The notes below the pieces were generated by a model. It had not been told where the DNA came from, made no database searches, and saw nothing but the letters and a program-made list of their open reading frames with translations. A stretch of 64,000 nucleotides of DNA from Numidum massiliense (GTDB lineage: Bacteria > Bacillota > Bacilli > Thermoactinomycetales > Novibacillaceae), in contig NZ_CTDZ01000009.1 in assembly GCF_001375555.1 (NCBI RefSeq), positions 3,031,758-3,095,757 on the forward strand, written 5' to 3'. Of this stretch, positions 1 through 64,000 are shown piece by piece; position 1 is the stretch's first letter; each line of letters begins with the position of its first letter. A program made the position numbers and the translations under genes.

Positions 1-454
1 AGCGGTGATTGATACGGCACAGGGAAATGCAGAGACGGAGCGAGAGGAAAAGCGTATCGAGAACATGCAGAAGTATCTTGAAGGGCACTGGGAGATCCTC
101 TGCGACTGGCGTGAGGTTAGTCCAGACGTGCCAAAAAATGCTCGTAGGATGGGATGCATGGAATCGAACCAGAGACGTCTGGCATACCGCATGAAACGTC
201 GTGGCATGTACTGGAGTGAAGAAGGGGCTCAAGCCATCGCCAAAGTACAACAAGGCGTTACCAATGGGACGTTGAGACAGGCATTATTAACTGTCTGGCC
301 CAACCGCCAAGTGACACAAAAACTAAAACGCCATGCGAGGCGAATAGGTAAGTCGGATCACATTGGGGTTCAAGTTGGCAGGATCCAAGTAGGTGCCGCA
401 TCAGCTTCAAGTGCTATTGGGTATTTGGATAAGGTGGTTAATCGCCGTCCTTGA
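1..454 (+). CDS. ISLre2-family transposase, C-terminal part (partial at window edge)
   Basis: The last 150 or so residues of a 466-residue transposase, reading in from the left edge (first full codon at position 2). The predicted protein is identical to the C-terminal part of the two complete copies at 33702-35102 and 58858-60258. The family is a DDE transposase related to the mutator superfamily (UPF0236/ISLre2). The gene is probably intact and simply truncated by the window, but this cannot be confirmed from here. Confidence 0.88.
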   Translation, partial: AVIDTAQGNAETEREEKRIENMQKYLEGHWEILCDWREVSPDVPKNARRMGCMESNQRRLAYRMKRRGMYWSEEGAQAIAKVQQGVTNGTLRQALLTVWPNRQVTQKLKRHARRIGKSDHIGVQVGRIQVGAASASSAIGYLDKVVNRRP

Positions 455-561
455 AGAGTTAACTCCTCAAGGGCGGACAACAAGTGAACGTTAGGGAATG
501 ACATATTTAGGTCTTTAAATCCTTGATCCTGTAAGGTCGTCGAGTAAAGCTTGACACATAC
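1..561 (+). mobile_element. ISLre2-family insertion sequence, right-hand part, cut by window edge
   Basis: This is the 3' part of the same element found complete at 33595-35210 and 58751-60366. It holds the end of the transposase gene and about 107 bp of non-coding right end, finishing in the terminal sequence GACACATAC at 561. It lies in the opposite orientation to the two full copies. The left half and the partner target duplication are outside the window. By analogy with the other copies the 9-bp target duplication should be AGATAGCCC (562-570). Confidence 0.9.
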
Positions 562-577
562 AGATAGCCCTTCCCTT

Positions 578-607
578 TTGTATAAAGACTTGATATAGTG
601 ATATAGT
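578..607 (+). promoter_or_regulatory. Promoter-like sequence beside the IS right end
   Basis: A TTGTAT -35-like hexamer (578-583), an 18-bp spacer and TATAGT (602-607). It is weaker than the rplM and str promoters but sits at the same distance from the IS end: 9 bp plus 7 bp. No intact gene is visible immediately downstream on this strand, so it may be the promoter of a decayed gene. The rest of 562-941 holds only an imperfect hairpin (642-669) and the IS1182 fragment at 772-869. Confidence 0.4.
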
Positions 608-771
608 GAACTTGAACCATTGTCAACACCTCGTGTTTTCCTCCTCTAACTGATTGGCGTCAATTAGAGGGTAGTAAATAATTGGGGTGCTGGCAATGGT
701 TTTTTCGTTTTCCAGCTAAATGCGGGATTTTTAAGTTGCGTTTTGCTCCATTTCTATTTGCACTAAACAAA

Positions 772-869
772 CGAAGCCACCCAGGCGTGAACACAGGATA
801 AACTGATCGTCTCATTTAGCTGACGTAACATATGATTTGGGGTACAAGTGCTTCATATCAATAAATCGA
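772..869 (-). pseudogene. Decayed fragment of an IS1182-family transposase N-terminus
   Basis: Read on the minus strand, this stretch matches the beginning of the intact IS1182-type transposase at 1602-3083: an Ile-Asp-Met start of the match, then codons for a Tyr/Ile-Pro-Lys-Ser motif, and finally a Trp-Val-Ala-type segment. Small insertions and deletions put the pieces in different frames and create stops. It is a relic of an older, related element rather than part of the intact one. Nothing else of that element is recognisable nearby. Confidence 0.7.
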
Positions 870-941
870 AAGCCTCTTTTATACTGTCATACTGACATCA
901 CTAAATCCCCCCTTATTTGGACAAAGCGTTGTATTGTCCAT

Positions 942-1322
942 TTAGTCACCTATGGGATATCTCTTTTCTAGATTGAAACGCATGATATAAAAAACTATTG
1001 AACCGGGTATAGTGACTAGAGATGTATACGGAAGTTCAGACAAATCACCGAACACAATGAATGCTATAAGAAAACTATACGCTATCCCTAAAACGGAAAA
1101 GTAAGCAATACCTATCCATAGCTGTCTAACTTTGCTCTGTTTAATAGAATATAGAACTTCACCTAATATGCATCCTATTAACACTGTAGGGATTAACAAA
1201 ATTATATAACTAACAGGGAATTTAATAATAGTATCTGTTACCCCCGCGAATAACGGCCCGATTATTAGCACCAAAATAGCAGAAATGATTGCGGCGATAT
1301 AGAAAATAATAAATCTAAACAT
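942..1322 (-). CDS. Small four-helix membrane protein, function unknown
   Basis: A 126-residue, strongly hydrophobic protein with about four predicted membrane segments (roughly residues 3-25, 33-55, 66-92 and 98-113). Short charged loops such as SIKQSKVRQLW lie between helices 2 and 3, and the tail is basic and polar. I do not recognise the family. It is clearly paralogous to the broken gene just upstream (3101-3340 plus 1373-1531): both share a GC.LGE.L.S.K..KV..LW core. The pair looks like a tandem duplication. Local A+T content is higher than in the neighbouring ribosomal and metabolic genes, consistent with accessory DNA. Confidence 0.6.
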   Translation of the reverse strand: MFRFIIFYIAAIISAILVLIIGPLFAGVTDTIIKFPVSYIILLIPTVLIGCILGEVLYSIKQSKVRQLWIGIAYFSVLGIAYSFLIAFIVFGDLSELPYTSLVTIPGSIVFYIMRFNLEKRYPIGD

Positions 1323-1372
1323 ATTTTCGTTCCCCTTTCACACAACATACCATGTTTAACTTACGTATATTT

Positions 1373-1531
1373 TTAAGGGTGTGGAAGTTCCCTACTTTCA
1401 AGACTCCAACGTGTAAAATAAAAAACCAAAGCTCCTATGGCGGCAAAAAAACTATAGCTAATAAAACTTGTTACTTCATAGCCTATGTTAGATGGACCAT
1501 AAATAATAAAAAGTATAGCCCTCATTATTAA
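1373..1531 (-). pseudogene. C-terminal fragment of membrane-protein gene split by IS1182 element
   Basis: An open stretch on the minus strand encodes about 50 residues containing FFAAIGALVFYF and a tail TRWSLESRELPHP, ending at TAA (1373-1375). It aligns with the last third of the intact 126-residue paralogue (IPGSIVFYIMRFNLEKR). It is the continuation of the N-terminal fragment at 3101-3340, separated from it by the IS element. Joining the halves at a single TTAA leaves the frames one base apart, so a small lesion accompanied or followed the insertion. Confidence 0.65.
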
Positions 1532-3100
1532 AAGCCCGGTGAAAAAGTCGTCATCGAAGTTATAATCGTATAAAATAGAGTGAGTGACAAGATCTTGTGA
1601 AATGAGCGTGAGAGCCTTGAAAGCACAAAAATCATCCGCAACCCAACCGCAACTGTTTCAATTCATCGATATGGAAGCACTCATACCCAAAAGTCATATT
1701 TTACGACAATTAAATGAAGCGATCGATTTCTCCTGCGTTTACGACTGGGTGGCTCCGTTATATACGGAACGAAGTGGACGACCGGCTGCCGACCCGGAAC
1801 GCATCGTGCGATTGATCCTACTTTCCTATTTATTTAACCACTCCGAACGCGGCCTGTATGAGATACTTCCTATGCATGCGGGATACTTGTGGTTCTGTGG
1901 GCTCGATTTTGAATCAATTCAACATCCTGATCCCTCCCGCCCATCGCTACCGGATCGGACGACGCTTGTCAAGACTCGGAAACTTTGGCGGCAACACGGT
2001 ATATTTGAAAAGCTTATGGTTCATGTAATCAATCAATGTATTGCAGCAGGATTGGTCAAGCCCGATGTTCACGTTGGCGTCGACGGGACTCAGGTGCGGG
2101 CTAACGCTTCGATTCACAGCTTAAAAGAAATGACTTGTACACCCGTAGAGTCCATTGAGGACTATTTGGCGAGAATCGCTCAACAAGACGGTCAAGCTGA
2201 ACCGTCTTCATCGCCTCATGACACCGACGATGACCCGCCATCGTCTCCCGGTTCAGCCGACAAAGCATCGAGAAAAAAACAGGGACTGCAGGAAGAAGCC
2301 ACACATGAGAACTTTCACGGAAAGACTTTTTCTAACGCGACACACCGCAGTAAAACAGACCCTGATGCACGGTTGTATAAAAAGGCAAAGGGGCAAGAGG
2401 CTCACCTACGGTATTTAATACACAATGTAACAGATGTCACATCGGGCGTCATTTTGTCGACACAAGCCAGCATAGCATCTGGAGTGGCTGAACGTGAAAC
2501 GAGCATGCAACAACTTGCGGCGATTCGTTTTTGTCATCCGACCATTCGTGTGTGCACCCTTTCAGCCGATAAAGCATACGGTACGCCAGACTACTTGAAT
2601 GCCCTGTTCGAACAGGGGATGATCCCCTTGGTTTCTTTGCGAAATCTAACATTAGAGGACGTCCCTACATGGAAACGCCAAACGCGAAACCCTAAATTAC
2701 AACGCAAACGGCTGGCCAAAGTCAAGGCCGTTCAGGTTAAGAATAAAGCGAGACTTATTCAGCTATCTAGTAAGTATCGCCACCTCCAAAAGCTACGCAC
2801 GCGATGCGAGCATATATTTGCCGAGAGTAAATGTGATCACGGACTCGACCGCGCACGCAGCCGGGGACTAGACTGCATGCAAGAACAAGCGCTATTGACA
2901 GCAATGGTTCAGAACCTCAAAAGACTTTGCCGGTTCCGGTTTAAGAAAAAACCAACTCAAACCGGGATTTTGGCATGCCAAAATCCAACTCGCAGGACAA
3001 TAGGGACAAAGGTTTCCATGTTTTTTTCGTCACTATTATCGTTAATCGCTTCGCTTCACTTACAGGTAAGGCGGTTTAGTTGATTTAAATCACCGGGCTT
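1532..3100 (+). mobile_element. IS1182-family insertion sequence, complete
   Basis: A 1569-bp element with 11-bp terminal inverted repeats AAGCCCGGTGA at both ends (1532-1542, and the complement ending at 3100). It is flanked by TTAA on each side (1528-1531 and 3101-3104), read as a 4-bp palindromic target duplication. It carries one intact transposase gene and interrupts a small membrane-protein gene in the opposite orientation. The precise ends are ambiguous by a few bases because of the A/T-rich junctions. Confidence 0.85.
1602..3083 (+). CDS. IS1182-family transposase
   Basis: A DDE transposase of about 493 residues. The N-terminal region (to about residue 90) has the family's LFQFIDMEALIP start and the RPAADPERIVRLILLSYL helix. 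The central region has the DVHVGVDGTQVRANAS motif holding the first catalytic Asp. A charged linker rich in Ser/Pro/Asp follows (about 190-225), then LSADKAYG with the second Asp. Near the C-terminus HIFAESKCDHGLDRARSRG fits the catalytic Glu region. A GTG at 1584 is an alternative start; the ATG at 1602 gives the more usual N-terminus. The gene is uninterrupted, so the element may be active. Confidence 0.9.
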   Translation: MSVRALKAQKSSATQPQLFQFIDMEALIPKSHILRQLNEAIDFSCVYDWVAPLYTERSGRPAADPERIVRLILLSYLFNHSERGLYEILPMHAGYLWFCGLDFESIQHPDPSRPSLPDRTTLVKTRKLWRQHGIFEKLMVHVINQCIAAGLVKPDVHVGVDGTQVRANASIHSLKEMTCTPVESIEDYLARIAQQDGQAEPSSSPHDTDDDPPSSPGSADKASRKKQGLQEEATHENFHGKTFSNATHRSKTDPDARLYKKAKGQEAHLRYLIHNVTDVTSGVILSTQASIASGVAERETSMQQLAAIRFCHPTIRVCTLSADKAYGTPDYLNALFEQGMIPLVSLRNLTLEDVPTWKRQTRNPKLQRKRLAKVKAVQVKNKARLIQLSSKYRHLQKLRTRCEHIFAESKCDHGLDRARSRGLDCMQEQALLTAMVQNLKRLCRFRFKKKPTQTGILACQNPTRRTIGTKVSMFFSSLLSLIASLHLQVRRFS

Positions 3101-3340
3101 TTAAACCATATAAAATACCGAGAGAAAAAAATATTTAACTCCCATCCATAGCCGTATAACTTTTTCCCTTTTTAAGGAAAACAAAATTTCCCCTAGTAAA
3201 CAACCGATGAATGACAGTGGAACTAAAAAAATCATATATGCAGCAAACCCAGACATAAAATGACTAGTGGAAATAGCGAGCAACAAAATGGATATACACA
3301 AAGTTGAAACGAAAGAGATTAGATATTTCAACATAATCAT
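3101..3340 (-). pseudogene. N-terminal fragment of membrane-protein gene split by IS1182 element
   Basis: Encodes about 79 residues with two or three membrane segments (residues 4-24, 32-52 and 66-78) and the core FIGCLLGEILFSLKREKVIRLW. This closely parallels the intact neighbour at 942-1322. The reading frame stops at the IS junction, and the missing C-terminal third lies on the far side at 1373-1531. The gene would have encoded a protein of about 130 residues before insertion. Confidence 0.7.
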
Positions 3341-3442
3341 ACCCCTTAGATAAAATATGAAATGTTGTGGTCAGGATTTACACTTTAATCTACAAAGTCG
3401 TGCGAAACAACCCCCTCCAAACTATAGGAGAGGGTTACTACA

Positions 3443-3658
3443 TTAATATTCAACTTGCCATGATAATCCCTGGTATATTGGTAACAAATGATGAAAACCA
3501 TAGTTCTTTGCTAAATGGAGAGTTAAAACTGTTGCATCAGTACCCGGCATACAAGCATAGAACTCGTGTGCAGGAGCTTTGTCATGTAATCCATAAATCT
3601 TGATCCTACCATTTTTATACACATCTGCGACATAAAAATAATCGATATCAGGCTTTAT
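3443..3658 (-). pseudogene. Unidentified gene remnant (C-terminal part of an unknown protein)
   Basis: A 72-codon open stretch on the minus strand with no good start codon near its beginning. It encodes a protein-like sequence including YFYVADVYKNGRIKIYGLHD, then CMPGTDATVLTLHLAKNYG, ending in LSWQVEY before TAA. Composition looks like a genuine protein rather than noise. No family is recognised. It is followed upstream by the broken Doc-like gene on the opposite strand. Treated as the tail of a decayed gene. Confidence 0.35.
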
Positions 3659-3678
3659 TTAGCCAAATGGTACATTAG

Positions 3679-3927
3679 ATGGGCGCACCACAACAAACGT
3701 TCGACCGAAAAGATTTGTTTCCAACTGTTATAGAAAAAGCTGCGGCATTGATGCGAAGCTTAATAAAGAACCATCCGTTTCACAACGGGAACAAGCGAAC
3801 AGAAGTGGTAATTTCTGTAAAACACATAGCTAGAACCATGAAAAGGTTTACAGAATATCAATACGTGGATCGAAGCCCCCACAAAAAACTTCTCGACTCC
3901 ATGCGTAATATAGCTAAAAAGCACTAA
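3679..3927 (+). pseudogene. Doc/Fic-family toxin gene remnant
   Basis: Encodes 82 residues. Residues 3-45 (PQQTFDRKDLFPTVIEKAAA, then LIKNHPFHNGNKRT) match the central core of death-on-curing proteins of the Fic/Doc fold, including the signature HPFxxGNKR. Doc toxins phosphorylate EF-Tu, and Fic enzymes of the same fold transfer AMP. Here about 50-60 N-terminal residues are missing, with a stop codon directly before the first ATG. After the motif the sequence no longer resembles the family, suggesting a frameshift. No Phd-type antitoxin gene is visible next to it, so the module is probably dead. Confidence 0.7.
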
Positions 3928-3953
3928 AAACATATGCAGATGACAATCAGACA

Positions 3954-3991
3954 TAAAAAACGCGGTTTCCCCATTATCCGAGAAACCGCGT
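3954..3991 (-). terminator. Rho-independent terminator of the tRNA operon
   Basis: An inverted repeat, CGCGGTTTC ... GAAACCGCG, with a 12-nt loop. On the minus strand it is followed by a run of T (3954-3960). It lies 17 bp past the CCA end of tRNA-Lys(CTT), as expected for the end of the tRNA operon. Confidence 0.85.
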
Positions 3992-4008
3992 CATAACAAC
4001 CTTTTTTC

Positions 4009-4084
4009 TGGTGGGCCATGCAGGGCTCGAACCTGCGACACCCTGATTAAGAGTCAGGTGCTCTGCCAACTGAGCTAATGGCCC
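4009..4084 (-). tRNA. tRNA-Lys (anticodon CTT)
   Basis: A 76-nt cloverleaf with encoded CCA. The acceptor stem is GGGCCAT/ATGGCCC, and the anticodon stem CCTGA/TCAGG encloses loop CTCTTAA, giving anticodon CTT. The T-arm is GCAGG TTCGAGC CCTGC. It is nearly identical to tRNA-Lys(TTT) at 4121-4196, with six base differences that include a compensated acceptor pair, so it is probably a tandem duplicate whose anticodon has shifted. Confidence 0.95.
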
Positions 4085-4085
4085 A

Positions 4086-4117
4086 GAACAAAAAAACGCA
4101 CAGATGCGTCTTTTTTT
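4086..4117 (-). terminator. Terminator-like hairpin inside the tRNA operon
   Basis: On the minus strand, ACGCA-TCTG-TGCGT followed by seven T lies between tRNA-Lys(TTT) and tRNA-Lys(CTT). The stem is short, so it may cause only partial termination, lowering supply of the downstream tRNA-Lys(CTT), or may act as a processing signal. Confidence 0.5.
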
Positions 4118-4120
4118 GAA

Positions 4121-4196
4121 TGGTGAGCCATGCAGGATTCGAACCTGCGACACCCTGATTAAAAGTCAGGTGCTCTGCCGACTGAGCTAATGGCTC
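4121..4196 (-). tRNA. tRNA-Lys (anticodon TTT)
   Basis: A 76-nt cloverleaf with encoded CCA. The acceptor stem is GAGCCAT/ATGGCTC, and loop CTTTTAA in stem CCTGA/TCAGG gives anticodon TTT. It is the second gene of the Glu-Lys-Lys operon and the sister copy of the tRNA-Lys(CTT) gene downstream. Confidence 0.95.
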
Positions 4197-4199
4197 ACA

Positions 4200-4275
4200 T
4201 GGTGACCCGTAGGGGATTTGAACCCCTGAATGCCAGCGTGAAAGGCTGGTGTGTTGACCGCTTCACCAACGGGCC
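4200..4275 (-). tRNA. tRNA-Glu (anticodon TTC)
   Basis: A 76-nt cloverleaf with encoded CCA. The acceptor stem is GGCCCGT/ACGGGTC with a G-T pair, and loop CTTTCAC in stem CCAGC/GCTGG gives anticodon TTC. It is the first gene of the operon, directly behind the promoter at 4311-4339, and only 3 bp separate it from tRNA-Lys(TTT). Confidence 0.95.
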
Positions 4276-4310
4276 TTGTTTAGACGTGTTTTTTGAAATC
4301 AACATAGTTC

Positions 4311-4339
4311 ATTATATAACGGGATGTACAAGTTGTAAA
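4311..4339 (-). promoter_or_regulatory. SigmaA promoter of the tRNA-Glu/Lys/Lys operon
   Basis: TTTACA (4334-4339), a 17-bp spacer and a perfect TATAAT (4311-4316), 36 bp upstream of tRNA-Glu. This is a near-consensus vegetative promoter, as expected for stable RNA genes. Confidence 0.85.
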
Positions 4340-4495
4340 GGGGTTTTATTATATTTTTTCTACCCCTTTCTACCCCTTTTTACCCCAATTGAAGAAATGC
4401 GTGTAAAAGACGAGATCGGAGCCTTATTCCCGGCCCCGATCGGTCTGTTAAGACGTACTGCCACATGTGCGTGCGTGTGCATACATAAAATCCAC

Positions 4496-4984
4496 TTAGA
4501 GGCGCAAACTGACAACGAGCACGATCGCAACGACAAGTACGATACACACAGTGAGCGTCGTCAAGTAACCCGACAGTTTAACCGTTTGAGCGTCTCCGTC
4601 TGCAGGTTTGGCAGCTCCGGCTACAGTGGCAGCTCCGGCCACAGTGGCAGTTAACCGTTTCTTCAGCTTACTCCCCATAATGCCGGTGACGATGAGCGCT
4701 AGCAAGATTAACGTACCGCCGCCTTTTTCCATCACTTGCAACCAGAAGGGCTTGTTCGCGCCCCAATTCATTTGTACGATAAGCACAATGCCGCTAATTA
4801 ATACGGCGACGGCACTCGGATGGGCGATCGTACTAAAGACGCGAATCACCCGTTTCGCCAACGTATTGCCCGGCGCCGTGCCGAGCTGTTCCTTTAGCAA
4901 TGTGAGCATGACGACGATCGCTAGCAAGGCGCCGAGCCAAGCGAATAGTCCTGTCAGGTGCAAAAACAGCATCCATCCAATCAT
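4496..4984 (-). CDS. Four-helix membrane protein, function unknown
   Basis: A 162-residue protein with hydrophobic segments at about residues 5-29, 54-70, 88-104 and 143-160. The first helix carries a conserved-looking HLTGLFAWLGALLA motif, and AHPSAV precedes helix 2. This arrangement (His in helix 1 and a loop His) is seen in small heme- or copper-related membrane families, but I cannot assign one. Residues 113-124 contain a duplicated ATVAGA hexapeptide caused by an 18-bp direct repeat in the DNA (about 4615-4650), probably slippage in a linker. It stands alone between the tRNA operon and the MMPL gene. Confidence 0.65.
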   Translation of the reverse strand: MIGWMLFLHLTGLFAWLGALLAIVVMLTLLKEQLGTAPGNTLAKRVIRVFSTIAHPSAVAVLISGIVLIVQMNWGANKPFWLQVMEKGGGTLILLALIVTGIMGSKLKKRLTATVAGAATVAGAAKPADGDAQTVKLSGYLTTLTVCIVLVVAIVLVVSLRL

Positions 4985-5177
4985 CTTCTTTCGTCCCCTC
5001 TCAGGCGATCCTTCACAAAGCGCCTACTTTTATATTCAGCCATTATCGCTATACCGTCTTATCGATTGACCAGTAACCTTGGTTTTCTTTTCAATCAGCC
5101 CTTTGCCTGCTGTTCCCCAACTTTTACCATCACAAAAGGGGATTGGAAAAACACCTGCTGATCCGTTGTAAGCATGT

Positions 5178-7409
5178 CTATTTGGCACCTGTCGATCCCG
5201 TCGTCACTGATGTCGCGCCGACTTTCTTATCGCGCCTTTTTCCGAAGAGCAGCATGAGCGAGGGGAGCAACATCCCACGCACGAGGAACGTATCGATCAA
5301 AATACCAATCCCCATGGTGAAGCCGAACAAATACAGCTCTTGCAACGGCTGTGTGATCAGGACACAAAACGTCGCCGCGAGAATGATCCCCGCCGAGGAA
5401 ATGACGCCGCCAGTGAGGGCAACTCCCCGACTGACCGCTTCTCGCCACGCGACCTGCTGCGCCTCTTCCCGAATGCGCGAGACGAGCATAATGTTGTAGT
5501 CGACTCCTAGCGCAATGAGAAAGACAAACGTGTACACCGGCAGCCGGTAACTGATCGCCTCGAACCCTAACACGTAGTGGCACACAGCCCAACTTAGCCC
5601 TAACGTAGCGGTATACGACAGCAGCAACGTCCCCATCATGAGCAGTGCCGTCCACAGCGAACGCGCTTGGAACGCGAGCATGACCGTAATGAGGGCGGCA
5701 ATGAGCGCAAAAATGACGACCGTATCGCGCGCATTCATCTGTCTCACATCGAGTTGCTCCGCCGTTTGCCCCGCGTAGTGCAACGCGAATTGTGACGGGT
5801 CGAAGCCACTCTGTTGCAGTAACGTTTCACTGTTGTCTCGCAGCTTCTCTACCGAGTCGAGCGCCGCTGCGTCATAAGGGTTATCGCGCAACGTCAGTTG
5901 CAGCTTGAGCGCCTGCTTCCCATCCGCTAAAAAGTTCCGCGGCAACTTGGCGTCGGCTCCTGCAAGCTCAGGCGTCATTTCCGGTGAGACCGCGTCGATC
6001 GCCCCTTGCTTTTTTAATGCGGCCGTCAACGACGTCAACTTTTCGACAAACTTGTCATCTAAGGCGATCTCTTTGTCTGACTGCAACACGACGGTCACGG
6101 GGGCTAACTGTCCCGGCGGAAACTGCTCCTCCAAAATGTCAAACCCTTGCCGCGAGGAAATATCATCCGGAAAAGACTTTAATAGATTGAAGGAATGGTT
6201 CATTGTACCGACATTAACCGAAGCAAGTAGCAGCACACTGAGCAACACCGTCGCGATAATTCCCGGTTTTTTGGCGACAAAGTTGCCCGTCTTCGTCCAA
6301 AAGCCGGACGGCTGCACGTCTCGTTCCTCCAACTTCGGGATGAAAGGCCAGAACGCGTTGCGCCCGACGAGGGTGAATACAGCCGGAATTAAGGTGATGC
6401 CGCCGAGCAAAATGACGAGGATCGACACGGCAAACACAGGTGCAAAGTGGTTGTACGGCGTGAACACTGCTGCCAACAAGGCCAACATGGCGACGAACAC
6501 CGTCCCGCCGCTAAAGAAAATTGGCTCCGCCACCTGCATGAACGCCACTTTCATCGCATCGTACGGCGAACCAATTTTTTTCAGTTCCTCACGATAACGC
6601 GAGACGACAAACAGGCAGTAGTCCGTTAAGACGGCAAACAACATGATCATCATAATCGAGAGGGCTTGCTTATCGACGACGAACAAGTCGTACTTCGCCA
6701 TGAGTCCTAACACGCGATCGACGACGGCGTATACCATCCCGGCGACGACGAGCGGCATGACAGCGAGTAGTGGCGAGCGGTAAATGACGATGAGGATGAC
6801 GAGGATCAACCCGATCGTTGCAAACAACAACACGAGGTCAGCGTTTTTAAAAAGCGTAATCGTGTCGGCAGCGATCCCAGCCGGTCCCGTTATTTCAAAC
6901 TGCAACTTGCCACTCGCTGTCTTTTCTACATGGCCGCTAATTTGCTGCATCGTGTCGTAAATTTGCTCTGATTCTAAATCTTTCTGCAAGGCGACATTTA
7001 ACAAAATGGTTCTGCCGTCCGCAGAAAACATTTGATCTTGCACTGCTTCAGGGAACAGGTGAAACGGTAACGCACTGGACACGTGTTTCGGTTTATCGCT
7101 TGAAGCTAACCATTCACTAATTTTGGCAATCTCTGCCCGTTCAGTGACCGTGATCGCCTTCTCTCCGTGAAACACGAGCAGTGCGACGATCCCGTCGTCC
7201 GACGGAAACTGTTCGTCGGCAATCGCCTGAGCCATCTCCGAAGGCGTATCGCCAGCGACACTTCCTTCCCCACTGCTGATTGCATACTGTTTCGCTCCCG
7301 GCGCTAGTACACTGAGAACGACGATGAGCAGCAGCCACGTGCAGAAGACAATTTTCGACCCGCGTCGACTACTCACGAAGCGCACCAACGGATGCAGGAG
7401 ACGCTGCAT
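5178..7409 (-). CDS. MMPL-family (RND) membrane exporter
   Basis: A 743-residue transporter with the duplicated RND layout: helix 1 at about 20-40, a large extracytoplasmic domain (about 42-180), five helices to about 345, helix 7 near 370-390, a second outer domain (about 395-555) and five more helices to about 725. The family motif region TDYCLFVVSRYREELKK is present in the first half and GVDYNIMLVSRIREEAQQ in the second. MMPL proteins use proton flux to export lipids, drugs or toxic hydrophobic compounds; the closest B. subtilis relative I know is YdfJ. The start follows AGGAGG with good spacing. An HssR-type direct repeat at 7459-7478 and the adjacent HssRS-like genes suggest induction by heme stress, making heme or a heme-damaged product a candidate substrate (inference). 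Confidence 0.88.
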   Translation of the reverse strand: MQRLLHPLVRFVSSRRGSKIVFCTWLLLIVVLSVLAPGAKQYAISSGEGSVAGDTPSEMAQAIADEQFPSDDGIVALLVFHGEKAITVTERAEIAKISEWLASSDKPKHVSSALPFHLFPEAVQDQMFSADGRTILLNVALQKDLESEQIYDTMQQISGHVEKTASGKLQFEITGPAGIAADTITLFKNADLVLLFATIGLILVILIVIYRSPLLAVMPLVVAGMVYAVVDRVLGLMAKYDLFVVDKQALSIMMIMLFAVLTDYCLFVVSRYREELKKIGSPYDAMKVAFMQVAEPIFFSGGTVFVAMLALLAAVFTPYNHFAPVFAVSILVILLGGITLIPAVFTLVGRNAFWPFIPKLEERDVQPSGFWTKTGNFVAKKPGIIATVLLSVLLLASVNVGTMNHSFNLLKSFPDDISSRQGFDILEEQFPPGQLAPVTVVLQSDKEIALDDKFVEKLTSLTAALKKQGAIDAVSPEMTPELAGADAKLPRNFLADGKQALKLQLTLRDNPYDAAALDSVEKLRDNSETLLQQSGFDPSQFALHYAGQTAEQLDVRQMNARDTVVIFALIAALITVMLAFQARSLWTALLMMGTLLLSYTATLGLSWAVCHYVLGFEAISYRLPVYTFVFLIALGVDYNIMLVSRIREEAQQVAWREAVSRGVALTGGVISSAGIILAATFCVLITQPLQELYLFGFTMGIGILIDTFLVRGMLLPSLMLLFGKRRDKKVGATSVTTGSTGAK

Positions 7410-7458
7410 AACGTGTGTACCTCCTCTAGTTAGTCTCTTGAGGAGATATTAGCGCACG

Positions 7459-7478
7459 AATATGAACGGAAGATGAAC
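7459..7478 (-). promoter_or_regulatory. Candidate HssR-binding direct repeat upstream of the MMPL gene
   Basis: On the minus strand the sequence reads GTTCATCTT, CC, GTTCATATT. The published HssR site in Staphylococcus aureus is GTTCATATT-N2-GTTCATATT, so 17 of 18 positions match with identical spacing. It lies about 50 bp before the MMPL start. A TAATAT -10-like element follows it closely and no good -35 is seen, as expected where an OmpR-type activator replaces the -35 contact. Confidence 0.7.
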
Positions 7479-7657
7479 GAGCAGTTACAGAAGCAATTAC
7501 AGGAGCCATCCGGTAGAAAGGATACGGTTTTATTCATAAGTTTTTGTCGTCCTGTTTCGCGTGTTAAGTCTCCCAATGACACTTGACGGCGAGCCGTGTT
7601 AGCGAGCAACGCCAGCGACATATGGCAACAGCGAACAGCACACGCCATTACGCGCCT

Positions 7658-9034
7658 TTAACGGTAAGGCAGCCGGACGGTAACTGTCGTCCCGTGTCCC
7701 CACTCGCTCGCCACCTCGATCGTCCCTCGGTGGCGTTCGACAATTTTTTTGGCGATGGACAACCCTAAGCCGCTACCGGAGCGGGAACGGCTTCGCGCCT
7801 TATCCGCTTTGTAAAAGCGCGCGAAAATGTGCGGCAAATCTTCCGCACGGATCCCGCTGCCAGTGTCGCTAACCGTCACGACGATGTCGCGTTCGACGCG
7901 CAGCGCCACGCCGAGCGTCCCTTCTTGTGCCGAAAACTTAATGCCGTTCCCGATTAAGTTGAACCACACTTGATACAGTAACTGTTCATCGGCAGTAATG
8001 ACGACTTCGGGCAAGTCGAGGTCTAACGTCAAGTCCTTTTCCGACCATTGCCGCTCGGTGACGATTAACACTTGGCGGATTTGCTCGTCCAAGCGAAACG
8101 ACGTCCGCTTGAGTGCGTGAGCCTCTTTGTCTAACGTCGCCAAAGTGAGCAGCTGTCCGCTTAAACTGGACAGACGTCGACTTTCTTCAGCAATAATGTG
8201 CAAATAGCGTTCTTCCTCTTCCGGTGTCGTTTTTTTGTTTAAAATCGCTTGAGCAAAGCCTTGGATCGAGGTGAGGGGGGATTTAATTTCGTGGGAGACA
8301 TTAGCGACAAATTCCTGCCGCATGTCGTCGAGCTGTTTGAGTGATTGCGCCATATGAGTAAAATGGCGCGCCAAATTGCCAATCTCGTCCTTCCGCGACA
8401 CATCCATGTCAAAATCGTAGTCACCGTGCACGATTTTATTCGTCGCTGCTGTCAATTTTTTTACTGGTTTGACGATAAAACGCGTAAAAAAGACAATGAA
8501 GACGATACTGAACAAAAAAGTAAAGCCGAGTAGGACGGCCACGAGTATACGCACTTCACCGATTTGCTGTTCCAAGTTTGGGCGGACGAATAGCGCGTAC
8601 GTCTCCCCGCGCCCCGTTACCGGAAGGCCAACCGTATTTTTGATGCTGTTTTCAAAAAAACCGGTCACCATCTGCAAATGGCGCTCTTCGAGTAATCCCC
8701 GATACGTCCCGCCTGCCAGCACGCGGCGCACGTGTGCGTCGTCGAACGCCGTATGTTTGAACGGCGCCCCGTAAAAGGTCCCTTCCATCTGTTCATTGAC
8801 GGCGTAAATTTGGAAGCCCATATTACCGATACGGGTCAAATAAGACTCGAGGTCGAGAGCCGGCGTCTCTTCGTATAAGGCGCGAATTTCTTTGCTAATC
8901 GTCAATACTTTTTGCTCACTGTAGGTCCTGAGCTTATCCAAGTAGTACATGTTTGTAAATAACAACGCGAGCACGCTGCTGGCGATGGCGATGAGAATAA
9001 ACGTAGCGACGATGCGTAAATAAAGTGTCCTCAT
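7658..9034 (-). CDS. hssS: Sensor histidine kinase, HssS-like
   Basis: A 458-residue membrane kinase. Helix 1 is at about 8-28, an extracytoplasmic sensor at about 29-165 and helix 2 at about 168-190. A HAMP linker follows (about 190-240), then a HisKA domain with phospho-acceptor His in FVANVSHEIKSPLTSIQGFA. The HATPase domain has the N box in NLIGNGIKFS, and the G boxes DTGSGI and GSGLGLSIAKK. The sensor resembles staphylococcal HssS at several points, including FYGAPF, VTGFFEN, NTVG and FVRP. HssS senses heme stress at the membrane. It starts 4 bp inside the end of the response-regulator gene (ATGA overlap), so the two are translationally coupled. The assignment to HssS rather than a generic kinase rests on these motifs plus the DNA site at 7459. 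Confidence 0.85.
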   Translation of the reverse strand: MRTLYLRIVATFILIAIASSVLALLFTNMYYLDKLRTYSEQKVLTISKEIRALYEETPALDLESYLTRIGNMGFQIYAVNEQMEGTFYGAPFKHTAFDDAHVRRVLAGGTYRGLLEERHLQMVTGFFENSIKNTVGLPVTGRGETYALFVRPNLEQQIGEVRILVAVLLGFTFLFSIVFIVFFTRFIVKPVKKLTAATNKIVHGDYDFDMDVSRKDEIGNLARHFTHMAQSLKQLDDMRQEFVANVSHEIKSPLTSIQGFAQAILNKKTTPEEEERYLHIIAEESRRLSSLSGQLLTLATLDKEAHALKRTSFRLDEQIRQVLIVTERQWSEKDLTLDLDLPEVVITADEQLLYQVWFNLIGNGIKFSAQEGTLGVALRVERDIVVTVSDTGSGIRAEDLPHIFARFYKADKARSRSRSGSGLGLSIAKKIVERHRGTIEVASEWGHGTTVTVRLPYR

Positions 9035-9711
9035 GTGCCGTACACCTCGAGCTTATACCCTAAGCCACGCACCGTCACAATGACAAAGTCGTTCGTCCGC
9101 GCAGAAAATCGCTCCCGCAGCCGTTTCACGTGCACGTCGATCGTCCGACTATCCCCTTCGTAGTCGCTGCCCCAAATGAGCTGCAACAGCTCATCCCGCG
9201 TATAAATGCGCCCTGGGTGACTTGCTAACTGTGCCAGCAGTTCAAACTCCTTAGGTGGAATGACGAACGTCTCTCTACCGATGCGCACCTCGTAACTGTT
9301 GCCGTCGATTACCGTGTCGCGGAAGCGAATCACGCGCTCGTGCACCATTTGGTAACGGCGCAGCAGAGCTTTTATGCGAAAGAGCAGTTCCTGCGGTTCA
9401 AACGGTTTAACGACGTAATCGTCCGTCCCAGACAAAAACCCCTTTTCTTTATCCCGAAGTTCCCCTTTCGCCGTTAACATAATGACGGGAATATCGTAGT
9501 GCGCGCGAATGTCTGCACATAGCTCCCATCCGTTTTTCGCTGGCATCATTACGTCGACAATCGCTAAATGAATGTGTTCCCGCTCCAAGATGTGCAGAGC
9601 TTGCGCCCCATCTTCCGCTTCAAATACGACGTATCCTTCTTGCTGAAAAACGAAGCAGAGCAGCTCGCGAATGTGCGAGTCATCGTCGGCGACTAATAAA
9701 TGTGATCTCAT
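9031..9711 (-). CDS. hssR: OmpR-family response regulator, HssR-like
   Basis: A 226-residue protein with a receiver domain (about 1-115) and a winged-helix DNA-binding domain (about 130-222). The receiver shows acidic DDD near residue 10, phospho-acceptor Asp in IVDVMMP and Lys in VVKPFEP. Its stretch YDIPVIMLTAK ... LSGTDDYVVKPFE is very close to HssR. The C-terminal domain has DSRTIDVHVKRLRERF and TVRGLGYKLE. It is translated in one unit with hssS and overlaps the MgtC-like gene upstream by 4 bp. The expected target is the direct repeat in front of the MMPL exporter gene. No hrtAB heme-efflux genes are in this window. Confidence 0.87.
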   Translation of the reverse strand: MRSHLLVADDDSHIRELLCFVFQQEGYVVFEAEDGAQALHILEREHIHLAIVDVMMPAKNGWELCADIRAHYDIPVIMLTAKGELRDKEKGFLSGTDDYVVKPFEPQELLFRIKALLRRYQMVHERVIRFRDTVIDGNSYEVRIGRETFVIPPKEFELLAQLASHPGRIYTRDELLQLIWGSDYEGDSRTIDVHVKRLRERFSARTNDFVIVTVRGLGYKLEVYGT

Positions 9712-10406
9712 TTGTATTTATTTAACTGTGCCTCCTTAACGCCACTAATTTGCTGTACCTTCTCCCCCATTTGTATCATATCTTTTTTTGCCGGCATGCG
9801 CATGCGAAATGTCACCGCCGTATAAACAATACCGCCCTCACTCTTTTTTTCGGCGAACGTTACTTTGCGCACGTCTATTTTCTCTTGCTCCAACAGTTTG
9901 CTAATGTCCCTCAATATACCCATTTTGTCTTCGCATACAACTTTAAGTTCGCCAATTTTGGCCCGTTTTACGTATTTGACTTCAACACCGCGCAGCGACA
10001 ACACACTGATCAAGGCAATGATCGTCGTTGCGATCGCCGCGACATAAAACCCGGCTCCGACACTTAGCCCGATCGCCGCAACGACCCATAACGTCGCTGC
10101 AGTGGTCAATCCTGAAACGAACACGTTTGAATGCCGCAAAATGGCGCCTGCACCGAGAAAACCAATCCCGTTGACGACTTGCGCCGCCAGGCGCGCCGGG
10201 TCATAGCGCGCATTCGGATGATCCACAAAATCGGCGAACCCGTAAATGGAAATAAGCATGATCAGTGCGGAACCGACGGAAACGAGCAAGTGTGTCTTCA
10301 CCCCAGCCTGCTTGTTACTCCGTTCTCGCTCCCAACCGATAATCCCACCGAGTGCAGCTGCCACAAAAAGCCTTTCCACAATGATATAGTAGTCAATCTG
10401 TAACAT
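9708..10406 (-). CDS. MgtC/SapB-family membrane protein
   Basis: A 232-residue protein with four or five N-terminal membrane segments (about 8-25, 38-58, 75-95, 100-118 and 122-140). It carries the family signature GGIIGWERERSNKQAGVKTH and the NGIGFLGAGAI motif. The C-terminal cytoplasmic part (about 150-230) looks like an ACT-type domain (KIGELKVVCEDKMGILRDI). MgtC proteins modulate magnesium homeostasis and ATP-synthase activity and help survival in low magnesium or inside host cells. Its end overlaps the response-regulator start (ATGA), so it is the first gene of a coupled mgtC-hssR-hssS operon, an unusual partner for a heme-type system. Confidence 0.87.
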   Translation of the reverse strand: MLQIDYYIIVERLFVAAALGGIIGWERERSNKQAGVKTHLLVSVGSALIMLISIYGFADFVDHPNARYDPARLAAQVVNGIGFLGAGAILRHSNVFVSGLTTAATLWVVAAIGLSVGAGFYVAAIATTIIALISVLSLRGVEVKYVKRAKIGELKVVCEDKMGILRDISKLLEQEKIDVRKVTFAEKKSEGGIVYTAVTFRMRMPAKKDMIQMGEKVQQISGVKEAQLNKYK

Positions 10407-10440
10407 CGCTTGAGCTCCCCCTTAAGATATAGAAAAAAAC

Positions 10441-10474
10441 CCGAACGCGGCAACAAACCTTTCATGCCGTTCGG
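10441..10474. terminator. Bidirectional terminator-like hairpin upstream of the MgtC-like gene
   Basis: CCGAAC and GGCA pair with TGCC and GTTCGG around a 15-nt loop, with a 2-nt bulge. T-runs follow on both strands. It sits between ugpB (stop at 10680) and the MgtC-like start at 10406. It could be a leader attenuator for the mgtC-hssRS operon or the ugp-operon terminator. Confidence 0.55.
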
Positions 10475-10514
10475 ATTTTTTCATCCCCTCCTCAAAATCG
10501 CTAGATCAATAAAG

Positions 10515-10553
10515 AATGATCCAATATAATTATACGATTTTCATAAATGATCC
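10515..10553. repeat. Pair of AATGATCC direct repeats, candidate operator
   Basis: AATGATCC occurs at 10515-10522 and 10546-10553. The 31-bp start-to-start spacing is close to three helical turns, so both copies face the same side of the DNA. A TATAAT-like sequence on the minus strand (10529-10534) lies between them. This is the presumed promoter region of mgtC-hssR-hssS. I know no regulator with this site. Confidence 0.4.
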
Positions 10554-10679
10554 ATGCCCTTTACGTGTCGCGTCGATACGCATTTCATACGCTAGCAGCT
10601 AAGTGCGCAAACAGCACACGCCCTGCGCGACCTCTCTGTCGCTTTCGACGAAGTTACGTGAGCCTTTAGCTGCGACGTC

Positions 10680-12056
10680 CTATTTTCCGCCTTTTCCCGT
10701 CGTTTTGTTGTAGTGCGTAAGTCCCTTTGTCACCTTTTTGACCGCTTCGTCGAGGGCCTCTTGTGCGGTCTCGCTACCGTCGTACATACGTTCAATGTGA
10801 TCTTCAATCGTCGTACGCATTTCGGGAATCGTCCCGATCGCGGCCCCTTGTGTCGCCGGAATGAGCTTCGTCTGTTGCATTTGTTCAATCGGCGTCTTGA
10901 ACTGCGGGTTTTCCTCTAAGTTCTTTTGCAAAACGTCTTCCTTGTAGGAGGCTTTCGTAATTGGAAAATATCCCGTACTTACCGACCACTTCGCCTGACT
11001 TTCGGGCGAAGACAAAAACTTGATCACTTCCCACGACGCTTGCTGCACTTCTTCCGACTTACCGGCCATAATCCAGTGTGAGTTGCCGCCTAGTTGCGCC
11101 CCTTGCGGTTCCATCCCCTCCGGGTACGGCAGCGGCGCGGTACCTACCTTAAACGACGCATCGTCAATCGTCGCGGCGATCCCGGCTGACGAATCGAAAA
11201 TGATCGCAACTTTTCCGGACTTGAACGCGGCGCGAATGTCATCCCACTTCCGCCCGAAGTTGCCCGACGTCCCCTCTTTGTACATATCTTGCAACCACGT
11301 CATGATGCGTAGACCCTCCTTGCCGTTGAAAACCGCCTCATCAGCTAGTCCGGTGCGCCCGTTGTCGTGATTGACCATTAACGCCCCTTGGTTCGCCATT
11401 AACTGTTCAAAAAACCAGCCGTAAATCATAAAACCGAAGCCGTACCTTTCTGTGGAGTCACCTTTTTTCACCGTCAATTGGCGCGCTGCCTCAGCTATCT
11501 CCTCGTACGTCTGCGGCGGTTTTTCCGGGTCTAAACCTGCTTCCTTAAACGCGTCTTTGTTATAAAACATAATCGCGTTAGACGTACTGAACGGCATCGA
11601 ATACAACTTGTCTTCAAAAGAGTAGTACCCCATAATATTTTCTTCAAACTCACTCGTATCGTAGTTGTCGGCTTCGATAAACTTGTACATCGGCACGATA
11701 TCGCCTGTATCGATCATTTGTCGCGTACCGATGCCGTACAGTTGCATGATCGCCGGCGCTTCGTCCGTCCCTTGCACCGATTTCAATTTATTCACCGCTT
11801 CTTCATACGACCCTTGGAACGTTAAGTTAACTTTGATCTTGTCCTGACTTTGATGAAATTCGTCGATTAAACTCTCTAATGCCTCCGCTGTCGGTCCACC
11901 CATCGAGTGCCAAAAATCGACGACGACTTTCCCATCTTTGCTACGATCGCCCTTATTTTGCGACGAACCCGCATCCGAACTGTCGGAACTGCAAGCTACT
12001 GTAGATAGGATGAACACGAACACTAATAGGAGGACACTTAATCGTTTAGCTGTCAT
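10680..12056 (-). CDS. ugpB: Extracellular solute-binding lipoprotein of ABC importer, UgpB-like
   Basis: A 458-residue protein with a lipoprotein signal: basic MTAKR, a hydrophobic stretch and lipobox STVAC, with Cys at about residue 22, followed by a Ser/Asp/Asn-rich linker. The mature part is a family-1 (carbohydrate/glycerol-phosphate) binding protein: VVVDFWHSMGGPTAEALESL near the start, then MPFSTSNAIMFYNKDAFKEAG and LGGNSHWIMAG. These features, especially FWHSMGG and the aromatic-rich binding region, resemble UgpB, which binds sn-glycerol-3-phosphate or its diesters. It is the last gene after the two permeases (ugpA-ugpE-ugpB). No ATPase gene is present, so a shared MsmX/UgpC-type ATPase elsewhere is expected. 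Confidence 0.85.
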   Translation of the reverse strand: MTAKRLSVLLLVFVFILSTVACSSDSSDAGSSQNKGDRSKDGKVVVDFWHSMGGPTAEALESLIDEFHQSQDKIKVNLTFQGSYEEAVNKLKSVQGTDEAPAIMQLYGIGTRQMIDTGDIVPMYKFIEADNYDTSEFEENIMGYYSFEDKLYSMPFSTSNAIMFYNKDAFKEAGLDPEKPPQTYEEIAEAARQLTVKKGDSTERYGFGFMIYGWFFEQLMANQGALMVNHDNGRTGLADEAVFNGKEGLRIMTWLQDMYKEGTSGNFGRKWDDIRAAFKSGKVAIIFDSSAGIAATIDDASFKVGTAPLPYPEGMEPQGAQLGGNSHWIMAGKSEEVQQASWEVIKFLSSPESQAKWSVSTGYFPITKASYKEDVLQKNLEENPQFKTPIEQMQQTKLIPATQGAAIGTIPEMRTTIEDHIERMYDGSETAQEALDEAVKKVTKGLTHYNKTTGKGGK

Positions 12057-12173
12057 CTAATAACACCCTTTCTCCTTAAAAATGTTGCAGGATTAATACA
12101 AAAGCGCCAACTTAAATTGCTCGATCTTTTTTGTTGCACGATCCAAACACGATAAAACGAAACTCACCTGCAC

Positions 12174-12983
12174 CTATCCTTTTAACGCTCCCGACGTCAA
12201 CCCTTTTTGCAGTTGTTTTTGCCCGATGAACAAGAGCAGTAACGTCGGTAGGACGACGAGGACGACGGCGGCCATGACGGTCGGCCACTGTGTCGACGCT
12301 TCTTGCGCCTGCATCATTTTTAAGCCAATTTGCACCGTGCGCACATCGTTGTTATTCGTCACGAGCAGTGGCCACAAATACTCGTTCCACGTCGTCAGGA
12401 AGGAGTAGATCGCCAGCGTCGCCAGCATCGGTTTGGACAACGGCAGCACCATGCTTAAATAAAAGCGAAAAATACCGCAGCCATCGATTTGCGCCGCTTC
12501 GTAGAGCTCCTTCGGAATCGTCAAGAAATATTGCCGCAACAGGAAAATGCCAAACGCCGTCGCCAGCTTCGGCACCGTCAGGCCGGCAAACGTATTCATC
12601 CACCCTAAATCGCGAATCGTGGCGAAGTTAGGGATGATGGTCGCTTCCCACGGAATCATCATCGTCGAAATGACGATAAAAAAGATGAGCGTCCTCCCTT
12701 TAAAGTCGATAAAGACGAATGCAAACGCGGCCAAACTACACGTGACGAGCATACCGATTGTTACAATGCTCGACTGTACGAAACTATTGCTCAAAAACTG
12801 TAGCAGTGGGACGTTGCTTGCTGCTTTGACATAGTTAGCGAACGACAGCGAGGAAGGTAAGAGCGCTCCCGAATGTACGTCTTTCCCGTCCATAAAACTA
12901 ATCGATAACGTATACAAGAGGGGTCCGAAGACGACGAGCGCCGACAAAATAAGTAGTGCGTACGTAAGGATCTTCCGGGTCAT
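12174..12983 (-). CDS. ugpE: ABC importer permease, UgpE-like
   Basis: A 269-residue inner-membrane permease of the MalG/UgpE type with six hydrophobic segments. The EAA loop that contacts the ATPase is visible as ELYEAAQIDGCGIFRFYLSM at about residues 175-194. The start codon overlaps the ugpA stop by one base (TAATG), implying coupled translation. A 117-bp gap separates it from ugpB. With UgpA it forms the channel for the substrate delivered by UgpB. Confidence 0.88.
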   Translation of the reverse strand: MTRKILTYALLILSALVVFGPLLYTLSISFMDGKDVHSGALLPSSLSFANYVKAASNVPLLQFLSNSFVQSSIVTIGMLVTCSLAAFAFVFIDFKGRTLIFFIVISTMMIPWEATIIPNFATIRDLGWMNTFAGLTVPKLATAFGIFLLRQYFLTIPKELYEAAQIDGCGIFRFYLSMVLPLSKPMLATLAIYSFLTTWNEYLWPLLVTNNNDVRTVQIGLKMMQAQEASTQWPTVMAAVVLVVLPTLLLLFIGQKQLQKGLTSGALKG

Positions 12984-13984
12984 TATTGATAGTGCACCTT
13001 CCTTTCGCCGAACTTAAACTGAAGCAAGGTAAAAATAAGCACTAGCAAGAACAAAATAATTGCTTGCGCACTTGCCGACCCGATGTAATCGTTAACAAAG
13101 GCGTCTCGGTAGATCGAGTAGACGATCAAATTTGTCGCCCCAGCTGGTCCACCTTTCGTCATAATATCGATCTGGCCGAATGACTGAAACGCGTTAATCA
13201 CCCCGACGACTGTGACAAAAAACAATGTCGGCGAAAGCATCGGTACGGTAATTTTACGAAACTGTTGAAAAAAACCTGCCCCGTCAATTGTTGCGCTTTC
13301 GTACAAATCTTCCGGAATGCTCTGCAGTCCCCCCAATAACACGATGAAGTTAAACCCGAGGTGCATCCAAATCGTTGTCATCGAAATCGATAGGAGCGCC
13401 CAATTCGGGTCGGTCATCCAACCGATGCTAGACAAGCCTAATTTCCCAAATAAATTGTTGAGCAATCCGATACTCGGATCGAATATAAAGAGCCAAATGA
13501 CTGCGGCAGCCGCAGCAGACACGCCTAACGTCGAAGAAAATAAGACGCGAAACAGTTGGACGCCCCGCAATTTTTCGTTTGCCAAAACGGCGAGGAACAA
13601 GGCAAGGGCGATCGTCGGTACGACCGTGTAAAGGACGAATAAGAAGGTAGCCTGCAAACTTAGTAGAAATTCCGGCGATTGGAAGAGCTCCGTATAGTTT
13701 TCTAGCCCGTTAAAAAATACGGGATCTCCTTTCGAGTCCGTTAAAAAGAAACTAAGGTAGACGGTGCGAAACATCGGATAAAACACAAAAACGATTAAAA
13801 TAATGAGTGCTGGAGACAAAAAGAGTAAACCGGTTAACAAGTTTTTTAAACTGCGGTTGTTACTGTTGTTCTTTCTATCTTTTCTGCTACTGATCCCGCT
13901 GCCGTTTTTGCTATTGTTTCCGCTTCTGATGCTGATTCTGCTGTTGTTCTCGTTACTGATATTTCTACTGTCTCCGCTGTTCAC
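12983..13984 (-). CDS. ugpA: ABC importer permease, UgpA-like, with Asn/Ser-rich N-terminus
   Basis: About 333 residues. After an unusual hydrophilic N-terminus of about 45 residues built almost entirely of Asn, Ser, Arg, Lys and Gly come six membrane helices of a MalF/UgpA-type permease, starting at LLTGLLFLSPALIILIVFVF. The EAA loop is DLYESATIDGAGFFQQFRKI. I chose GTG at 13984, seven bases after AAGGTG; a TTG at 13987 is also possible. The N-terminal tail is encoded by near-repeats of AGC/AAC triplets, suggesting microsatellite-like expansion. It is the first gene of the ugpA-E-B operon, downstream of a terminator-bearing leader. Confidence 0.82.
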   Translation of the reverse strand: MNSGDSRNISNENNSRISIRSGNNSKNGSGISSRKDRKNNSNNRSLKNLLTGLLFLSPALIILIVFVFYPMFRTVYLSFFLTDSKGDPVFFNGLENYTELFQSPEFLLSLQATFLFVLYTVVPTIALALFLAVLANEKLRGVQLFRVLFSSTLGVSAAAAAVIWLFIFDPSIGLLNNLFGKLGLSSIGWMTDPNWALLSISMTTIWMHLGFNFIVLLGGLQSIPEDLYESATIDGAGFFQQFRKITVPMLSPTLFFVTVVGVINAFQSFGQIDIMTKGGPAGATNLIVYSIYRDAFVNDYIGSASAQAIILFLLVLIFTLLQFKFGERKVHYQ

Positions 13985-14099
13985 CAACTATCACCTTCCC
14001 CGCGTTGTAAATCCAGTCCATGACAGCTTCACTTTCCCCAAGTTGATACAATCCAATGACGTTCTCCGAGTTGTCGATACAATCCACTCTCCTCACCAC
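13965..14099 (-). CDS. Possible 44-residue leader peptide overlapping ugpA
   Basis: A small open frame starting GTG-GTG, preceded by GGATGGGGT. It ends at TAG inside the ugpA start region, overlapping it by about 20 bp in another frame. The encoded sequence (for example LYQLGESEAVMDWIYNAGKV) has normal protein-like composition but matches nothing I know. It could be a coupled leader peptide or the tail of a decayed gene. Weakly supported. Confidence 0.25.
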   Translation of the reverse strand: MVRRVDCIDNSENVIGLYQLGESEAVMDWIYNAGKVIVGEQRRQ

Positions 14100-14162
14100 A
14101 CCCCATCCTACGTTGTCGATTCACGCCCCCTTCACATAATGAACGTAAGCGCGAAATGAAAA

Positions 14163-14219
14163 AAACCCTCTCGCCATGGATAGGCACAGGTCCCCCCCTG
14201 TACCTCCGAGTAAGGGTTT
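14163..14219 (-). terminator. Structured terminator in the ugp leader, possible antitermination site
   Basis: On the minus strand a long hairpin is formed by AAACCCT/AGGGTTT, CTCG/CGAG and an inner 8-bp stem GGTACAGG/CCTGTGCC, directly followed by a T-run. It lies between the strong promoter at 14257-14285 and ugpA, about 30-90 nt into the transcript. That is the layout of a conditional terminator. Glycerol-phosphate genes in Bacillus are controlled by GlpP antitermination at leader terminators, so GlpP control is a reasonable guess but is not shown. Confidence 0.65.
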
Positions 14220-14256
14220 CTCCAGCTCTCCGCTTAGCCGTTAGGTTGTTATAAGC

Positions 14257-14285
14257 AGTATACTAAGCCGCATATGCGCTGTCAA
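14257..14285 (-). promoter_or_regulatory. Strong sigmaA promoter of the ugp operon with palindromic spacer
   Basis: A perfect TTGACA (14280-14285), a 17-bp spacer and TATACT (14257-14262). The spacer contains the 10-bp perfect palindrome CGCATATGCG (14269-14278), which could be bound by a repressor. The transcript would run through the leader terminator at 14163-14219. Confidence 0.8.
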
Positions 14286-14453
14286 CCGCTTTCATAGTGA
14301 ACTTTTGCACGAGGCCTCCTATTGTGACATATGTATACGACACATGTGTTCAAGATGCCCGCTCGTAGCACACCACCCACGTCATAAAAACGACACCTGC
14401 TTGTGACTATTAATGCGAACACATAACATTAGTCGACGCTCATGACATACGTT

Positions 14454-14494
14454 GATGGCACATGAGTGGCACATGGATGGCACATGAGTGGCAC
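14454..14494. repeat. Two tandem 19-bp direct repeats, 22-bp period
   Basis: The 19-mer GATGGCACATGAGTGGCAC occurs at 14454-14472 and again at 14476-14494 with a 3-bp ATG spacer. Both copies contain GGCACATGAGTGGCAC, itself built of two GGCAC half-sites. They lie between the divergent ugp promoter and the small membrane peptide/LysR genes, so they may be a regulator-binding site. Apart from these repeats and the small peptide gene, 14290-14788 shows nothing recognisable. Confidence 0.6.
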
Positions 14495-14568
14495 TTGCTC
14501 GTTTCTACTGTAAACGCCAAGCGCTAGCGAAGTAACCCTTTACTTATAATTGTAGAGGGTAATTATGG

Positions 14569-14682
14569 ATGTTTGTTGAAGCGATCGTTAATATGTTGTT
14601 AAGAATAGCAGCGGTAACGATCATTTTTGTCACATTTTATTTGATATTATATAGTAAAGACAAGAGATTACTAACTAGGTGA
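14569..14682 (+). CDS. Small single-helix membrane peptide (37 residues)
   Basis: A short gene with ATG preceded by AGAGGG at about 9 bp. The peptide has a short N-terminus (MFVEAIVNMLLRI), one clear membrane helix (AAVTIIFVTFYLILY) and a basic tail (SKDKRLLTR), which is the layout of bacterial small membrane proteins. A TATAAT-like sequence lies at 14544-14549. It precedes the LysR gene by about 100 bp on the same strand. Its function is unknown. Confidence 0.5.
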   Translation: MFVEAIVNMLLRIAAVTIIFVTFYLILYSKDKRLLTR

Positions 14683-14788
14683 AAAACGGAAGCGGTTTAA
14701 TATTGTGTAGAATGTCATGCACCAAAGGGTCAAAATAGTTGGAGACAATATTTGTTGTATACGACATAAACCGTGTGGGAGAGACGAC

Positions 14789-15679
14789 ATGGATATTCGC
14801 GAACTGAAGTATTTCGTACAAGTAGCAAAGGACAAAAACTTCACATTAGCCGCCAAAAAACTTCACATCTCACAACCAGCTTTAAGTAAGACGATCAAAA
14901 ACCTCGAACACGAACTGGACGTGCTACTCTTCGACCGTTCTGACAAAAAAGTTAAGCTAACGGAAGTCGGGAAAAACTTTTTGATCCAATCCGAAGAAAT
15001 GATCGAACGATTCGACTCCCTTAAAGACTCGTTGTACGACAAAAGCAAACTGAAAAAGGGAAAAGTCATCGTCGGCTTACCTCCGGTAATTGGGACGAGT
15101 ATTTTCGTGCACGTTCTTACATCTTTTCGCGAGCGGTTTCCGGATATTACGGTGCAAATTGTCGAAAATGGGGCGAAGATGGTCGAACACAACTTACAAA
15201 ACGGCACGATCGATTTAGGGGTTGTCATTTCACCCGTCGACCTCACTAAGTTTGACTACATATCCGTGATGGAAGATGAAAGCGTGTTAGTCGTCAATAG
15301 TGAACACCCGCTGGCAACACGCGATCATGTGACGTTTGCCCATTTGGAAGATGAAACATTTCTCATTTTAGATAAGACGTTCATGCTCCATTACCACATC
15401 GTTGACGGCTGTTTGGCACACGGCTTTAGGCCGAACATTTTTTTCGAAAGCTCGCAGTGGGACTTCCTCGTCGAACTCGTGGCGCAAAACGAAGGTATAA
15501 CGATCTTGCCGCGGCCGATTTTAAACCGCGTACAAAGTCAATCGATTAAGATCATTCCTTTCCGCCATCCGTCGATAACGTGGGAAGTTGGTTTTTTGTT
15601 AAACAAAGATCAATATGTCACACACGTTATGGAAACGTTTATTGACCATACGTTAGATGTCATTAGTTCTGGGAAGTGA
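14789..15679 (+). CDS. LysR-family transcriptional regulator
   Basis: A 296-residue regulator. The N-terminal winged helix (residues 1-60) has the signature MDIRELKYFVQVAKDKNFTL and HISQPALSKTIKNLEHELDV. A co-inducer-binding domain of the periplasmic-binding-protein type follows (about 90-290). The ATG at 14789 follows GGGAGAG at suitable spacing; an upstream in-frame ATG at 14717 would add a non-conserved stretch. It resembles the CidR/YwbI subgroup of B. subtilis. It is one of few plus-strand genes here and is convergent with the MetX-like gene. Which genes it controls is not evident. Confidence 0.87.
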   Translation: MDIRELKYFVQVAKDKNFTLAAKKLHISQPALSKTIKNLEHELDVLLFDRSDKKVKLTEVGKNFLIQSEEMIERFDSLKDSLYDKSKLKKGKVIVGLPPVIGTSIFVHVLTSFRERFPDITVQIVENGAKMVEHNLQNGTIDLGVVISPVDLTKFDYISVMEDESVLVVNSEHPLATRDHVTFAHLEDETFLILDKTFMLHYHIVDGCLAHGFRPNIFFESSQWDFLVELVAQNEGITILPRPILNRVQSQSIKIIPFRHPSITWEVGFLLNKDQYVTHVMETFIDHTLDVISSGK

Positions 15680-15794
15680 ACAGAGGTTTACTAGGGGAAT
15701 CTTACGGAAGCGACTCAATATGTGCGTATCATTATATGGTGCATATATTCGAGTACGTTGAATACAGCGATAAATCCGAAGCACACTAAGGCGA

Positions 15795-15826
15795 AACGGC
15801 TCACACGTCAGCGCGTGTCAGCCGTT
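15795..15826. terminator. Inverted repeat between convergent genes, possible terminator
   Basis: 13-bp arms with a single mismatch (AACGGCTCACACG and CGTGTCAGCCGTT) around a 6-nt loop, between the LysR stop (15679) and the MetX-like stop (15843). T-runs are poor, so it may act as a stem-only barrier between converging transcripts. Confidence 0.45.
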
Positions 15827-15842
15827 CCACCTCCACCATTCA

Positions 15843-16958
15843 TTACCACAAAAACTGCGCCACCCGATCACTGAACAAATGCGTGTCCAGTACGCCAGCC
15901 ATGTGACCTTTTATGCTCTCAAATTCGTACAGCTCAGCTTGTTGTCCTCGCTTTTGCATGATCTCGATCATGCGCCGGTTGTAAATCGTCGGCTGTAACA
16001 AATCGCGCGTGCACGAAACCATTAACACTTTTGCCTTAATCTTCGCTAACGCTGCTTCTAAAGAGCCGTGTCCGTGGGCGATGTCGTGCATCATCGTCGC
16101 GCGACACGTGTAATACCAATGGCTTGCGTCAATTGCCGCAGCGCCAACTTTGATCGCATCGTACAACTGTTGTTCGTACGACGTTTTCACGCGGTGATCG
16201 CTATAAGGCCTTTGCTCCTCACTGTCTCGCTTGTACAGTTCCTCGTACAACTCCGGCGTAAACGCGCCGGCATTCATCATTTGGATCGCAAGGTACAGCC
16301 CTTCTGTCGGTTCTTGGCCGTCCTCATAGTTCCCGTCGTGCCAATTAGGGTCAAGGGCAATTGCACGCATCGCGTGCTGCAACACATTGAAGGACGTAAT
16401 GACCGGGTTTTGCGGGTTGGTGATCACTCCGATCACCCGCTCGACCATCTCCGGATAATTGACGGCCCATTCGAGAGAGATAAAACCTCCTGCCGACGCC
16501 CCCATCACCGCATACAGCTTGTTAATCCCTAATTGCTGCGTCAAAAATTGGCGTTGGATACCGGCCATGTCACGAAAGGTGTATGTCGGAAAGTCCATCC
16601 CCCATCGGTTCCCCGTCTCCGAATTAACCGTCCGAGGTCCCGTCGTAATGACAGTCGAGTTTTTCACTTGTACGTTGGCCAAGTTATCGGTACTGATGAC
16701 GAAGTACTTGTTCGTATCGACCGCCTTACCCGGTCCGATTAGCCCATCCCAATAACCGGGCTCCGCATCCCCTGGAGAATACTTGCCCGCGGCGTGACTA
16801 GAGGCGCTAAAGTAATGGGCAACTAAGATGACGTTTGACTTGTCTTCGTTCAACTCCCCGTAAGTTTCATACCCTAACGTCACCGGAATCGTGGCACCGT
16901 TTTCCAATGTGTAACGGTCGAGCGTAAACTGCTGTTTTTGCACGTGGTTCATGTCCAT
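15843..16958 (-). CDS. Alpha/beta hydrolase, homoserine O-acetyltransferase (MetX) family
   Basis: A 371-residue protein of the MetX fold. It opens with TLENGATIPVTLGYETYGEL and contains the HYFSASSHAAG and WWD-like GYWDGLIGPG segments. The nucleophile elbow is GASAGG (Ser about residue 153), the acidic residue lies in CTRDLLQP and the catalytic His in IKGHMAG. Classical homoserine acetyltransferases have GGSMGG at the elbow. The changed elbow and the lack of neighbouring methionine genes mean the true substrate may differ, and related proteins are often annotated only as alpha/beta-fold hydrolases. It follows a good AGGGGGGAAATAG ribosome site. Confidence 0.8.
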   Translation of the reverse strand: MDMNHVQKQQFTLDRYTLENGATIPVTLGYETYGELNEDKSNVILVAHYFSASSHAAGKYSPGDAEPGYWDGLIGPGKAVDTNKYFVISTDNLANVQVKNSTVITTGPRTVNSETGNRWGMDFPTYTFRDMAGIQRQFLTQQLGINKLYAVMGASAGGFISLEWAVNYPEMVERVIGVITNPQNPVITSFNVLQHAMRAIALDPNWHDGNYEDGQEPTEGLYLAIQMMNAGAFTPELYEELYKRDSEEQRPYSDHRVKTSYEQQLYDAIKVGAAAIDASHWYYTCRATMMHDIAHGHGSLEAALAKIKAKVLMVSCTRDLLQPTIYNRRMIEIMQKRGQQAELYEFESIKGHMAGVLDTHLFSDRVAQFLW

Positions 16959-17011
16959 CTCTATTTCCCCCCTTGGAAAGGGTATGATTTTTTTATCGGT
17001 TACTTAAGCGG

Positions 17012-17356
17012 TTACTTAGCAGTTACTGACTTTTTTCCTGCTTCCGATACTGATGCGGATTTATTTCCTGTTTCCGGTAACAAAAATGAACCGATAAAGA
17101 GCGATAAGCTTAAGGCGATCGAAAAGTACAAGCCCGCTTTAAACCCGGAGGCATCGATGACGACGCCAATCTCGGCAAAAGCGCCTACGACACCTGCAAA
17201 GGCGACGACCGTGCTCAATGTCTTCGGATCGATTGCTGCACTGTCAGACGAAGGGTAGAGCGTTAAAATGACGATATACAGTAACAGCAGTCCGGCGTAC
17301 GTGAATGGAAAGACGTAGTTTAATTTATCTTTGAGGCCATCTTTAAACGTATACAC
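17012..17356 (-). CDS. Three-helix membrane protein, possibly N-terminally frameshifted
   Basis: 114 residues with hydrophobic segments at about 15-33, 47-66 and 75-92 and a Ser/Lys-rich tail. I do not recognise the family. The GTG start has its AGGAG only one base away, which is poor for initiation. The preceding 80 bp, in another frame, encodes another hydrophobic segment (SLVLFVLWLVVG) that begins immediately after the CoA-transferase stop. The two parts may be one four-helix protein broken by a frameshift. It is placed downstream of the CoA-transferase on the same strand, so it could have been an organic-acid transport partner (inference). Confidence 0.5.
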   Translation of the reverse strand: MYTFKDGLKDKLNYVFPFTYAGLLLLYIVILTLYPSSDSAAIDPKTLSTVVAFAGVVGAFAEIGVVIDASGFKAGLYFSIALSLSLFIGSFLLPETGNKSASVSEAGKKSVTAK

Positions 17357-17434
17357 GCTCCTGACTGGGCGTTCGCAGGTTTGTGCAATTCAAAGTCTTC
17401 CCCGACGACGAGCCACAGCACGAAGAGCACTAAA

Positions 17435-19024
17435 CTACATCGCTAGCTCTTTATGTGCAATCTTAAGTCCCATCGGCCCTTCACGGAAAATGACGGCATC
17501 CATCTGCTTAAGGTCCGGTGCGATTGGGGGTACAAAGTCCATTTGCTGCAAAATGTGTTGCTGCACATCGATTCCCGGGGCGATCTCGACTAATGTCAGT
17601 CCTTCCGCGCGCAACTCAAACACGGCGCGCTCCGTCACGTATACAACTTTCTTCTCGTTCTGTCTAGCTACAGCGCCGCTAAACGTGATTTGTTCCACGT
17701 CGCGGACGAATTTTTTTACGCGGCCTTCTTGGGCAATAACGAGCTTGCCGTCCTCTACGTGCGTCTCTAAGCCGCCAGCTGTAAATGTGCCGCAAAAAAC
17801 GAGCATTTTTACATTCTGGGTAATGTTAATAAAGCCACCGCACCCGGCAATTTTCGGACCGAATTTGGAGACGTTGACGTTTCCGTACTGGTCGCACTGT
17901 GCCAACCCTAAAAACGCGGCATCTACCCCCCCTCCATCGTAATAATCGAACATATACGCTTCATCGATAATCGCATCGGGATTGACGGAGCAGCCAAAGT
18001 CGAGTCCCCCCGCCGGCGTCCCGCCAAATACGCCCGGTTCAATCGTCGGAGTGAAATGCTCTTCTTGTCCCTCTTCGGCGAGCACGTTCGCTACGACTTC
18101 CGGCACGCCGATGCCGTAGTTAATCACTTTCATCGACTTGTACAAATTTAGGGCACAGCGGCGCGCAATAATTTTTCGCACGTTGAAGGGATACGGGCGC
18201 TGCTCGCTTTTGACGACGATGTCACTCTTAAGAAATGCCTCGTTGAATGGCGTGCCGAACGTTTGCATATGGTTTTCGATGTTCTGGACGACGACGATCG
18301 CATCGACTAACACATGGGGGATTTTGACGCTCTTCGGGTCGAGTGCCGCGTTTTTCACGACTTTCTCCACTTGTACGATCACTTTGCCGCCGTTGTTTTT
18401 GGCCCCCATCGCTAGTGACAAAACGTCTAACGTCAACGGCTCGTTCTCTAAGCTGACGTTGCCTTTTTCATCGGCTGTCGTCCCTTTTAAAATCGCCACG
18501 TCGATCGGATGCGTTTTATACGCTAAATAATCTTTTCCGTCGAAGGTTACCTTTTCCACGATATCTTCGGTCGTCACGGCGTTCAATTTACCACCATCGA
18601 GATCGGGATCGACGAAAGTGCCTAAGCCGACATGGGAGATCAAACGCGGATGACCGGCAGCGCCTTCGCGAAACAATTGGCTAATGACGCCCTGCGGTAA
18701 GTTGTACGCTTCGATTTTGTTCTCCTCGACGAGCGGGGTTAGGCGAGGGGCCATGCCCCAATGCCCGCCGATTACCCGCCTAATTAACCCCTCGTGCGCA
18801 TAATGGTTCAATCCTTTCGATGCCCCATTGCCATCGCCGATACCTGCTGCGTAAAACAAGGTGACATTTCGCGGGTGGCCCGTTTCCAAAAATCGTTGTT
18901 CCACAGCGATGTGGACTTCTTCGGCTACCCCTGTCCCGATAAACCCACCAACTCCGATAATATCCCCGTCAGCGATTAAGTGAGCTGCATCGCGGGCACG
19001 CATAAATTGTACATTCGTATCCAC
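17435..19024 (-). CDS. Acetate/3-ketoacid CoA-transferase (YdiF/Pct type, fused subunits)
   Basis: A 529-residue, family-I CoA-transferase with both subunits in one chain. The N-terminal half contains DGDIIGVGGFIGTG and later GHWGMAPRL. The C-terminal half contains the catalytic Glu in TIEPGVFGGTPAGGLDFG. Such enzymes move CoA between acetyl-CoA, propionyl-CoA or acetoacetyl-CoA and free acids. With the thiolase and FabG-like reductase upstream it forms a cluster for activation and cleavage of acetoacetate or 3-hydroxybutyrate, or for polyester turnover. It follows a GGGAGGGTGAAC ribosome site. Confidence 0.88.
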   Translation of the reverse strand: MDTNVQFMRARDAAHLIADGDIIGVGGFIGTGVAEEVHIAVEQRFLETGHPRNVTLFYAAGIGDGNGASKGLNHYAHEGLIRRVIGGHWGMAPRLTPLVEENKIEAYNLPQGVISQLFREGAAGHPRLISHVGLGTFVDPDLDGGKLNAVTTEDIVEKVTFDGKDYLAYKTHPIDVAILKGTTADEKGNVSLENEPLTLDVLSLAMGAKNNGGKVIVQVEKVVKNAALDPKSVKIPHVLVDAIVVVQNIENHMQTFGTPFNEAFLKSDIVVKSEQRPYPFNVRKIIARRCALNLYKSMKVINYGIGVPEVVANVLAEEGQEEHFTPTIEPGVFGGTPAGGLDFGCSVNPDAIIDEAYMFDYYDGGGVDAAFLGLAQCDQYGNVNVSKFGPKIAGCGGFINITQNVKMLVFCGTFTAGGLETHVEDGKLVIAQEGRVKKFVRDVEQITFSGAVARQNEKKVVYVTERAVFELRAEGLTLVEIAPGIDVQQHILQQMDFVPPIAPDLKQMDAVIFREGPMGLKIAHKELAM

Positions 19025-19116
19025 TTATGTTCACCCTCCCAAAACTTATACAAAAGAGACTGACTAAAGGCTCACGGTTTCAGCCCTACGGTCAAGGTGT
19101 TAATTGTTTTAGTTGT

Positions 19117-19341
19117 TCAAGGTCGACTTCCGCCTCGAAAGTCGATGCCGTCGATCGCAAAACCGTTCAGTTGCATAAATTGTTCGCGGAACAGCGCAAA
19201 GTCTGTCACGTCCTTAAAGTTGTCGACTGTTATACGATCCAGGAGGTCGCGTACTGCGCCTTGGACAGACTTAACAGTAATTTCCGCGCCATAACACTGA
19301 TTAGACCGATTGAACCGATATTTGGCTCTACTGCCGTTTTG
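19117..19341 (-). pseudogene. C-terminal remnant resembling trans-2-enoyl-CoA/ACP reductase (FabV/Ter)
   Basis: A 74-codon open frame between the thiolase stop and the CoA-transferase. It has no start codon and ends TGA at 19117. The last 50 residues (DLLDRITVDNFKDVTDFALF, then REQFMQLNGFAIDGIDF) resemble the C-terminus of FabV/Ter enzymes, where a DFAxYxxEFLxLxGFxxxGVDY pattern is typical. Only the tail survives; the catalytic part is gone. If correct, the cluster once included an enoyl-CoA reductase. The family assignment is from memory and moderate. Confidence 0.45.
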
Positions 19342-20551
19342 TTAGACAGATTTAATGAGTACTGCCGTTCCCATTCCACCGCCAATGCATAGCGAGGCTA
19401 ATCCGTAGCGGATGCTGCGCTTCTTCATTTCGTGCGCGAGTGTCGTTACGATCCGGGCACCGGAGGCGCCGATCGGGTGTCCTAACGCGATCGCTCCGCC
19501 ATTTACGTTGACGCGCGACGTTAACCACTCTTCGCTCACACCGTATTTGTGCTGCAGTTCGCGCATCACGCCGATGGCCTGAGCGGCAAACGCCTCGTTT
19601 AACTCGAACAGCTCGATGTCTTGCATTGAAACAGTTACTTTACTGAATACGTTCGCAATCCCTTGCACCGGTCCTAACCCCATAACTTCTGGCTCGACGC
19701 CACCTTGACCGACAGAGACAATTTCCGCTAACGGTGTTAAACCGTATTTTTCGAGGGCTTCCTCTGAAGCAATGAGTAAAACTGCCGCTCCGTCATTAAT
19801 GCCGGAAGCATTGCCGGCAGTAACGGTGCCTTCTTTTTTAAAAGCCGGCCTGAGTGCTGCTAACTTCTCGCGCGAGGTTGTCCGGTTCGGGTATTCGTCT
19901 TCCGCAAACTGTGTCGTATGCCCCCGTCGATCCGTCAACGTCACTGGCACGATCTCATCTGTAAACCGCCCGTCTGCAATGGCCTGCAGTGCCCGCTCTT
20001 GCGATTGCATCGCTAACGCGTCTTGTGCTTCACGCGCAATCTCATATCGCGCAGCGACATTTTCCGCAGTAATCCCCATGTGGTAATTGTGAAAAGCGTC
20101 CGTTAACCCATCGCTGATCATCGTATCGTCTAGCGCGAGCGCCCCCTATCTTCTTCCCCGTCCGCACCTCTCCCGGAACGATAAACGGCGCTTGCGACAT
20201 CACTTCTACGCCACCTGCGAGTACGAGATCGGCCATCTTTGCTTTAATGCTCGCATACGCGGCCATGGTTGACTTCATGCCGCTGCCACACACCATGTTA
20301 AGTGTATAAGCGGGTACTGCTGCGGGTATGCCGGCCTTCATACTCGCTTGCCGGGAGATGTTTTGCCCTTGCCCAGCCGATAAGACGTTACCTAAAATGA
20401 CTTCGTCAATCGTCGTTACGTCTAAGTTGTTGTCCGCTATAACGCGTTTGATCACTTGTGCCGCTAAATCGGCTGGAGTAATGGCAGCGAGGGAGCCTAA
20501 AAACTTCCCGATCGGACTTCTTTTCGCATCGACGATATATACGTTAGACAT
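19342..20551 (-). pseudogene. Acetyl-CoA acetyltransferase (thiolase) with single-base frameshift
   Basis: Two overlapping frames together encode a full thiolase of about 395-400 residues. The first (start 20551) has the acylated Cys in NMVCGSGMKS and GGVEVMSQAP. The second has GHPIGASGAR with the catalytic His and CIGGGMG with the second Cys. The break is at a run of five C (20142-20146; GGGGGC in the gene). Removing one base restores KIGALALDDTMISDGL, the normal family sequence. All catalytic residues survive, so this is either a recent inactivation, programmed slippage or a sequencing error in a homopolymer. Thiolases condense or cleave acetoacetyl-CoA. Confidence 0.88.
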
Positions 20552-20667
20552 GTCGCACTCCCCTTGAGTACAAATTTTGATCTATCGCGATTACTTTCGC
20601 CTCTAGAGTCATCCACCACTTAATGACATTTTTCGTCCCCTACATTTTCTTCTATAGTCCCTAGCTC

Positions 20668-21402
20668 TTATAGCGTTAAGCCACCATTTACCGACAAGAC
20701 GTGACCGTTGACAAAACTCGCTTCGTCACTCGCTAAAAAGAGGGCGGCGTTAGCAATTTCCCGCGGTTGTCCGAGACGTTTTAACGGCGTTTTGTCGCGT
20801 AGCGGCTGTAGTATTTTTTCAGGCACCGTTTTTACCATTTCCGTTTCGATATATCCTGGCGCGATCGCATTCGTGCGCACAGCGGCACCTTTACGCGTGA
20901 ACTCTTTTGCCCACGTGTACGTCATGCCAATGATCCCCGCCTTCGTCGCCGCGTAATTCGTCTGTCCGACGTTTCCGTACAACCCGACGATCGAAGAAAT
21001 GTTGACGATCGCTCCTTTGCCGTTAGCCATCATGAGGGATGCAATTTCTTTCGTCATGTTGTAAACACCTTTTAAATTCACATCGATTACCGTATCCCAA
21101 GCGTCGTCATCCATCTTTTGTAATAAGGCATCTCGCGTGACCCCCGCGTTATTAATAAGCACGTCGATGCGCCCGTACTGTTCGCGCACTTGCTGCACAA
21201 AGTCGGCAATTTCTCGTCGTTCGGTCACACTTAACGCAACGTGACAAATGTTTTTTGCCGCATAGTCGCCAGGTGTAACGTCGACCGCATAGACGACTTT
21301 CGCTCCTTCATGGGAAAAGAGCTCACACATTTCTTTCCCCAGCCCCCGCGCACCACCCGTTACGACGACGACTTGCTCGACTAACCGTTTCATCTCCATC
21401 AC
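20668..21402 (-). CDS. Short-chain dehydrogenase/reductase, FabG/PhaB-like
   Basis: A 244-residue Rossmann-fold enzyme with the cofactor motif TGGARGLGK (about residues 15-23), NNAGVTRD, catalytic Ser in NISSIVG and the YAATK active-site pair (YxxxK). The C-terminus FVNGHVLSVNGGLTL is typical of FabG-type 3-oxoacyl reductases. Given the thiolase and CoA-transferase downstream, acetoacetyl-CoA reductase or 3-hydroxybutyryl-CoA metabolism is more likely than housekeeping fatty-acid synthesis (inference). It is the first gene of the cluster, preceded by an inverted repeat at 21453-21469 that may be its operator. Confidence 0.87.
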   Translation of the reverse strand: MMEMKRLVEQVVVVTGGARGLGKEMCELFSHEGAKVVYAVDVTPGDYAAKNICHVALSVTERREIADFVQQVREQYGRIDVLINNAGVTRDALLQKMDDDAWDTVIDVNLKGVYNMTKEIASLMMANGKGAIVNISSIVGLYGNVGQTNYAATKAGIIGMTYTWAKEFTRKGAAVRTNAIAPGYIETEMVKTVPEKILQPLRDKTPLKRLGQPREIANAALFLASDEASFVNGHVLSVNGGLTL

Positions 21403-21452
21403 CTCATGTTAAATTAGAATACTTAGTCATACAAAGTTACGAAATAATGATC

Positions 21453-21469
21453 ACGACTTTACAAGTCGT
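21453..21469. promoter_or_regulatory. Perfect 17-bp inverted repeat, candidate operator
   Basis: ACGACTT-TAC-AAGTCGT: 7-bp arms with a 3-bp centre, about 50 bp upstream of the FabG-like start. The size fits a TetR- or FadR-type dimer site. No regulator gene is adjacent on this side. The remaining part of 21403-21685 shows no gene. Confidence 0.45.
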
Positions 21470-21685
21470 TCAATTCACAAAGAGATCGCTTTCACTGCCG
21501 TCCCAATCGAATAGTCGTAAGCAAGAGAACATGTTTCATGAAAAAACGCCTTGCATTCTCTCGCGTTACGTCTTATAGCGTTTAGCCCCTTGCTTATCTA
21601 AAGTGTACCTCCCTTTTGCCCAGCTGTATAATACATGTTCGTTCTAATGCCTATAACTAAAAGTCATAGTCAATTAAACTCCAAC

Positions 21686-21708
21686 AAAAAAAGCCCTCAC
21701 ACAGGGCG
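21686..21708 (-). terminator. Second terminator downstream of the rrn operon
   Basis: GCCCT-GTGTG-AGGGC followed by seven T on the minus strand. It lies about 70 bp beyond the first terminator and gives tandem termination, as is common for rrn operons. Confidence 0.75.
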
Positions 21709-21777
21709 ATCAAAATCGCCAACCGCGTGGAGCTTGTTGATGCTGAGGCAGCAGACAGCAAAAAACATCTACATAAC

Positions 21778-21803
21778 AAAAAACCCTTCATCGCTGAGGG
21801 TTT
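21778..21803 (-). terminator. Terminator of the rrn operon
   Basis: AAACCCT and AGGGTTT arms around a 9-nt loop with following T-run on the minus strand, about 35 bp after the CCA end of tRNA-Thr. Confidence 0.8.
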
Positions 21804-21836
21804 ACTATCCTTAGGTAGGCTTTATTTTAACTTTGC

Positions 21837-21912
21837 TGGAGCTCCCAGTCAGACTTGAACTGACGACCTCTTCCTTACCATGGAAGCGCTCTGCCAGCTG
21901 AGCTATGGGAGC
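21837..21912 (-). tRNA. tRNA-Thr (anticodon GGT)
   Basis: A 76-nt cloverleaf with encoded CCA. The acceptor stem is GCTCCCA/TGGGAGC, and stem CTTCC/GGAAG with loop ATGGTAA gives anticodon GGT. Last gene of the rrn operon. Confidence 0.93.
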
Positions 21913-21915
21913 ATA

Positions 21916-21990
21916 TGGCTCCTCCGGTAGGATTCGAACCTACAACCTATCGGTTAACAGCCGAGCGCTCTACCGTTGAGCTACGGAGGA
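21916..21990 (-). tRNA. tRNA-Asn (anticodon GTT)
   Basis: A 75-nt cloverleaf with encoded CCA. The acceptor stem is TCCTCCG/CGGAGGA, and loop CTGTTAA gives anticodon GTT. The top pair of the anticodon stem (positions 27-43) is C-T, a mismatch where the usual Bacillus tRNA-Asn has A-T. It lies three bases from tRNA-Thr and follows 5S. Confidence 0.93.
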
Positions 21991-22004
21991 ATATACACAA
22001 ATCC

Positions 22005-22122
22005 GTCTGGCAACGTCCTACTCTTCCAAGGGCTCGCGCCCTAAGTACCATCGGCGCTGGAGGGCTTAACGGTCGTGTTCGGGATGGGAACGCGTGTGTC
22101 CCCTCCGCTCTCGTCACCAGAC
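22005..22122 (-). rRNA. rrf: 5S ribosomal RNA
   Basis: About 118 nt on the minus strand. The ends TCTGGTGAC and GTTGCCAGAC pair to form helix I, and the conserved core CCATCCCGAACACG and AAGCCCTCCAGCGCC is present. It lies about 70 bp downstream of 23S. Ends are estimated from the closing stem. Confidence 0.93.
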
Positions 22123-22187
22123 AGGAGATGTCGTATGAAGTTGTTTCCTTCAAAACTAGATGGAAGCATTCCCAGTTACTTACTTAT

Positions 22188-25123
<2,936 letters not shown>

Positions 25124-25181
25124 TTATTCTTTCATTCTGGAATGATACATCTTACGATCATCCCGGTGAATGCTTCCTATC

Positions 25182-25197
25182 CAGTTTTCAAGGAACA
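25182..25197 (-). promoter_or_regulatory. boxA-like antitermination element ahead of 23S
   Basis: The 16-mer TGTTCCTTGAAAACTG, identical to the copy upstream of 16S at 27151-27166. It matches the TGTTCTTTGAAAACT boxA of Bacillus rrn operons, bound by NusB/S10. Confidence 0.7.
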
Positions 25198-25273
25198 TGG
25201 TGGAGCTGAGCGGGATCGAACCGCTGGCCTCCTGCTTGCAAGGCAGGCGCTCTCCCAGCTGAGCTACAGCCCC
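25198..25273 (-). tRNA. tRNA-Ala (anticodon TGC)
   Basis: A 76-nt cloverleaf with encoded CCA. The acceptor stem GGGGCTG/CAGCTCC has a G-T pair, and loop CTTGCAA gives anticodon TGC. It sits in the 16S-23S spacer next to tRNA-Ile, the usual pair. Confidence 0.95.
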
Positions 25274-25338
25274 ATACATTTAATTTGCTATTCGCGGTTT
25301 AATCGCAAGTCGAAATTGCGATTAAATGACGAAAGAGC

Positions 25339-25415
<77 letters not shown>

Positions 25416-25511
25416 ATTTACCTCTATAGGTACGTGAAGAAAACATTCCATCACAGAAGGAATATTCCTTCAAAACCAAACGAACACTGCCAACGTGCCT
25501 TATATACTCCG

Positions 25512-27078
<1,567 letters not shown>

Positions 27079-27150
27079 AGGTAAGTTTGTTATTCCTAAC
27101 TGTTGTCCATCAAGTGAATGATGGGTTCCTCGCACGTTGGCTTGTTCGTT

Positions 27151-27166
27151 CAGTTTTCAAGGAACA
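27151..27166 (-). promoter_or_regulatory. boxA-like antitermination element ahead of 16S
   Basis: TGTTCCTTGAAAACTG on the minus strand in the rrn leader, identical to the spacer copy at 25182-25197. Confidence 0.7.
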
Positions 27167-27208
27167 TTCTCGTTCTTTGCTGCCGCGCTCTCTCGAGGCG
27201 ACTTTCTT

Positions 27209-27237
27209 ATCTTATCACGCAGCTGAGCGTTTGTCAA
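27209..27237 (-). promoter_or_regulatory. rrn promoter P2
   Basis: Perfect TTGACA (27232-27237), a 17-bp spacer and TAAGAT (27209-27214), about 130 bp upstream of 16S. Confidence 0.88.
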
Positions 27238-27350
27238 CAACTTTTTTTAAGTTATTTTCGCTCGAACCCGTGCCCGCCGCGGCTATCTTATCTTGCCGCT
27301 TTGGCTGTCGCTGGCGTTCGCGGTAACCCGCTCTCGCGGCGACAAGTTAT

Positions 27351-27380
27351 ATACTATCACGGATCGACGGCTCACGTCAA
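27351..27380 (-). promoter_or_regulatory. rrn promoter P1
   Basis: TTGACG (27375-27380), an 18-bp spacer and TAGTAT (27351-27356), about 140 bp upstream of P2. Tandem promoters are typical of Bacillus rrn operons. An A-run upstream could serve as an UP element. Confidence 0.8.
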
Positions 27381-27457
27381 CACCTTTTTTAAAAAAAATC
27401 GTGGCTGACGTTTTTTCATACGCTGCCGTCAACCTCCGGTGCACACTCACACTTATG

Positions 27458-28072
27458 TTATGGGGATACGGATGCCATCGCAATTAGTGCACTCTCAATC
27501 GTAGCGGCAACGAGCAACAACGCGACGACACCGATACATAAGAGCGGTAGTCGTCGTACCGTTGTACGCGTATCGCGACTAACCGCTGTACGTAGCCCCG
27601 GATTCCACAGCGAACGTATCCACCCGATCGCGAGCCAACCGAACTTGATGCCGAAGCCTCCCGCAATGATAATCGCCGGAAGCTCAAACATCCCGTGCGG
27701 CATAATTTGCGTCACAAACAACCTCAAAGGGCTTTCCCCATACCTTAGCGCCGCGTCGCTTATAATGAATCCGAGCATAAATCCGTTCGACAATAGCGCG
27801 ATCGCCGGATACAGTCCGAACAGCAAGCCACTCGCCAACATAATAAACGCTGCCTTCGTATTGTTTAAAAAGATCGTCCAAAAAATGTTCGTAAACGTGT
27901 GATCAGCTGCAATGTTTTCCACGACGTCTTGCAGCTGTTTGAGCATTTCTTTAACGATCGGTTGCACCTCGTCGTGCATGACGAAGCCAATGACACTACT
28001 GCCGACCATTAGTCCGGCGGCAATCCACACGAACGACTTATTTTGCTTTAACAACTGCCAAAACGCTCGCAT
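27458..28072 (-). CDS. SpoIIM-family membrane protein
   Basis: About 204 residues with five or so membrane segments. The family (DUF95/SpoIIM) is recognised by the HGMFELPAIIIAGGFG motif near the middle, the preceding NGFMLGFII helix and a final ESALIA. SpoIIM is part of the DMP complex (SpoIID-M-P) driving engulfment during sporulation. This could be SpoIIM itself or a paralogue, since B. subtilis spoIIM lies elsewhere. The chosen ATG (28072) is 8 bp after GGGGG; an ATG at 28129 would add a poorly conserved 19 residues. It is divergent from pdaB. Confidence 0.78.
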   Translation of the reverse strand: MRAFWQLLKQNKSFVWIAAGLMVGSSVIGFVMHDEVQPIVKEMLKQLQDVVENIAADHTFTNIFWTIFLNNTKAAFIMLASGLLFGLYPAIALLSNGFMLGFIISDAALRYGESPLRLFVTQIMPHGMFELPAIIIAGGFGIKFGWLAIGWIRSLWNPGLRTAVSRDTRTTVRRLPLLCIGVVALLLVAATIESALIAMASVSP

Positions 28073-28187
28073 CGCCATATCCCCCATAACTGCTTTTTTT
28101 TTCACGATACATATGTGTAAGCTGTTCATATCCTCTATGGACGAACATAGATTGTACTATGACCTAAGTTCGCAGGGAGGTGAAAGT

Positions 28188-28964
28188 ATGTTCTGGGTGC
28201 TGTCCGGAAAGAAACTGAAGCGCACCCTCGTCGCGACTGTCGCGCTCGTTTTTGCCGCCGGCATTTATTACGCTAACAAACAGAACATAAACGTGTTTTC
28301 GATGGAAAATGAAGGGCCACAAGCTTATTATTCGGTTAAGACCGACGATAAAGTGTTGGCCCTCACGTTCGATATTAGCTGGGGAGAAGAAATTGTCGGT
28401 CCCGTCCTCGATACGCTCAAAGAGGCGAACCTCAATAAAGCAACGTTTTTCCTCTCTTCTCCTTGGGCAAAAAGTCATCCCGACGTCGTTAAACGCATCG
28501 TCGACATGGGCTTTGAAGTTGGTAGCCACGGTCATAAACACGAAAATTTTAGCGAACACGATGAAGCGTGGATGCGCGAGCAAATTACGAAAGCCCATCA
28601 AATACTCGCTGATGTGACTGGTCAAAAAAGAATCAACCTGATCCGCCTGCCAAACGGCGACTTCGATAAGCGCACATTAAATGTCGCCAACAGCTTAGGT
28701 TATCGCGTGATCCAATGGGACACCGATTCGCTCGATTGGATGCGGAAAAGCGCCGACGAGATCGTGCAACGCGTGACGTCGAAAGCCCACCCGGGCGACA
28801 TCGTTCTTTTTCACGCGAGTGATTCCGCAAAAAACACGCCAGAAGCTTTACCGCGGGTTATCAAAGAGCTACGGGAAAAAGGATACAGTTTCGCCACGGT
28901 TTCCGAATTAATTGCCGGAAGCACGATAAAAACCGACCCGGTTGAAGATGCGAAATCCGATTAA
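28188..28964 (+). CDS. pdaB: Polysaccharide deacetylase PdaB (sporulation)
   Basis: A 258-residue, membrane-anchored protein (helix about 12-30) with a NodB-type deacetylase domain (about 50-240). Motifs are LTFDISWGEE (first catalytic Asp region, FD-I instead of FDD), SHGHKHENFS (metal-binding H-x3-H) and LIRLPNGDFD. The FDI change is the usual form in PdaB/YbaN proteins. PdaB is needed to maintain spores after late sporulation. The ATG at 28188 follows GGGAGGTGAAAGT, an excellent site. It neighbours salA, cwlD, gerD and kbaA as in Bacillus. Confidence 0.88.
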   Translation: MFWVLSGKKLKRTLVATVALVFAAGIYYANKQNINVFSMENEGPQAYYSVKTDDKVLALTFDISWGEEIVGPVLDTLKEANLNKATFFLSSPWAKSHPDVVKRIVDMGFEVGSHGHKHENFSEHDEAWMREQITKAHQILADVTGQKRINLIRLPNGDFDKRTLNVANSLGYRVIQWDTDSLDWMRKSADEIVQRVTSKAHPGDIVLFHASDSAKNTPEALPRVIKELREKGYSFATVSELIAGSTIKTDPVEDAKSD

Positions 28965-29070
28965 TCATTATTGGCTGCCTCGCACGCAGGTACCCCGTCG
29001 GCCAAACGGCTGATTCACCGAGCTTAAGTCGACACGTGTATCATATGCAGCACCACATCTGCCCATCCGA

Positions 29071-29091
29071 GCTAGACACCCGTTGTCTAGC
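29071..29091 (+). terminator. Terminator-like hairpin between pdaB and kbaA
   Basis: GCTAGACA and TGTCTAGC arms with a 5-nt loop, followed by a T-rich stretch on the plus strand. It probably ends pdaB and abuts the convergent kbaA stop. Confidence 0.5.
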
Positions 29092-29721
29092 TTATACTTT
29101 TTGTTGCACCGCTTGACTTTGCTGTTTTGTAGCAGGTAGCAAGCGGTGTAGCTGCATAATTTGCCACGTATTACACGTAAGGAGAGTCGTCAGTGCAATC
29201 CACAACGAATTGGCATTGTTCCCTTTGAGCACGGGAATTAGTTCAATAAACGTAAACACGAACATAAAGAAAACCGTCGACGCAAACGCCTTTCTGTTAG
29301 TCGCGGTAGCTTTTTTCCAAGCGACGCCAACGGCGATGACCAACACGGCGAGCGGTAGCCACACGTAAGGAACGAACGTTTCGTTACTCGCCCCGAAAAA
29401 CGCGTATCGCAAATAGATGACGTCAAAAAAAGTAAAAGCTAACAAGAGCCATAACACCGCTTGAAAAAGCCGGCTATTTTTAAAAATACTGAGTAACAAA
29501 ATATTCAACACGCTAAAGGCAAAAAAACCGAGCGAGGCGACAACACTAAACAAAGCGCCCATCCACAGTTTCCCTAAAAGGCTATAAAAAAGCTCGACAA
29601 CCCACTGCTCACCGTAACTGATGCCATTGTACCATTCGACAGCGAAGCCGACGACGAGTGCGGTCACAATCCCGGCGAGCAGTGTCGTCCTAAATAAGTA
29701 AGCCCACTTTTTTATCGTCAT
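29092..29721 (-). CDS. kbaA: KinB-signalling pathway activation protein KbaA
   Basis: About 209 residues with six hydrophobic segments. It starts MTIKKWAYLFRTTLLAGIVT and contains YLRYAFFGASNETF and LWIALTTLLTCNTWQIMQLH, as in KbaA. KbaA supports activity of the sporulation kinase KinB, feeding the Spo0A phosphorelay. The chosen ATG follows AAAGGGGATATC; an upstream ATG at 29838 would add 39 residues unlike the family and would run into the gerD promoter region. It lies in the conserved salA-gerD-kbaA-pdaB neighbourhood. Confidence 0.82.
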   Translation of the reverse strand: MTIKKWAYLFRTTLLAGIVTALVVGFAVEWYNGISYGEQWVVELFYSLLGKLWMGALFSVVASLGFFAFSVLNILLLSIFKNSRLFQAVLWLLLAFTFFDVIYLRYAFFGASNETFVPYVWLPLAVLVIAVGVAWKKATATNRKAFASTVFFMFVFTFIELIPVLKGNNANSLWIALTTLLTCNTWQIMQLHRLLPATKQQSQAVQQKV

Positions 29722-29811
29722 AAAAATGATATCCCCTTTATGCGACAATCGATATACTTTCTCGATTGTACCAAAAATACAGCTGCCAATACTACCCAAA
29801 GCCCATTTTAA

Positions 29812-29842
29812 AGTATGATCGCTACCTGTCAATGTCATATTA
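29812..29842 (+). promoter_or_regulatory. Possible SigG-type promoter of gerD
   Basis: CATATTA (29836-29842) with AGTATG 18 bp upstream (29812-29817). It resembles the forespore SigG pattern loosely. gerD is SigG-controlled in B. subtilis. Confidence 0.3.
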
Positions 29843-29879
29843 GGGTTAGATCACTCTCTGTTAAAAAGGTGGTTTTCGT

Positions 29880-30452
29880 ATGCGCACGTCGCTTGCCGCC
29901 ATTTGCATCGCCTTCGCCTTTGTACTCACCTCTTGCAGTCCACAATCGAAGCCTTCAGGATCGCCGGACTACCAAGAAACGAAGCAAATGGTCGTCGATA
30001 TTTTAAAAACAGAAGATGGAAAAAAAGCTATTCAAGATGCGGTGCAAGATCCAGCGATTAAAGAAAAAGTGTTACTGTCCGGATCGCACATGACTGAAGC
30101 AGTCGATCAGGCGATCAACAATCCGAAAAATAAAGCACACATCGAAAAAATATTTCAAAACCCAAAAGTAGCAGCCAATTTTGCTAAAACAATTCGCAAA
30201 GAACACGAACAGTTACTAAAGCAGCTGATGAAAGACCCAGATTACCAAAAAATGCTGTTGGATGTCATGAAAAACCCAGATTACGAAAAGCAAATACTCG
30301 ACTTAATGAAAAGCGAGCCCTACCGTAAGCAGACGATGACGATTATGAACGACGCCTTGCAAAATCCGCTCTTTAAGGAAAAATATATGGAGTTGTTGTT
30401 AAAGGCAACAGAGGAAACATTAAAATCAGAGAAAAAGAAAGGGCAGAAATGA
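29880..30452 (+). CDS. gerD: Spore germination lipoprotein GerD
   Basis: 190 residues with a lipoprotein signal and lipobox VLTSC (Cys about residue 19). A helical region of repeated Lys/Asp/Asn-rich motifs follows, with PDYQ, NPKNK, DPDYQKM and NPDYEKQ. GerD is a scaffold on the spore inner membrane that clusters nutrient germinant receptors into the germinosome. The C-terminus is Lys-rich (SEKKKGQK). It is on the plus strand, convergent with salA, with a strong terminator between them. Confidence 0.88.
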   Translation: MRTSLAAICIAFAFVLTSCSPQSKPSGSPDYQETKQMVVDILKTEDGKKAIQDAVQDPAIKEKVLLSGSHMTEAVDQAINNPKNKAHIEKIFQNPKVAANFAKTIRKEHEQLLKQLMKDPDYQKMLLDVMKNPDYEKQILDLMKSEPYRKQTMTIMNDALQNPLFKEKYMELLLKATEETLKSEKKKGQK

Positions 30453-30486
30453 TTAGAAGTAAATTCTTCCTATCCGACATAAAAGA

Positions 30487-30512
30487 CCCCGTTTTCCAAA
30501 TGGGAAACGGGG
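30487..30512. terminator. Bidirectional terminator between gerD and salA
   Basis: CCCCGTTTTCC-AAAT-GGGAAACGGGG, a long GC-rich stem between convergent stops (30452 and 30524). It is flanked by A-rich sequence on the left and a short T-containing tract on the right. Confidence 0.8.
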
Positions 30513-30523
30513 TTGGTCTTCTG

Positions 30524-31630
30524 TTAGCTCTTCACTGGGAGCTGACAGCGGGCGATCACATCTGTCGCCAGATCAGCAAATATTTTCCCTGTTTTACTCG
30601 ATGCATCGTAAACAGACGGCGAACTGTCTGGATCGCGTAAATCTGCTTCGGGCGCGCCGAGCGGAATTTGTGCGAGGACGTCGGTACGCAGCTCTTCCGC
30701 TAACTTAGTACCGCCGCCTTGTCCAAATACGAATTGTTTCTCGCCGCAAGAGCCACACTCGAGATAGGCCATGTTTTCGACGACGCCGAGTAAGTCGTGT
30801 TTCGTGTGCAACGCCATCGCTCCGGCGCGCGCAGCGACAAATGCAGCCGTCGGGTGCGGCGTCGTCACGATCAGCTCTTTACTTTTCGGAATAAGCTGGT
30901 GCACGTCTAACGCGATATCCCCCGTTCCAGGCGGCAAATCGAGCAGCATGTAGTCGATATCTTCCCAAAGTACCTCGACAAAAAAGTTGCGCAACATTTT
31001 ACCGAGCATCGGGCCGCGCCAAATGACAGGGTTATTGTCTTGCACGAAAAAGCCCATCGACATCACCTTCACCCCGTACCGCTCGACGGGGAGGATCGTC
31101 TTATCGATTACCGTAGGCCTTTGTTCGATCCCCATCATATCCGGAACACTAAATCCGTATATGTCGGCGTCAATGATGCCGACACGCTTTCCTTGCCGCG
31201 CGAGGGCAACCGCCAAGTTAACAGTAACCGTCGATTTTCCAACACCGCCCTTACCGCTAGCGACCGCGATAAACTGGGTTGGCGAATCGTCAGCTAACAA
31301 CGGCGAAAGCGGCGCTTGCGGACGCACCGGTCCTTTGCCCGCACCGAGTTGCCCTCTTAGCTTGGCCGATAGCTCTGCGCGCTCTTCGTCTGTCATCGCG
31401 CCAAATGTCAGGTCGACGTGCGCTGCGCCAGCTTCCTTCACTTTATGAATGACATCTTCTTCGATTTTCGCCTTCAATGGGCACCCGACAATCGTCAGCA
31501 CGACCGTTAAAGAGACGTTTTTCCCGTCAACTTTAATGTCCCGAATCATATTTAACTCGACGAGGCTCCGGTTTAATTCCGGATCTTTGACGTCTTTTAA
31601 CGCCTCGAGAATCATCTTTTCCGTCAACAT
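30524..31630 (-). CDS. salA: Mrp/NBP35-type P-loop ATPase SalA/ApbC
   Basis: About 368 residues. An N-terminal DUF59/MIP18 domain (about 1-80: LEALKDVKDPELNRSLVEL) is followed by a ParA-type ATPase with deviant Walker A ASGKGGVGKSTVTVNLA, IDADIYGFSVPDMMG and LLDLPPGTGD. A CGSCG motif near residue 290 could bind an Fe-S cluster. Mrp proteins are Fe-S carriers; in B. subtilis the protein at this locus, SalA, also regulates scoC and exoprotease genes. The start at 31630 follows GGGGTG with good spacing. Neighbours cwlD and gerD match Bacillus order. Confidence 0.88.
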   Translation of the reverse strand: MLTEKMILEALKDVKDPELNRSLVELNMIRDIKVDGKNVSLTVVLTIVGCPLKAKIEEDVIHKVKEAGAAHVDLTFGAMTDEERAELSAKLRGQLGAGKGPVRPQAPLSPLLADDSPTQFIAVASGKGGVGKSTVTVNLAVALARQGKRVGIIDADIYGFSVPDMMGIEQRPTVIDKTILPVERYGVKVMSMGFFVQDNNPVIWRGPMLGKMLRNFFVEVLWEDIDYMLLDLPPGTGDIALDVHQLIPKSKELIVTTPHPTAAFVAARAGAMALHTKHDLLGVVENMAYLECGSCGEKQFVFGQGGGTKLAEELRTDVLAQIPLGAPEADLRDPDSSPSVYDASSKTGKIFADLATDVIARCQLPVKS

Positions 31631-31693
31631 ACCGAAACACCCCAATGCTTATGATCACGTTTTCGTTCACGCCCATTATAACACATTCCTCAT

Positions 31694-32449
31694 TCAGTCC
31701 CTAATGGGGTGCGGCGTGTCGGGTTCCCCTTCGTTTTTAGCGAAATATGAGAGCACTCCGCGGTAAATACTCGCCGCCAACCGCTCTTGATACGCCCTGT
31801 CATTCAATAGCTCCGCTTCGGCAGGGTTGGACAAAAAGCCCGCCTCGACCAATACCGCGGGTACGTGCGCCGCTTTAAGCACATAAATATCGCTCGTTTG
31901 CTTGGCGGCACGCGTCGTGTTTCCCAAATCGTCGATGAGTTGCCTTTGTATGATGACAGCTAACTGTTCACTCTGCTCTAACGATGGATGGTAAAATGTC
32001 TGTGCCCCGGACCAGCGCGGCGAAGGCATGCTATTCAAATGAATACTAATGACGAGATTCGGTTCCGTTTCCTTAATGATCTGTACACGTGCGTGTAAGT
32101 CCTCAACTTTTCGCTTTCTTAAACCCGGTGTACCTCCGTTCGCCAAATCCGTATCCGACTCCCGCGTCATGACGACATATGCACCCGACTGTTGCAAGTA
32201 ATTCCGAAGGCTCTGCGCAATGTTTAAATTAATGTCCTTTTCTAAAACACCTTTGGCACTGACAGCCCCCGGGTCCGGTCCGCCGTGTCCTGCGTCGACG
32301 ACGATGATTTGTCCCAAGAGCGGCATGCCCCCCACAGTCCATTTCGCCTTAAACGAAGGTATCGAGAGCACGACAGCCGTCGTTAGCCCGACGATCGCCA
32401 CGATTAATAGCCATTTGCGATTCATCCAACGCGTATTCGTTGCACGCAT
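31694..32449 (-). CDS. cwlD: Germination-specific N-acetylmuramoyl-L-alanine amidase CwlD
   Basis: 251 residues: an N-terminal membrane anchor (about 13-30) and an Amidase_3 domain. Zinc ligands appear in VDAGHGGPDPGA (His), EKDINLNIA (Glu) and ISIHLNSMP (His), with catalytic Glu in VLVEAGFLSNPAEA. CwlD removes the peptide side chain from cortex muramic acid, the first step of muramic-delta-lactam formation that lets germination enzymes recognise the cortex. The start follows AAGGGGGGACGG. It lies between rpsI and salA as in Bacillus. Confidence 0.9.
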   Translation of the reverse strand: MRATNTRWMNRKWLLIVAIVGLTTAVVLSIPSFKAKWTVGGMPLLGQIIVVDAGHGGPDPGAVSAKGVLEKDINLNIAQSLRNYLQQSGAYVVMTRESDTDLANGGTPGLRKRKVEDLHARVQIIKETEPNLVISIHLNSMPSPRWSGAQTFYHPSLEQSEQLAVIIQRQLIDDLGNTTRAAKQTSDIYVLKAAHVPAVLVEAGFLSNPAEAELLNDRAYQERLAASIYRGVLSYFAKNEGEPDTPHPIRD

Positions 32450-32550
32450 CCCACCCGTCCCCCCTTGTAAAGTTTACGGGACGAGTCGCTAAGTTATGAA
32501 AGAAATCAAGTAAGTTCCTCATAAACGCTTATTTAAATGGGAATAAAAAG

Positions 32551-32575
32551 CCCCAAATCGAAGTTCGATTTGGGG
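32551..32575 (-). terminator. Terminator after rpsI
   Basis: CCCCAAATCGA and TCGATTTGGGG arms (11 bp, 3-nt loop) followed by a CTTTTT run on the minus strand, just past the rpsI stop. It ends the rplM-rpsI unit. Confidence 0.9.
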
Positions 32576-32592
32576 TTTGAAACGTTGATCCA

Positions 32593-32985
32593 TTACCGTT
32601 TCGAGAACTGCGGAGCACGGCGAGCACCTTTCAAGCCGTACTTCTTCCGTTCCTTCATGCGCGGGTCGCGCGTTAAAAATCCTGCTTTTTTCAGCGCTGG
32701 CCTGAGCTCGCTGTCGGCTTTCAGGAGCGCGCGGGCAATACCGTGGCGAATGGCCCCAGCTTGACCCGTATATCCGCCCCCGTGAACGTTAACTAACACA
32801 TCGTAACGATCAGCTGTGTCGGTTAAAACGAGCGGTTGTTTGGCGATCGCCTTTAACGTCTCCATACCGAAGTAATCGTCTAAATCGCGTTTATTGACGA
32901 TGACGCGCCCGTCCCCAGGTACGAGGCGAACGCGGGCGACAGATTCCTTTCGGCGTCCTGTTCCGTAATACATTACTTGCGCCAC
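32593..32985 (-). CDS. rpsI: 30S ribosomal protein S9
   Basis: 130 residues, normal length. It begins [20 protein letters not shown], contains [20 protein letters not shown] and ends in the basic [16 protein letters not shown] tail that reaches the ribosomal P site. It is the second gene of the rplM-rpsI operon, preceded by a good AAAGGAGGTCACG site. Confidence 0.97.
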
Positions 32986-33017
32986 AAACGTGACCTCCTT
33001 TAGCGAAAAATGTCACC

Positions 33018-33455
33018 TTAACCGCGAAGTTCCCAAACTTCCGGTTGCTGTGCTTGGTGGGGATGTTCTGGACCGGCGAACACTTTCAATTTCTTAAGTT
33101 GTGCCCGTCCTAAGCTGTTCTTCGGCAACATACCTTTAACAGCGATTTCGACCATTTTTTCCGGCTTTTTGGCAAGCAGTTCCGCCGCTGACGTCTCTTT
33201 TAACCCGCCAGCGTAATTTGTGTGACGGTAATACGTCTTGTCTTGCATTTTCTTTCCAGTTAACACGATTTTATCGGCATTAACGACGATCACAAAATCG
33301 CCTGTATCGACATGGGGCGTGTAAGTCGGCTTAAGTTTACCGCGCAAGATGCTGGCCACTTCGGATGCTAGGCGTCCAAGCCTTTGACCGGCCGCATCTA
33401 CCACGTACCACTTCCGCTCCACTTCGTGCGGTTTTGCCATAAACGTGGTCCGCAT
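33018..33455 (-). CDS. rplM: 50S ribosomal protein L13
   Basis: 145 residues, typical of the family, from [20 protein letters not shown], with [16 protein letters not shown] and [20 protein letters not shown]. The ATG at 33455 follows TAGGAGGTAATCCC; an in-frame ATG at 33479 is not favoured. It is transcribed with rpsI from the promoter at 33550-33578. An ISLre2 element now separates this unit from truA. Confidence 0.96.
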
Positions 33456-33510
33456 GGGATTACCTCCTAACAAATACAACTCGCGTCTTATTCACGTTCT
33501 GTATCATTAA

Positions 33511-33533
33511 TAAACCCGGGGCTTGTGGGTTTA
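33511..33533 (-). ncRNA. rplM leader hairpin (L13 leader-like)
   Basis: TAAACCC-ACAAGCCCC-GGGTTTA in the 5' untranslated region, about 55 nt upstream of rplM. A short hairpin with this placement is described for L13 leaders of Bacillales, thought to mediate autoregulation. Assigned by position and shape only. Confidence 0.5.
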
Positions 33534-33549
33534 TAAAATACCAACGTTC

Positions 33550-33578
33550 ATAATAATACACTCGCGCGCTTGAGTCAA
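33550..33578 (-). promoter_or_regulatory. SigmaA promoter of rplM-rpsI
   Basis: TTGACT (33573-33578), a 17-bp spacer and TATTAT (33550-33555). The ISLre2 target duplication begins 7 bp upstream of the -35, so the insertion leaves the promoter core intact. Confidence 0.82.
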
Positions 33579-33594
33579 GAGTACAGCGCGTGGA

Positions 33595-35210
33595 GTATGT
33601 GTCAAGCTTTACTCGACGACCTTACAGGATCAAGGATTTAAAGACCTAAATATGTCATTCCCTAACGTTCACTTGTTGTCCGCCCTTGAGGAGTTAACTC
33701 TTCAAGGACGGCGATTAACCACCTTATCCAAATACCCAATAGCACTTGAAGCTGATGCGGCACCTACTTGGATCCTGCCAACTTGAACCCCAATGTGATC
33801 CGACTTACCTATTCGCCTCGCATGGCGTTTTAGTTTTTGTGTCACTTGGCGGTTGGGCCAGACAGTTAATAATGCCTGTCTCAACGTCCCATTGGTAACG
33901 CCTTGTTGTACTTTGGCGATGGCTTGAGCCCCTTCTTCACTCCAGTACATGCCACGACGTTTCATGCGGTATGCCAGACGTCTCTGGTTCGATTCCATGC
34001 ATCCCATCCTACGAGCATTTTTTGGCACGTCTGGACTAACCTCACGCCAGTCGCAGAGGATCTCCCAGTGCCCTTCAAGATACTTCTGCATGTTCTCGAT
34101 ACGCTTTTCCTCTCGCTCCGTCTCTGCATTTCCCTGTGCCGTATCAATCACCGCTTTAAACCTATCCTTATTTTTTTCGGATATTGCCTTTTCAATTTGA
34201 GGAATGAGCCTTGGCTGGCGGCTCAACCCGCGACGAATACTCCTCTTTACGTGAAAAGGATCCAATTGGCGGACAACCGATGTCGCTTCAGAAAAGGTAT
34301 TTTGAACGCGTTCCTCAGAGATCCATGAAGCCGCATCCGCATTAGTCGCCACATGTGTATGTGAGAGATCCCAACGATGTCGAATCGCTGCATAACCTAT
34401 TTCCCAAAAGTCATCCACCGATTCAACGGTAGAAAAGACGTGACGATCTGTTAACGAGACACGCTGTCCGTTTTGCTCCCACCCGGTATAGGCAAGCATA
34501 TTTTTGATCTCTATTCCTTTGCCTCTCCCTTTGACGTATAAGCCATCTGCTTCGCAATATAAGTGCTTAACGGACGGAGAGTTAGGAATTACCGTATCCT
34601 CAAAAATTCGATCCCTTTTTTCAGCATCCATGACAGCTTGAGCTTCACCTGCTTCTTTTACTAAGCGCTGAAACGTCGTATGGCTGATCGTTATACCGGC
34701 AAGTTTTTGCGTGACCTCTGAGGCGAGGCGGTAGGTCATTCCCGGCGCTGCAGCTAACTCTGCTCCGAGCATCATAAGGTCTGGGCTGTATCTTTTACGG
34801 CGTTTTAAACCGATTGCCTCATCGACAGGGTAATGTGCGTTTCCGTTTCGGTCGTACATCAAGTGGCGTTTATAGGACACTGTCCCAAAAAAACTGGTGA
34901 ACTCCCGGCTGTCCAATCGCTCACTTTTCCAACCGTATTTTTCCTTGTAATGCGTCGTCATCATCTGATCGAGCTGCTCCAAAAATTCTCCGAACAGATC
35001 AGCCATCACTTCCATCAGGCGAATACGTAAGCTTTCCCAAAACGACAACATATCTGTAGACTGTTCCAAGATAGTAGCGATTTCTGGTATAATGGTTTTC
35101 AAGGAAGACCTCTCCTTTCGTGGTGGTTAGGAGTACTATTTAGGTCTTCCTTTTCTATATTCTCCCTCCAAATTCCTGCTAAAACCCTTCGAGAGAAATG
35201 TTACACATAC
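33595..35210 (-). mobile_element. ISLre2-family insertion sequence, complete copy between truA and rplM
   Basis: 1616 bp, ends GTATGTGT at both termini, flanked by a perfect 9-bp target duplication GCGCGTGGA (33586-33594 and 35211-35219). The single transposase gene is intact. Length and encoded protein are identical to the copy at 58751-60366, so both are recent. The 3' end of the transposase faces the rplM promoter. Confidence 0.95.
33702..35102 (-). CDS. ISLre2-family transposase
   Basis: A 466-residue DDE transposase of the ISLre2/UPF0236 family. The N-terminus is helical (MKTIIPEIATILEQSTDMLS). A zinc-finger-free DNA-binding region follows with FFGTVSYKRHLMYDRNGNAH. A catalytic Asp is likely in YCEADGLYVKGR and another in QLDPFHVKR, and the last acidic residue in the CMESNQRRLAYRMKRRG region. 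Related transposases of TnGBS elements belong to the same mutator-like superfamily. Intact. Confidence 0.93.
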   Translation of the reverse strand: MKTIIPEIATILEQSTDMLSFWESLRIRLMEVMADLFGEFLEQLDQMMTTHYKEKYGWKSERLDSREFTSFFGTVSYKRHLMYDRNGNAHYPVDEAIGLKRRKRYSPDLMMLGAELAAAPGMTYRLASEVTQKLAGITISHTTFQRLVKEAGEAQAVMDAEKRDRIFEDTVIPNSPSVKHLYCEADGLYVKGRGKGIEIKNMLAYTGWEQNGQRVSLTDRHVFSTVESVDDFWEIGYAAIRHRWDLSHTHVATNADAASWISEERVQNTFSEATSVVRQLDPFHVKRSIRRGLSRQPRLIPQIEKAISEKNKDRFKAVIDTAQGNAETEREEKRIENMQKYLEGHWEILCDWREVSPDVPKNARRMGCMESNQRRLAYRMKRRGMYWSEEGAQAIAKVQQGVTNGTLRQALLTVWPNRQVTQKLKRHARRIGKSDHIGVQVGRIQVGAASASSAIGYLDKVVNRRP

Positions 35211-35381
35211 GCGCGTGGAAAATAAAAAAACAACTAAAATGAAGACGACCAGACGACCGCGAATAGCCGTTCCCATAAATTGCGCAGTGCCCGCCGAAGC
35301 ACCTAATCTCATTTTTAAGCAACACTAGTTGCGCAGAAACGAGAAAACCTGCGCGACGATGCTTACAACTACAGGTACTAG

Positions 35382-36128
35382 CTACTCGTACACGACCTCC
35401 CACAACGTCAACCCTTCGGGCGGCATCGTGCGTCCAGCCAACCGTCGGTCGCGCGCCGCCAGAATGTGTGGGATCGCGTCCGGCGACAACTCACCGGCCC
35501 CTACCGCTACTAACGTCCCTGTAAGGATGCGCACCATATACTGCAAGAAACCATTGCCGACAAACCACAACTGAATGCGCGTACCAGACGTACAAATCTC
35601 GATCGACTGCAAGTGGCGTACGCGATCCTTTACTTGCGCTTGCGCCGCCGAAAAAGACGTGAAATCATGTGTACCGATCAAATGCTGCGCTGCCGCTCGC
35701 ATCGCTGCCACGTCGAGCGTACGCGGCAAATGGGTGTAATAACGACGGGTAAACACGTCAGGCAGTGCGGCCGTCTCCAACGTATAGCGGTATACTTTCT
35801 CACGTGCGTCAAACCGCGGATGAAACGCCTCTGGAACAACTTCAGCCTGCCGTACGACGATATCCCGCGGTAGACGGTGATTTAATACGCGGGACCACCG
35901 TTCCGCCGGCATCTTACCCGACGTCTCGAACGTTACGACTTGCGCACGCGCGTGCACACCGGAGTCCGTACGTCCGGCCCCCGTCACCGCTACCTCCTTA
36001 GCGCAAATACTCCCCAGTACTTCTTCGAGTACACCTTGCACGGTGCGCACGGGAGGTGCGAGTTGTACTTGAAATCCGTGGAAGTCCGTGCCGTCGTAAG
36101 CGATCGTCAACTTAATTTTCTCCGCCAC
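35382..36128 (-). CDS. truA: tRNA pseudouridine(38-40) synthase TruA
   Basis: 248 residues. It begins KIKLTIAYDGTDFHGFQVQ and has the catalytic Asp in GAGRTDSGVHARAQV, then HLIGTHDFTSFS. TruA isomerises uridines 38-40 in the anticodon stem-loop of many tRNAs. It is the last gene of the ecfA1-ecfA2-ecfT-truA unit. In Bacillus it is followed directly by rplM; here 163 bp and an IS element intervene. The 220 bp between it and ecfT contain no gene. Confidence 0.93.
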   Translation of the reverse strand: MAEKIKLTIAYDGTDFHGFQVQLAPPVRTVQGVLEEVLGSICAKEVAVTGAGRTDSGVHARAQVVTFETSGKMPAERWSRVLNHRLPRDIVVRQAEVVPEAFHPRFDAREKVYRYTLETAALPDVFTRRYYTHLPRTLDVAAMRAAAQHLIGTHDFTSFSAAQAQVKDRVRHLQSIEICTSGTRIQLWFVGNGFLQYMVRILTGTLVAVGAGELSPDAIPHILAARDRRLAGRTMPPEGLTLWEVVYE

Positions 36129-36347
36129 TACTAGTCATTCCCCCCGGTCTAATATCCGATAAACTTCCCCGCTGCTACCTGTGTTCCTCGTTTCCTTGTA
36201 CTGCACCGCTGACCCGATCCACGCTTCACACAGAGTAACTGATAATATCCTCAGATTGGGGTAGACGCACCCCGTTACACCAAGGAAGCGGCGTGTGTGC
36301 TCCCGTTATACCCGCAATAGTCGCTAACAGGTGACCAATTACCCCCA

Positions 36348-37151
36348 CTAAGCCCGCAATAGCCACAGACAGACAGCGAGTACGAGCAACACACATGCAA
36401 GTCCGGCATCGCGGGGCGTGAATTTTAATTCGCGCCACTTCGTCCGCCCGTCGCCACCGCGGTAGCCACGCGCTTCCATCGCTACCGCCAACTCCTCGGC
36501 GCGCCGGAAGGCGGACACGAACAGCGGGATTAAGACGGGAATGAGATTTTTGAGACGCTGTCGTAGCGGGCCGCTGTCAAAACTTGCGCCGCGCGACATT
36601 TGCGCTTTAATGATCTTATCCGTCTCCTCTAGTAGTGTAGGAATAAACCTTAGCGCGATTGACATCATTAGTGCTAACTCGTGCGCAGGGACACCGATGC
36701 GCTTGAATGGCCTGAGGAGCGATTCCAACCCGTCCGTCAATTCAAGGGGCGATGTGGTTAAAGTCAACAGCGACGTCAACACGACAATGACGAGTAACCG
36801 CAGTGCAATAAAGACAGCCTGGCGTACGCCTTCTTCGTATATGACGAACGAACCGATCGCGACGAGCGGCTCTCCCCCTTTCGTGAGCCATAAATGCATA
36901 AGCGTCGTAAAGACGATCAAAAACAAAATCGGGCGCAGCCCTTTCCACAAAAATGCAAGAGGTACCCTGGAAATAACGACTGCTAGCAGCGTAAACAAAA
37001 TTAAACAGGCGTATGAGACCACGTTATTCGCCAAAAAGACGACCGCAACTAAAAACATGACGGCGAGCAATTTCGCGCGCGGGTCTAGTCGGTGCAACAC
37101 GGTGTTGCCAGGGATGTACTGCCCGATAATGACGTATTGTAATAAGTTCAT
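36348..37151 (-). CDS. ecfT: ECF transporter transmembrane subunit EcfT
   Basis: About 267 residues with four or five membrane helices, starting MNLLQYVIIGQYIPGNTVLH-RLDPRAKLL. The two coupling motifs that bind the ATPases appear as MSRGASFD and MEARGYRG (A-R-G type). EcfT joins EcfA1/A2 to exchangeable S components for vitamins such as riboflavin, folate and biotin. The start at 37151 overlaps the ecfA2 stop by 4 bp. An upstream ATG (37175) would extend into ecfA2. Confidence 0.92.
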   Translation of the reverse strand: MNLLQYVIIGQYIPGNTVLHRLDPRAKLLAVMFLVAVVFLANNVVSYACLILFTLLAVVISRVPLAFLWKGLRPILFLIVFTTLMHLWLTKGGEPLVAIGSFVIYEEGVRQAVFIALRLLVIVVLTSLLTLTTSPLELTDGLESLLRPFKRIGVPAHELALMMSIALRFIPTLLEETDKIIKAQMSRGASFDSGPLRQRLKNLIPVLIPLFVSAFRRAEELAVAMEARGYRGGDGRTKWRELKFTPRDAGLACVLLVLAVCLWLLRA

Positions 37152-38017
37152 CGCGCCAGCTCCTTCGCCCGCCACCGCTTTGCGATTTCTTCGGCGAGTT
37201 GTTCCGGCGTATATAAACCCTCTGGCAGCGACGGGCGGATGAACCGATTCACCTCACGTAGCCACTTCAGCTCTGGCGGCGTGTCTAGCCCGAGCGCCTG
37301 TAATTGACATTCCTCGGCAAAAACATCAGCTGTCGGCCCTTGCAAAGCGACCGTTCCTTTACTGAGGACGAGTAATTGGTCTGCGTAACGGGCCACCTCG
37401 GCCATATTGTGCGAAACGAACACGACAGTTAGCTGCCACGATTGTTGCAATGCGACAATCGTCTGCATAATCTCGCGCTTCCCTTGCGGATCCAAGCCCG
37501 CTGTCGGTTCGTCTAACACGAGCACGCGCGGACGCATCGCGAGCACGCCAGCGATCGCCACGCGCCGCATCTGTCCGCCGCTTAGCTCAAACGGTGACTT
37601 AGTAGCTACGTCATCGTATGGCAAGCCGACTTTTTCGAGCGCTGTACGCACCCGCTGCTCAACTTCTTCGGCAGGCAATTTAAGATTTTGCGGTCCAAAG
37701 GCGACGTCGGAAGCGACTGTCTCTTCGAACAATTGGTGTTCCGGATATTGAAACACCATCCCGACATCTCTTCTGAGCGCGCTTAATTTTTTCGCCTCAC
37801 GCGTAAGCACCGTCTCCCCGACGGTAAGTTTACCGTGCGTCGGACGCAGCAACCCGTTAAAGTGTTGGATTAACGTCGATTTACCTGACCCGGTACGCCC
37901 AATGACGCCGGTAAAGCTGCCACTAGGGATGTGAAAGCTTACCTCGTGTAACGCTCGCCGCTCGAACGGCGTGCCCACCCCGTAAGTATGTCCTAAGTTT
38001 TCTGCCACAATTTGCAT
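37148..38017 (-). CDS. ecfA2: ECF transporter ATPase EcfA2
   Basis: A 289-residue ABC ATPase. Walker A is GRTGSGKST, the Q-loop VFQYPEHQLFE, the signature LSGGQMRRVAIAG and Walker B VLVLDEPTAGLD, followed by FVSHNM. The C-terminal helix contains the ECF-type extension. It overlaps ecfA1 upstream by about 25 bp and ecfT downstream by 4 bp, so all three are translated together. Confidence 0.94.
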   Translation of the reverse strand: MQIVAENLGHTYGVGTPFERRALHEVSFHIPSGSFTGVIGRTGSGKSTLIQHFNGLLRPTHGKLTVGETVLTREAKKLSALRRDVGMVFQYPEHQLFEETVASDVAFGPQNLKLPAEEVEQRVRTALEKVGLPYDDVATKSPFELSGGQMRRVAIAGVLAMRPRVLVLDEPTAGLDPQGKREIMQTIVALQQSWQLTVVFVSHNMAEVARYADQLLVLSKGTVALQGPTADVFAEECQLQALGLDTPPELKWLREVNRFIRPSLPEGLYTPEQLAEEIAKRWRAKELAR

Positions 38018-38826
38018 AAGGCGTTCACCAAACCTATCTCTTCAACGTGCGCCAAGGGAACACCCCGCTCGCGCAACGCACCCTCTAACCTTACAGCGAA
38101 GGGAACGTCTAAACCGAGTTGTACGAGCTGTCGCTCTTGTTTGAACACCTCTTGCGGCGTGCCTTGAAATTGAATGTTCCCGTCGGCGATGACGACAATC
38201 CGGTCCGCCTCCGTTACTTCGTCGAGCATATGTGTGACGGTGACGACGGCGATGCCTTCCTGCCGCACTAAACGGACGACTTCCGCCACTTGACGCCTGC
38301 CCTCGGGGTCCAACATCGCTGTCGCTTCGTCTAAAATAATGAGCTCTGGCCGCATCGCGAGCACACCGGCAATCGCCAAACGCTGCTTTTGTCCGCCGGA
38401 CAATCGATTTGGCATCGCCTCCTCCAGCCCGGTTAAACCGACGCGCGCGATCGCCTCGCGCATGCGTTCCTCCATCACTTGGCGTGCGATGCCGAGGTTT
38501 TCTAGGCCGAAGGCGATGTCGTCCTGCACCGTCGGACCGACAATTTGGTTATCCGGATTTTGAAAGACCATCCCGACTTTGCGGCGTACGTCCCACACCT
38601 CCCGATCGTCGGAAGGGTCCAGGCCATCGACTCGTATACACCCCGCGGTCGGTTTTAACAGGCCGTTAATTATTTTGGACAACGTCGACTTGCCAGAGCC
38701 GTTCGGGCCGATGATTGCTACCATTTCCCCTCGTGCGATGTCGAGGTCGACGTTGCGCAGCACCGGCTCCGCCTCAGGCCGGTAGTGAAAGCATATGTCC
38801 CTGATCGATACAAGCGGTTCCGCAGC
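37993..38826 (-). CDS. ecfA1: ECF transporter ATPase EcfA1
   Basis: About 277 residues. Walker A is GPNGSGKSTLSK, the Q-loop VFQNPDNQIVG (typical of EcfA1), the signature LSGGQKQRLAIAG and Walker B LIILDEATAMLDPEGR. The EcfA1-type E-A after the Walker B Asp is retained. The start at 38826 lies 9 bp after GAGGAG; an upstream ATG at 38859 is possible. It is the first gene after rplQ, separated by a terminator hairpin. Confidence 0.93.
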   Translation of the reverse strand, partial: AAEPLVSIRDICFHYRPEAEPVLRNVDLDIARGEMVAIIGPNGSGKSTLSKIINGLLKPTAGCIRVDGLDPSDDREVWDVRRKVGMVFQNPDNQIVGPTVQDDIAFGLENLGIARQVMEERMREAIARVGLTGLEEAMPNRLSGGQKQRLAIAGVLAMRPELIILDEATAMLDPEGRRQVAEVVRLVRQEGIAVVTVTHMLDEVTEADRIVVIADGNIQFQGTPQEVFKQERQLVQLGLDVPFAVRLEGALRERGVPLAHVEEIGLVNALCKLWQKT

Positions 38827-38944
38827 CATCCGTACATACTCCTCATAAAAAAACGTCATGAGTACAACCTATAGTGAATGATAAAGAACTACAGTATATA
38901 ACTGTGCATAGTGTAACATAACAGTTTGCGGTTTGCGACCAAAC

Positions 38945-38992
38945 AAAAAAAGGGTGAACATAGGAATCTGATAAGCAGATTCCTTCCCACCC
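38945..38992 (-). terminator. Terminator after rplQ
   Basis: Nested arms GGGTG/CACCC and GGAATCTG/CAGATTCC followed by seven T on the minus strand. It marks the end of the large ribosomal superoperon, with ecf genes downstream presumably read through or from their own promoter. Confidence 0.85.
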
Positions 38993-39008
38993 CTTTACTT
39001 GCCACGTG

Positions 39009-39425
39009 CTATTTTACGAGTTCGATATACACCATCGGCGCGGCGTCGCCACGGCGCGGTCCAAGCTTCATAATGCGCGTGTAGCCACCTTGGCGTTCAG
39101 CGTAACGCGGCGCAATGTCGTCGAACAACTTCTGAACCGCCGTTTCGCGAATTTGCTTTTTCCCTTCTTCGGTCGTATGATCGAACATTTTTTCCTTCTT
39201 CGCGTGCGGATGAATGCGTTCGTTGCGTACAAAAGCCGCAACTTGACGGCGTGCGTGCAAATCGCCGCGCTTAGCGAGAGTAATCATTTTATCCGTAATG
39301 CGGCGTAGTTCTTTCGCTTTCGCTTCCGTCGTTTCAATCCGCTCGTGAATGATAAGATCGGTCACTAAATCCCGGAACAACGCTTTGCGCGCCGCCGAAT
39401 CTCGACCTAATTTCCGATAAGCCAC
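39009..39425 (-). CDS. rplQ: 50S ribosomal protein L17
   Basis: 138 residues, slightly longer than the 120 usual in B. subtilis because of inserted residues in the middle ([19 protein letters not shown]). The start [20 protein letters not shown] and the end [20 protein letters not shown] are conserved. Last gene of the alpha operon, 50 bp after rpoA. Confidence 0.95.
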
Positions 39426-39477
39426 AGATGTTCCCTCCTCCGTCCATCACGCTAGTTGATGGTTCAAAAAGCGACAA

Positions 39478-40422
39478 TTAATCGTCTTTACGCAGTGAAA
39501 GACCGAGCTCGCCTAACTTCTCTTGGACTTCTTCTAACGATTTCCGTCCTAAGTTACGCACCTTCATCATGTCTTCTTCTGTTTTCTGCGTCAATTCTTG
39601 TACTGTGTTAATACCTGCCCGTTTGAGGCAGTTGTAGGACCGTACCGAAAGATCGAGTTCTTCGATTGTCATTTCGAGAACTTTCTCTTTCTTGTCCTCT
39701 TCTTTTTCCACCATAATCTCCGCGTCTTGCGCCTCATCTGTCAGACCGACGAACAGCATGAGATGTTCGGTCATTATTTTAGCCGCAAGACTGACCGCTT
39801 CTTCCGCCCGAATACTACCGTCCGTCCACACTTCTAACGTCAGCTTGTCGTAGTTCGTCACTTGCCCGACTCTCGTGTTATCGATAGTGAAGTTGACGCG
39901 CGTGATCGGGGTGTAAATGGAATCGACCGGAATAACACCAATTGGATGATCTTCTTGTTTGTTGCGGTCAGCCTGAACGTAGCCACGGCCGCGATTAGCC
40001 GTAATGCGCATGTGCAAACGCGCATCGTCGGCGAGTGTCGCTAGATGCAGTTCCGGGTTAATGACTTCGACGTCGCTATCGGCACGGATATCGCCGGCGG
40101 TCACCTCGCCACCGCCTTCGACATCCACTTCCAACACCTTTTCCTCATCCGAATGAATTTTAAGTGCCAGCTTCTTCAAGTTGAGGATAAGTTCCGTCGT
40201 ATCTTCTACCACTCCCGGAACAGTTGAAAACTCGTGTAATACACTATCGATTTGCACTGCTGTCACTGCGGCCCCCGGGAGTGACGACAGCAGGATGCGA
40301 CGAAGCGAATTGCCGAGAGTCGTCCCGTAACCACGCTCTAAAGGCTCCACGACAAACTTCCCATAGTTGCCGTCATCGTTAACTTCAACGACGTCAATTC
40401 TCGGTTTTTCGATTTCAATCAT
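39478..40422 (-). CDS. rpoA: RNA polymerase subunit alpha
   Basis: 314 residues. The N-terminal assembly domain begins [20 protein letters not shown] and has [20 protein letters not shown]. The C-terminal domain that contacts UP elements and regulators starts near residue 245 ([19 protein letters not shown]). It lies between rpsK and rplQ. A 140-bp gap to rpsK contains no gene. Confidence 0.97.
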
Positions 40423-40563
40423 TTACGGAGTTACCCTCCTTCAAAAACGTCGAATTCCGACCGTTCTCACAAGACCGTGCACCATGTGAATAAGCACTTT
40501 CTCCATGACAATGGATAAATCCCTATCCACCTATTATTGACGTGTTGCGGTAATATATACCAA

Positions 40564-40965
40564 TCACACGCGTCGACGTTTCGGCGGGCGGCATCCGTTG
40601 TGCGGAATCGGCGTTTCGTCCTTAATCGCACTGACGTCCAAGCCCGCCGCTTGCAAGGAACGGATCGCCGCTTCCCGACCGGCACCAGGCCCTTTAACCA
40701 TCACTTCGACAGATTTCATCCCGTGCTCCATCGCCGCTTTAGCCGCTGTTTCTGCAGCCATTTGCGCAGCGTACGGTGTGCTTTTGCGCGAGCCTTTGAA
40801 ACCTAGGTTACCAGAGCTCGCCCAGGAGACCGCATTCCCGCGCGGGTCGGTAATCGTTACGATCGTATTGTTAAAGGTAGAGCGAATGTGGGCAACGCCA
40901 CTTTCAATTCTTTTCTTCGCTTTGCGTTTTACCCGCGTTGTTTTACCGCGTTGTTGTTTAGCCAT
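40564..40965 (-). CDS. rpsK: 30S ribosomal protein S11
   Basis: 133 residues. Contains [20 protein letters not shown] and the C-terminal [20 protein letters not shown] typical of S11, which helps form the platform near the mRNA exit. Directly follows rpsM. Confidence 0.97.
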
Positions 40966-40986
40966 CTCAAAAATCCCTCCTGTCCG

Positions 40987-41355
40987 TTATTTCTTCTTGT
41001 TCGCTACTGTACGACGCGGACCTTTACGCGAGCGCGCATTCGTCTTCGAACGTTGACCGCGCACAGGCAAGCCACGACGATGACGCATGCCGCGATAAGA
41101 ACCGATCTCGATCAGCCGCTTAATGTTGAGTGCGACTTCGCGACGAAGATCCCCCTCAACTTTCACGCTTTTATCGATCGTATTGCGTAACGTATTCACT
41201 TCTTCTTCCGTCAAATCGCGGACGCGCGTGTCCGGGTTAATCCCAGTCTCCGCTAACAACCTTTTAGACGTCGAACGACCAATCCCGAAAATGTAAGTGA
41301 GCGCCACTTCAACGCGCTTATCTCGGGGTAAGTCGACACCGGCAATACGTGCCAT
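40987..41355 (-). CDS. rpsM: 30S ribosomal protein S13
   Basis: 122 residues. [20 protein letters not shown] start, [11 protein letters not shown] motif, [20 protein letters not shown] and a basic tail that touches P-site tRNA. Between rpmJ and rpsK. Confidence 0.97.
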
Positions 41356-41376
41356 ATTCAGCCTCCTCCTAGCTCA

Positions 41377-41493
<117 letters not shown>

Positions 41494-41523
41494 TCAAATA
41501 ACCTCCTTAAGGGAGAGTGCGAC

Positions 41524-41742
41524 TTATTTATAGCGGTACGTAATACGACCGCGCGATAAATCGTAAGGTGACAATTCCACCGTCACCCGATCGCCAGGCA
41601 AAATACGGATAAAGTGCATCCGAATTTTACCGGAGACGTGGGCTAACACTTTGTGCCCATTCTCCAACTCAACGCGAAACATCGCGTTTGGGAGCGGCTC
41701 GATGACCGTTCCTTCCACTTCGATGACATCTTCCTTGGCCAC
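41524..41742 (-). CDS. infA: Translation initiation factor IF-1
   Basis: 72 residues, a single S1/OB-fold: [20 protein letters not shown], then [20 protein letters not shown]. It binds the A site of the 30S subunit during initiation. Located directly after the KOW-domain gene, with a 3-bp gap. Confidence 0.97.
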
Positions 41743-41745
41743 GGT

Positions 41746-42057
41746 TCACTCTCCTTTCTCTTCCTCAGGGGGACGTCTTAAATGAAAATCGTGTAAAGCG
41801 TATCTCAGTTTAGCATTCGTGACGCGACCTTGCTCGTGCAAGCGATTGGCGATTTCCTCACTGACATAGTCCTTTAAATCGACGTGAAGGAGGTTTTTCT
41901 TCTTTGGCCGATCAGACTTTCGTTTGTCTCCGTCGGCCAATAGGACGTATTTTGGACTGATCACACCTACAATTACCGCGTACTGACCACTGTCTCTTCC
42001 GCGCAAAACTTTAACGACTTGCCCGAGCTGCGGTCGACAGTTCTCACAATCCTCCAC
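41746..42057 (-). CDS. KOW-domain RNA-binding protein (L14e-like)
   Basis: 103 residues starting at a GTG. A KOW-type beta motif is visible (LGQVVKVLRGRDSGQYAVIV), followed by YVLLADGDKRKSDRPKKKN. It belongs to the small L14e/L27e-like proteins found between map and infA in many Bacillales, whose exact role is unclear. The C-terminal 40 residues are charged. Overlap and spacing with infA imply co-translation. The map gene that normally precedes it is degenerate here. Confidence 0.82.
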   Translation of the reverse strand: MEDCENCRPQLGQVVKVLRGRDSGQYAVIVGVISPKYVLLADGDKRKSDRPKKKNLLHVDLKDYVSEEIANRLHEQGRVTNAKLRYALHDFHLRRPPEEEKGE

Positions 42058-42081
42058 TTTTCTCCCATCACCTTCAACCAG

Positions 42082-42969
<888 letters not shown>

Positions 42970-42989
42970 CTACAGTCATCCGAAACGCC

Positions 42990-44294
42990 CTATTTGTTAA
43001 TAAACCCTTTGTAGTGGCGTTTGATCAACTGACTTTCGACCTGCTTCATCGTATCGAGTGCGACACCGACGACGATGAGTAAGGACGTCCCCCCGATTTG
43101 TACCGACTGCGGTAAACCGGCGAGTGACGTAAAGAATACCGGAAGGATGGAAACAGCGGCGAGAAAGATCGCGCCAGCGAGCGTGATGCGGTTAATGATT
43201 TCCGTTAGGCGGGTTGCCGTCTGCTTACCAGGCCGAATCCCGATGAGAAACGCCCCGTTCTTCTTCATCTGATCCGCCAATTGTACGGGATTCATTTGTA
43301 CAAACGTGTAAAAATACGTGAAGCCGATAATGAAAATCACGTACAGGAACATCCCTAATCCGGCATTTAAACTAAAGTTGCGAATGATCCAGTCCGCAAA
43401 TGCGTTACCTGCCCAAAAACTAGCGATCGTCGTCGGAAAGTAGAGGACTGCCGAGGCGAAAATCACGGGAATAACGCCAGCCGCATTCACTTTTAACGGA
43501 ATGTGTGTCGATTGGCCACCGACCATTTTTCGTCCGACGACGCGTTTTGCGTGTTGGACGCGTACGCGGCGCACCCCTTGCTGCACATAAATGACACCGA
43601 CAATAATGGCGATGACTACGGCAATTAAGACGACAACTTTCACGATCGTTAAGAACAGTTGATCCCCGCCGGCGAAGAAGCCTGAGGCGTACATGTCACG
43701 GACCGACCCGGGAATACCTGCTGCGATACCGGCAAAGATAATGATCGAAATACCGTTGCCGATCCCTCTTTCGGTAATGAGTTCCCCTAACCACATGAGG
43801 AACGTCGTCCCTGCTGTCAAGGTTAACGCGATTAACGTATACGTGAGAAACCCTTTATTTTGAATAAACTCGATGTTGCCGCCAACCATGTTATCGAAAC
43901 CGATCGCTGTCCCAAACGCTTGAACGAGCGCGATAATGACCGTGCCGTAGCGCGTAACTTGGGCAAGTTTCCGCCGCCCGGCTTCTCCTTCTTTCGCCCA
44001 CTGTGCAAATTTCGGCACGACGTCCATCTGCAACAAGTTGACGATAATTGAGGCCGTAATGTAAGGCATAATCCCCAAGGCAAAGATGGAGAAGTTGTTT
44101 AGCGCCCCACCCGTAAAGGTGTTTAAAAACCCAAACACGTTGTTACCTTGTGTGATCTCCGCCAACGCGCGCACGTCCGTATTCGGCACCGGGATAAAGC
44201 TGCCGATGCGAAAAACGACGAGCATCAGAAGGGTAAAGATGATCCGCTTCCGCAGATCATCCACTTTCATGATATTTTTCACCGTCTCAAACAT
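42990..44294 (-). CDS. secY: Preprotein translocase subunit SecY
   Basis: 434 residues with ten membrane helices. Starts MFETVKNIMKVDDLRKRIIF. The plug region and conserved loop are present (GIGNGISIIIFAGIAAGIPG), with the cytoplasmic C5 loop near residue 340 (IGIRPGKQTATRLTEIINRI). Forms the SecYEG channel. Follows rplO within the spc operon. Confidence 0.97.
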   Translation of the reverse strand: MFETVKNIMKVDDLRKRIIFTLLMLVVFRIGSFIPVPNTDVRALAEITQGNNVFGFLNTFTGGALNNFSIFALGIMPYITASIIVNLLQMDVVPKFAQWAKEGEAGRRKLAQVTRYGTVIIALVQAFGTAIGFDNMVGGNIEFIQNKGFLTYTLIALTLTAGTTFLMWLGELITERGIGNGISIIIFAGIAAGIPGSVRDMYASGFFAGGDQLFLTIVKVVVLIAVVIAIIVGVIYVQQGVRRVRVQHAKRVVGRKMVGGQSTHIPLKVNAAGVIPVIFASAVLYFPTTIASFWAGNAFADWIIRNFSLNAGLGMFLYVIFIIGFTYFYTFVQMNPVQLADQMKKNGAFLIGIRPGKQTATRLTEIINRITLAGAIFLAAVSILPVFFTSLAGLPQSVQIGGTSLLIVVGVALDTMKQVESQLIKRHYKGFINK

Positions 44295-44295
44295 G

Positions 44296-44736
44296 TTAAA
44301 TCACCTCGGCTGTGCCACCAGCTTCCTGGATCTTCTCTGCGGCAGACTTGGAAAACTTATGTGCTTTCACCGTCAACTTAATGTTCAAGTCACCGTCACC
44401 TAACACCTTTAATCCGTCTTTTAAGTTTTTGACCACTTTTTGCTCGAGGAGCAATTCTGGCGTCACTTCTGATCCCTCTTCGAAACGGCTCAATTCATCC
44501 AAATTGATAATCGCGTACTCTTTGCGGTTGCGGTTCGTAAAACCTCGCTTCGGTAAGCGTCTAATGAGCGGGTTTTGTCCACCTTCAAAACCAGGGCGCA
44601 CACCGCCGCCAGAGCGGGCATTTTGCCCTTTTTGTCCGCGTCCACTCGTTTTGCCGTGACCCGAACCGATGCCGCGCCCGACCCGCTTCCGCGTTTTCTT
44701 TGCTCCCGGTGCAGGCTTGAGTTCGTGTAATTTCAT
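44296..44736 (-). CDS. rplO: 50S ribosomal protein L15
   Basis: 146 residues. [20 protein letters not shown] start and the glycine/arginine-rich [20 protein letters not shown] segment typical of L15; the C-terminus is acidic-basic mixed. One base separates it from secY. Confidence 0.97.
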
Positions 44737-44759
44737 TCTTGCACCTCCTCTAGGCGTTC

Positions 44760-44948
44760 TTACGCATCAATTTCTTTCACTGTCACGATGTGTTGCACTT
44801 TTTGCACGGCACCGCGCACAGCGGAATTATCGTCGTGAACAACTGTCTGTTCGCGCTTTTTAAGGCCTAGCGTGCGCAATGTGACACGCTCTTTTTGCGG
44901 CCGTCCGATCACGCTGCCTGTGAGGGTGATTTCAAGTTTTTTAGCCAT
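44760..44948 (-). CDS. rpmD: 50S ribosomal protein L30
   Basis: 62 residues: [20 protein letters not shown], then [20 protein letters not shown]. Normal length. Between rpsE and rplO. Confidence 0.96.
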
Positions 44949-44961
44949 GCTTGTTCCCCTC

Positions 44962-45462
44962 CTATCCTAACAGTTCCTCAACTGATTTGCCACGTAGTTT
45001 GGCGACTGCTTCCGGGTGTTTCAAGCTGGTCAGTCCTTCTAAAGTCGCATTCACCATGTTAAGCGGGTTATTCGACCCGGTCGACTTCGTCAAAATGTCA
45101 CCGACGCCAGCCACCATCAACACGTCGCGCACCGCTCCCCCGGCAATGACTCCCGTACCAGGTGCCGCCGGCTTCAATAACACTTTACCAGCGCCGAAAT
45201 GGCCGATAATTTGGTGCGGGATCGTCGCGCCGACGAGCGGGATCGTAATGATGTTTTTCTTCGCTGCTTCAATGCCTTTCTTGATCGCTTCCGGCACTTC
45301 TGCCGCTTTACCCATACCCGCGCCTACGCGCCCTTTACCGTCCCCGACGACGACGAGCGCGCTAAAGTTAAAGCGCCGTCCGCCTTTTACGACTTTCGCC
45401 ACTCGGTTAATCGTAACGACGCGCTCTTCGAATTCACTATTTGCATCTCTACCTCTTGCCAT
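44962..45462 (-). CDS. rpsE: 30S ribosomal protein S5
   Basis: 166 residues. Contains [20 protein letters not shown], the S5 double-strand RNA-binding motif, and [20 protein letters not shown]. Normal length. Between rplR and rpmD. Confidence 0.97.
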
Positions 45463-45479
45463 ATCGTTCCCTCCTTCGC

Positions 45480-45845
45480 TTAAAAGTCTAAACCTGTTTC
45501 GCGCGCCGCGTCCGCTACCGCTTTGACGCGACCGTGGTACACGTATCCGCTGCGGTCAAAGACCACTTGGTTAAACCCTTTTTCTAGAGCTTTCTTCGCG
45601 ATCAATTCGCCAACTTTTTTCGCAGCTTCAACGTCGCTCCCGTTCCCAATCCCTTTCAATTCGGGATCTAACGTAGAAGCAGCGACGAGCGTATGACCTT
45701 TAGTGTCATCGATCAGTTGGGCGTACATATGCTTCGATGAACGAAAGATGTTCAGACGCGGGCGTTCGTGCGTCCCATTCACTTTCTTCCGTACACGCAG
45801 ATGGCGCCGTTTGCGGGCAATCGTACGATTTCCTCGATTAATCAA
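45480..45845 (-). CDS. rplR: 50S ribosomal protein L18
   Basis: 121 residues. [20 protein letters not shown] near the start and [20 protein letters not shown] near the end. Binds 5S rRNA with L5 and L25. Between rplF and rpsE. Confidence 0.97.
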
Positions 45846-45878
45846 GCGACGTTCACTCCCTTCAGCCTATTGCGTGCC

Positions 45879-46418
45879 TTATTTTTTACCTGCTTTACCT
45901 TCTTTGCGAATAATGCGTTCGCCTTTGTACTTAATCCCTTTGCCTTTGTAAGGTTCAGGTTCGCGTACGGAGCGAATTTTTGCAGCCATCGCGCCGACGC
46001 GCTCTTTGTCGATCCCTTTGACGACAACTTCCGTTTGCGACGGAACGTCGAACTCGATCCCTTCTTCCGGCTCAATTTCGACCGGGTGGGAATAGCCGAC
46101 AGTAAGGCCTAGGTTTTTCCCTTTCTTTTGCGCCCGGTAACCGACACCGACGAGCTCTAACTCTTTCGAATAGCCCTTCGCCACACCTTCCACCATGTTG
46201 GCGATTAGGCTACGAGTCGTGCCGTGTAGGGAACGATGTTTTTTCGCTTCGCTCGGACGTTCGACGAGCACTTCTTTATCCGCTACTTTAACGCTCATCT
46301 CTGAGTGAATCTCTCGACTGAGCGTTCCTTTCGGTCCTTTAACGGTTACTTGTGCACCGTCAACCGTCACTTCGACGCCGTCCGGTACGGCGATCGGTTT
46401 CTTTCCAATCCGTGACAC
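45879..46418 (-). CDS. rplF: 50S ribosomal protein L6
   Basis: 179 residues. [40 protein letters not shown] and the C-terminal [20 protein letters not shown]. Two L6 folds; sits near the GTPase centre. Normal length. Confidence 0.97.
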
Positions 46419-46451
46419 CGCGTGACACCTCTCTTCCGATTCAAACTTGTA

Positions 46452-46850
46452 TTACCAAACGTACGCAAGTACTTCGCCGCCAACCTTCCCTTTGCGTGCT
46501 TGTTTGTCCGTCAACACGCCTTGCGAGGTCGAAATAATGGCGATCCCTAACCCTCCGAGTACGCGTGGTACTTCTTCGTGCTTTGCGTATACGCGCAATC
46601 CCGGCTTACTGATCCGCTTCAACCCAGTGATCACCCGCGTGTTGTCTGCACTATATTTCAAGAAGACCCGAATAATCCCCTGCTTGTTGTCCTCAATAAA
46701 CTCTACATCGCGCACGAAACCTTCGTCTTTTAAAATACCGGCAATTTCTCGCTTGATGTTCGAGGCAGGAATTTCGACGCTTTCGTGACGCGCGATGTTC
46801 GCATTGCGGATGCGCGTTAGCATATCGGCAATAGGATCTGACATGCTCAT
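46452..46850 (-). CDS. rpsH: 30S ribosomal protein S8
   Basis: 132 residues. [20 protein letters not shown] start and [20 protein letters not shown] end. S8 binds helix 21 of 16S rRNA and is an autoregulator of the spc operon in some bacteria. Confidence 0.97.
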
Positions 46851-46874
46851 GCGATTACCTCCTTCCGTTTGACC

Positions 46875-47060
46875 TTACCAGCTAGCTTTTTTCACTCCGG
46901 GAATGTGCCCTTTATACGCGAGCTCCCGGAAACAAATCCGACACAGTTTAAACTTCCGCAGCACAGAGTGGGGACGACCACAGCGCTGGCAACGCGTATA
47001 CTCGCGAACTTTAAACTTTTGAGGTCGATTTGCCTTAACGATCATTGACTTTTTAGCCAT
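46875..47060 (-). CDS. rpsN: 30S ribosomal protein S14, type Z
   Basis: 61 residues, the short zinc-binding form. [20 protein letters not shown], then two Cys-x2-Cys pairs in [20 protein letters not shown] and the tail [18 protein letters not shown]. Between rplE and rpsH. Confidence 0.97.
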
Positions 47061-47074
47061 GACTTCCCTCCTAA

Positions 47075-47617
47075 CTATTTGCGGAATGGCATGCCAAGCT
47101 CTTTCAACAGTTCACGCGCTTCTTCGTCTGTTTCAGCAGTGGTAACAAAAATAATGTCCATGCCGCGCACTTTGTCCACTTGATCGTATTCGATTTCCGG
47201 AAAGATAAGTTGCTCCTTCACTCCGAACGTGTAGTTACCGCGCCCGTCAAATGCCTTGGGCGACAGCCCGCGAAAGTCTCGAACGCGCGGCAGGGCGACG
47301 TTGAACAACTTGTCGACGAAGTGGTACATCCGCTCGCCTCTAAGTGTCACCTTGCATCCGATCGGCATCTCTTCGCGTAGTTTAAAGCCAGCGATCGACT
47401 TTTTCGCCCGCGTGACGACCGGTTTCTGCCCCGTAATTTTCGTTAAATCTTCAACCGCACTGTCTAGCAGTTTCGCATTTTGGACAGCTTCCCCTACCCC
47501 CATGTTAATGACGACTTTCTCGAGGCGGGGAACTTGCATTACGGATTTGTATGAAAACTTGTCTTTCAACGCGGCGACGATGTGATTCACGTATTGTTCT
47601 TTTAATCTTGCTGCCAT
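47075..47617 (-). CDS. rplE: 50S ribosomal protein L5
   Basis: 180 residues. Contains [20 protein letters not shown] and [20 protein letters not shown]. Binds 5S rRNA and P-site tRNA. Normal length. Confidence 0.97.
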
Positions 47618-47650
47618 AAAAACCCGTGCCTCCTTTCATTCACCTGGTTA

Positions 47651-47989
47651 CTAATCGATAACTTCACCAGATTTTCGGGCAAAACGCACTTTCTTCCCGT
47701 TGTCTAATGTTTTAAATCCGATGCGCGTCGGCGCACCGGTCTTCGGATCGATGAGCATGACGTTGGAGGCGTGAATCGGCGCCTCTTGCGTCACAATACC
47801 ACCTTGCGGGTTGTCCTGCGACGGCTGCGCATGTTTTTTGACCATGTTGACACCTTCGACGAGCACGCGGTGTTCACGCGGATACGTATGGAGCACCCGC
47901 CCTTTTTCTCCTTTGTCTTTCCCGCTAATCACGATAACTGTATCGTCTTTTTTAATGCGCAATTTTTTGTGTGCCTGTTTCTTTTTCAC
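47651..47989 (-). CDS. rplX: 50S ribosomal protein L24
   Basis: 112 residues with a KOW motif ([20 protein letters not shown]). The N-terminus [11 protein letters not shown] is more Lys-rich and a few residues longer than usual. Assembly initiator of the 50S subunit. Confidence 0.96.
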
Positions 47990-48039
47990 CTTGGCACCTC
48001 CTTTACGTCGATGTCCAAAAAATAAAGGAGCAGAAATTG

Positions 48040-48408
48040 TTAGAGTACTTCCGGTGCGAGCGAGACGATTTTCATAAAGTCGCGTTCGCGCAGTTCACGT
48101 GCCACCGGTCCAAAAATACGCGTACCGCGTGGTGCTTTGTCGTCCTTTACAATGACAGCGGCATTTTCGTCAAACGTAATGTACGACCCGTCTGAACGGC
48201 GTGCCCCGCGCACTGAGCGGACGATGACGGCTTTCACGATTTCGCCCTTCTTAACAACGCCGCCTGGTGTTGCTTGTTTGACTGACGCGACGATCACATC
48301 GCCGATGTTCGCCGACTTCCGCCGTGTACCACCGAGTACTTTAATGCATTGTAGTTCGCGCGCCCCGGAGTTATCAGCAACTTTTAAGCGCGATTCTTGT
48401 TGAATCAT
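48040..48408 (-). CDS. rplN: 50S ribosomal protein L14
   Basis: 122 residues: [20 protein letters not shown] start and [18 protein letters not shown] end. Normal length and conserved throughout. Confidence 0.97.
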
Positions 48409-48456
48409 GCGCTGTTCCCTCCTTCCGCTTAAGCTCTAGTCTTTCGTTCCCATCCG

Positions 48457-48720
48457 TTAGATGATCACAGCTTCTTCCACGATCTCGACTAAGCGCCAGC
48501 GCTTGTCTTTCGACAGCGGCCGCGTTTCCATAATCTTCACGACGTCACCTTGCTTCGCCCGGTTCTGCTCGTCGTGCGCTTTAAACTTCGTCGTGTACTT
48601 CACACGCTTGCCGTACAGTTTGTGCCGCTTATACGTTTCGACACTGACGACGATCGTTTTATCCATCTTGTCGCTAACGACGCGACCGATCCGTACTTTG
48701 CGATTGCTGCGTTCTTCCAT
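48457..48720 (-). CDS. rpsQ: 30S ribosomal protein S17
   Basis: 87 residues. [20 protein letters not shown] start, OB-fold, and [20 protein letters not shown] end. Between rpmC and rplN. Confidence 0.97.
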
Positions 48721-48739
48721 GAAGTTGCCCGCCTCCTCC

Positions 48740-48979
48740 CTAGCTTATTCCGAGTTCACGTTCGCGTAAAACTGTTTTTGCTCTGGCGATATCTTTACGC
48801 ACATGTCTAATGCGCGTCGGGTTTTCCAGTTGTCCGGTGGCCATTTGAAAGCGCAAGTTAAACAGTTCTTCTTTCAGCGACGACACTTTTTGCTCAATTT
48901 CCGCAGTCGTCATGTTGCGAAATTCCCGCGTCGTCTTTTCTGCTTTCGTCAACTTGCGCTCCTCTTTTTTAGTTTTCAT
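48740..48979 (-). CDS. rpmC: 50S ribosomal protein L29 with N-terminal extension
   Basis: 79 residues from ATG 48979, against the usual 65 or so. The conserved protein starts at about residue 15-20 ([20 protein letters not shown]) and continues [20 protein letters not shown]. It is preceded by a Lys/Glu-rich [15 protein letters not shown] segment. The ATG follows GGGTGGTG and overlaps the rplP stop by 11 bp. An ATG at 49003 would be even longer. L29 lies at the nascent-chain tunnel exit near SRP and trigger-factor sites, so the extra charged segment may be exposed there. Confidence 0.92.
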
Positions 48980-49403
48980 CCGTGTCACCACCCATTTCTT
49001 CACGTTTCACGAACTTCGTTTTGATCGGAAGTTTGTGGGAGGCGAGACGTAGCGCTTCACGGGCAACTTCTTCGGAAACACCGGCAACTTCGAACAAAAT
49101 TTTTCCCGGTTTAACGACAGATACCCAATGTTCGGGAGACCCTTTCCCGCTCCCCATCCGTACTTCTAACGGTTTTTGCGTGACAGGTTTGGCTGGGAAG
49201 ATCTTAATCCACACTTTCCCGCCCCGTTTCATGTAACGGGTCATCGCAATACGGGCGGCTTCGATCTGGCGGTTCGTAATCCACGACGGCTCGAGTGCCT
49301 GTAGACCGTATTCGCCTAAGGTGACTTCCGTGCCACCTTTGGCCCGACCGCGCATCCGCCCGCGAAATTCCTTGCGGTATTTCACGCGCTTAGGCATTAA
49401 CAT
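48969..49403 (-). CDS. rplP: 50S ribosomal protein L16
   Basis: 144 residues. [20 protein letters not shown] start, [20 protein letters not shown] and [20 protein letters not shown]. Binds near the A site. One base from rpsC and overlapping rpmC. Confidence 0.97.
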
Positions 49404-49404
49404 G

Positions 49405-50061
49405 TTAGCGGCCTCCTTCCTTGCTTTCCTTTTTCTCCGGAAGTACTTCTCCGCGGTAAATCCAAACTTTCACCCCGATACGACCGTACGTCGTATGAGC
49501 CTCTGCTGTACCGTAATCGATGTCGGCGCGAAGTGTGTGTAGCGGCACCGTTCCTTCGTTGTATCCTTCTGTACGTGCAATATCCGCACCGCCCAACCGT
49601 CCACTCACTTGGGCGCGAATCCCTTGTGCGCCGAAGCGAAGCGTCCGTTGGATCGATTGTTTGAGCGCACGGCGGAACGATACGCGGCGTTCGAGCTGTT
49701 GCGCAATGTTTTGCGCGACGAGCGTCGCATCGAGTTCCGGAGTCTTCACTTCGTTAATGTTGATGTGCACCCGTTTGCCGGTCAACTCGTTCAGCGCGAG
49801 GCGCAACGCTTCGACCTCTGAACCGCCTTTACCGATCACCATACCCGGCTTCGCCGTATAAATGCTGATGTTCACCCGATTGGCGGCCCGCCCGATCTCG
49901 ACGCGCGACACCGCAGCGTCCTTCAGCCGTTCGAGCAAATACTCGCGAATTTTAATGTCTTCGTGCAGTAAGTCGGCATAATCTTTCCCAGCGTACCATT
50001 TCGATTCCCAGTCGCGAATGATCCCCACGCGGAGACCGACTGGACTTACTTTTTGGCCCAT
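49405..50061 (-). CDS. rpsC: 30S ribosomal protein S3
   Basis: 218 residues. [20 protein letters not shown] start, KH domain [20 protein letters not shown] and the C-terminal [16 protein letters not shown]. Part of the mRNA entry site. Between rplV and rplP. Confidence 0.97.
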
Positions 50062-50065
50062 TTCG

Positions 50066-50563
50066 TTATCCCTCCTTGTTCTCAGCCAGAATGATCGTGA
50101 TGTGACTCGTCCGTTTGTTAATTCGACTGGCGCGCCCTTGCGCCCGCGGGCGAATCCGTTTCAACGTGGCTCCTTCGTCGATAAAAATTTTGTCCACGAT
50201 CAAGTTGTTGACGTCCATGTCAAAGTTGTGTTCGGCGTTGGCGATCGCCGAGCGAAGCACCTTCTCGATAGTCGGCGAAGCTGCACGCGGCGTCAGACGT
50301 AAAATAGCTAACGCCTCATCGACGTGTTTACCGCGAATTAAGTCGGCCACAAGGCGCACTTTGCGCGGCGCAATCCGAATGTGGCGCGCAACGCATGACG
50401 GTTTCGCTTCAATCACATCGGAAAAGTTTTTCCCGACCATCTCGTCAGACACAGTCACTTTCGTAAATTTGTACCCATCGTTCACGCGAAACGTCAGACC
50501 GACGTAACTCGGAACAATTTCTTGTCCGTAACGGCCTCGGCGCACTTTATTTGTAGTTGCCAT
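50066..50563 (-). CDS. rplV: 50S ribosomal protein L22 with S19-like N-terminal extension
   Basis: 165 residues from the ATG at 50563 (AAGGAGG about 11 bp upstream), against about 113 in B. subtilis. Normal L22 begins near residue 52 ([20 protein letters not shown]) and keeps the tunnel beta-hairpin and [13 protein letters not shown] tail. Residues 14-50 ([20 protein letters not shown], then [17 protein letters not shown]) align without gaps to S19 residues around [20 protein letters not shown], with 15 of 37 identical by hand count. The preceding gene is the intact S19 gene, so the extension looks like a diverged partial duplicate of S19 fused to L22. An ATG at 50599, touching the rpsS stop, would add 12 more residues. 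Confidence 0.93.
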
Positions 50564-50598
50564 ATGTCTCTCTGCCTCCTTCCTCATCAATCGTGCCA

Positions 50599-50877
50599 TT
50601 AACGCTTCGTGCGTCTGTCTTCCCCTGCGTGTCCTCTAAAGGTACGCGTCGGTGCAAACTCGCCCAGTTTATGGCCGACCATGTCTTCGGAAATGTACAC
50701 CGGTACATGCTTGCGGCCGTCGTGTACGGCGATCGTATGTCCGACAAAGCTCGGGAAAATCGTCGAGCGGCGCGACCACGTTTTAATGACGCGTTTTTCC
50801 TTTTTTTCATTGAGGGCATCCACTTTTTTCAATAAGTGCTCATCGGCGAAAGGTCCTTTTTTCAGGCTGCGACCCAT
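50599..50877 (-). CDS. rpsS: 30S ribosomal protein S19
   Basis: 92 residues, normal: [40 protein letters not shown], and [20 protein letters not shown]. Binds 16S rRNA with S13. Complete and conserved, so the S19-like part in the neighbouring rplV is an extra copy, not a displaced one. Confidence 0.97.
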
Positions 50878-50905
50878 GCATTGTTGCCTCCCTTCTCAAC
50901 TAGCG

Positions 50906-51739
50906 TTATTTCTTTTTGCGGCGCCGTACGATGTACTTGTTGGACGGCTTGTTCTTCTTCCGCGTCTTGTAACCGAGTGTCGGCTTACCCCATGGGGTGA
51001 CCGGCGATTTCAGACCGATCGGCGCTTTACCTTCACCGCCGCCGTGCGGGTGATCGTTCGGGTTCATGACGGAACCGCGTACCGATGGGCGACGACCTAA
51101 CCAGCGGCTACGGCCAGCTTTCCCGATGGTGATGTTTTCGTGGTCGACGTTGCCAACTTGTCCGACGGTCGCGCGGCATTCGAGGCGTACCATGCGCATC
51201 TCACTCGAAGCTAAGCGAATGATCGCATACCCTTTTTCTTTACCGAGCAACTGACCTTCCGTGCCAGCGGCGCGCACGAGTTGTCCGCCGCGACCTGGTT
51301 TAAGTTCGATGTTGTGGATCACCGTACCGACCGGGATGTTCGCGAGCGGCAGGGCGTTACCCGTTTTAATGTCCGCGTCAGGACCCGATTCGATCATATC
51401 GCCCACTTTCAAGCCGTGCGGCGCGAGAATGTAACGTTTTTCACCGTCGACATAATGAATCAGTGCGATGTTCGCCGAACGGTTCGGATCGTATTCGATC
51501 GTGGCAACGCGTCCGGGTATGCCATCCTTGTCCCGTTTAAAATCGATGATGCGGTACATGCGCTTATGTCCACCGCCGTGGTGCCGCATCGTAATTCTAC
51601 CTTGGTTGTTGCGACCAGCCTTTTTGTGCAGCGGAGCCAGCAGTGACTTTTCCGGTTCGCTCGTCGTAATTTCATCAAACGAGGATACGGTCATTTGGCG
51701 CCGAGCCGGGGAGGTCGCTTTAAAATTCTTAATGGACAT
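50906..51739 (-). CDS. rplB: 50S ribosomal protein L2
   Basis: 277 residues. Contains [20 protein letters not shown] and the peptidyl-transferase-proximal loop [20 protein letters not shown] with the essential His. Normal length. Between rplW and rpsS. Confidence 0.97.
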
Positions 51740-51767
51740 GTCAGATTCGTCCCTCCTTTACGAGATG

Positions 51768-52058
51768 TTAAACAGTCTCAAAGTATTCAAGCGGCTTGCT
51801 GTCTTCACTCAAGCGGACAACCGCTTTTTTCCGCAAGGCCGTATATCCGGAATAGCGTCCAAACGTCTTAAACTTGCGCGGCATTTTGATCGTGCTGACG
51901 CTAACGACTTTCACATTAAAAATCGCTTCTACCGCTCGTTTAATTTCCGTCTTGTTCGCCCGTGGGTGTACTTCAAAAACGTACTGTTTCTCTTCCATCA
52001 GGTCTGTCGCCTTTTCCGTAATGAGCGGGCGGATAATGATATCGCGAGGGTCTTTCAT
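51768..52058 (-). CDS. rplW: 50S ribosomal protein L23
   Basis: 96 residues. [20 protein letters not shown] start and [20 protein letters not shown]. Located at the tunnel exit. Its start overlaps the rplD stop by 4 bp. Confidence 0.97.
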
Positions 52059-52678
52059 GAACCTAGCACCTCCTCCACGTCGGAGACGGCGTCCACAGTC
52101 ATAATCAACTTGTCGTGTGCGAGCACGTCGAGTACATTGATTTTGTTTGCGGCAATATAGGTAACTCCCGGAATGTTGCGCGTAGATAACGACGTGTTTT
52201 CATCGTAATCTTTACAGACGATGAGCGCTTTTTCCGCGTCCAAGTTTTTCAGTACTTGTGCTATTTCTTTCGTCTTCGGCGCGTCTAACGTCAGTTTATC
52301 TAACACGACGAGCCCGTCGCCTTTTACTTTTGCCGACAGGGCGGATTTGATCGCTAGGCGGCGTACTTTTTTCGGTAATTTATAGCCGTAGTTGCGCGGC
52401 GTCGGACCAAACACGACACCTCCGCCGACCCATTGTGGCGAGCGAATACTCCCTTGACGCGCTCTACCCGTTCCTTTTTGCCGCCACGGTTTGCGGCCTC
52501 CGCCTCTTACTTCCGAGCGATTTTTTACGTTGTGTGTGCCGCGGCGCGCTGCGGCTTGCTGCATGACGACTGCTTCGTGCAACACTGTTTCGTTCGGTTC
52601 AACACCGAACACAGCTTGCGACAGTTCGAGTTCGCCGACTTCGGAACCGTTCATATTCCGAATTGCTACTTTAGGCAT
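52055..52678 (-). CDS. rplD: 50S ribosomal protein L4
   Basis: 207 residues. Contains the extended tunnel loop [20 protein letters not shown]. In some bacteria L4 autoregulates the S10 operon. Between rplC and rplW. Confidence 0.97.
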
Positions 52679-52709
52679 CTCTCAATTCCTCCCTTCACGT
52701 ACGTGATTG

Positions 52710-53336
52710 CTACTTACTCTTAATTGCCGATTTAACTGTAACAAAACTATTTTTCGCACCTGGAATCGATCCTTTGATGAGGAGTAAGTTTCGTTCCGCA
52801 TCGACTTGGACGACTTCCAAGTTTTGAATCGTCACCCGTTCGCCACCCATCCGACCTGGTAACGGGCGTCCTTTAAAGACGCGTGCTGGGTCTACTGCAC
52901 CGAGCGAACCTGGGCCGCGGTGGTAGCGAGAGCCGTGGGACATCGGACCGCGCGCTTGATTGTGCCGCTTAATCGAACCTGCAAATCCTTTACCTTTCGA
53001 CTCGCCGACGACATCTACTTTATCTCCTTGAGCGAAAATATCAGCTTTCACTTCGTCGCCCAACTTATAGTCTGTCACACTTACGTCGCGAATTTCCCGA
53101 ATGTAGCGCTTAGGGGCGGTTTCTGCCTTTTTTGCGTGGCCGACTGCCGGCTTCGTCGCTTGGTGTTCTTTGCGGTCACCGAAGCCGAGCTGAATCGCCT
53201 CGTAACCGTCTTTTTGTTGATCCTTCACTTGCAACACGACACACGGCCCGGCTTCGATGACGGTTACCGGAATCGCTTCGCCGTCTGCGGCAAACACTTG
53301 CGTCATGCCAAGTTTTTTCCCTAAGATACCTTTCAT
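52710..53336 (-). CDS. rplC: 50S ribosomal protein L3
   Basis: 208 residues. [20 protein letters not shown] start and [20 protein letters not shown] in the central extension approaching the peptidyl-transferase centre. Second gene of the S10 operon. Confidence 0.97.
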
Positions 53337-53386
53337 GTTCGCGCACCTCCTATTACATAAGTTCCATTAAAGTTCGTTTTCAGCCG

Positions 53387-53695
53387 TTACAGTTTTATCT
53401 CAATGTCGACACCGTAAGGCAAATCCATACGCATGAGCGAATCGACCGTTTTCGGTGTTGGATTGATGATGTCGATGAGCCGTTTATGTGTGCGCATCTC
53501 GAATTGTTCGCGCGCATCTTTGTACTTGTGTACGGCGCGAAGAACGGTATACACATTTTTTTCGGTTGGCAACGGCACCGGTCCCGATACGTTCGCTCCA
53601 GAACGCTTTGCAGTGTCAACAATTTTTTCAGCCGACTGATCCAAGATCCGATGGTCATAAGCTTTTAAACGAATGCGGATTTTTTGTTTTGCCAT
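53387..53695 (-). CDS. rpsJ: 30S ribosomal protein S10
   Basis: 102 residues. [20 protein letters not shown] start and [20 protein letters not shown]. Also acts with NusB at boxA in rRNA antitermination. First gene of the S10 operon, behind the promoter at 53827-53855. Confidence 0.97.
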
Positions 53696-53826
53696 GACTT
53701 TCCCTCCCTCTTTCGCCTATTTGATCAACAGACAATTCTCCGCGGGAAAACCTCACACACCATGACAAAGCATCCGGGTGTGTCAGCAACCTCCCGCTTC
53801 ATCGCAAGTCCATGACAACATTCAAC

Positions 53827-53855
53827 ATTATATAAAAAAATGTGCGGGGATGCAA
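53827..53855 (-). promoter_or_regulatory. SigmaA promoter of the S10 operon
   Basis: TTGCAT (53850-53855), a 17-bp spacer and perfect TATAAT (53827-53832), giving a leader of about 125 nt before rpsJ. It directly follows the tuf terminator, so S10 transcription is independent of str. Confidence 0.82.
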
Positions 53856-53874
53856 GGAAAAATTATATTATCGT

Positions 53875-53907
53875 AAAAAAACCCTTGAACAGCTAGGCTC
53901 AAGGGTT
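53875..53907 (-). terminator. Terminator after tuf
   Basis: ACCCTTGA and TCAAGGGT arms with a 10-nt loop, then TTTTTT on the minus strand, 40 bp past the tuf stop. It ends the str operon. Confidence 0.88.
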
Positions 53908-53943
53908 TCTTCGCGTGCTTTTAAATCAGAATGATCGCCGAAA

Positions 53944-55134
53944 TTACTCGTTAATTTTCGTAACGACGCCCGCGCCAACGGTACGTCCACCTTCGCGGAT
54001 CGCGAAGCGGGTACCTTCTTCAATGGCGATTGGCGCGATCAATTCGACGTCCATCGTCACGTTATCGCCAGGCATGACCATTTCGGTGCCTTCCGGCAAT
54101 GAGACGACACCGGTGACGTCCGTCGTGCGGAAGTAAAATTGCGGACGGTAGCCGTTAAAGAACGGGGTGTGGCGGCCGCCTTCTTCTTTGGACGAGACGT
54201 ATACTTCACCGGAGAATTTCGTGTGCGGCTTCACCGAACCAGGCGTGGCCAATACTTGTCCACGTTCGATGTCGGATCTTTCGACACCGCGCAGGAGGAC
54301 ACCGATGTTGTCGCCCGCTTCCGCTTGGTCGAGTAGCTTGCGGAACATTTCTACGCCAGTGACGACCACTTTGCGCGTTTCGCTCGAAATGCCGACGATT
54401 TCCACTTCGTCGCCAACTTTGACCACACCGGACTCGACGCGACCCGTGGCAACCGTTCCGCGACCGGTAATGGAGAAGACGTCTTCGACCGGCATGAGGA
54501 AAGCTTTGTCGACGTCGCGATCCGGGGTCGGGACGTATTTGTCAACTTCTGCCATCAGTTCGAGAATGTTTTTCGACCAGTCACCTGTCGGATCCTCGAG
54601 AGCTTTTAAAGCAGAACCTTTAACGACCGGAATGTCGTCGCCCGGGAAGTCGTACTCGGTTAAGAGGTCGCGTACTTCCATTTCGACAAGTTCCAGCAAT
54701 TCTTCGTCGTCGACCATGTCACACTTGTTCAAGAAGACGACGATGTTTTTGACGCCAACTTGCTTGGACAACAGAATGTGTTCACGCGTTTGCGGCATCG
54801 GGCCGTCAGCAGCGGAGACAACCAAGATCGCCCCGTCCATTTGTGCGGCACCGGTAATCATGTTTTTGACGTAGTCCGCGTGACCTGGGCAGTCGACGTG
54901 CGCGTAGTGGCGGTTGTCCGTTTCGTACTCGACGTGCGAGGTTGAAATCGTGATGCCGCGTTCGCGCTCTTCCGGCGCGTTGTCGATTTTGTCGTAAGCC
55001 ATCGCTTCTGCGCCGCCAGCTGCAGAGAGAACCGTCGTGATTGCCGCAGTCAACGTCGTTTTACCGTGGTCGACGTGACCGATCGTCCCAATGTTTACGT
55101 GTGGTTTTGAACGTTCATATTTTGCTTTTCCCAT
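53944..55134 (-). CDS. tuf: Elongation factor Tu
   Basis: 396 residues from ATG 55134 (GAAGGAGG upstream). P-loop [11 protein letters not shown], switch I containing RERGITI, switch [14 protein letters not shown] and NKCD. Domains 2 and 3 complete. Delivers aminoacyl-tRNA to the ribosome. Last gene of the str operon. Confidence 0.97.
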
Positions 55135-55230
55135 TTTGAAGAAATCCTCCTTCATACATTAAATAATAGTTTTTTTATGGATGAGGCCGCAAAACGGCAA
55201 AGCCGCTTTGCAGGCTAAAAACGAGCTAAG

Positions 55231-57306
55231 TTATTCGCCGGTCGCCTTGCTAATGATTTCTTCGGCGATATTCTTCGGCACTTCTTCGTAGTGGTCGAAG
55301 AACATGGTGTAAACCCCGCGGCCTTGCGTGCGCGACCGCAGCGTCGTCGCGTAACCGAACATCTCCGAAAGCGGTACGAAGGAGCGAATAATTTTTGCCC
55401 CGGCCCGGTCGTCCATCCCTTCGATGCGTCCGCGCCGCGAGTTGACATCGCCCATGATGTCACCCAAATATTCTTCGGGGATCGTAATTTCCACCTTCAT
55501 GATCGGCTCGAGTAACACTGGGTTACATTTCGATTTCGCCGCTTTTAAAGCGAGTGAGCCAGCGATTTTAAATGCCATTTCCGACGAGTCGACGTCGTGG
55601 TACGAACCGTCGTACAGCGTCGCTTTCACGTCGACGAGTGGGAAACCGGCTATCACGCCGTTTTGCATCGATTCTTCGATCCCGTTCTGTACCGCTGGAA
55701 TGTATTCACGCGGTACGACCCCACCGACAATTTTGTTTTCGAATTCGAACCCGCCGCCTTCTTCGAGCGGCTCGAAGCGCACCCATACGTGACCGTATTG
55801 ACCGCGGCCACCGGATTGACGAATGAATTTCCCTTCGACTTCTGCAGCGGAGCGGAACGTTTCCCGATACGCCACTTGCGGCTTACCGATGTTCGCTTCC
55901 ACCCTGAATTCGCGGAGCAAGCGGTCGACGATGACGTCCAAGTGAAGCTCACCCATACCGGAAATAATCGTTTGCCCGGTTTCTTCGTTCGTCTTCGTTT
56001 TAAACGTCGGATCTTCTTCGCCCAGTTTGGCGAGCGCGATCGACATTTTTTCCTGGTCCGCTTTCGTCTTCGGCTCGATCGCCAAGTCGATCACCGGATC
56101 CGGGAAGACCATCGATTCGAGAATGATCGGGTGCTTCTCATCACATAGCGTATCACCGGTCGCCGTATCTTTCAAACCGACAGCGGCAGCGATGTCGCCA
56201 GCGTGCAACTCTTTAATTTCTTCACGGTGGTTCGCATGCATCTGCAAGATGCGCCCGATGCGTTCCCGTTTTTCCTTCGTCGAGTTGAGCACGTACGACC
56301 CAGACTCGAGCGATCCGGAGTAGACGCGGATAAACGTCAGTTTACCGACGTACGGGTCAGTTGCAATTTTGAAGGCAAGTGCTGCGAGCGGTGCGTCGTC
56401 TTCCGATTGCCGTTCAGCCTCTTCACCGTTCGGCAACTGTCCTTTAATCGCCGGAACGTCGAGCGGCGAAGGCATATATTGCACGACCGCGTCCAACAAC
56501 GGCTGAACGCCTTTGTTTTTATAGGAAGAGCCGCACAGGACGGGGATGATTTCCACGTTACACGTCCCTTTGCGCAGAGCGGCGTGAATTTCGTCCTCCG
56601 TCAAATCTTCGCCTTCCAAGTATTTCATCATTAAATCTTCATCTAATTCGGCAACAGCTTCTACTAACGAGCTGCGATACTCTTCTGCTTGCGCTTTGTA
56701 ATCATCCGGAATATCCCGCGCTTCGGAGCTTTTTCCGAGGTCATCCAGATAATAGTAGGCTTTATTTTCGATTAAGTCAATGACTCCTTCGAAAGTGTCT
56801 TCCTTCCCGATCGGCAACTGAATCGGGACAGCATTTGCGCCTAACCGTTCGCGCATTTGCTCGACAGCGCCTAAGAAGTTCGCGCCGATAATGTCCATTT
56901 TGTTGACGTAAGCGATCCGCGGGACGTGGTATTTGTCTGCTTGTCGCCACACCGTTTCCGACTGTGGCTCCACGCCGCCTTTCGCACAGAACACGCCAAC
57001 TGCTCCATCCAACACGCGTAGCGACCGTTCGACTTCAACGGTAAAGTCGACGTGACCCGGTGTATCGATAATGTTAATGCGGTGACCTTTCCACTGCGCC
57101 GTCGTCGCAGCCGACGTAATCGTAATACCGCGCTCTTGCTCTTGTTCCATCCAGTCCATCGTGGCTGACCCTTCGTGGGTCTCCCCAATTTTGTGTACGC
57201 GGCCAGTATAGAACAAAATGCGCTCTGTCGTCGTCGTTTTACCCGCATCGATATGGGCCATAATACCGATGTTGCGCGTGTCTTTTAAGGAGAATTCGCG
57301 AGCCAT
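55231..57306 (-). CDS. fusA: Elongation factor G
   Basis: 691 residues. P-loop [43 protein letters not shown], and domains III-V through to [19 protein letters not shown]. Catalyses translocation and, with RRF, ribosome recycling. Between rpsG and tuf. Confidence 0.97.
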
Positions 57307-57344
57307 AAGTGTTTCTCCTTTCTTCTTCGTAAGGTTACTGCTGT

Positions 57345-57815
57345 TTACCAGCGGTAGTGTGCAAACGCCTTGTTCGCTTCAGCCATGCGGTGCGTCTCTT
57401 CTTTTTTCTTAACTGCTGCACCGGTGTTGTTTGCGGCGTCCATAATTTCCGCTGCCAAACGCTCTTGCATCGTCTTTTCGCCGCGTAAGCGTGCGTAGTT
57501 GACGAGCCAACGCAAGGCGAGACTTTTGCGCCGCTCTGGCTTCACTTCCACAGGTACCTGGTAGTTTGAGCCCCCGACGCGACGCGCTTTAACTTCGAGC
57601 ACTGGCATAACGTTCTTCAGTGCTTGTTCAAACACTTCCAACGGGTCTTTTCCTGTACGCTCGCGGACGATCTCAAATGAATCGTAAAGGATGTTTTGTG
57701 CTACACCTCTTTTGCCATCAATCATCATGCGATTGATTAAACGAGTCACTAATTTACTGCTGTAAATCGGATCCGGCAATACATCTCGGCGAGCAACGGG
57801 TCCTTTTCTCGGCAT
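57345..57815 (-). CDS. rpsG: 30S ribosomal protein S7
   Basis: 156 residues. [20 protein letters not shown] start and [20 protein letters not shown]. Nucleates assembly of the 30S head. Second ribosomal gene of the str operon. Confidence 0.97.
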
Positions 57816-57863
57816 GTCGTTTCCCTCCTTTGCTCCCTATGCGTTCCCTCGGAACGCGTATTG

Positions 57864-58274
57864 TTACTTCGGACGTTTTGTACCGTATTTTGAACGCGCT
57901 TGTTTGCGGTCTTGTACACCCGCTGTATCCAGCGCGCCGCGCACAATGTGGTAACGAACCCCGGGCAAGTCTTTGACGCGTCCGCCCTCGACGAGGACGA
58001 CACTGTGTTCTTGCAAATTGTGACCAATCCCCGGAATATAAGCAGTCACTTCGATTTGGTTCGTCAAGCGTACCCGTGCATACTTACGCAACGCCGAGTT
58101 CGGTTTCTTCGGAGTCATCGTCCCGACACGCATACATACGCCGCGCTTTTGCGGAGAACTCAAGTTCGTCAGCGATTTGCGGTAGCTGTTATAGCCGTGT
58201 TGCAAAGCCGGCGAGTCCGATTTCGTCGTCTTGCTTTTGCGTCCTTTGCGCACTAGCTGGTTAATTGTCGGCAT
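57864..58274 (-). CDS. rpsL: 30S ribosomal protein S12
   Basis: 136 residues. [20 protein letters not shown] start, [19 protein letters not shown] and [20 protein letters not shown]. The Lys in KKPNSALRK that is altered in streptomycin-resistant strains is wild type. Confidence 0.97.
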
Positions 58275-58358
58275 CGTGTCACCTCCTCCCTCGCTTGCAA
58301 GCCCACAGATCCAGGCGGTTCATTTTTAGACATAAAAACAGTTCAAAACAACACATAG

Positions 58359-58395
58359 GAACCGCGCGCCCCTTGCACACAAGAGGGCACGGTTC
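58359..58395 (-). promoter_or_regulatory. Hairpin in the rpsL leader
   Basis: On the minus strand, GAACC ... GGTTC closes a long imperfect stem with CTCTTG/CAAGGGG near the tip, located between the L7Ae-type gene and rpsL and followed by a T-rich stretch. It could be an attenuator or a protein-binding leader. Function inferred only from position. Confidence 0.4.
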
Positions 58396-58413
58396 GCCTG
58401 TGAATGTGTACGC

Positions 58414-58662
58414 CTATTTATATATGCCTACTGTCGAAGCCCCAACCTTGATGTTACTTGCTTTTCCTAACTGTTTCATCGAATCGACGTACGCCACGTT
58501 TACGCCGTGCCGGCCGCACATCGCGACGATCGGTTCCGTCACGTGTGCATCGGCGTCTTTCGCAACGACTACTTCACACAGTTGCAGTTCTTCCAGCGCT
58601 TTGACAGTCTCTTTCGCGCCTACACAAATGTTCGTTGCCTGCTTCACTTTATCATAAGACAT
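58414..58662 (-). CDS. L7Ae-family K-turn-binding ribosomal protein (RplGB/YbxF-like)
   Basis: 82 residues from ATG 58662 (TGGAGGG five bp upstream). It has the L7Ae fold signature: KQATNICVGAKETVKALEEL, VVVAKDADAHVTEPIVAMCG and LGKASNIKVGAST. YbxF-type proteins bind kink-turn RNAs and sit between rpoC and rpsL in Bacillus. First gene after the promoter at 58705-58734. Confidence 0.9.
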   Translation of the reverse strand: MSYDKVKQATNICVGAKETVKALEELQLCEVVVAKDADAHVTEPIVAMCGRHGVNVAYVDSMKQLGKASNIKVGASTVGIYK

Positions 58663-58704
58663 AACGGCCCTCCAAAGTTGACAGGTGACATTACACACGT
58701 CGAT

Positions 58705-58734
58705 ATATTACCACTACCGGAACGCTCATGTCAA
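58705..58734 (-). promoter_or_regulatory. SigmaA promoter of the L7Ae-rpsL-rpsG-fusA-tuf operon
   Basis: Perfect TTGACA (58729-58734), an 18-bp spacer and TAATAT (58705-58710). The ISLre2 target duplication begins 7 bp upstream of the -35, so everything beyond that, including any UP element, has been replaced by IS sequence. Confidence 0.82.
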
Positions 58735-58750
58735 CAACTAACACGACGTA

Positions 58751-60366
58751 GTATGTGTCAAGCTTTACTCGACGACCTTACAGGATCAAGGATTTAAAGA
58801 CCTAAATATGTCATTCCCTAACGTTCACTTGTTGTCCGCCCTTGAGGAGTTAACTCTTCAAGGACGGCGATTAACCACCTTATCCAAATACCCAATAGCA
58901 CTTGAAGCTGATGCGGCACCTACTTGGATCCTGCCAACTTGAACCCCAATGTGATCCGACTTACCTATTCGCCTCGCATGGCGTTTTAGTTTTTGTGTCA
59001 CTTGGCGGTTGGGCCAGACAGTTAATAATGCCTGTCTCAACGTCCCATTGGTAACGCCTTGTTGTACTTTGGCGATGGCTTGAGCCCCTTCTTCACTCCA
59101 GTACATGCCACGACGTTTCATGCGGTATGCCAGACGTCTCTGGTTCGATTCCATGCATCCCATCCTACGAGCATTTTTTGGCACGTCTGGACTAACCTCA
59201 CGCCAGTCGCAGAGGATCTCCCAGTGCCCTTCAAGATACTTCTGCATGTTCTCGATACGCTTTTCCTCTCGCTCCGTCTCTGCATTTCCCTGTGCCGTAT
59301 CAATCACCGCTTTAAACCTATCCTTATTTTTTTCGGATATTGCCTTTTCAATTTGAGGAATGAGCCTTGGCTGGCGGCTCAACCCGCGACGAATACTCCT
59401 CTTTACGTGAAAAGGATCCAATTGGCGGACAACCGATGTCGCTTCAGAAAAGGTATTTTGAACGCGTTCCTCAGAGATCCATGAAGCCGCATCCGCATTA
59501 GTCGCCACATGTGTATGTGAGAGATCCCAACGATGTCGAATCGCTGCATAACCTATTTCCCAAAAGTCATCCACCGATTCAACGGTAGAAAAGACGTGAC
59601 GATCTGTTAACGAGACACGCTGTCCGTTTTGCTCCCACCCGGTATAGGCAAGCATATTTTTGATCTCTATTCCTTTGCCTCTCCCTTTGACGTATAAGCC
59701 ATCTGCTTCGCAATATAAGTGCTTAACGGACGGAGAGTTAGGAATTACCGTATCCTCAAAAATTCGATCCCTTTTTTCAGCATCCATGACAGCTTGAGCT
59801 TCACCTGCTTCTTTTACTAAGCGCTGAAACGTCGTATGGCTGATCGTTATACCGGCAAGTTTTTGCGTGACCTCTGAGGCGAGGCGGTAGGTCATTCCCG
59901 GCGCTGCAGCTAACTCTGCTCCGAGCATCATAAGGTCTGGGCTGTATCTTTTACGGCGTTTTAAACCGATTGCCTCATCGACAGGGTAATGTGCGTTTCC
60001 GTTTCGGTCGTACATCAAGTGGCGTTTATAGGACACTGTCCCAAAAAAACTGGTGAACTCCCGGCTGTCCAATCGCTCACTTTTCCAACCGTATTTTTCC
60101 TTGTAATGCGTCGTCATCATCTGATCGAGCTGCTCCAAAAATTCTCCGAACAGATCAGCCATCACTTCCATCAGGCGAATACGTAAGCTTTCCCAAAACG
60201 ACAACATATCTGTAGACTGTTCCAAGATAGTAGCGATTTCTGGTATAATGGTTTTCAAGGAAGACCTCTCCTTTCGTGGTGGTTAGGAGTACTATTTAGG
60301 TCTTCCTTTTCTATATTCTCCCTCCAAATTCCTGCTAAAACCCTTCGAGAGAAATGTTACACATAC
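58751..60366 (-). mobile_element. ISLre2-family insertion sequence, complete copy between rpoC and the str operon
   Basis: 1616 bp, GTATGTGT at both ends, perfect 9-bp target duplication CACGACGTA (58742-58750 and 60367-60375). The left end lies 12 bp beyond the rpoC stop. It encodes the same 466-residue protein as the copy at 33595-35210 and is inserted in the same orientation relative to the downstream promoter. Confidence 0.95.
58858..60258 (-). CDS. ISLre2-family transposase
   Basis: 466 residues, amino-acid identical to the transposase at 33702-35102 and to the partial copy at the left edge. The reading frame is intact and starts MKTIIPEIATILEQSTDMLS. Identity plus perfect target duplications indicate recent movement within this genome. 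Confidence 0.93.
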   Translation of the reverse strand: MKTIIPEIATILEQSTDMLSFWESLRIRLMEVMADLFGEFLEQLDQMMTTHYKEKYGWKSERLDSREFTSFFGTVSYKRHLMYDRNGNAHYPVDEAIGLKRRKRYSPDLMMLGAELAAAPGMTYRLASEVTQKLAGITISHTTFQRLVKEAGEAQAVMDAEKRDRIFEDTVIPNSPSVKHLYCEADGLYVKGRGKGIEIKNMLAYTGWEQNGQRVSLTDRHVFSTVESVDDFWEIGYAAIRHRWDLSHTHVATNADAASWISEERVQNTFSEATSVVRQLDPFHVKRSIRRGLSRQPRLIPQIEKAISEKNKDRFKAVIDTAQGNAETEREEKRIENMQKYLEGHWEILCDWREVSPDVPKNARRMGCMESNQRRLAYRMKRRGMYWSEEGAQAIAKVQQGVTNGTLRQALLTVWPNRQVTQKLKRHARRIGKSDHIGVQVGRIQVGAASASSAIGYLDKVVNRRP

Positions 60367-60378
60367 CACGACGTAAGT

Positions 60379-63999
<3,621 letters not shown>

Positions 64000-64000
64000 A

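Follow-up and report, generated by a model that had tools for sequence, protein, structure and literature searches.

The L22 gene (rplV) of Numidum massiliense, found in a window of 64,000 nucleotides of contig NZ_CTDZ01000009.1, encodes a ribosomal protein whose N-terminal extension is related to the core of ribosomal protein S19. It is probable that a partial copy of S19 was fused to L22 and that it is now a lineage-specific accessory domain on the surface of the 50S subunit. An S19-derived domain fused to L22 had been suggested in an earlier note on this DNA, and the suggestion was supported by profile searches, by a structure search with a model made without S19, and by finding the extension conserved in a second genus.

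To our knowledge, core ribosomal proteins seldom exchange domains. No report of an S19/L22 fusion was found in the open literature searched, which was covered mostly as titles and the beginnings of abstracts, with subscription papers largely outside it. A small-subunit fold carried on a large-subunit protein would offer a natural test of how a ribosomal protein fold comes to be re-used elsewhere, and of whether domains can be added to the 50S surface harmlessly.

The L22 gene and its extension

The S10 operon lies on the minus strand of the window, to which the coordinates of rplV, its parts and rpsS refer, and rplV is located between rpsS and rpsC, the latter recognised by eye. The rplV frame (50066..50563, 165 aa) was identified as an open reading frame and by Pfam. 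Its L22 domain proper, residues 58-159 (50087..50392), scored 138.8 bits against PF00237, passing the cut-off and covering the full domain (profile positions 2-103 of 104). Residues 56-165 align to ordinary uL22 proteins (PF00237, TIGR01044) with no large gaps, and the protein differs from them in having about 52 additional residues at the N-terminus. This excess, reported in the earlier note, is real, because the 20 ordinary L22s in the alignment start at residues 47-53 of the long L22 numbering. Residues 1-55 (50399..50563) were taken as the extension in the searches, on the basis of Pfam, the alignment and the S19 comparison; the region 50411-50563 to which the note had drawn attention corresponds to residues 1-51. 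The complete S19 gene that the note placed immediately upstream was present at 50599..50877 (rpsS, 92 aa, Pfam). A Shine-Dalgarno sequence, AAGGAGG, at 50575..50581 precedes the ATG at 50563 with a pairing energy of -15.1 kcal/mol.

Two other features were recorded. An S10-Clostridia ribosomal leader (RF03136) lies upstream of the S10 operon and on its strand at 53713-53810, with a score of 36.4 against a gathering score of 35.1. The L29 protein of the window (48740-49003) has, from its ATG, about 10 more N-terminal residues, rich in Lys and Glu, than the L29 of G001, which is a separate one-contig genome from a different genus of the same family.

Similarity of the extension to S19

Residues 14-50 of the long L22 align without gaps to residues 38-74 of the S19 encoded by the same genome, with 15 of 37 positions identical, exactly the count given in the earlier note; the figure for G001 is 12 of 37. 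When residues 1-55 were shuffled, none of 5000 shuffles reached the score of 75 obtained against the organism's own S19, the best shuffle scoring 50. For the G001 extension against the G001 S19, one of 5000 shuffles reached the score of 56 (best shuffle 59).

The profile search for S19 likeness that had been proposed as a check gave a significant result. Pfam Ribosomal_S19 (PF00203) matched residues 16-48 (50420..50518; profile positions 38-70 of 81) above its cut-off of 27, with 33.7 bits when residues 1-55 were searched and 31.3 bits with the whole protein. The G001 extension alone scored 29.3 bits, and the whole G001 L22 scored 26.6, below the cut-off of 27. NCBIfam TIGR01050 matched the long L22 with an E-value of 7.6e-7 (29.3 bits), missing by far its whole-protein cut-off of 89.35. 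At E ≤ 0.001, PF00203 matched the N. massiliense genome in two places, the S19 gene and the L22 extension, and a search of G001 by itself for S19 likewise gave two places (136.6 and 28.7 bits). A chance likeness to S19 was ruled out by the Pfam score, the shuffles and the fold search described below.

Predicted fold

A full-length model built from 20 ordinary and two long L22s had a mean pLDDT of 81.7, with values of 82-86 over residues 11-60. In a fold search with this model, the 50 rows listed had lengths of 95-130 and identities of 40-71%, as expected of L22 chains, and two of the titles name L22. Because the full-length search gave L22-like chains, the extension was modelled alone, from a two-row alignment that contained no S19. 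The five extension-only models had pLDDT values from 80.3 (best) to 62.5 (worst), with a pTM of 0.57.

With the extension model, Foldseek placed S19 first in the PDB (best E-value 2.8e-4). Among the best 50 of 326 matches, the probability was 1.00 throughout, five had E ≤ 0.001, and 35 were entries named S19; the other 15 were ribosome entries in which the chain is not named. In the VIA comparison the best chain was the S19 chain 3a1p_B (Z 7.2, rmsd 3.1, 55 aligned residues), a Z under 8 being middling by the tool's own scale, with model residues 1-57 superposed on chain residues 24-79. For several other chains, model residues 1-57 fell on S19 residues 24-80. The extension is thus predicted to have the S19 core fold but neither the first helix nor the tail, since its model aligns to that part of S19.

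Compared with uS19 (PF00203, TIGR01050), the extension shares the gap-free match over residues 14-50 and the predicted core fold. It differs in having neither N-terminal helix nor C-terminal tail, in being fused to a 50S protein, and in having most of the invariant residues altered.

Distribution

A whole-protein search found L22 in 60 of 61 genomes, and a match beginning at residue 1 occurred only in N. massiliense (G000) and G001. In the other 58 the match began at query residue 33 or beyond; in the five genomes with matches starting at residues 33-37, the match runs through stop codons. Since the extension is present in two separate genomes of different genera, an assembly error was rejected.

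Within the order, a two-row profile of the extension matched 40 of 42 genomes, with scores of 136-140 bits in G000 and G001 only. The remaining matches scored 21-30 bits over columns 15-52, and at eight such loci (L035-L042) the match sits in the S19 gene. In the class sample, the extension was found in 2 of 398 genomes at E ≤ 5e-7, a limit chosen to exclude S19 itself, which would also miss an extension that had diverged strongly. The contig collection was scanned with the extension, both alone and as the two-row alignment, and relatives were not found there.

In the phylum sample, in which G001 is not included, a general S19 profile matched 388 of 398 genomes as counted from the genome table, with two matches in G000 and in G722. 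The latter was rejected as a second genome with two S19s, because its matches, to profile positions 1-68 and 61-81, are two parts of a single S19. In six further genomes (G032, G027, G041, G038, G056 and G035) L22 lies in an open frame of 152-214 aa; such a frame does not prove a longer protein.

Conservation and role of the extension

Between the two genera, 38 of 55 residues of the extension are identical, compared with 81 of 110 in the L22 core and 84 of 92 in S19. The pN/pS ratio was 0.33 in the extension (residues 1-52), compared with 0.22 in the L22 core and 0.09 in S19; with synonymous sites close to saturation (Ks 1.2-2.8), these estimates are rough. The blocks NKVRRGRY and MVGK are identical between the genera. 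Rough as these estimates are, the extension is under constraint.

Thirty-four columns of the aligned stretch are invariant in S19, as judged from 29 distinct S19s from 42 loci, those of G001 and N. massiliense itself included. The S19 residue is kept in both extensions at 8 of these columns, in one at 5 and in neither at 21. Because most of the residues that never vary in S19 have been lost, the extension is not a second working S19. The eight residues kept in both (G46, T48, V51, G54, V60, M66, V67 and G68) are all Gly, Thr, Val or Met, and the invariant Arg, Lys and His residues have been replaced, except for one Lys in the N. massiliense copy; two of the replacements remain basic (K32 to Arg and H69 to Lys). 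The invariant charged residues of S19 probably serve contact with RNA in the 30S subunit. This pattern, with Gly, Thr, Val and Met kept and invariant charged residues mostly replaced, indicates that the fold has been retained and that the surface is new.

The globular domain of L22 lies on the solvent side of the 50S subunit, near the tunnel exit. If the long L22 is incorporated into ribosomes, the added domain would therefore be displayed close to this globular domain on the 50S surface, where its basic N-terminal strand perhaps anchors it. The most likely role is that of an accessory, stabilising domain.

The main rival to this role is an accidental fusion of the S19 piece, which would have no ribosomal function of its own and would be kept only because L22 production or folding would suffer if the N-terminus were unfolded or deleted. 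We take this to be a serious possibility, although not the favoured one. The very narrow distribution and the loss of most invariant S19 residues are in keeping with it, and an unrelated domain found at the same end of L22 elsewhere (see below) indicates that the site tolerates additions. Against it, replacement differences per site are only about 1.5 times as frequent in the extension as in the L22 core (0.24 versus 0.15), and the identity of MVGK and the other block between genera perhaps goes beyond what the fold needs.

A passenger would also agree with the 23S rRNA comparison, in which an rRNA counterpart of the extension was not found. Of 14 23S stretches, those of G001 and 12 other genomes were aligned, a 446-base stub (G011) being excluded. 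In this alignment, insertions or deletions of at least two bases specific to the family were not found within mature 23S rRNA. Five runs of at least 2 bases had been flagged as candidates for a matching change, and all were rejected as lying outside the ends of mature 23S. The incomplete G007 and G036 were then dropped to leave 10 relatives, and in comparison with these there were at least six single-base differences at otherwise invariant columns, a lower bound because the G018 sequence aligned badly (61% identity); they had no clear meaning. The 16S rRNA gene of the window (25515-27078, 1564 bases) fully matched the model of 1533 positions and so holds about 30 extra bases.

Origin of the S19 piece

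We propose that, in an ancestor of the family, a copy of the S19 core (approximately S19 residues 24-80) was joined in frame to the 5' end of rplV; the simplest route is a partial tandem duplication of rpsS, which lies just upstream. In this reading the extension is translated as part of L22 from its own strong ribosome-binding site, folds as a small S19-like domain and, since the separation of the two genera, has been maintained by purifying selection.

The donor would accordingly be the neighbouring rpsS, and an origin of the piece in another organism or replicon is unlikely. Such a source would agree with the finding that the organism's own S19, with a raw score of 75, stands mid-list among the S19s compared to the extension. 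Within the order, S19s from another family reached 81, and two fungal mitochondrial S19 fragments also scored higher than the own S19, including one from Neurospora at 80. At the DNA level the extension and the own rpsS are identical at 59 of 111 positions, leaving no trace of a duplication. Nevertheless, some 37 diverged residues are unable to place any donor, and with rpsS directly upstream a local duplication is the simplest route.

Start site and translation

The first ATG is the predicted start in both genera. In G001 the start codon is at the same place, with a strong Shine-Dalgarno sequence (-16.5 kcal/mol), which it shares with a GTG two codons upstream. A start at the ATG at 50599, which overlaps the S19 stop codon, was rejected in the window gene (-1.4 kcal/mol), and in G001 the frame is closed about 11 codons before its start.

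It is very unlikely that the extension is outside the working L22, either removed by a protease or bypassed by an internal start, and serves expression or folding only, in the manner of ubiquitin. Ubiquitin fusions to ribosomal proteins are known in eukaryotes and resemble the long L22 in having a folded N-terminal partner on a ribosomal protein; the partner in that case is unrelated and is cleaved off. Internal codons offer some ground for this reading, as both species have an ATG at residue 42, and G001 has a GTG at residue 21 with -9.5 kcal/mol. The residue-42 ATG reaches only -2.3 and -3.3 kcal/mol, though, and the pairing at the G001 GTG ends beside the codon, too close for a normal site. 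Over the first 60 residues of the window gene, in-frame internal starts gave -1.5 to -5.7 kcal/mol, compared with -15.1 at residue 1. The earlier note had considered that L22 might start near residue 52; this start was rejected, because a good Shine-Dalgarno sequence is lacking at every internal start of the window gene.

That the domain still binds the partners of S19 (the 16S head, S13 and RimM), and so couples the supply or assembly of the 50S and 30S subunits, would fit the predicted retention of the S19 core fold but is highly improbable, given the loss of 21 of 34 invariant S19 positions in both copies and the absence from the extension of the S19 C-terminal tail, the main RimM contact region, which makes mimicry of RimM binding unlikely. 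According to PMC8073977, the RimM contacts are largely in this tail (residues 83-93), and two further S19 residues, 32 and 56, are named as close to RimM.

Other L22 fusions

A second addition to L22 was found within the same order, where L22 was recognised by pattern in 35 of 42 loci. In three genomes of one other genus, g17 (G024, G028 and G029), L22 stands behind the DNA-binding domain of the arginine repressor (PF01316, 38.2-42.8 bits, cut-off 27). The fusion genes (L031:1312-1827, L037:1699-2214 and L038:1696-2211) have AAAGGAGGG before the start, a good Shine-Dalgarno sequence. All three genomes also have an ArgR match of 98-102 bits at a separate place. In the class sample, a profile of the ArgR-type extension matched 3 of 398 genomes at E ≤ 1e-16, and these were the same three. 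The ArgR/L22 fusion resembles the S19/L22 fusion in having a domain added at the same end of L22, and differs from it in that the domain is the ArgR DNA-binding domain rather than S19, with a separate origin.

That a single order should twice have added unrelated domains to the same end of L22 was unexpected, and this is the most surprising result of the analysis. The separate ArgR capture suggests that the ribosome surface has an open slot at the N-terminus of L22, which could be useful in engineering as well. We put forward tentatively, and regard as rather doubtful, the broader idea that the L22 N-terminus, located near the exit on the outer face of the 50S subunit, serves as a docking port and has been used at least twice in the order to capture foreign domains that add lineage-specific functions. 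If this were true, the ArgR case might link the ribosome to DNA or to arginine control.

A fusion of L22 with a domain of unknown function is described by NF008917 (PRK12279), which shares with the long L22 the presence of an extra domain. The match of the long L22 to this model is restricted to the L22 portion (96.5 bits against a cut-off of 526). As the match is confined to profile positions 5-110 of 311, the extra domain of NF008917 lies behind L22, unlike that of the long L22.
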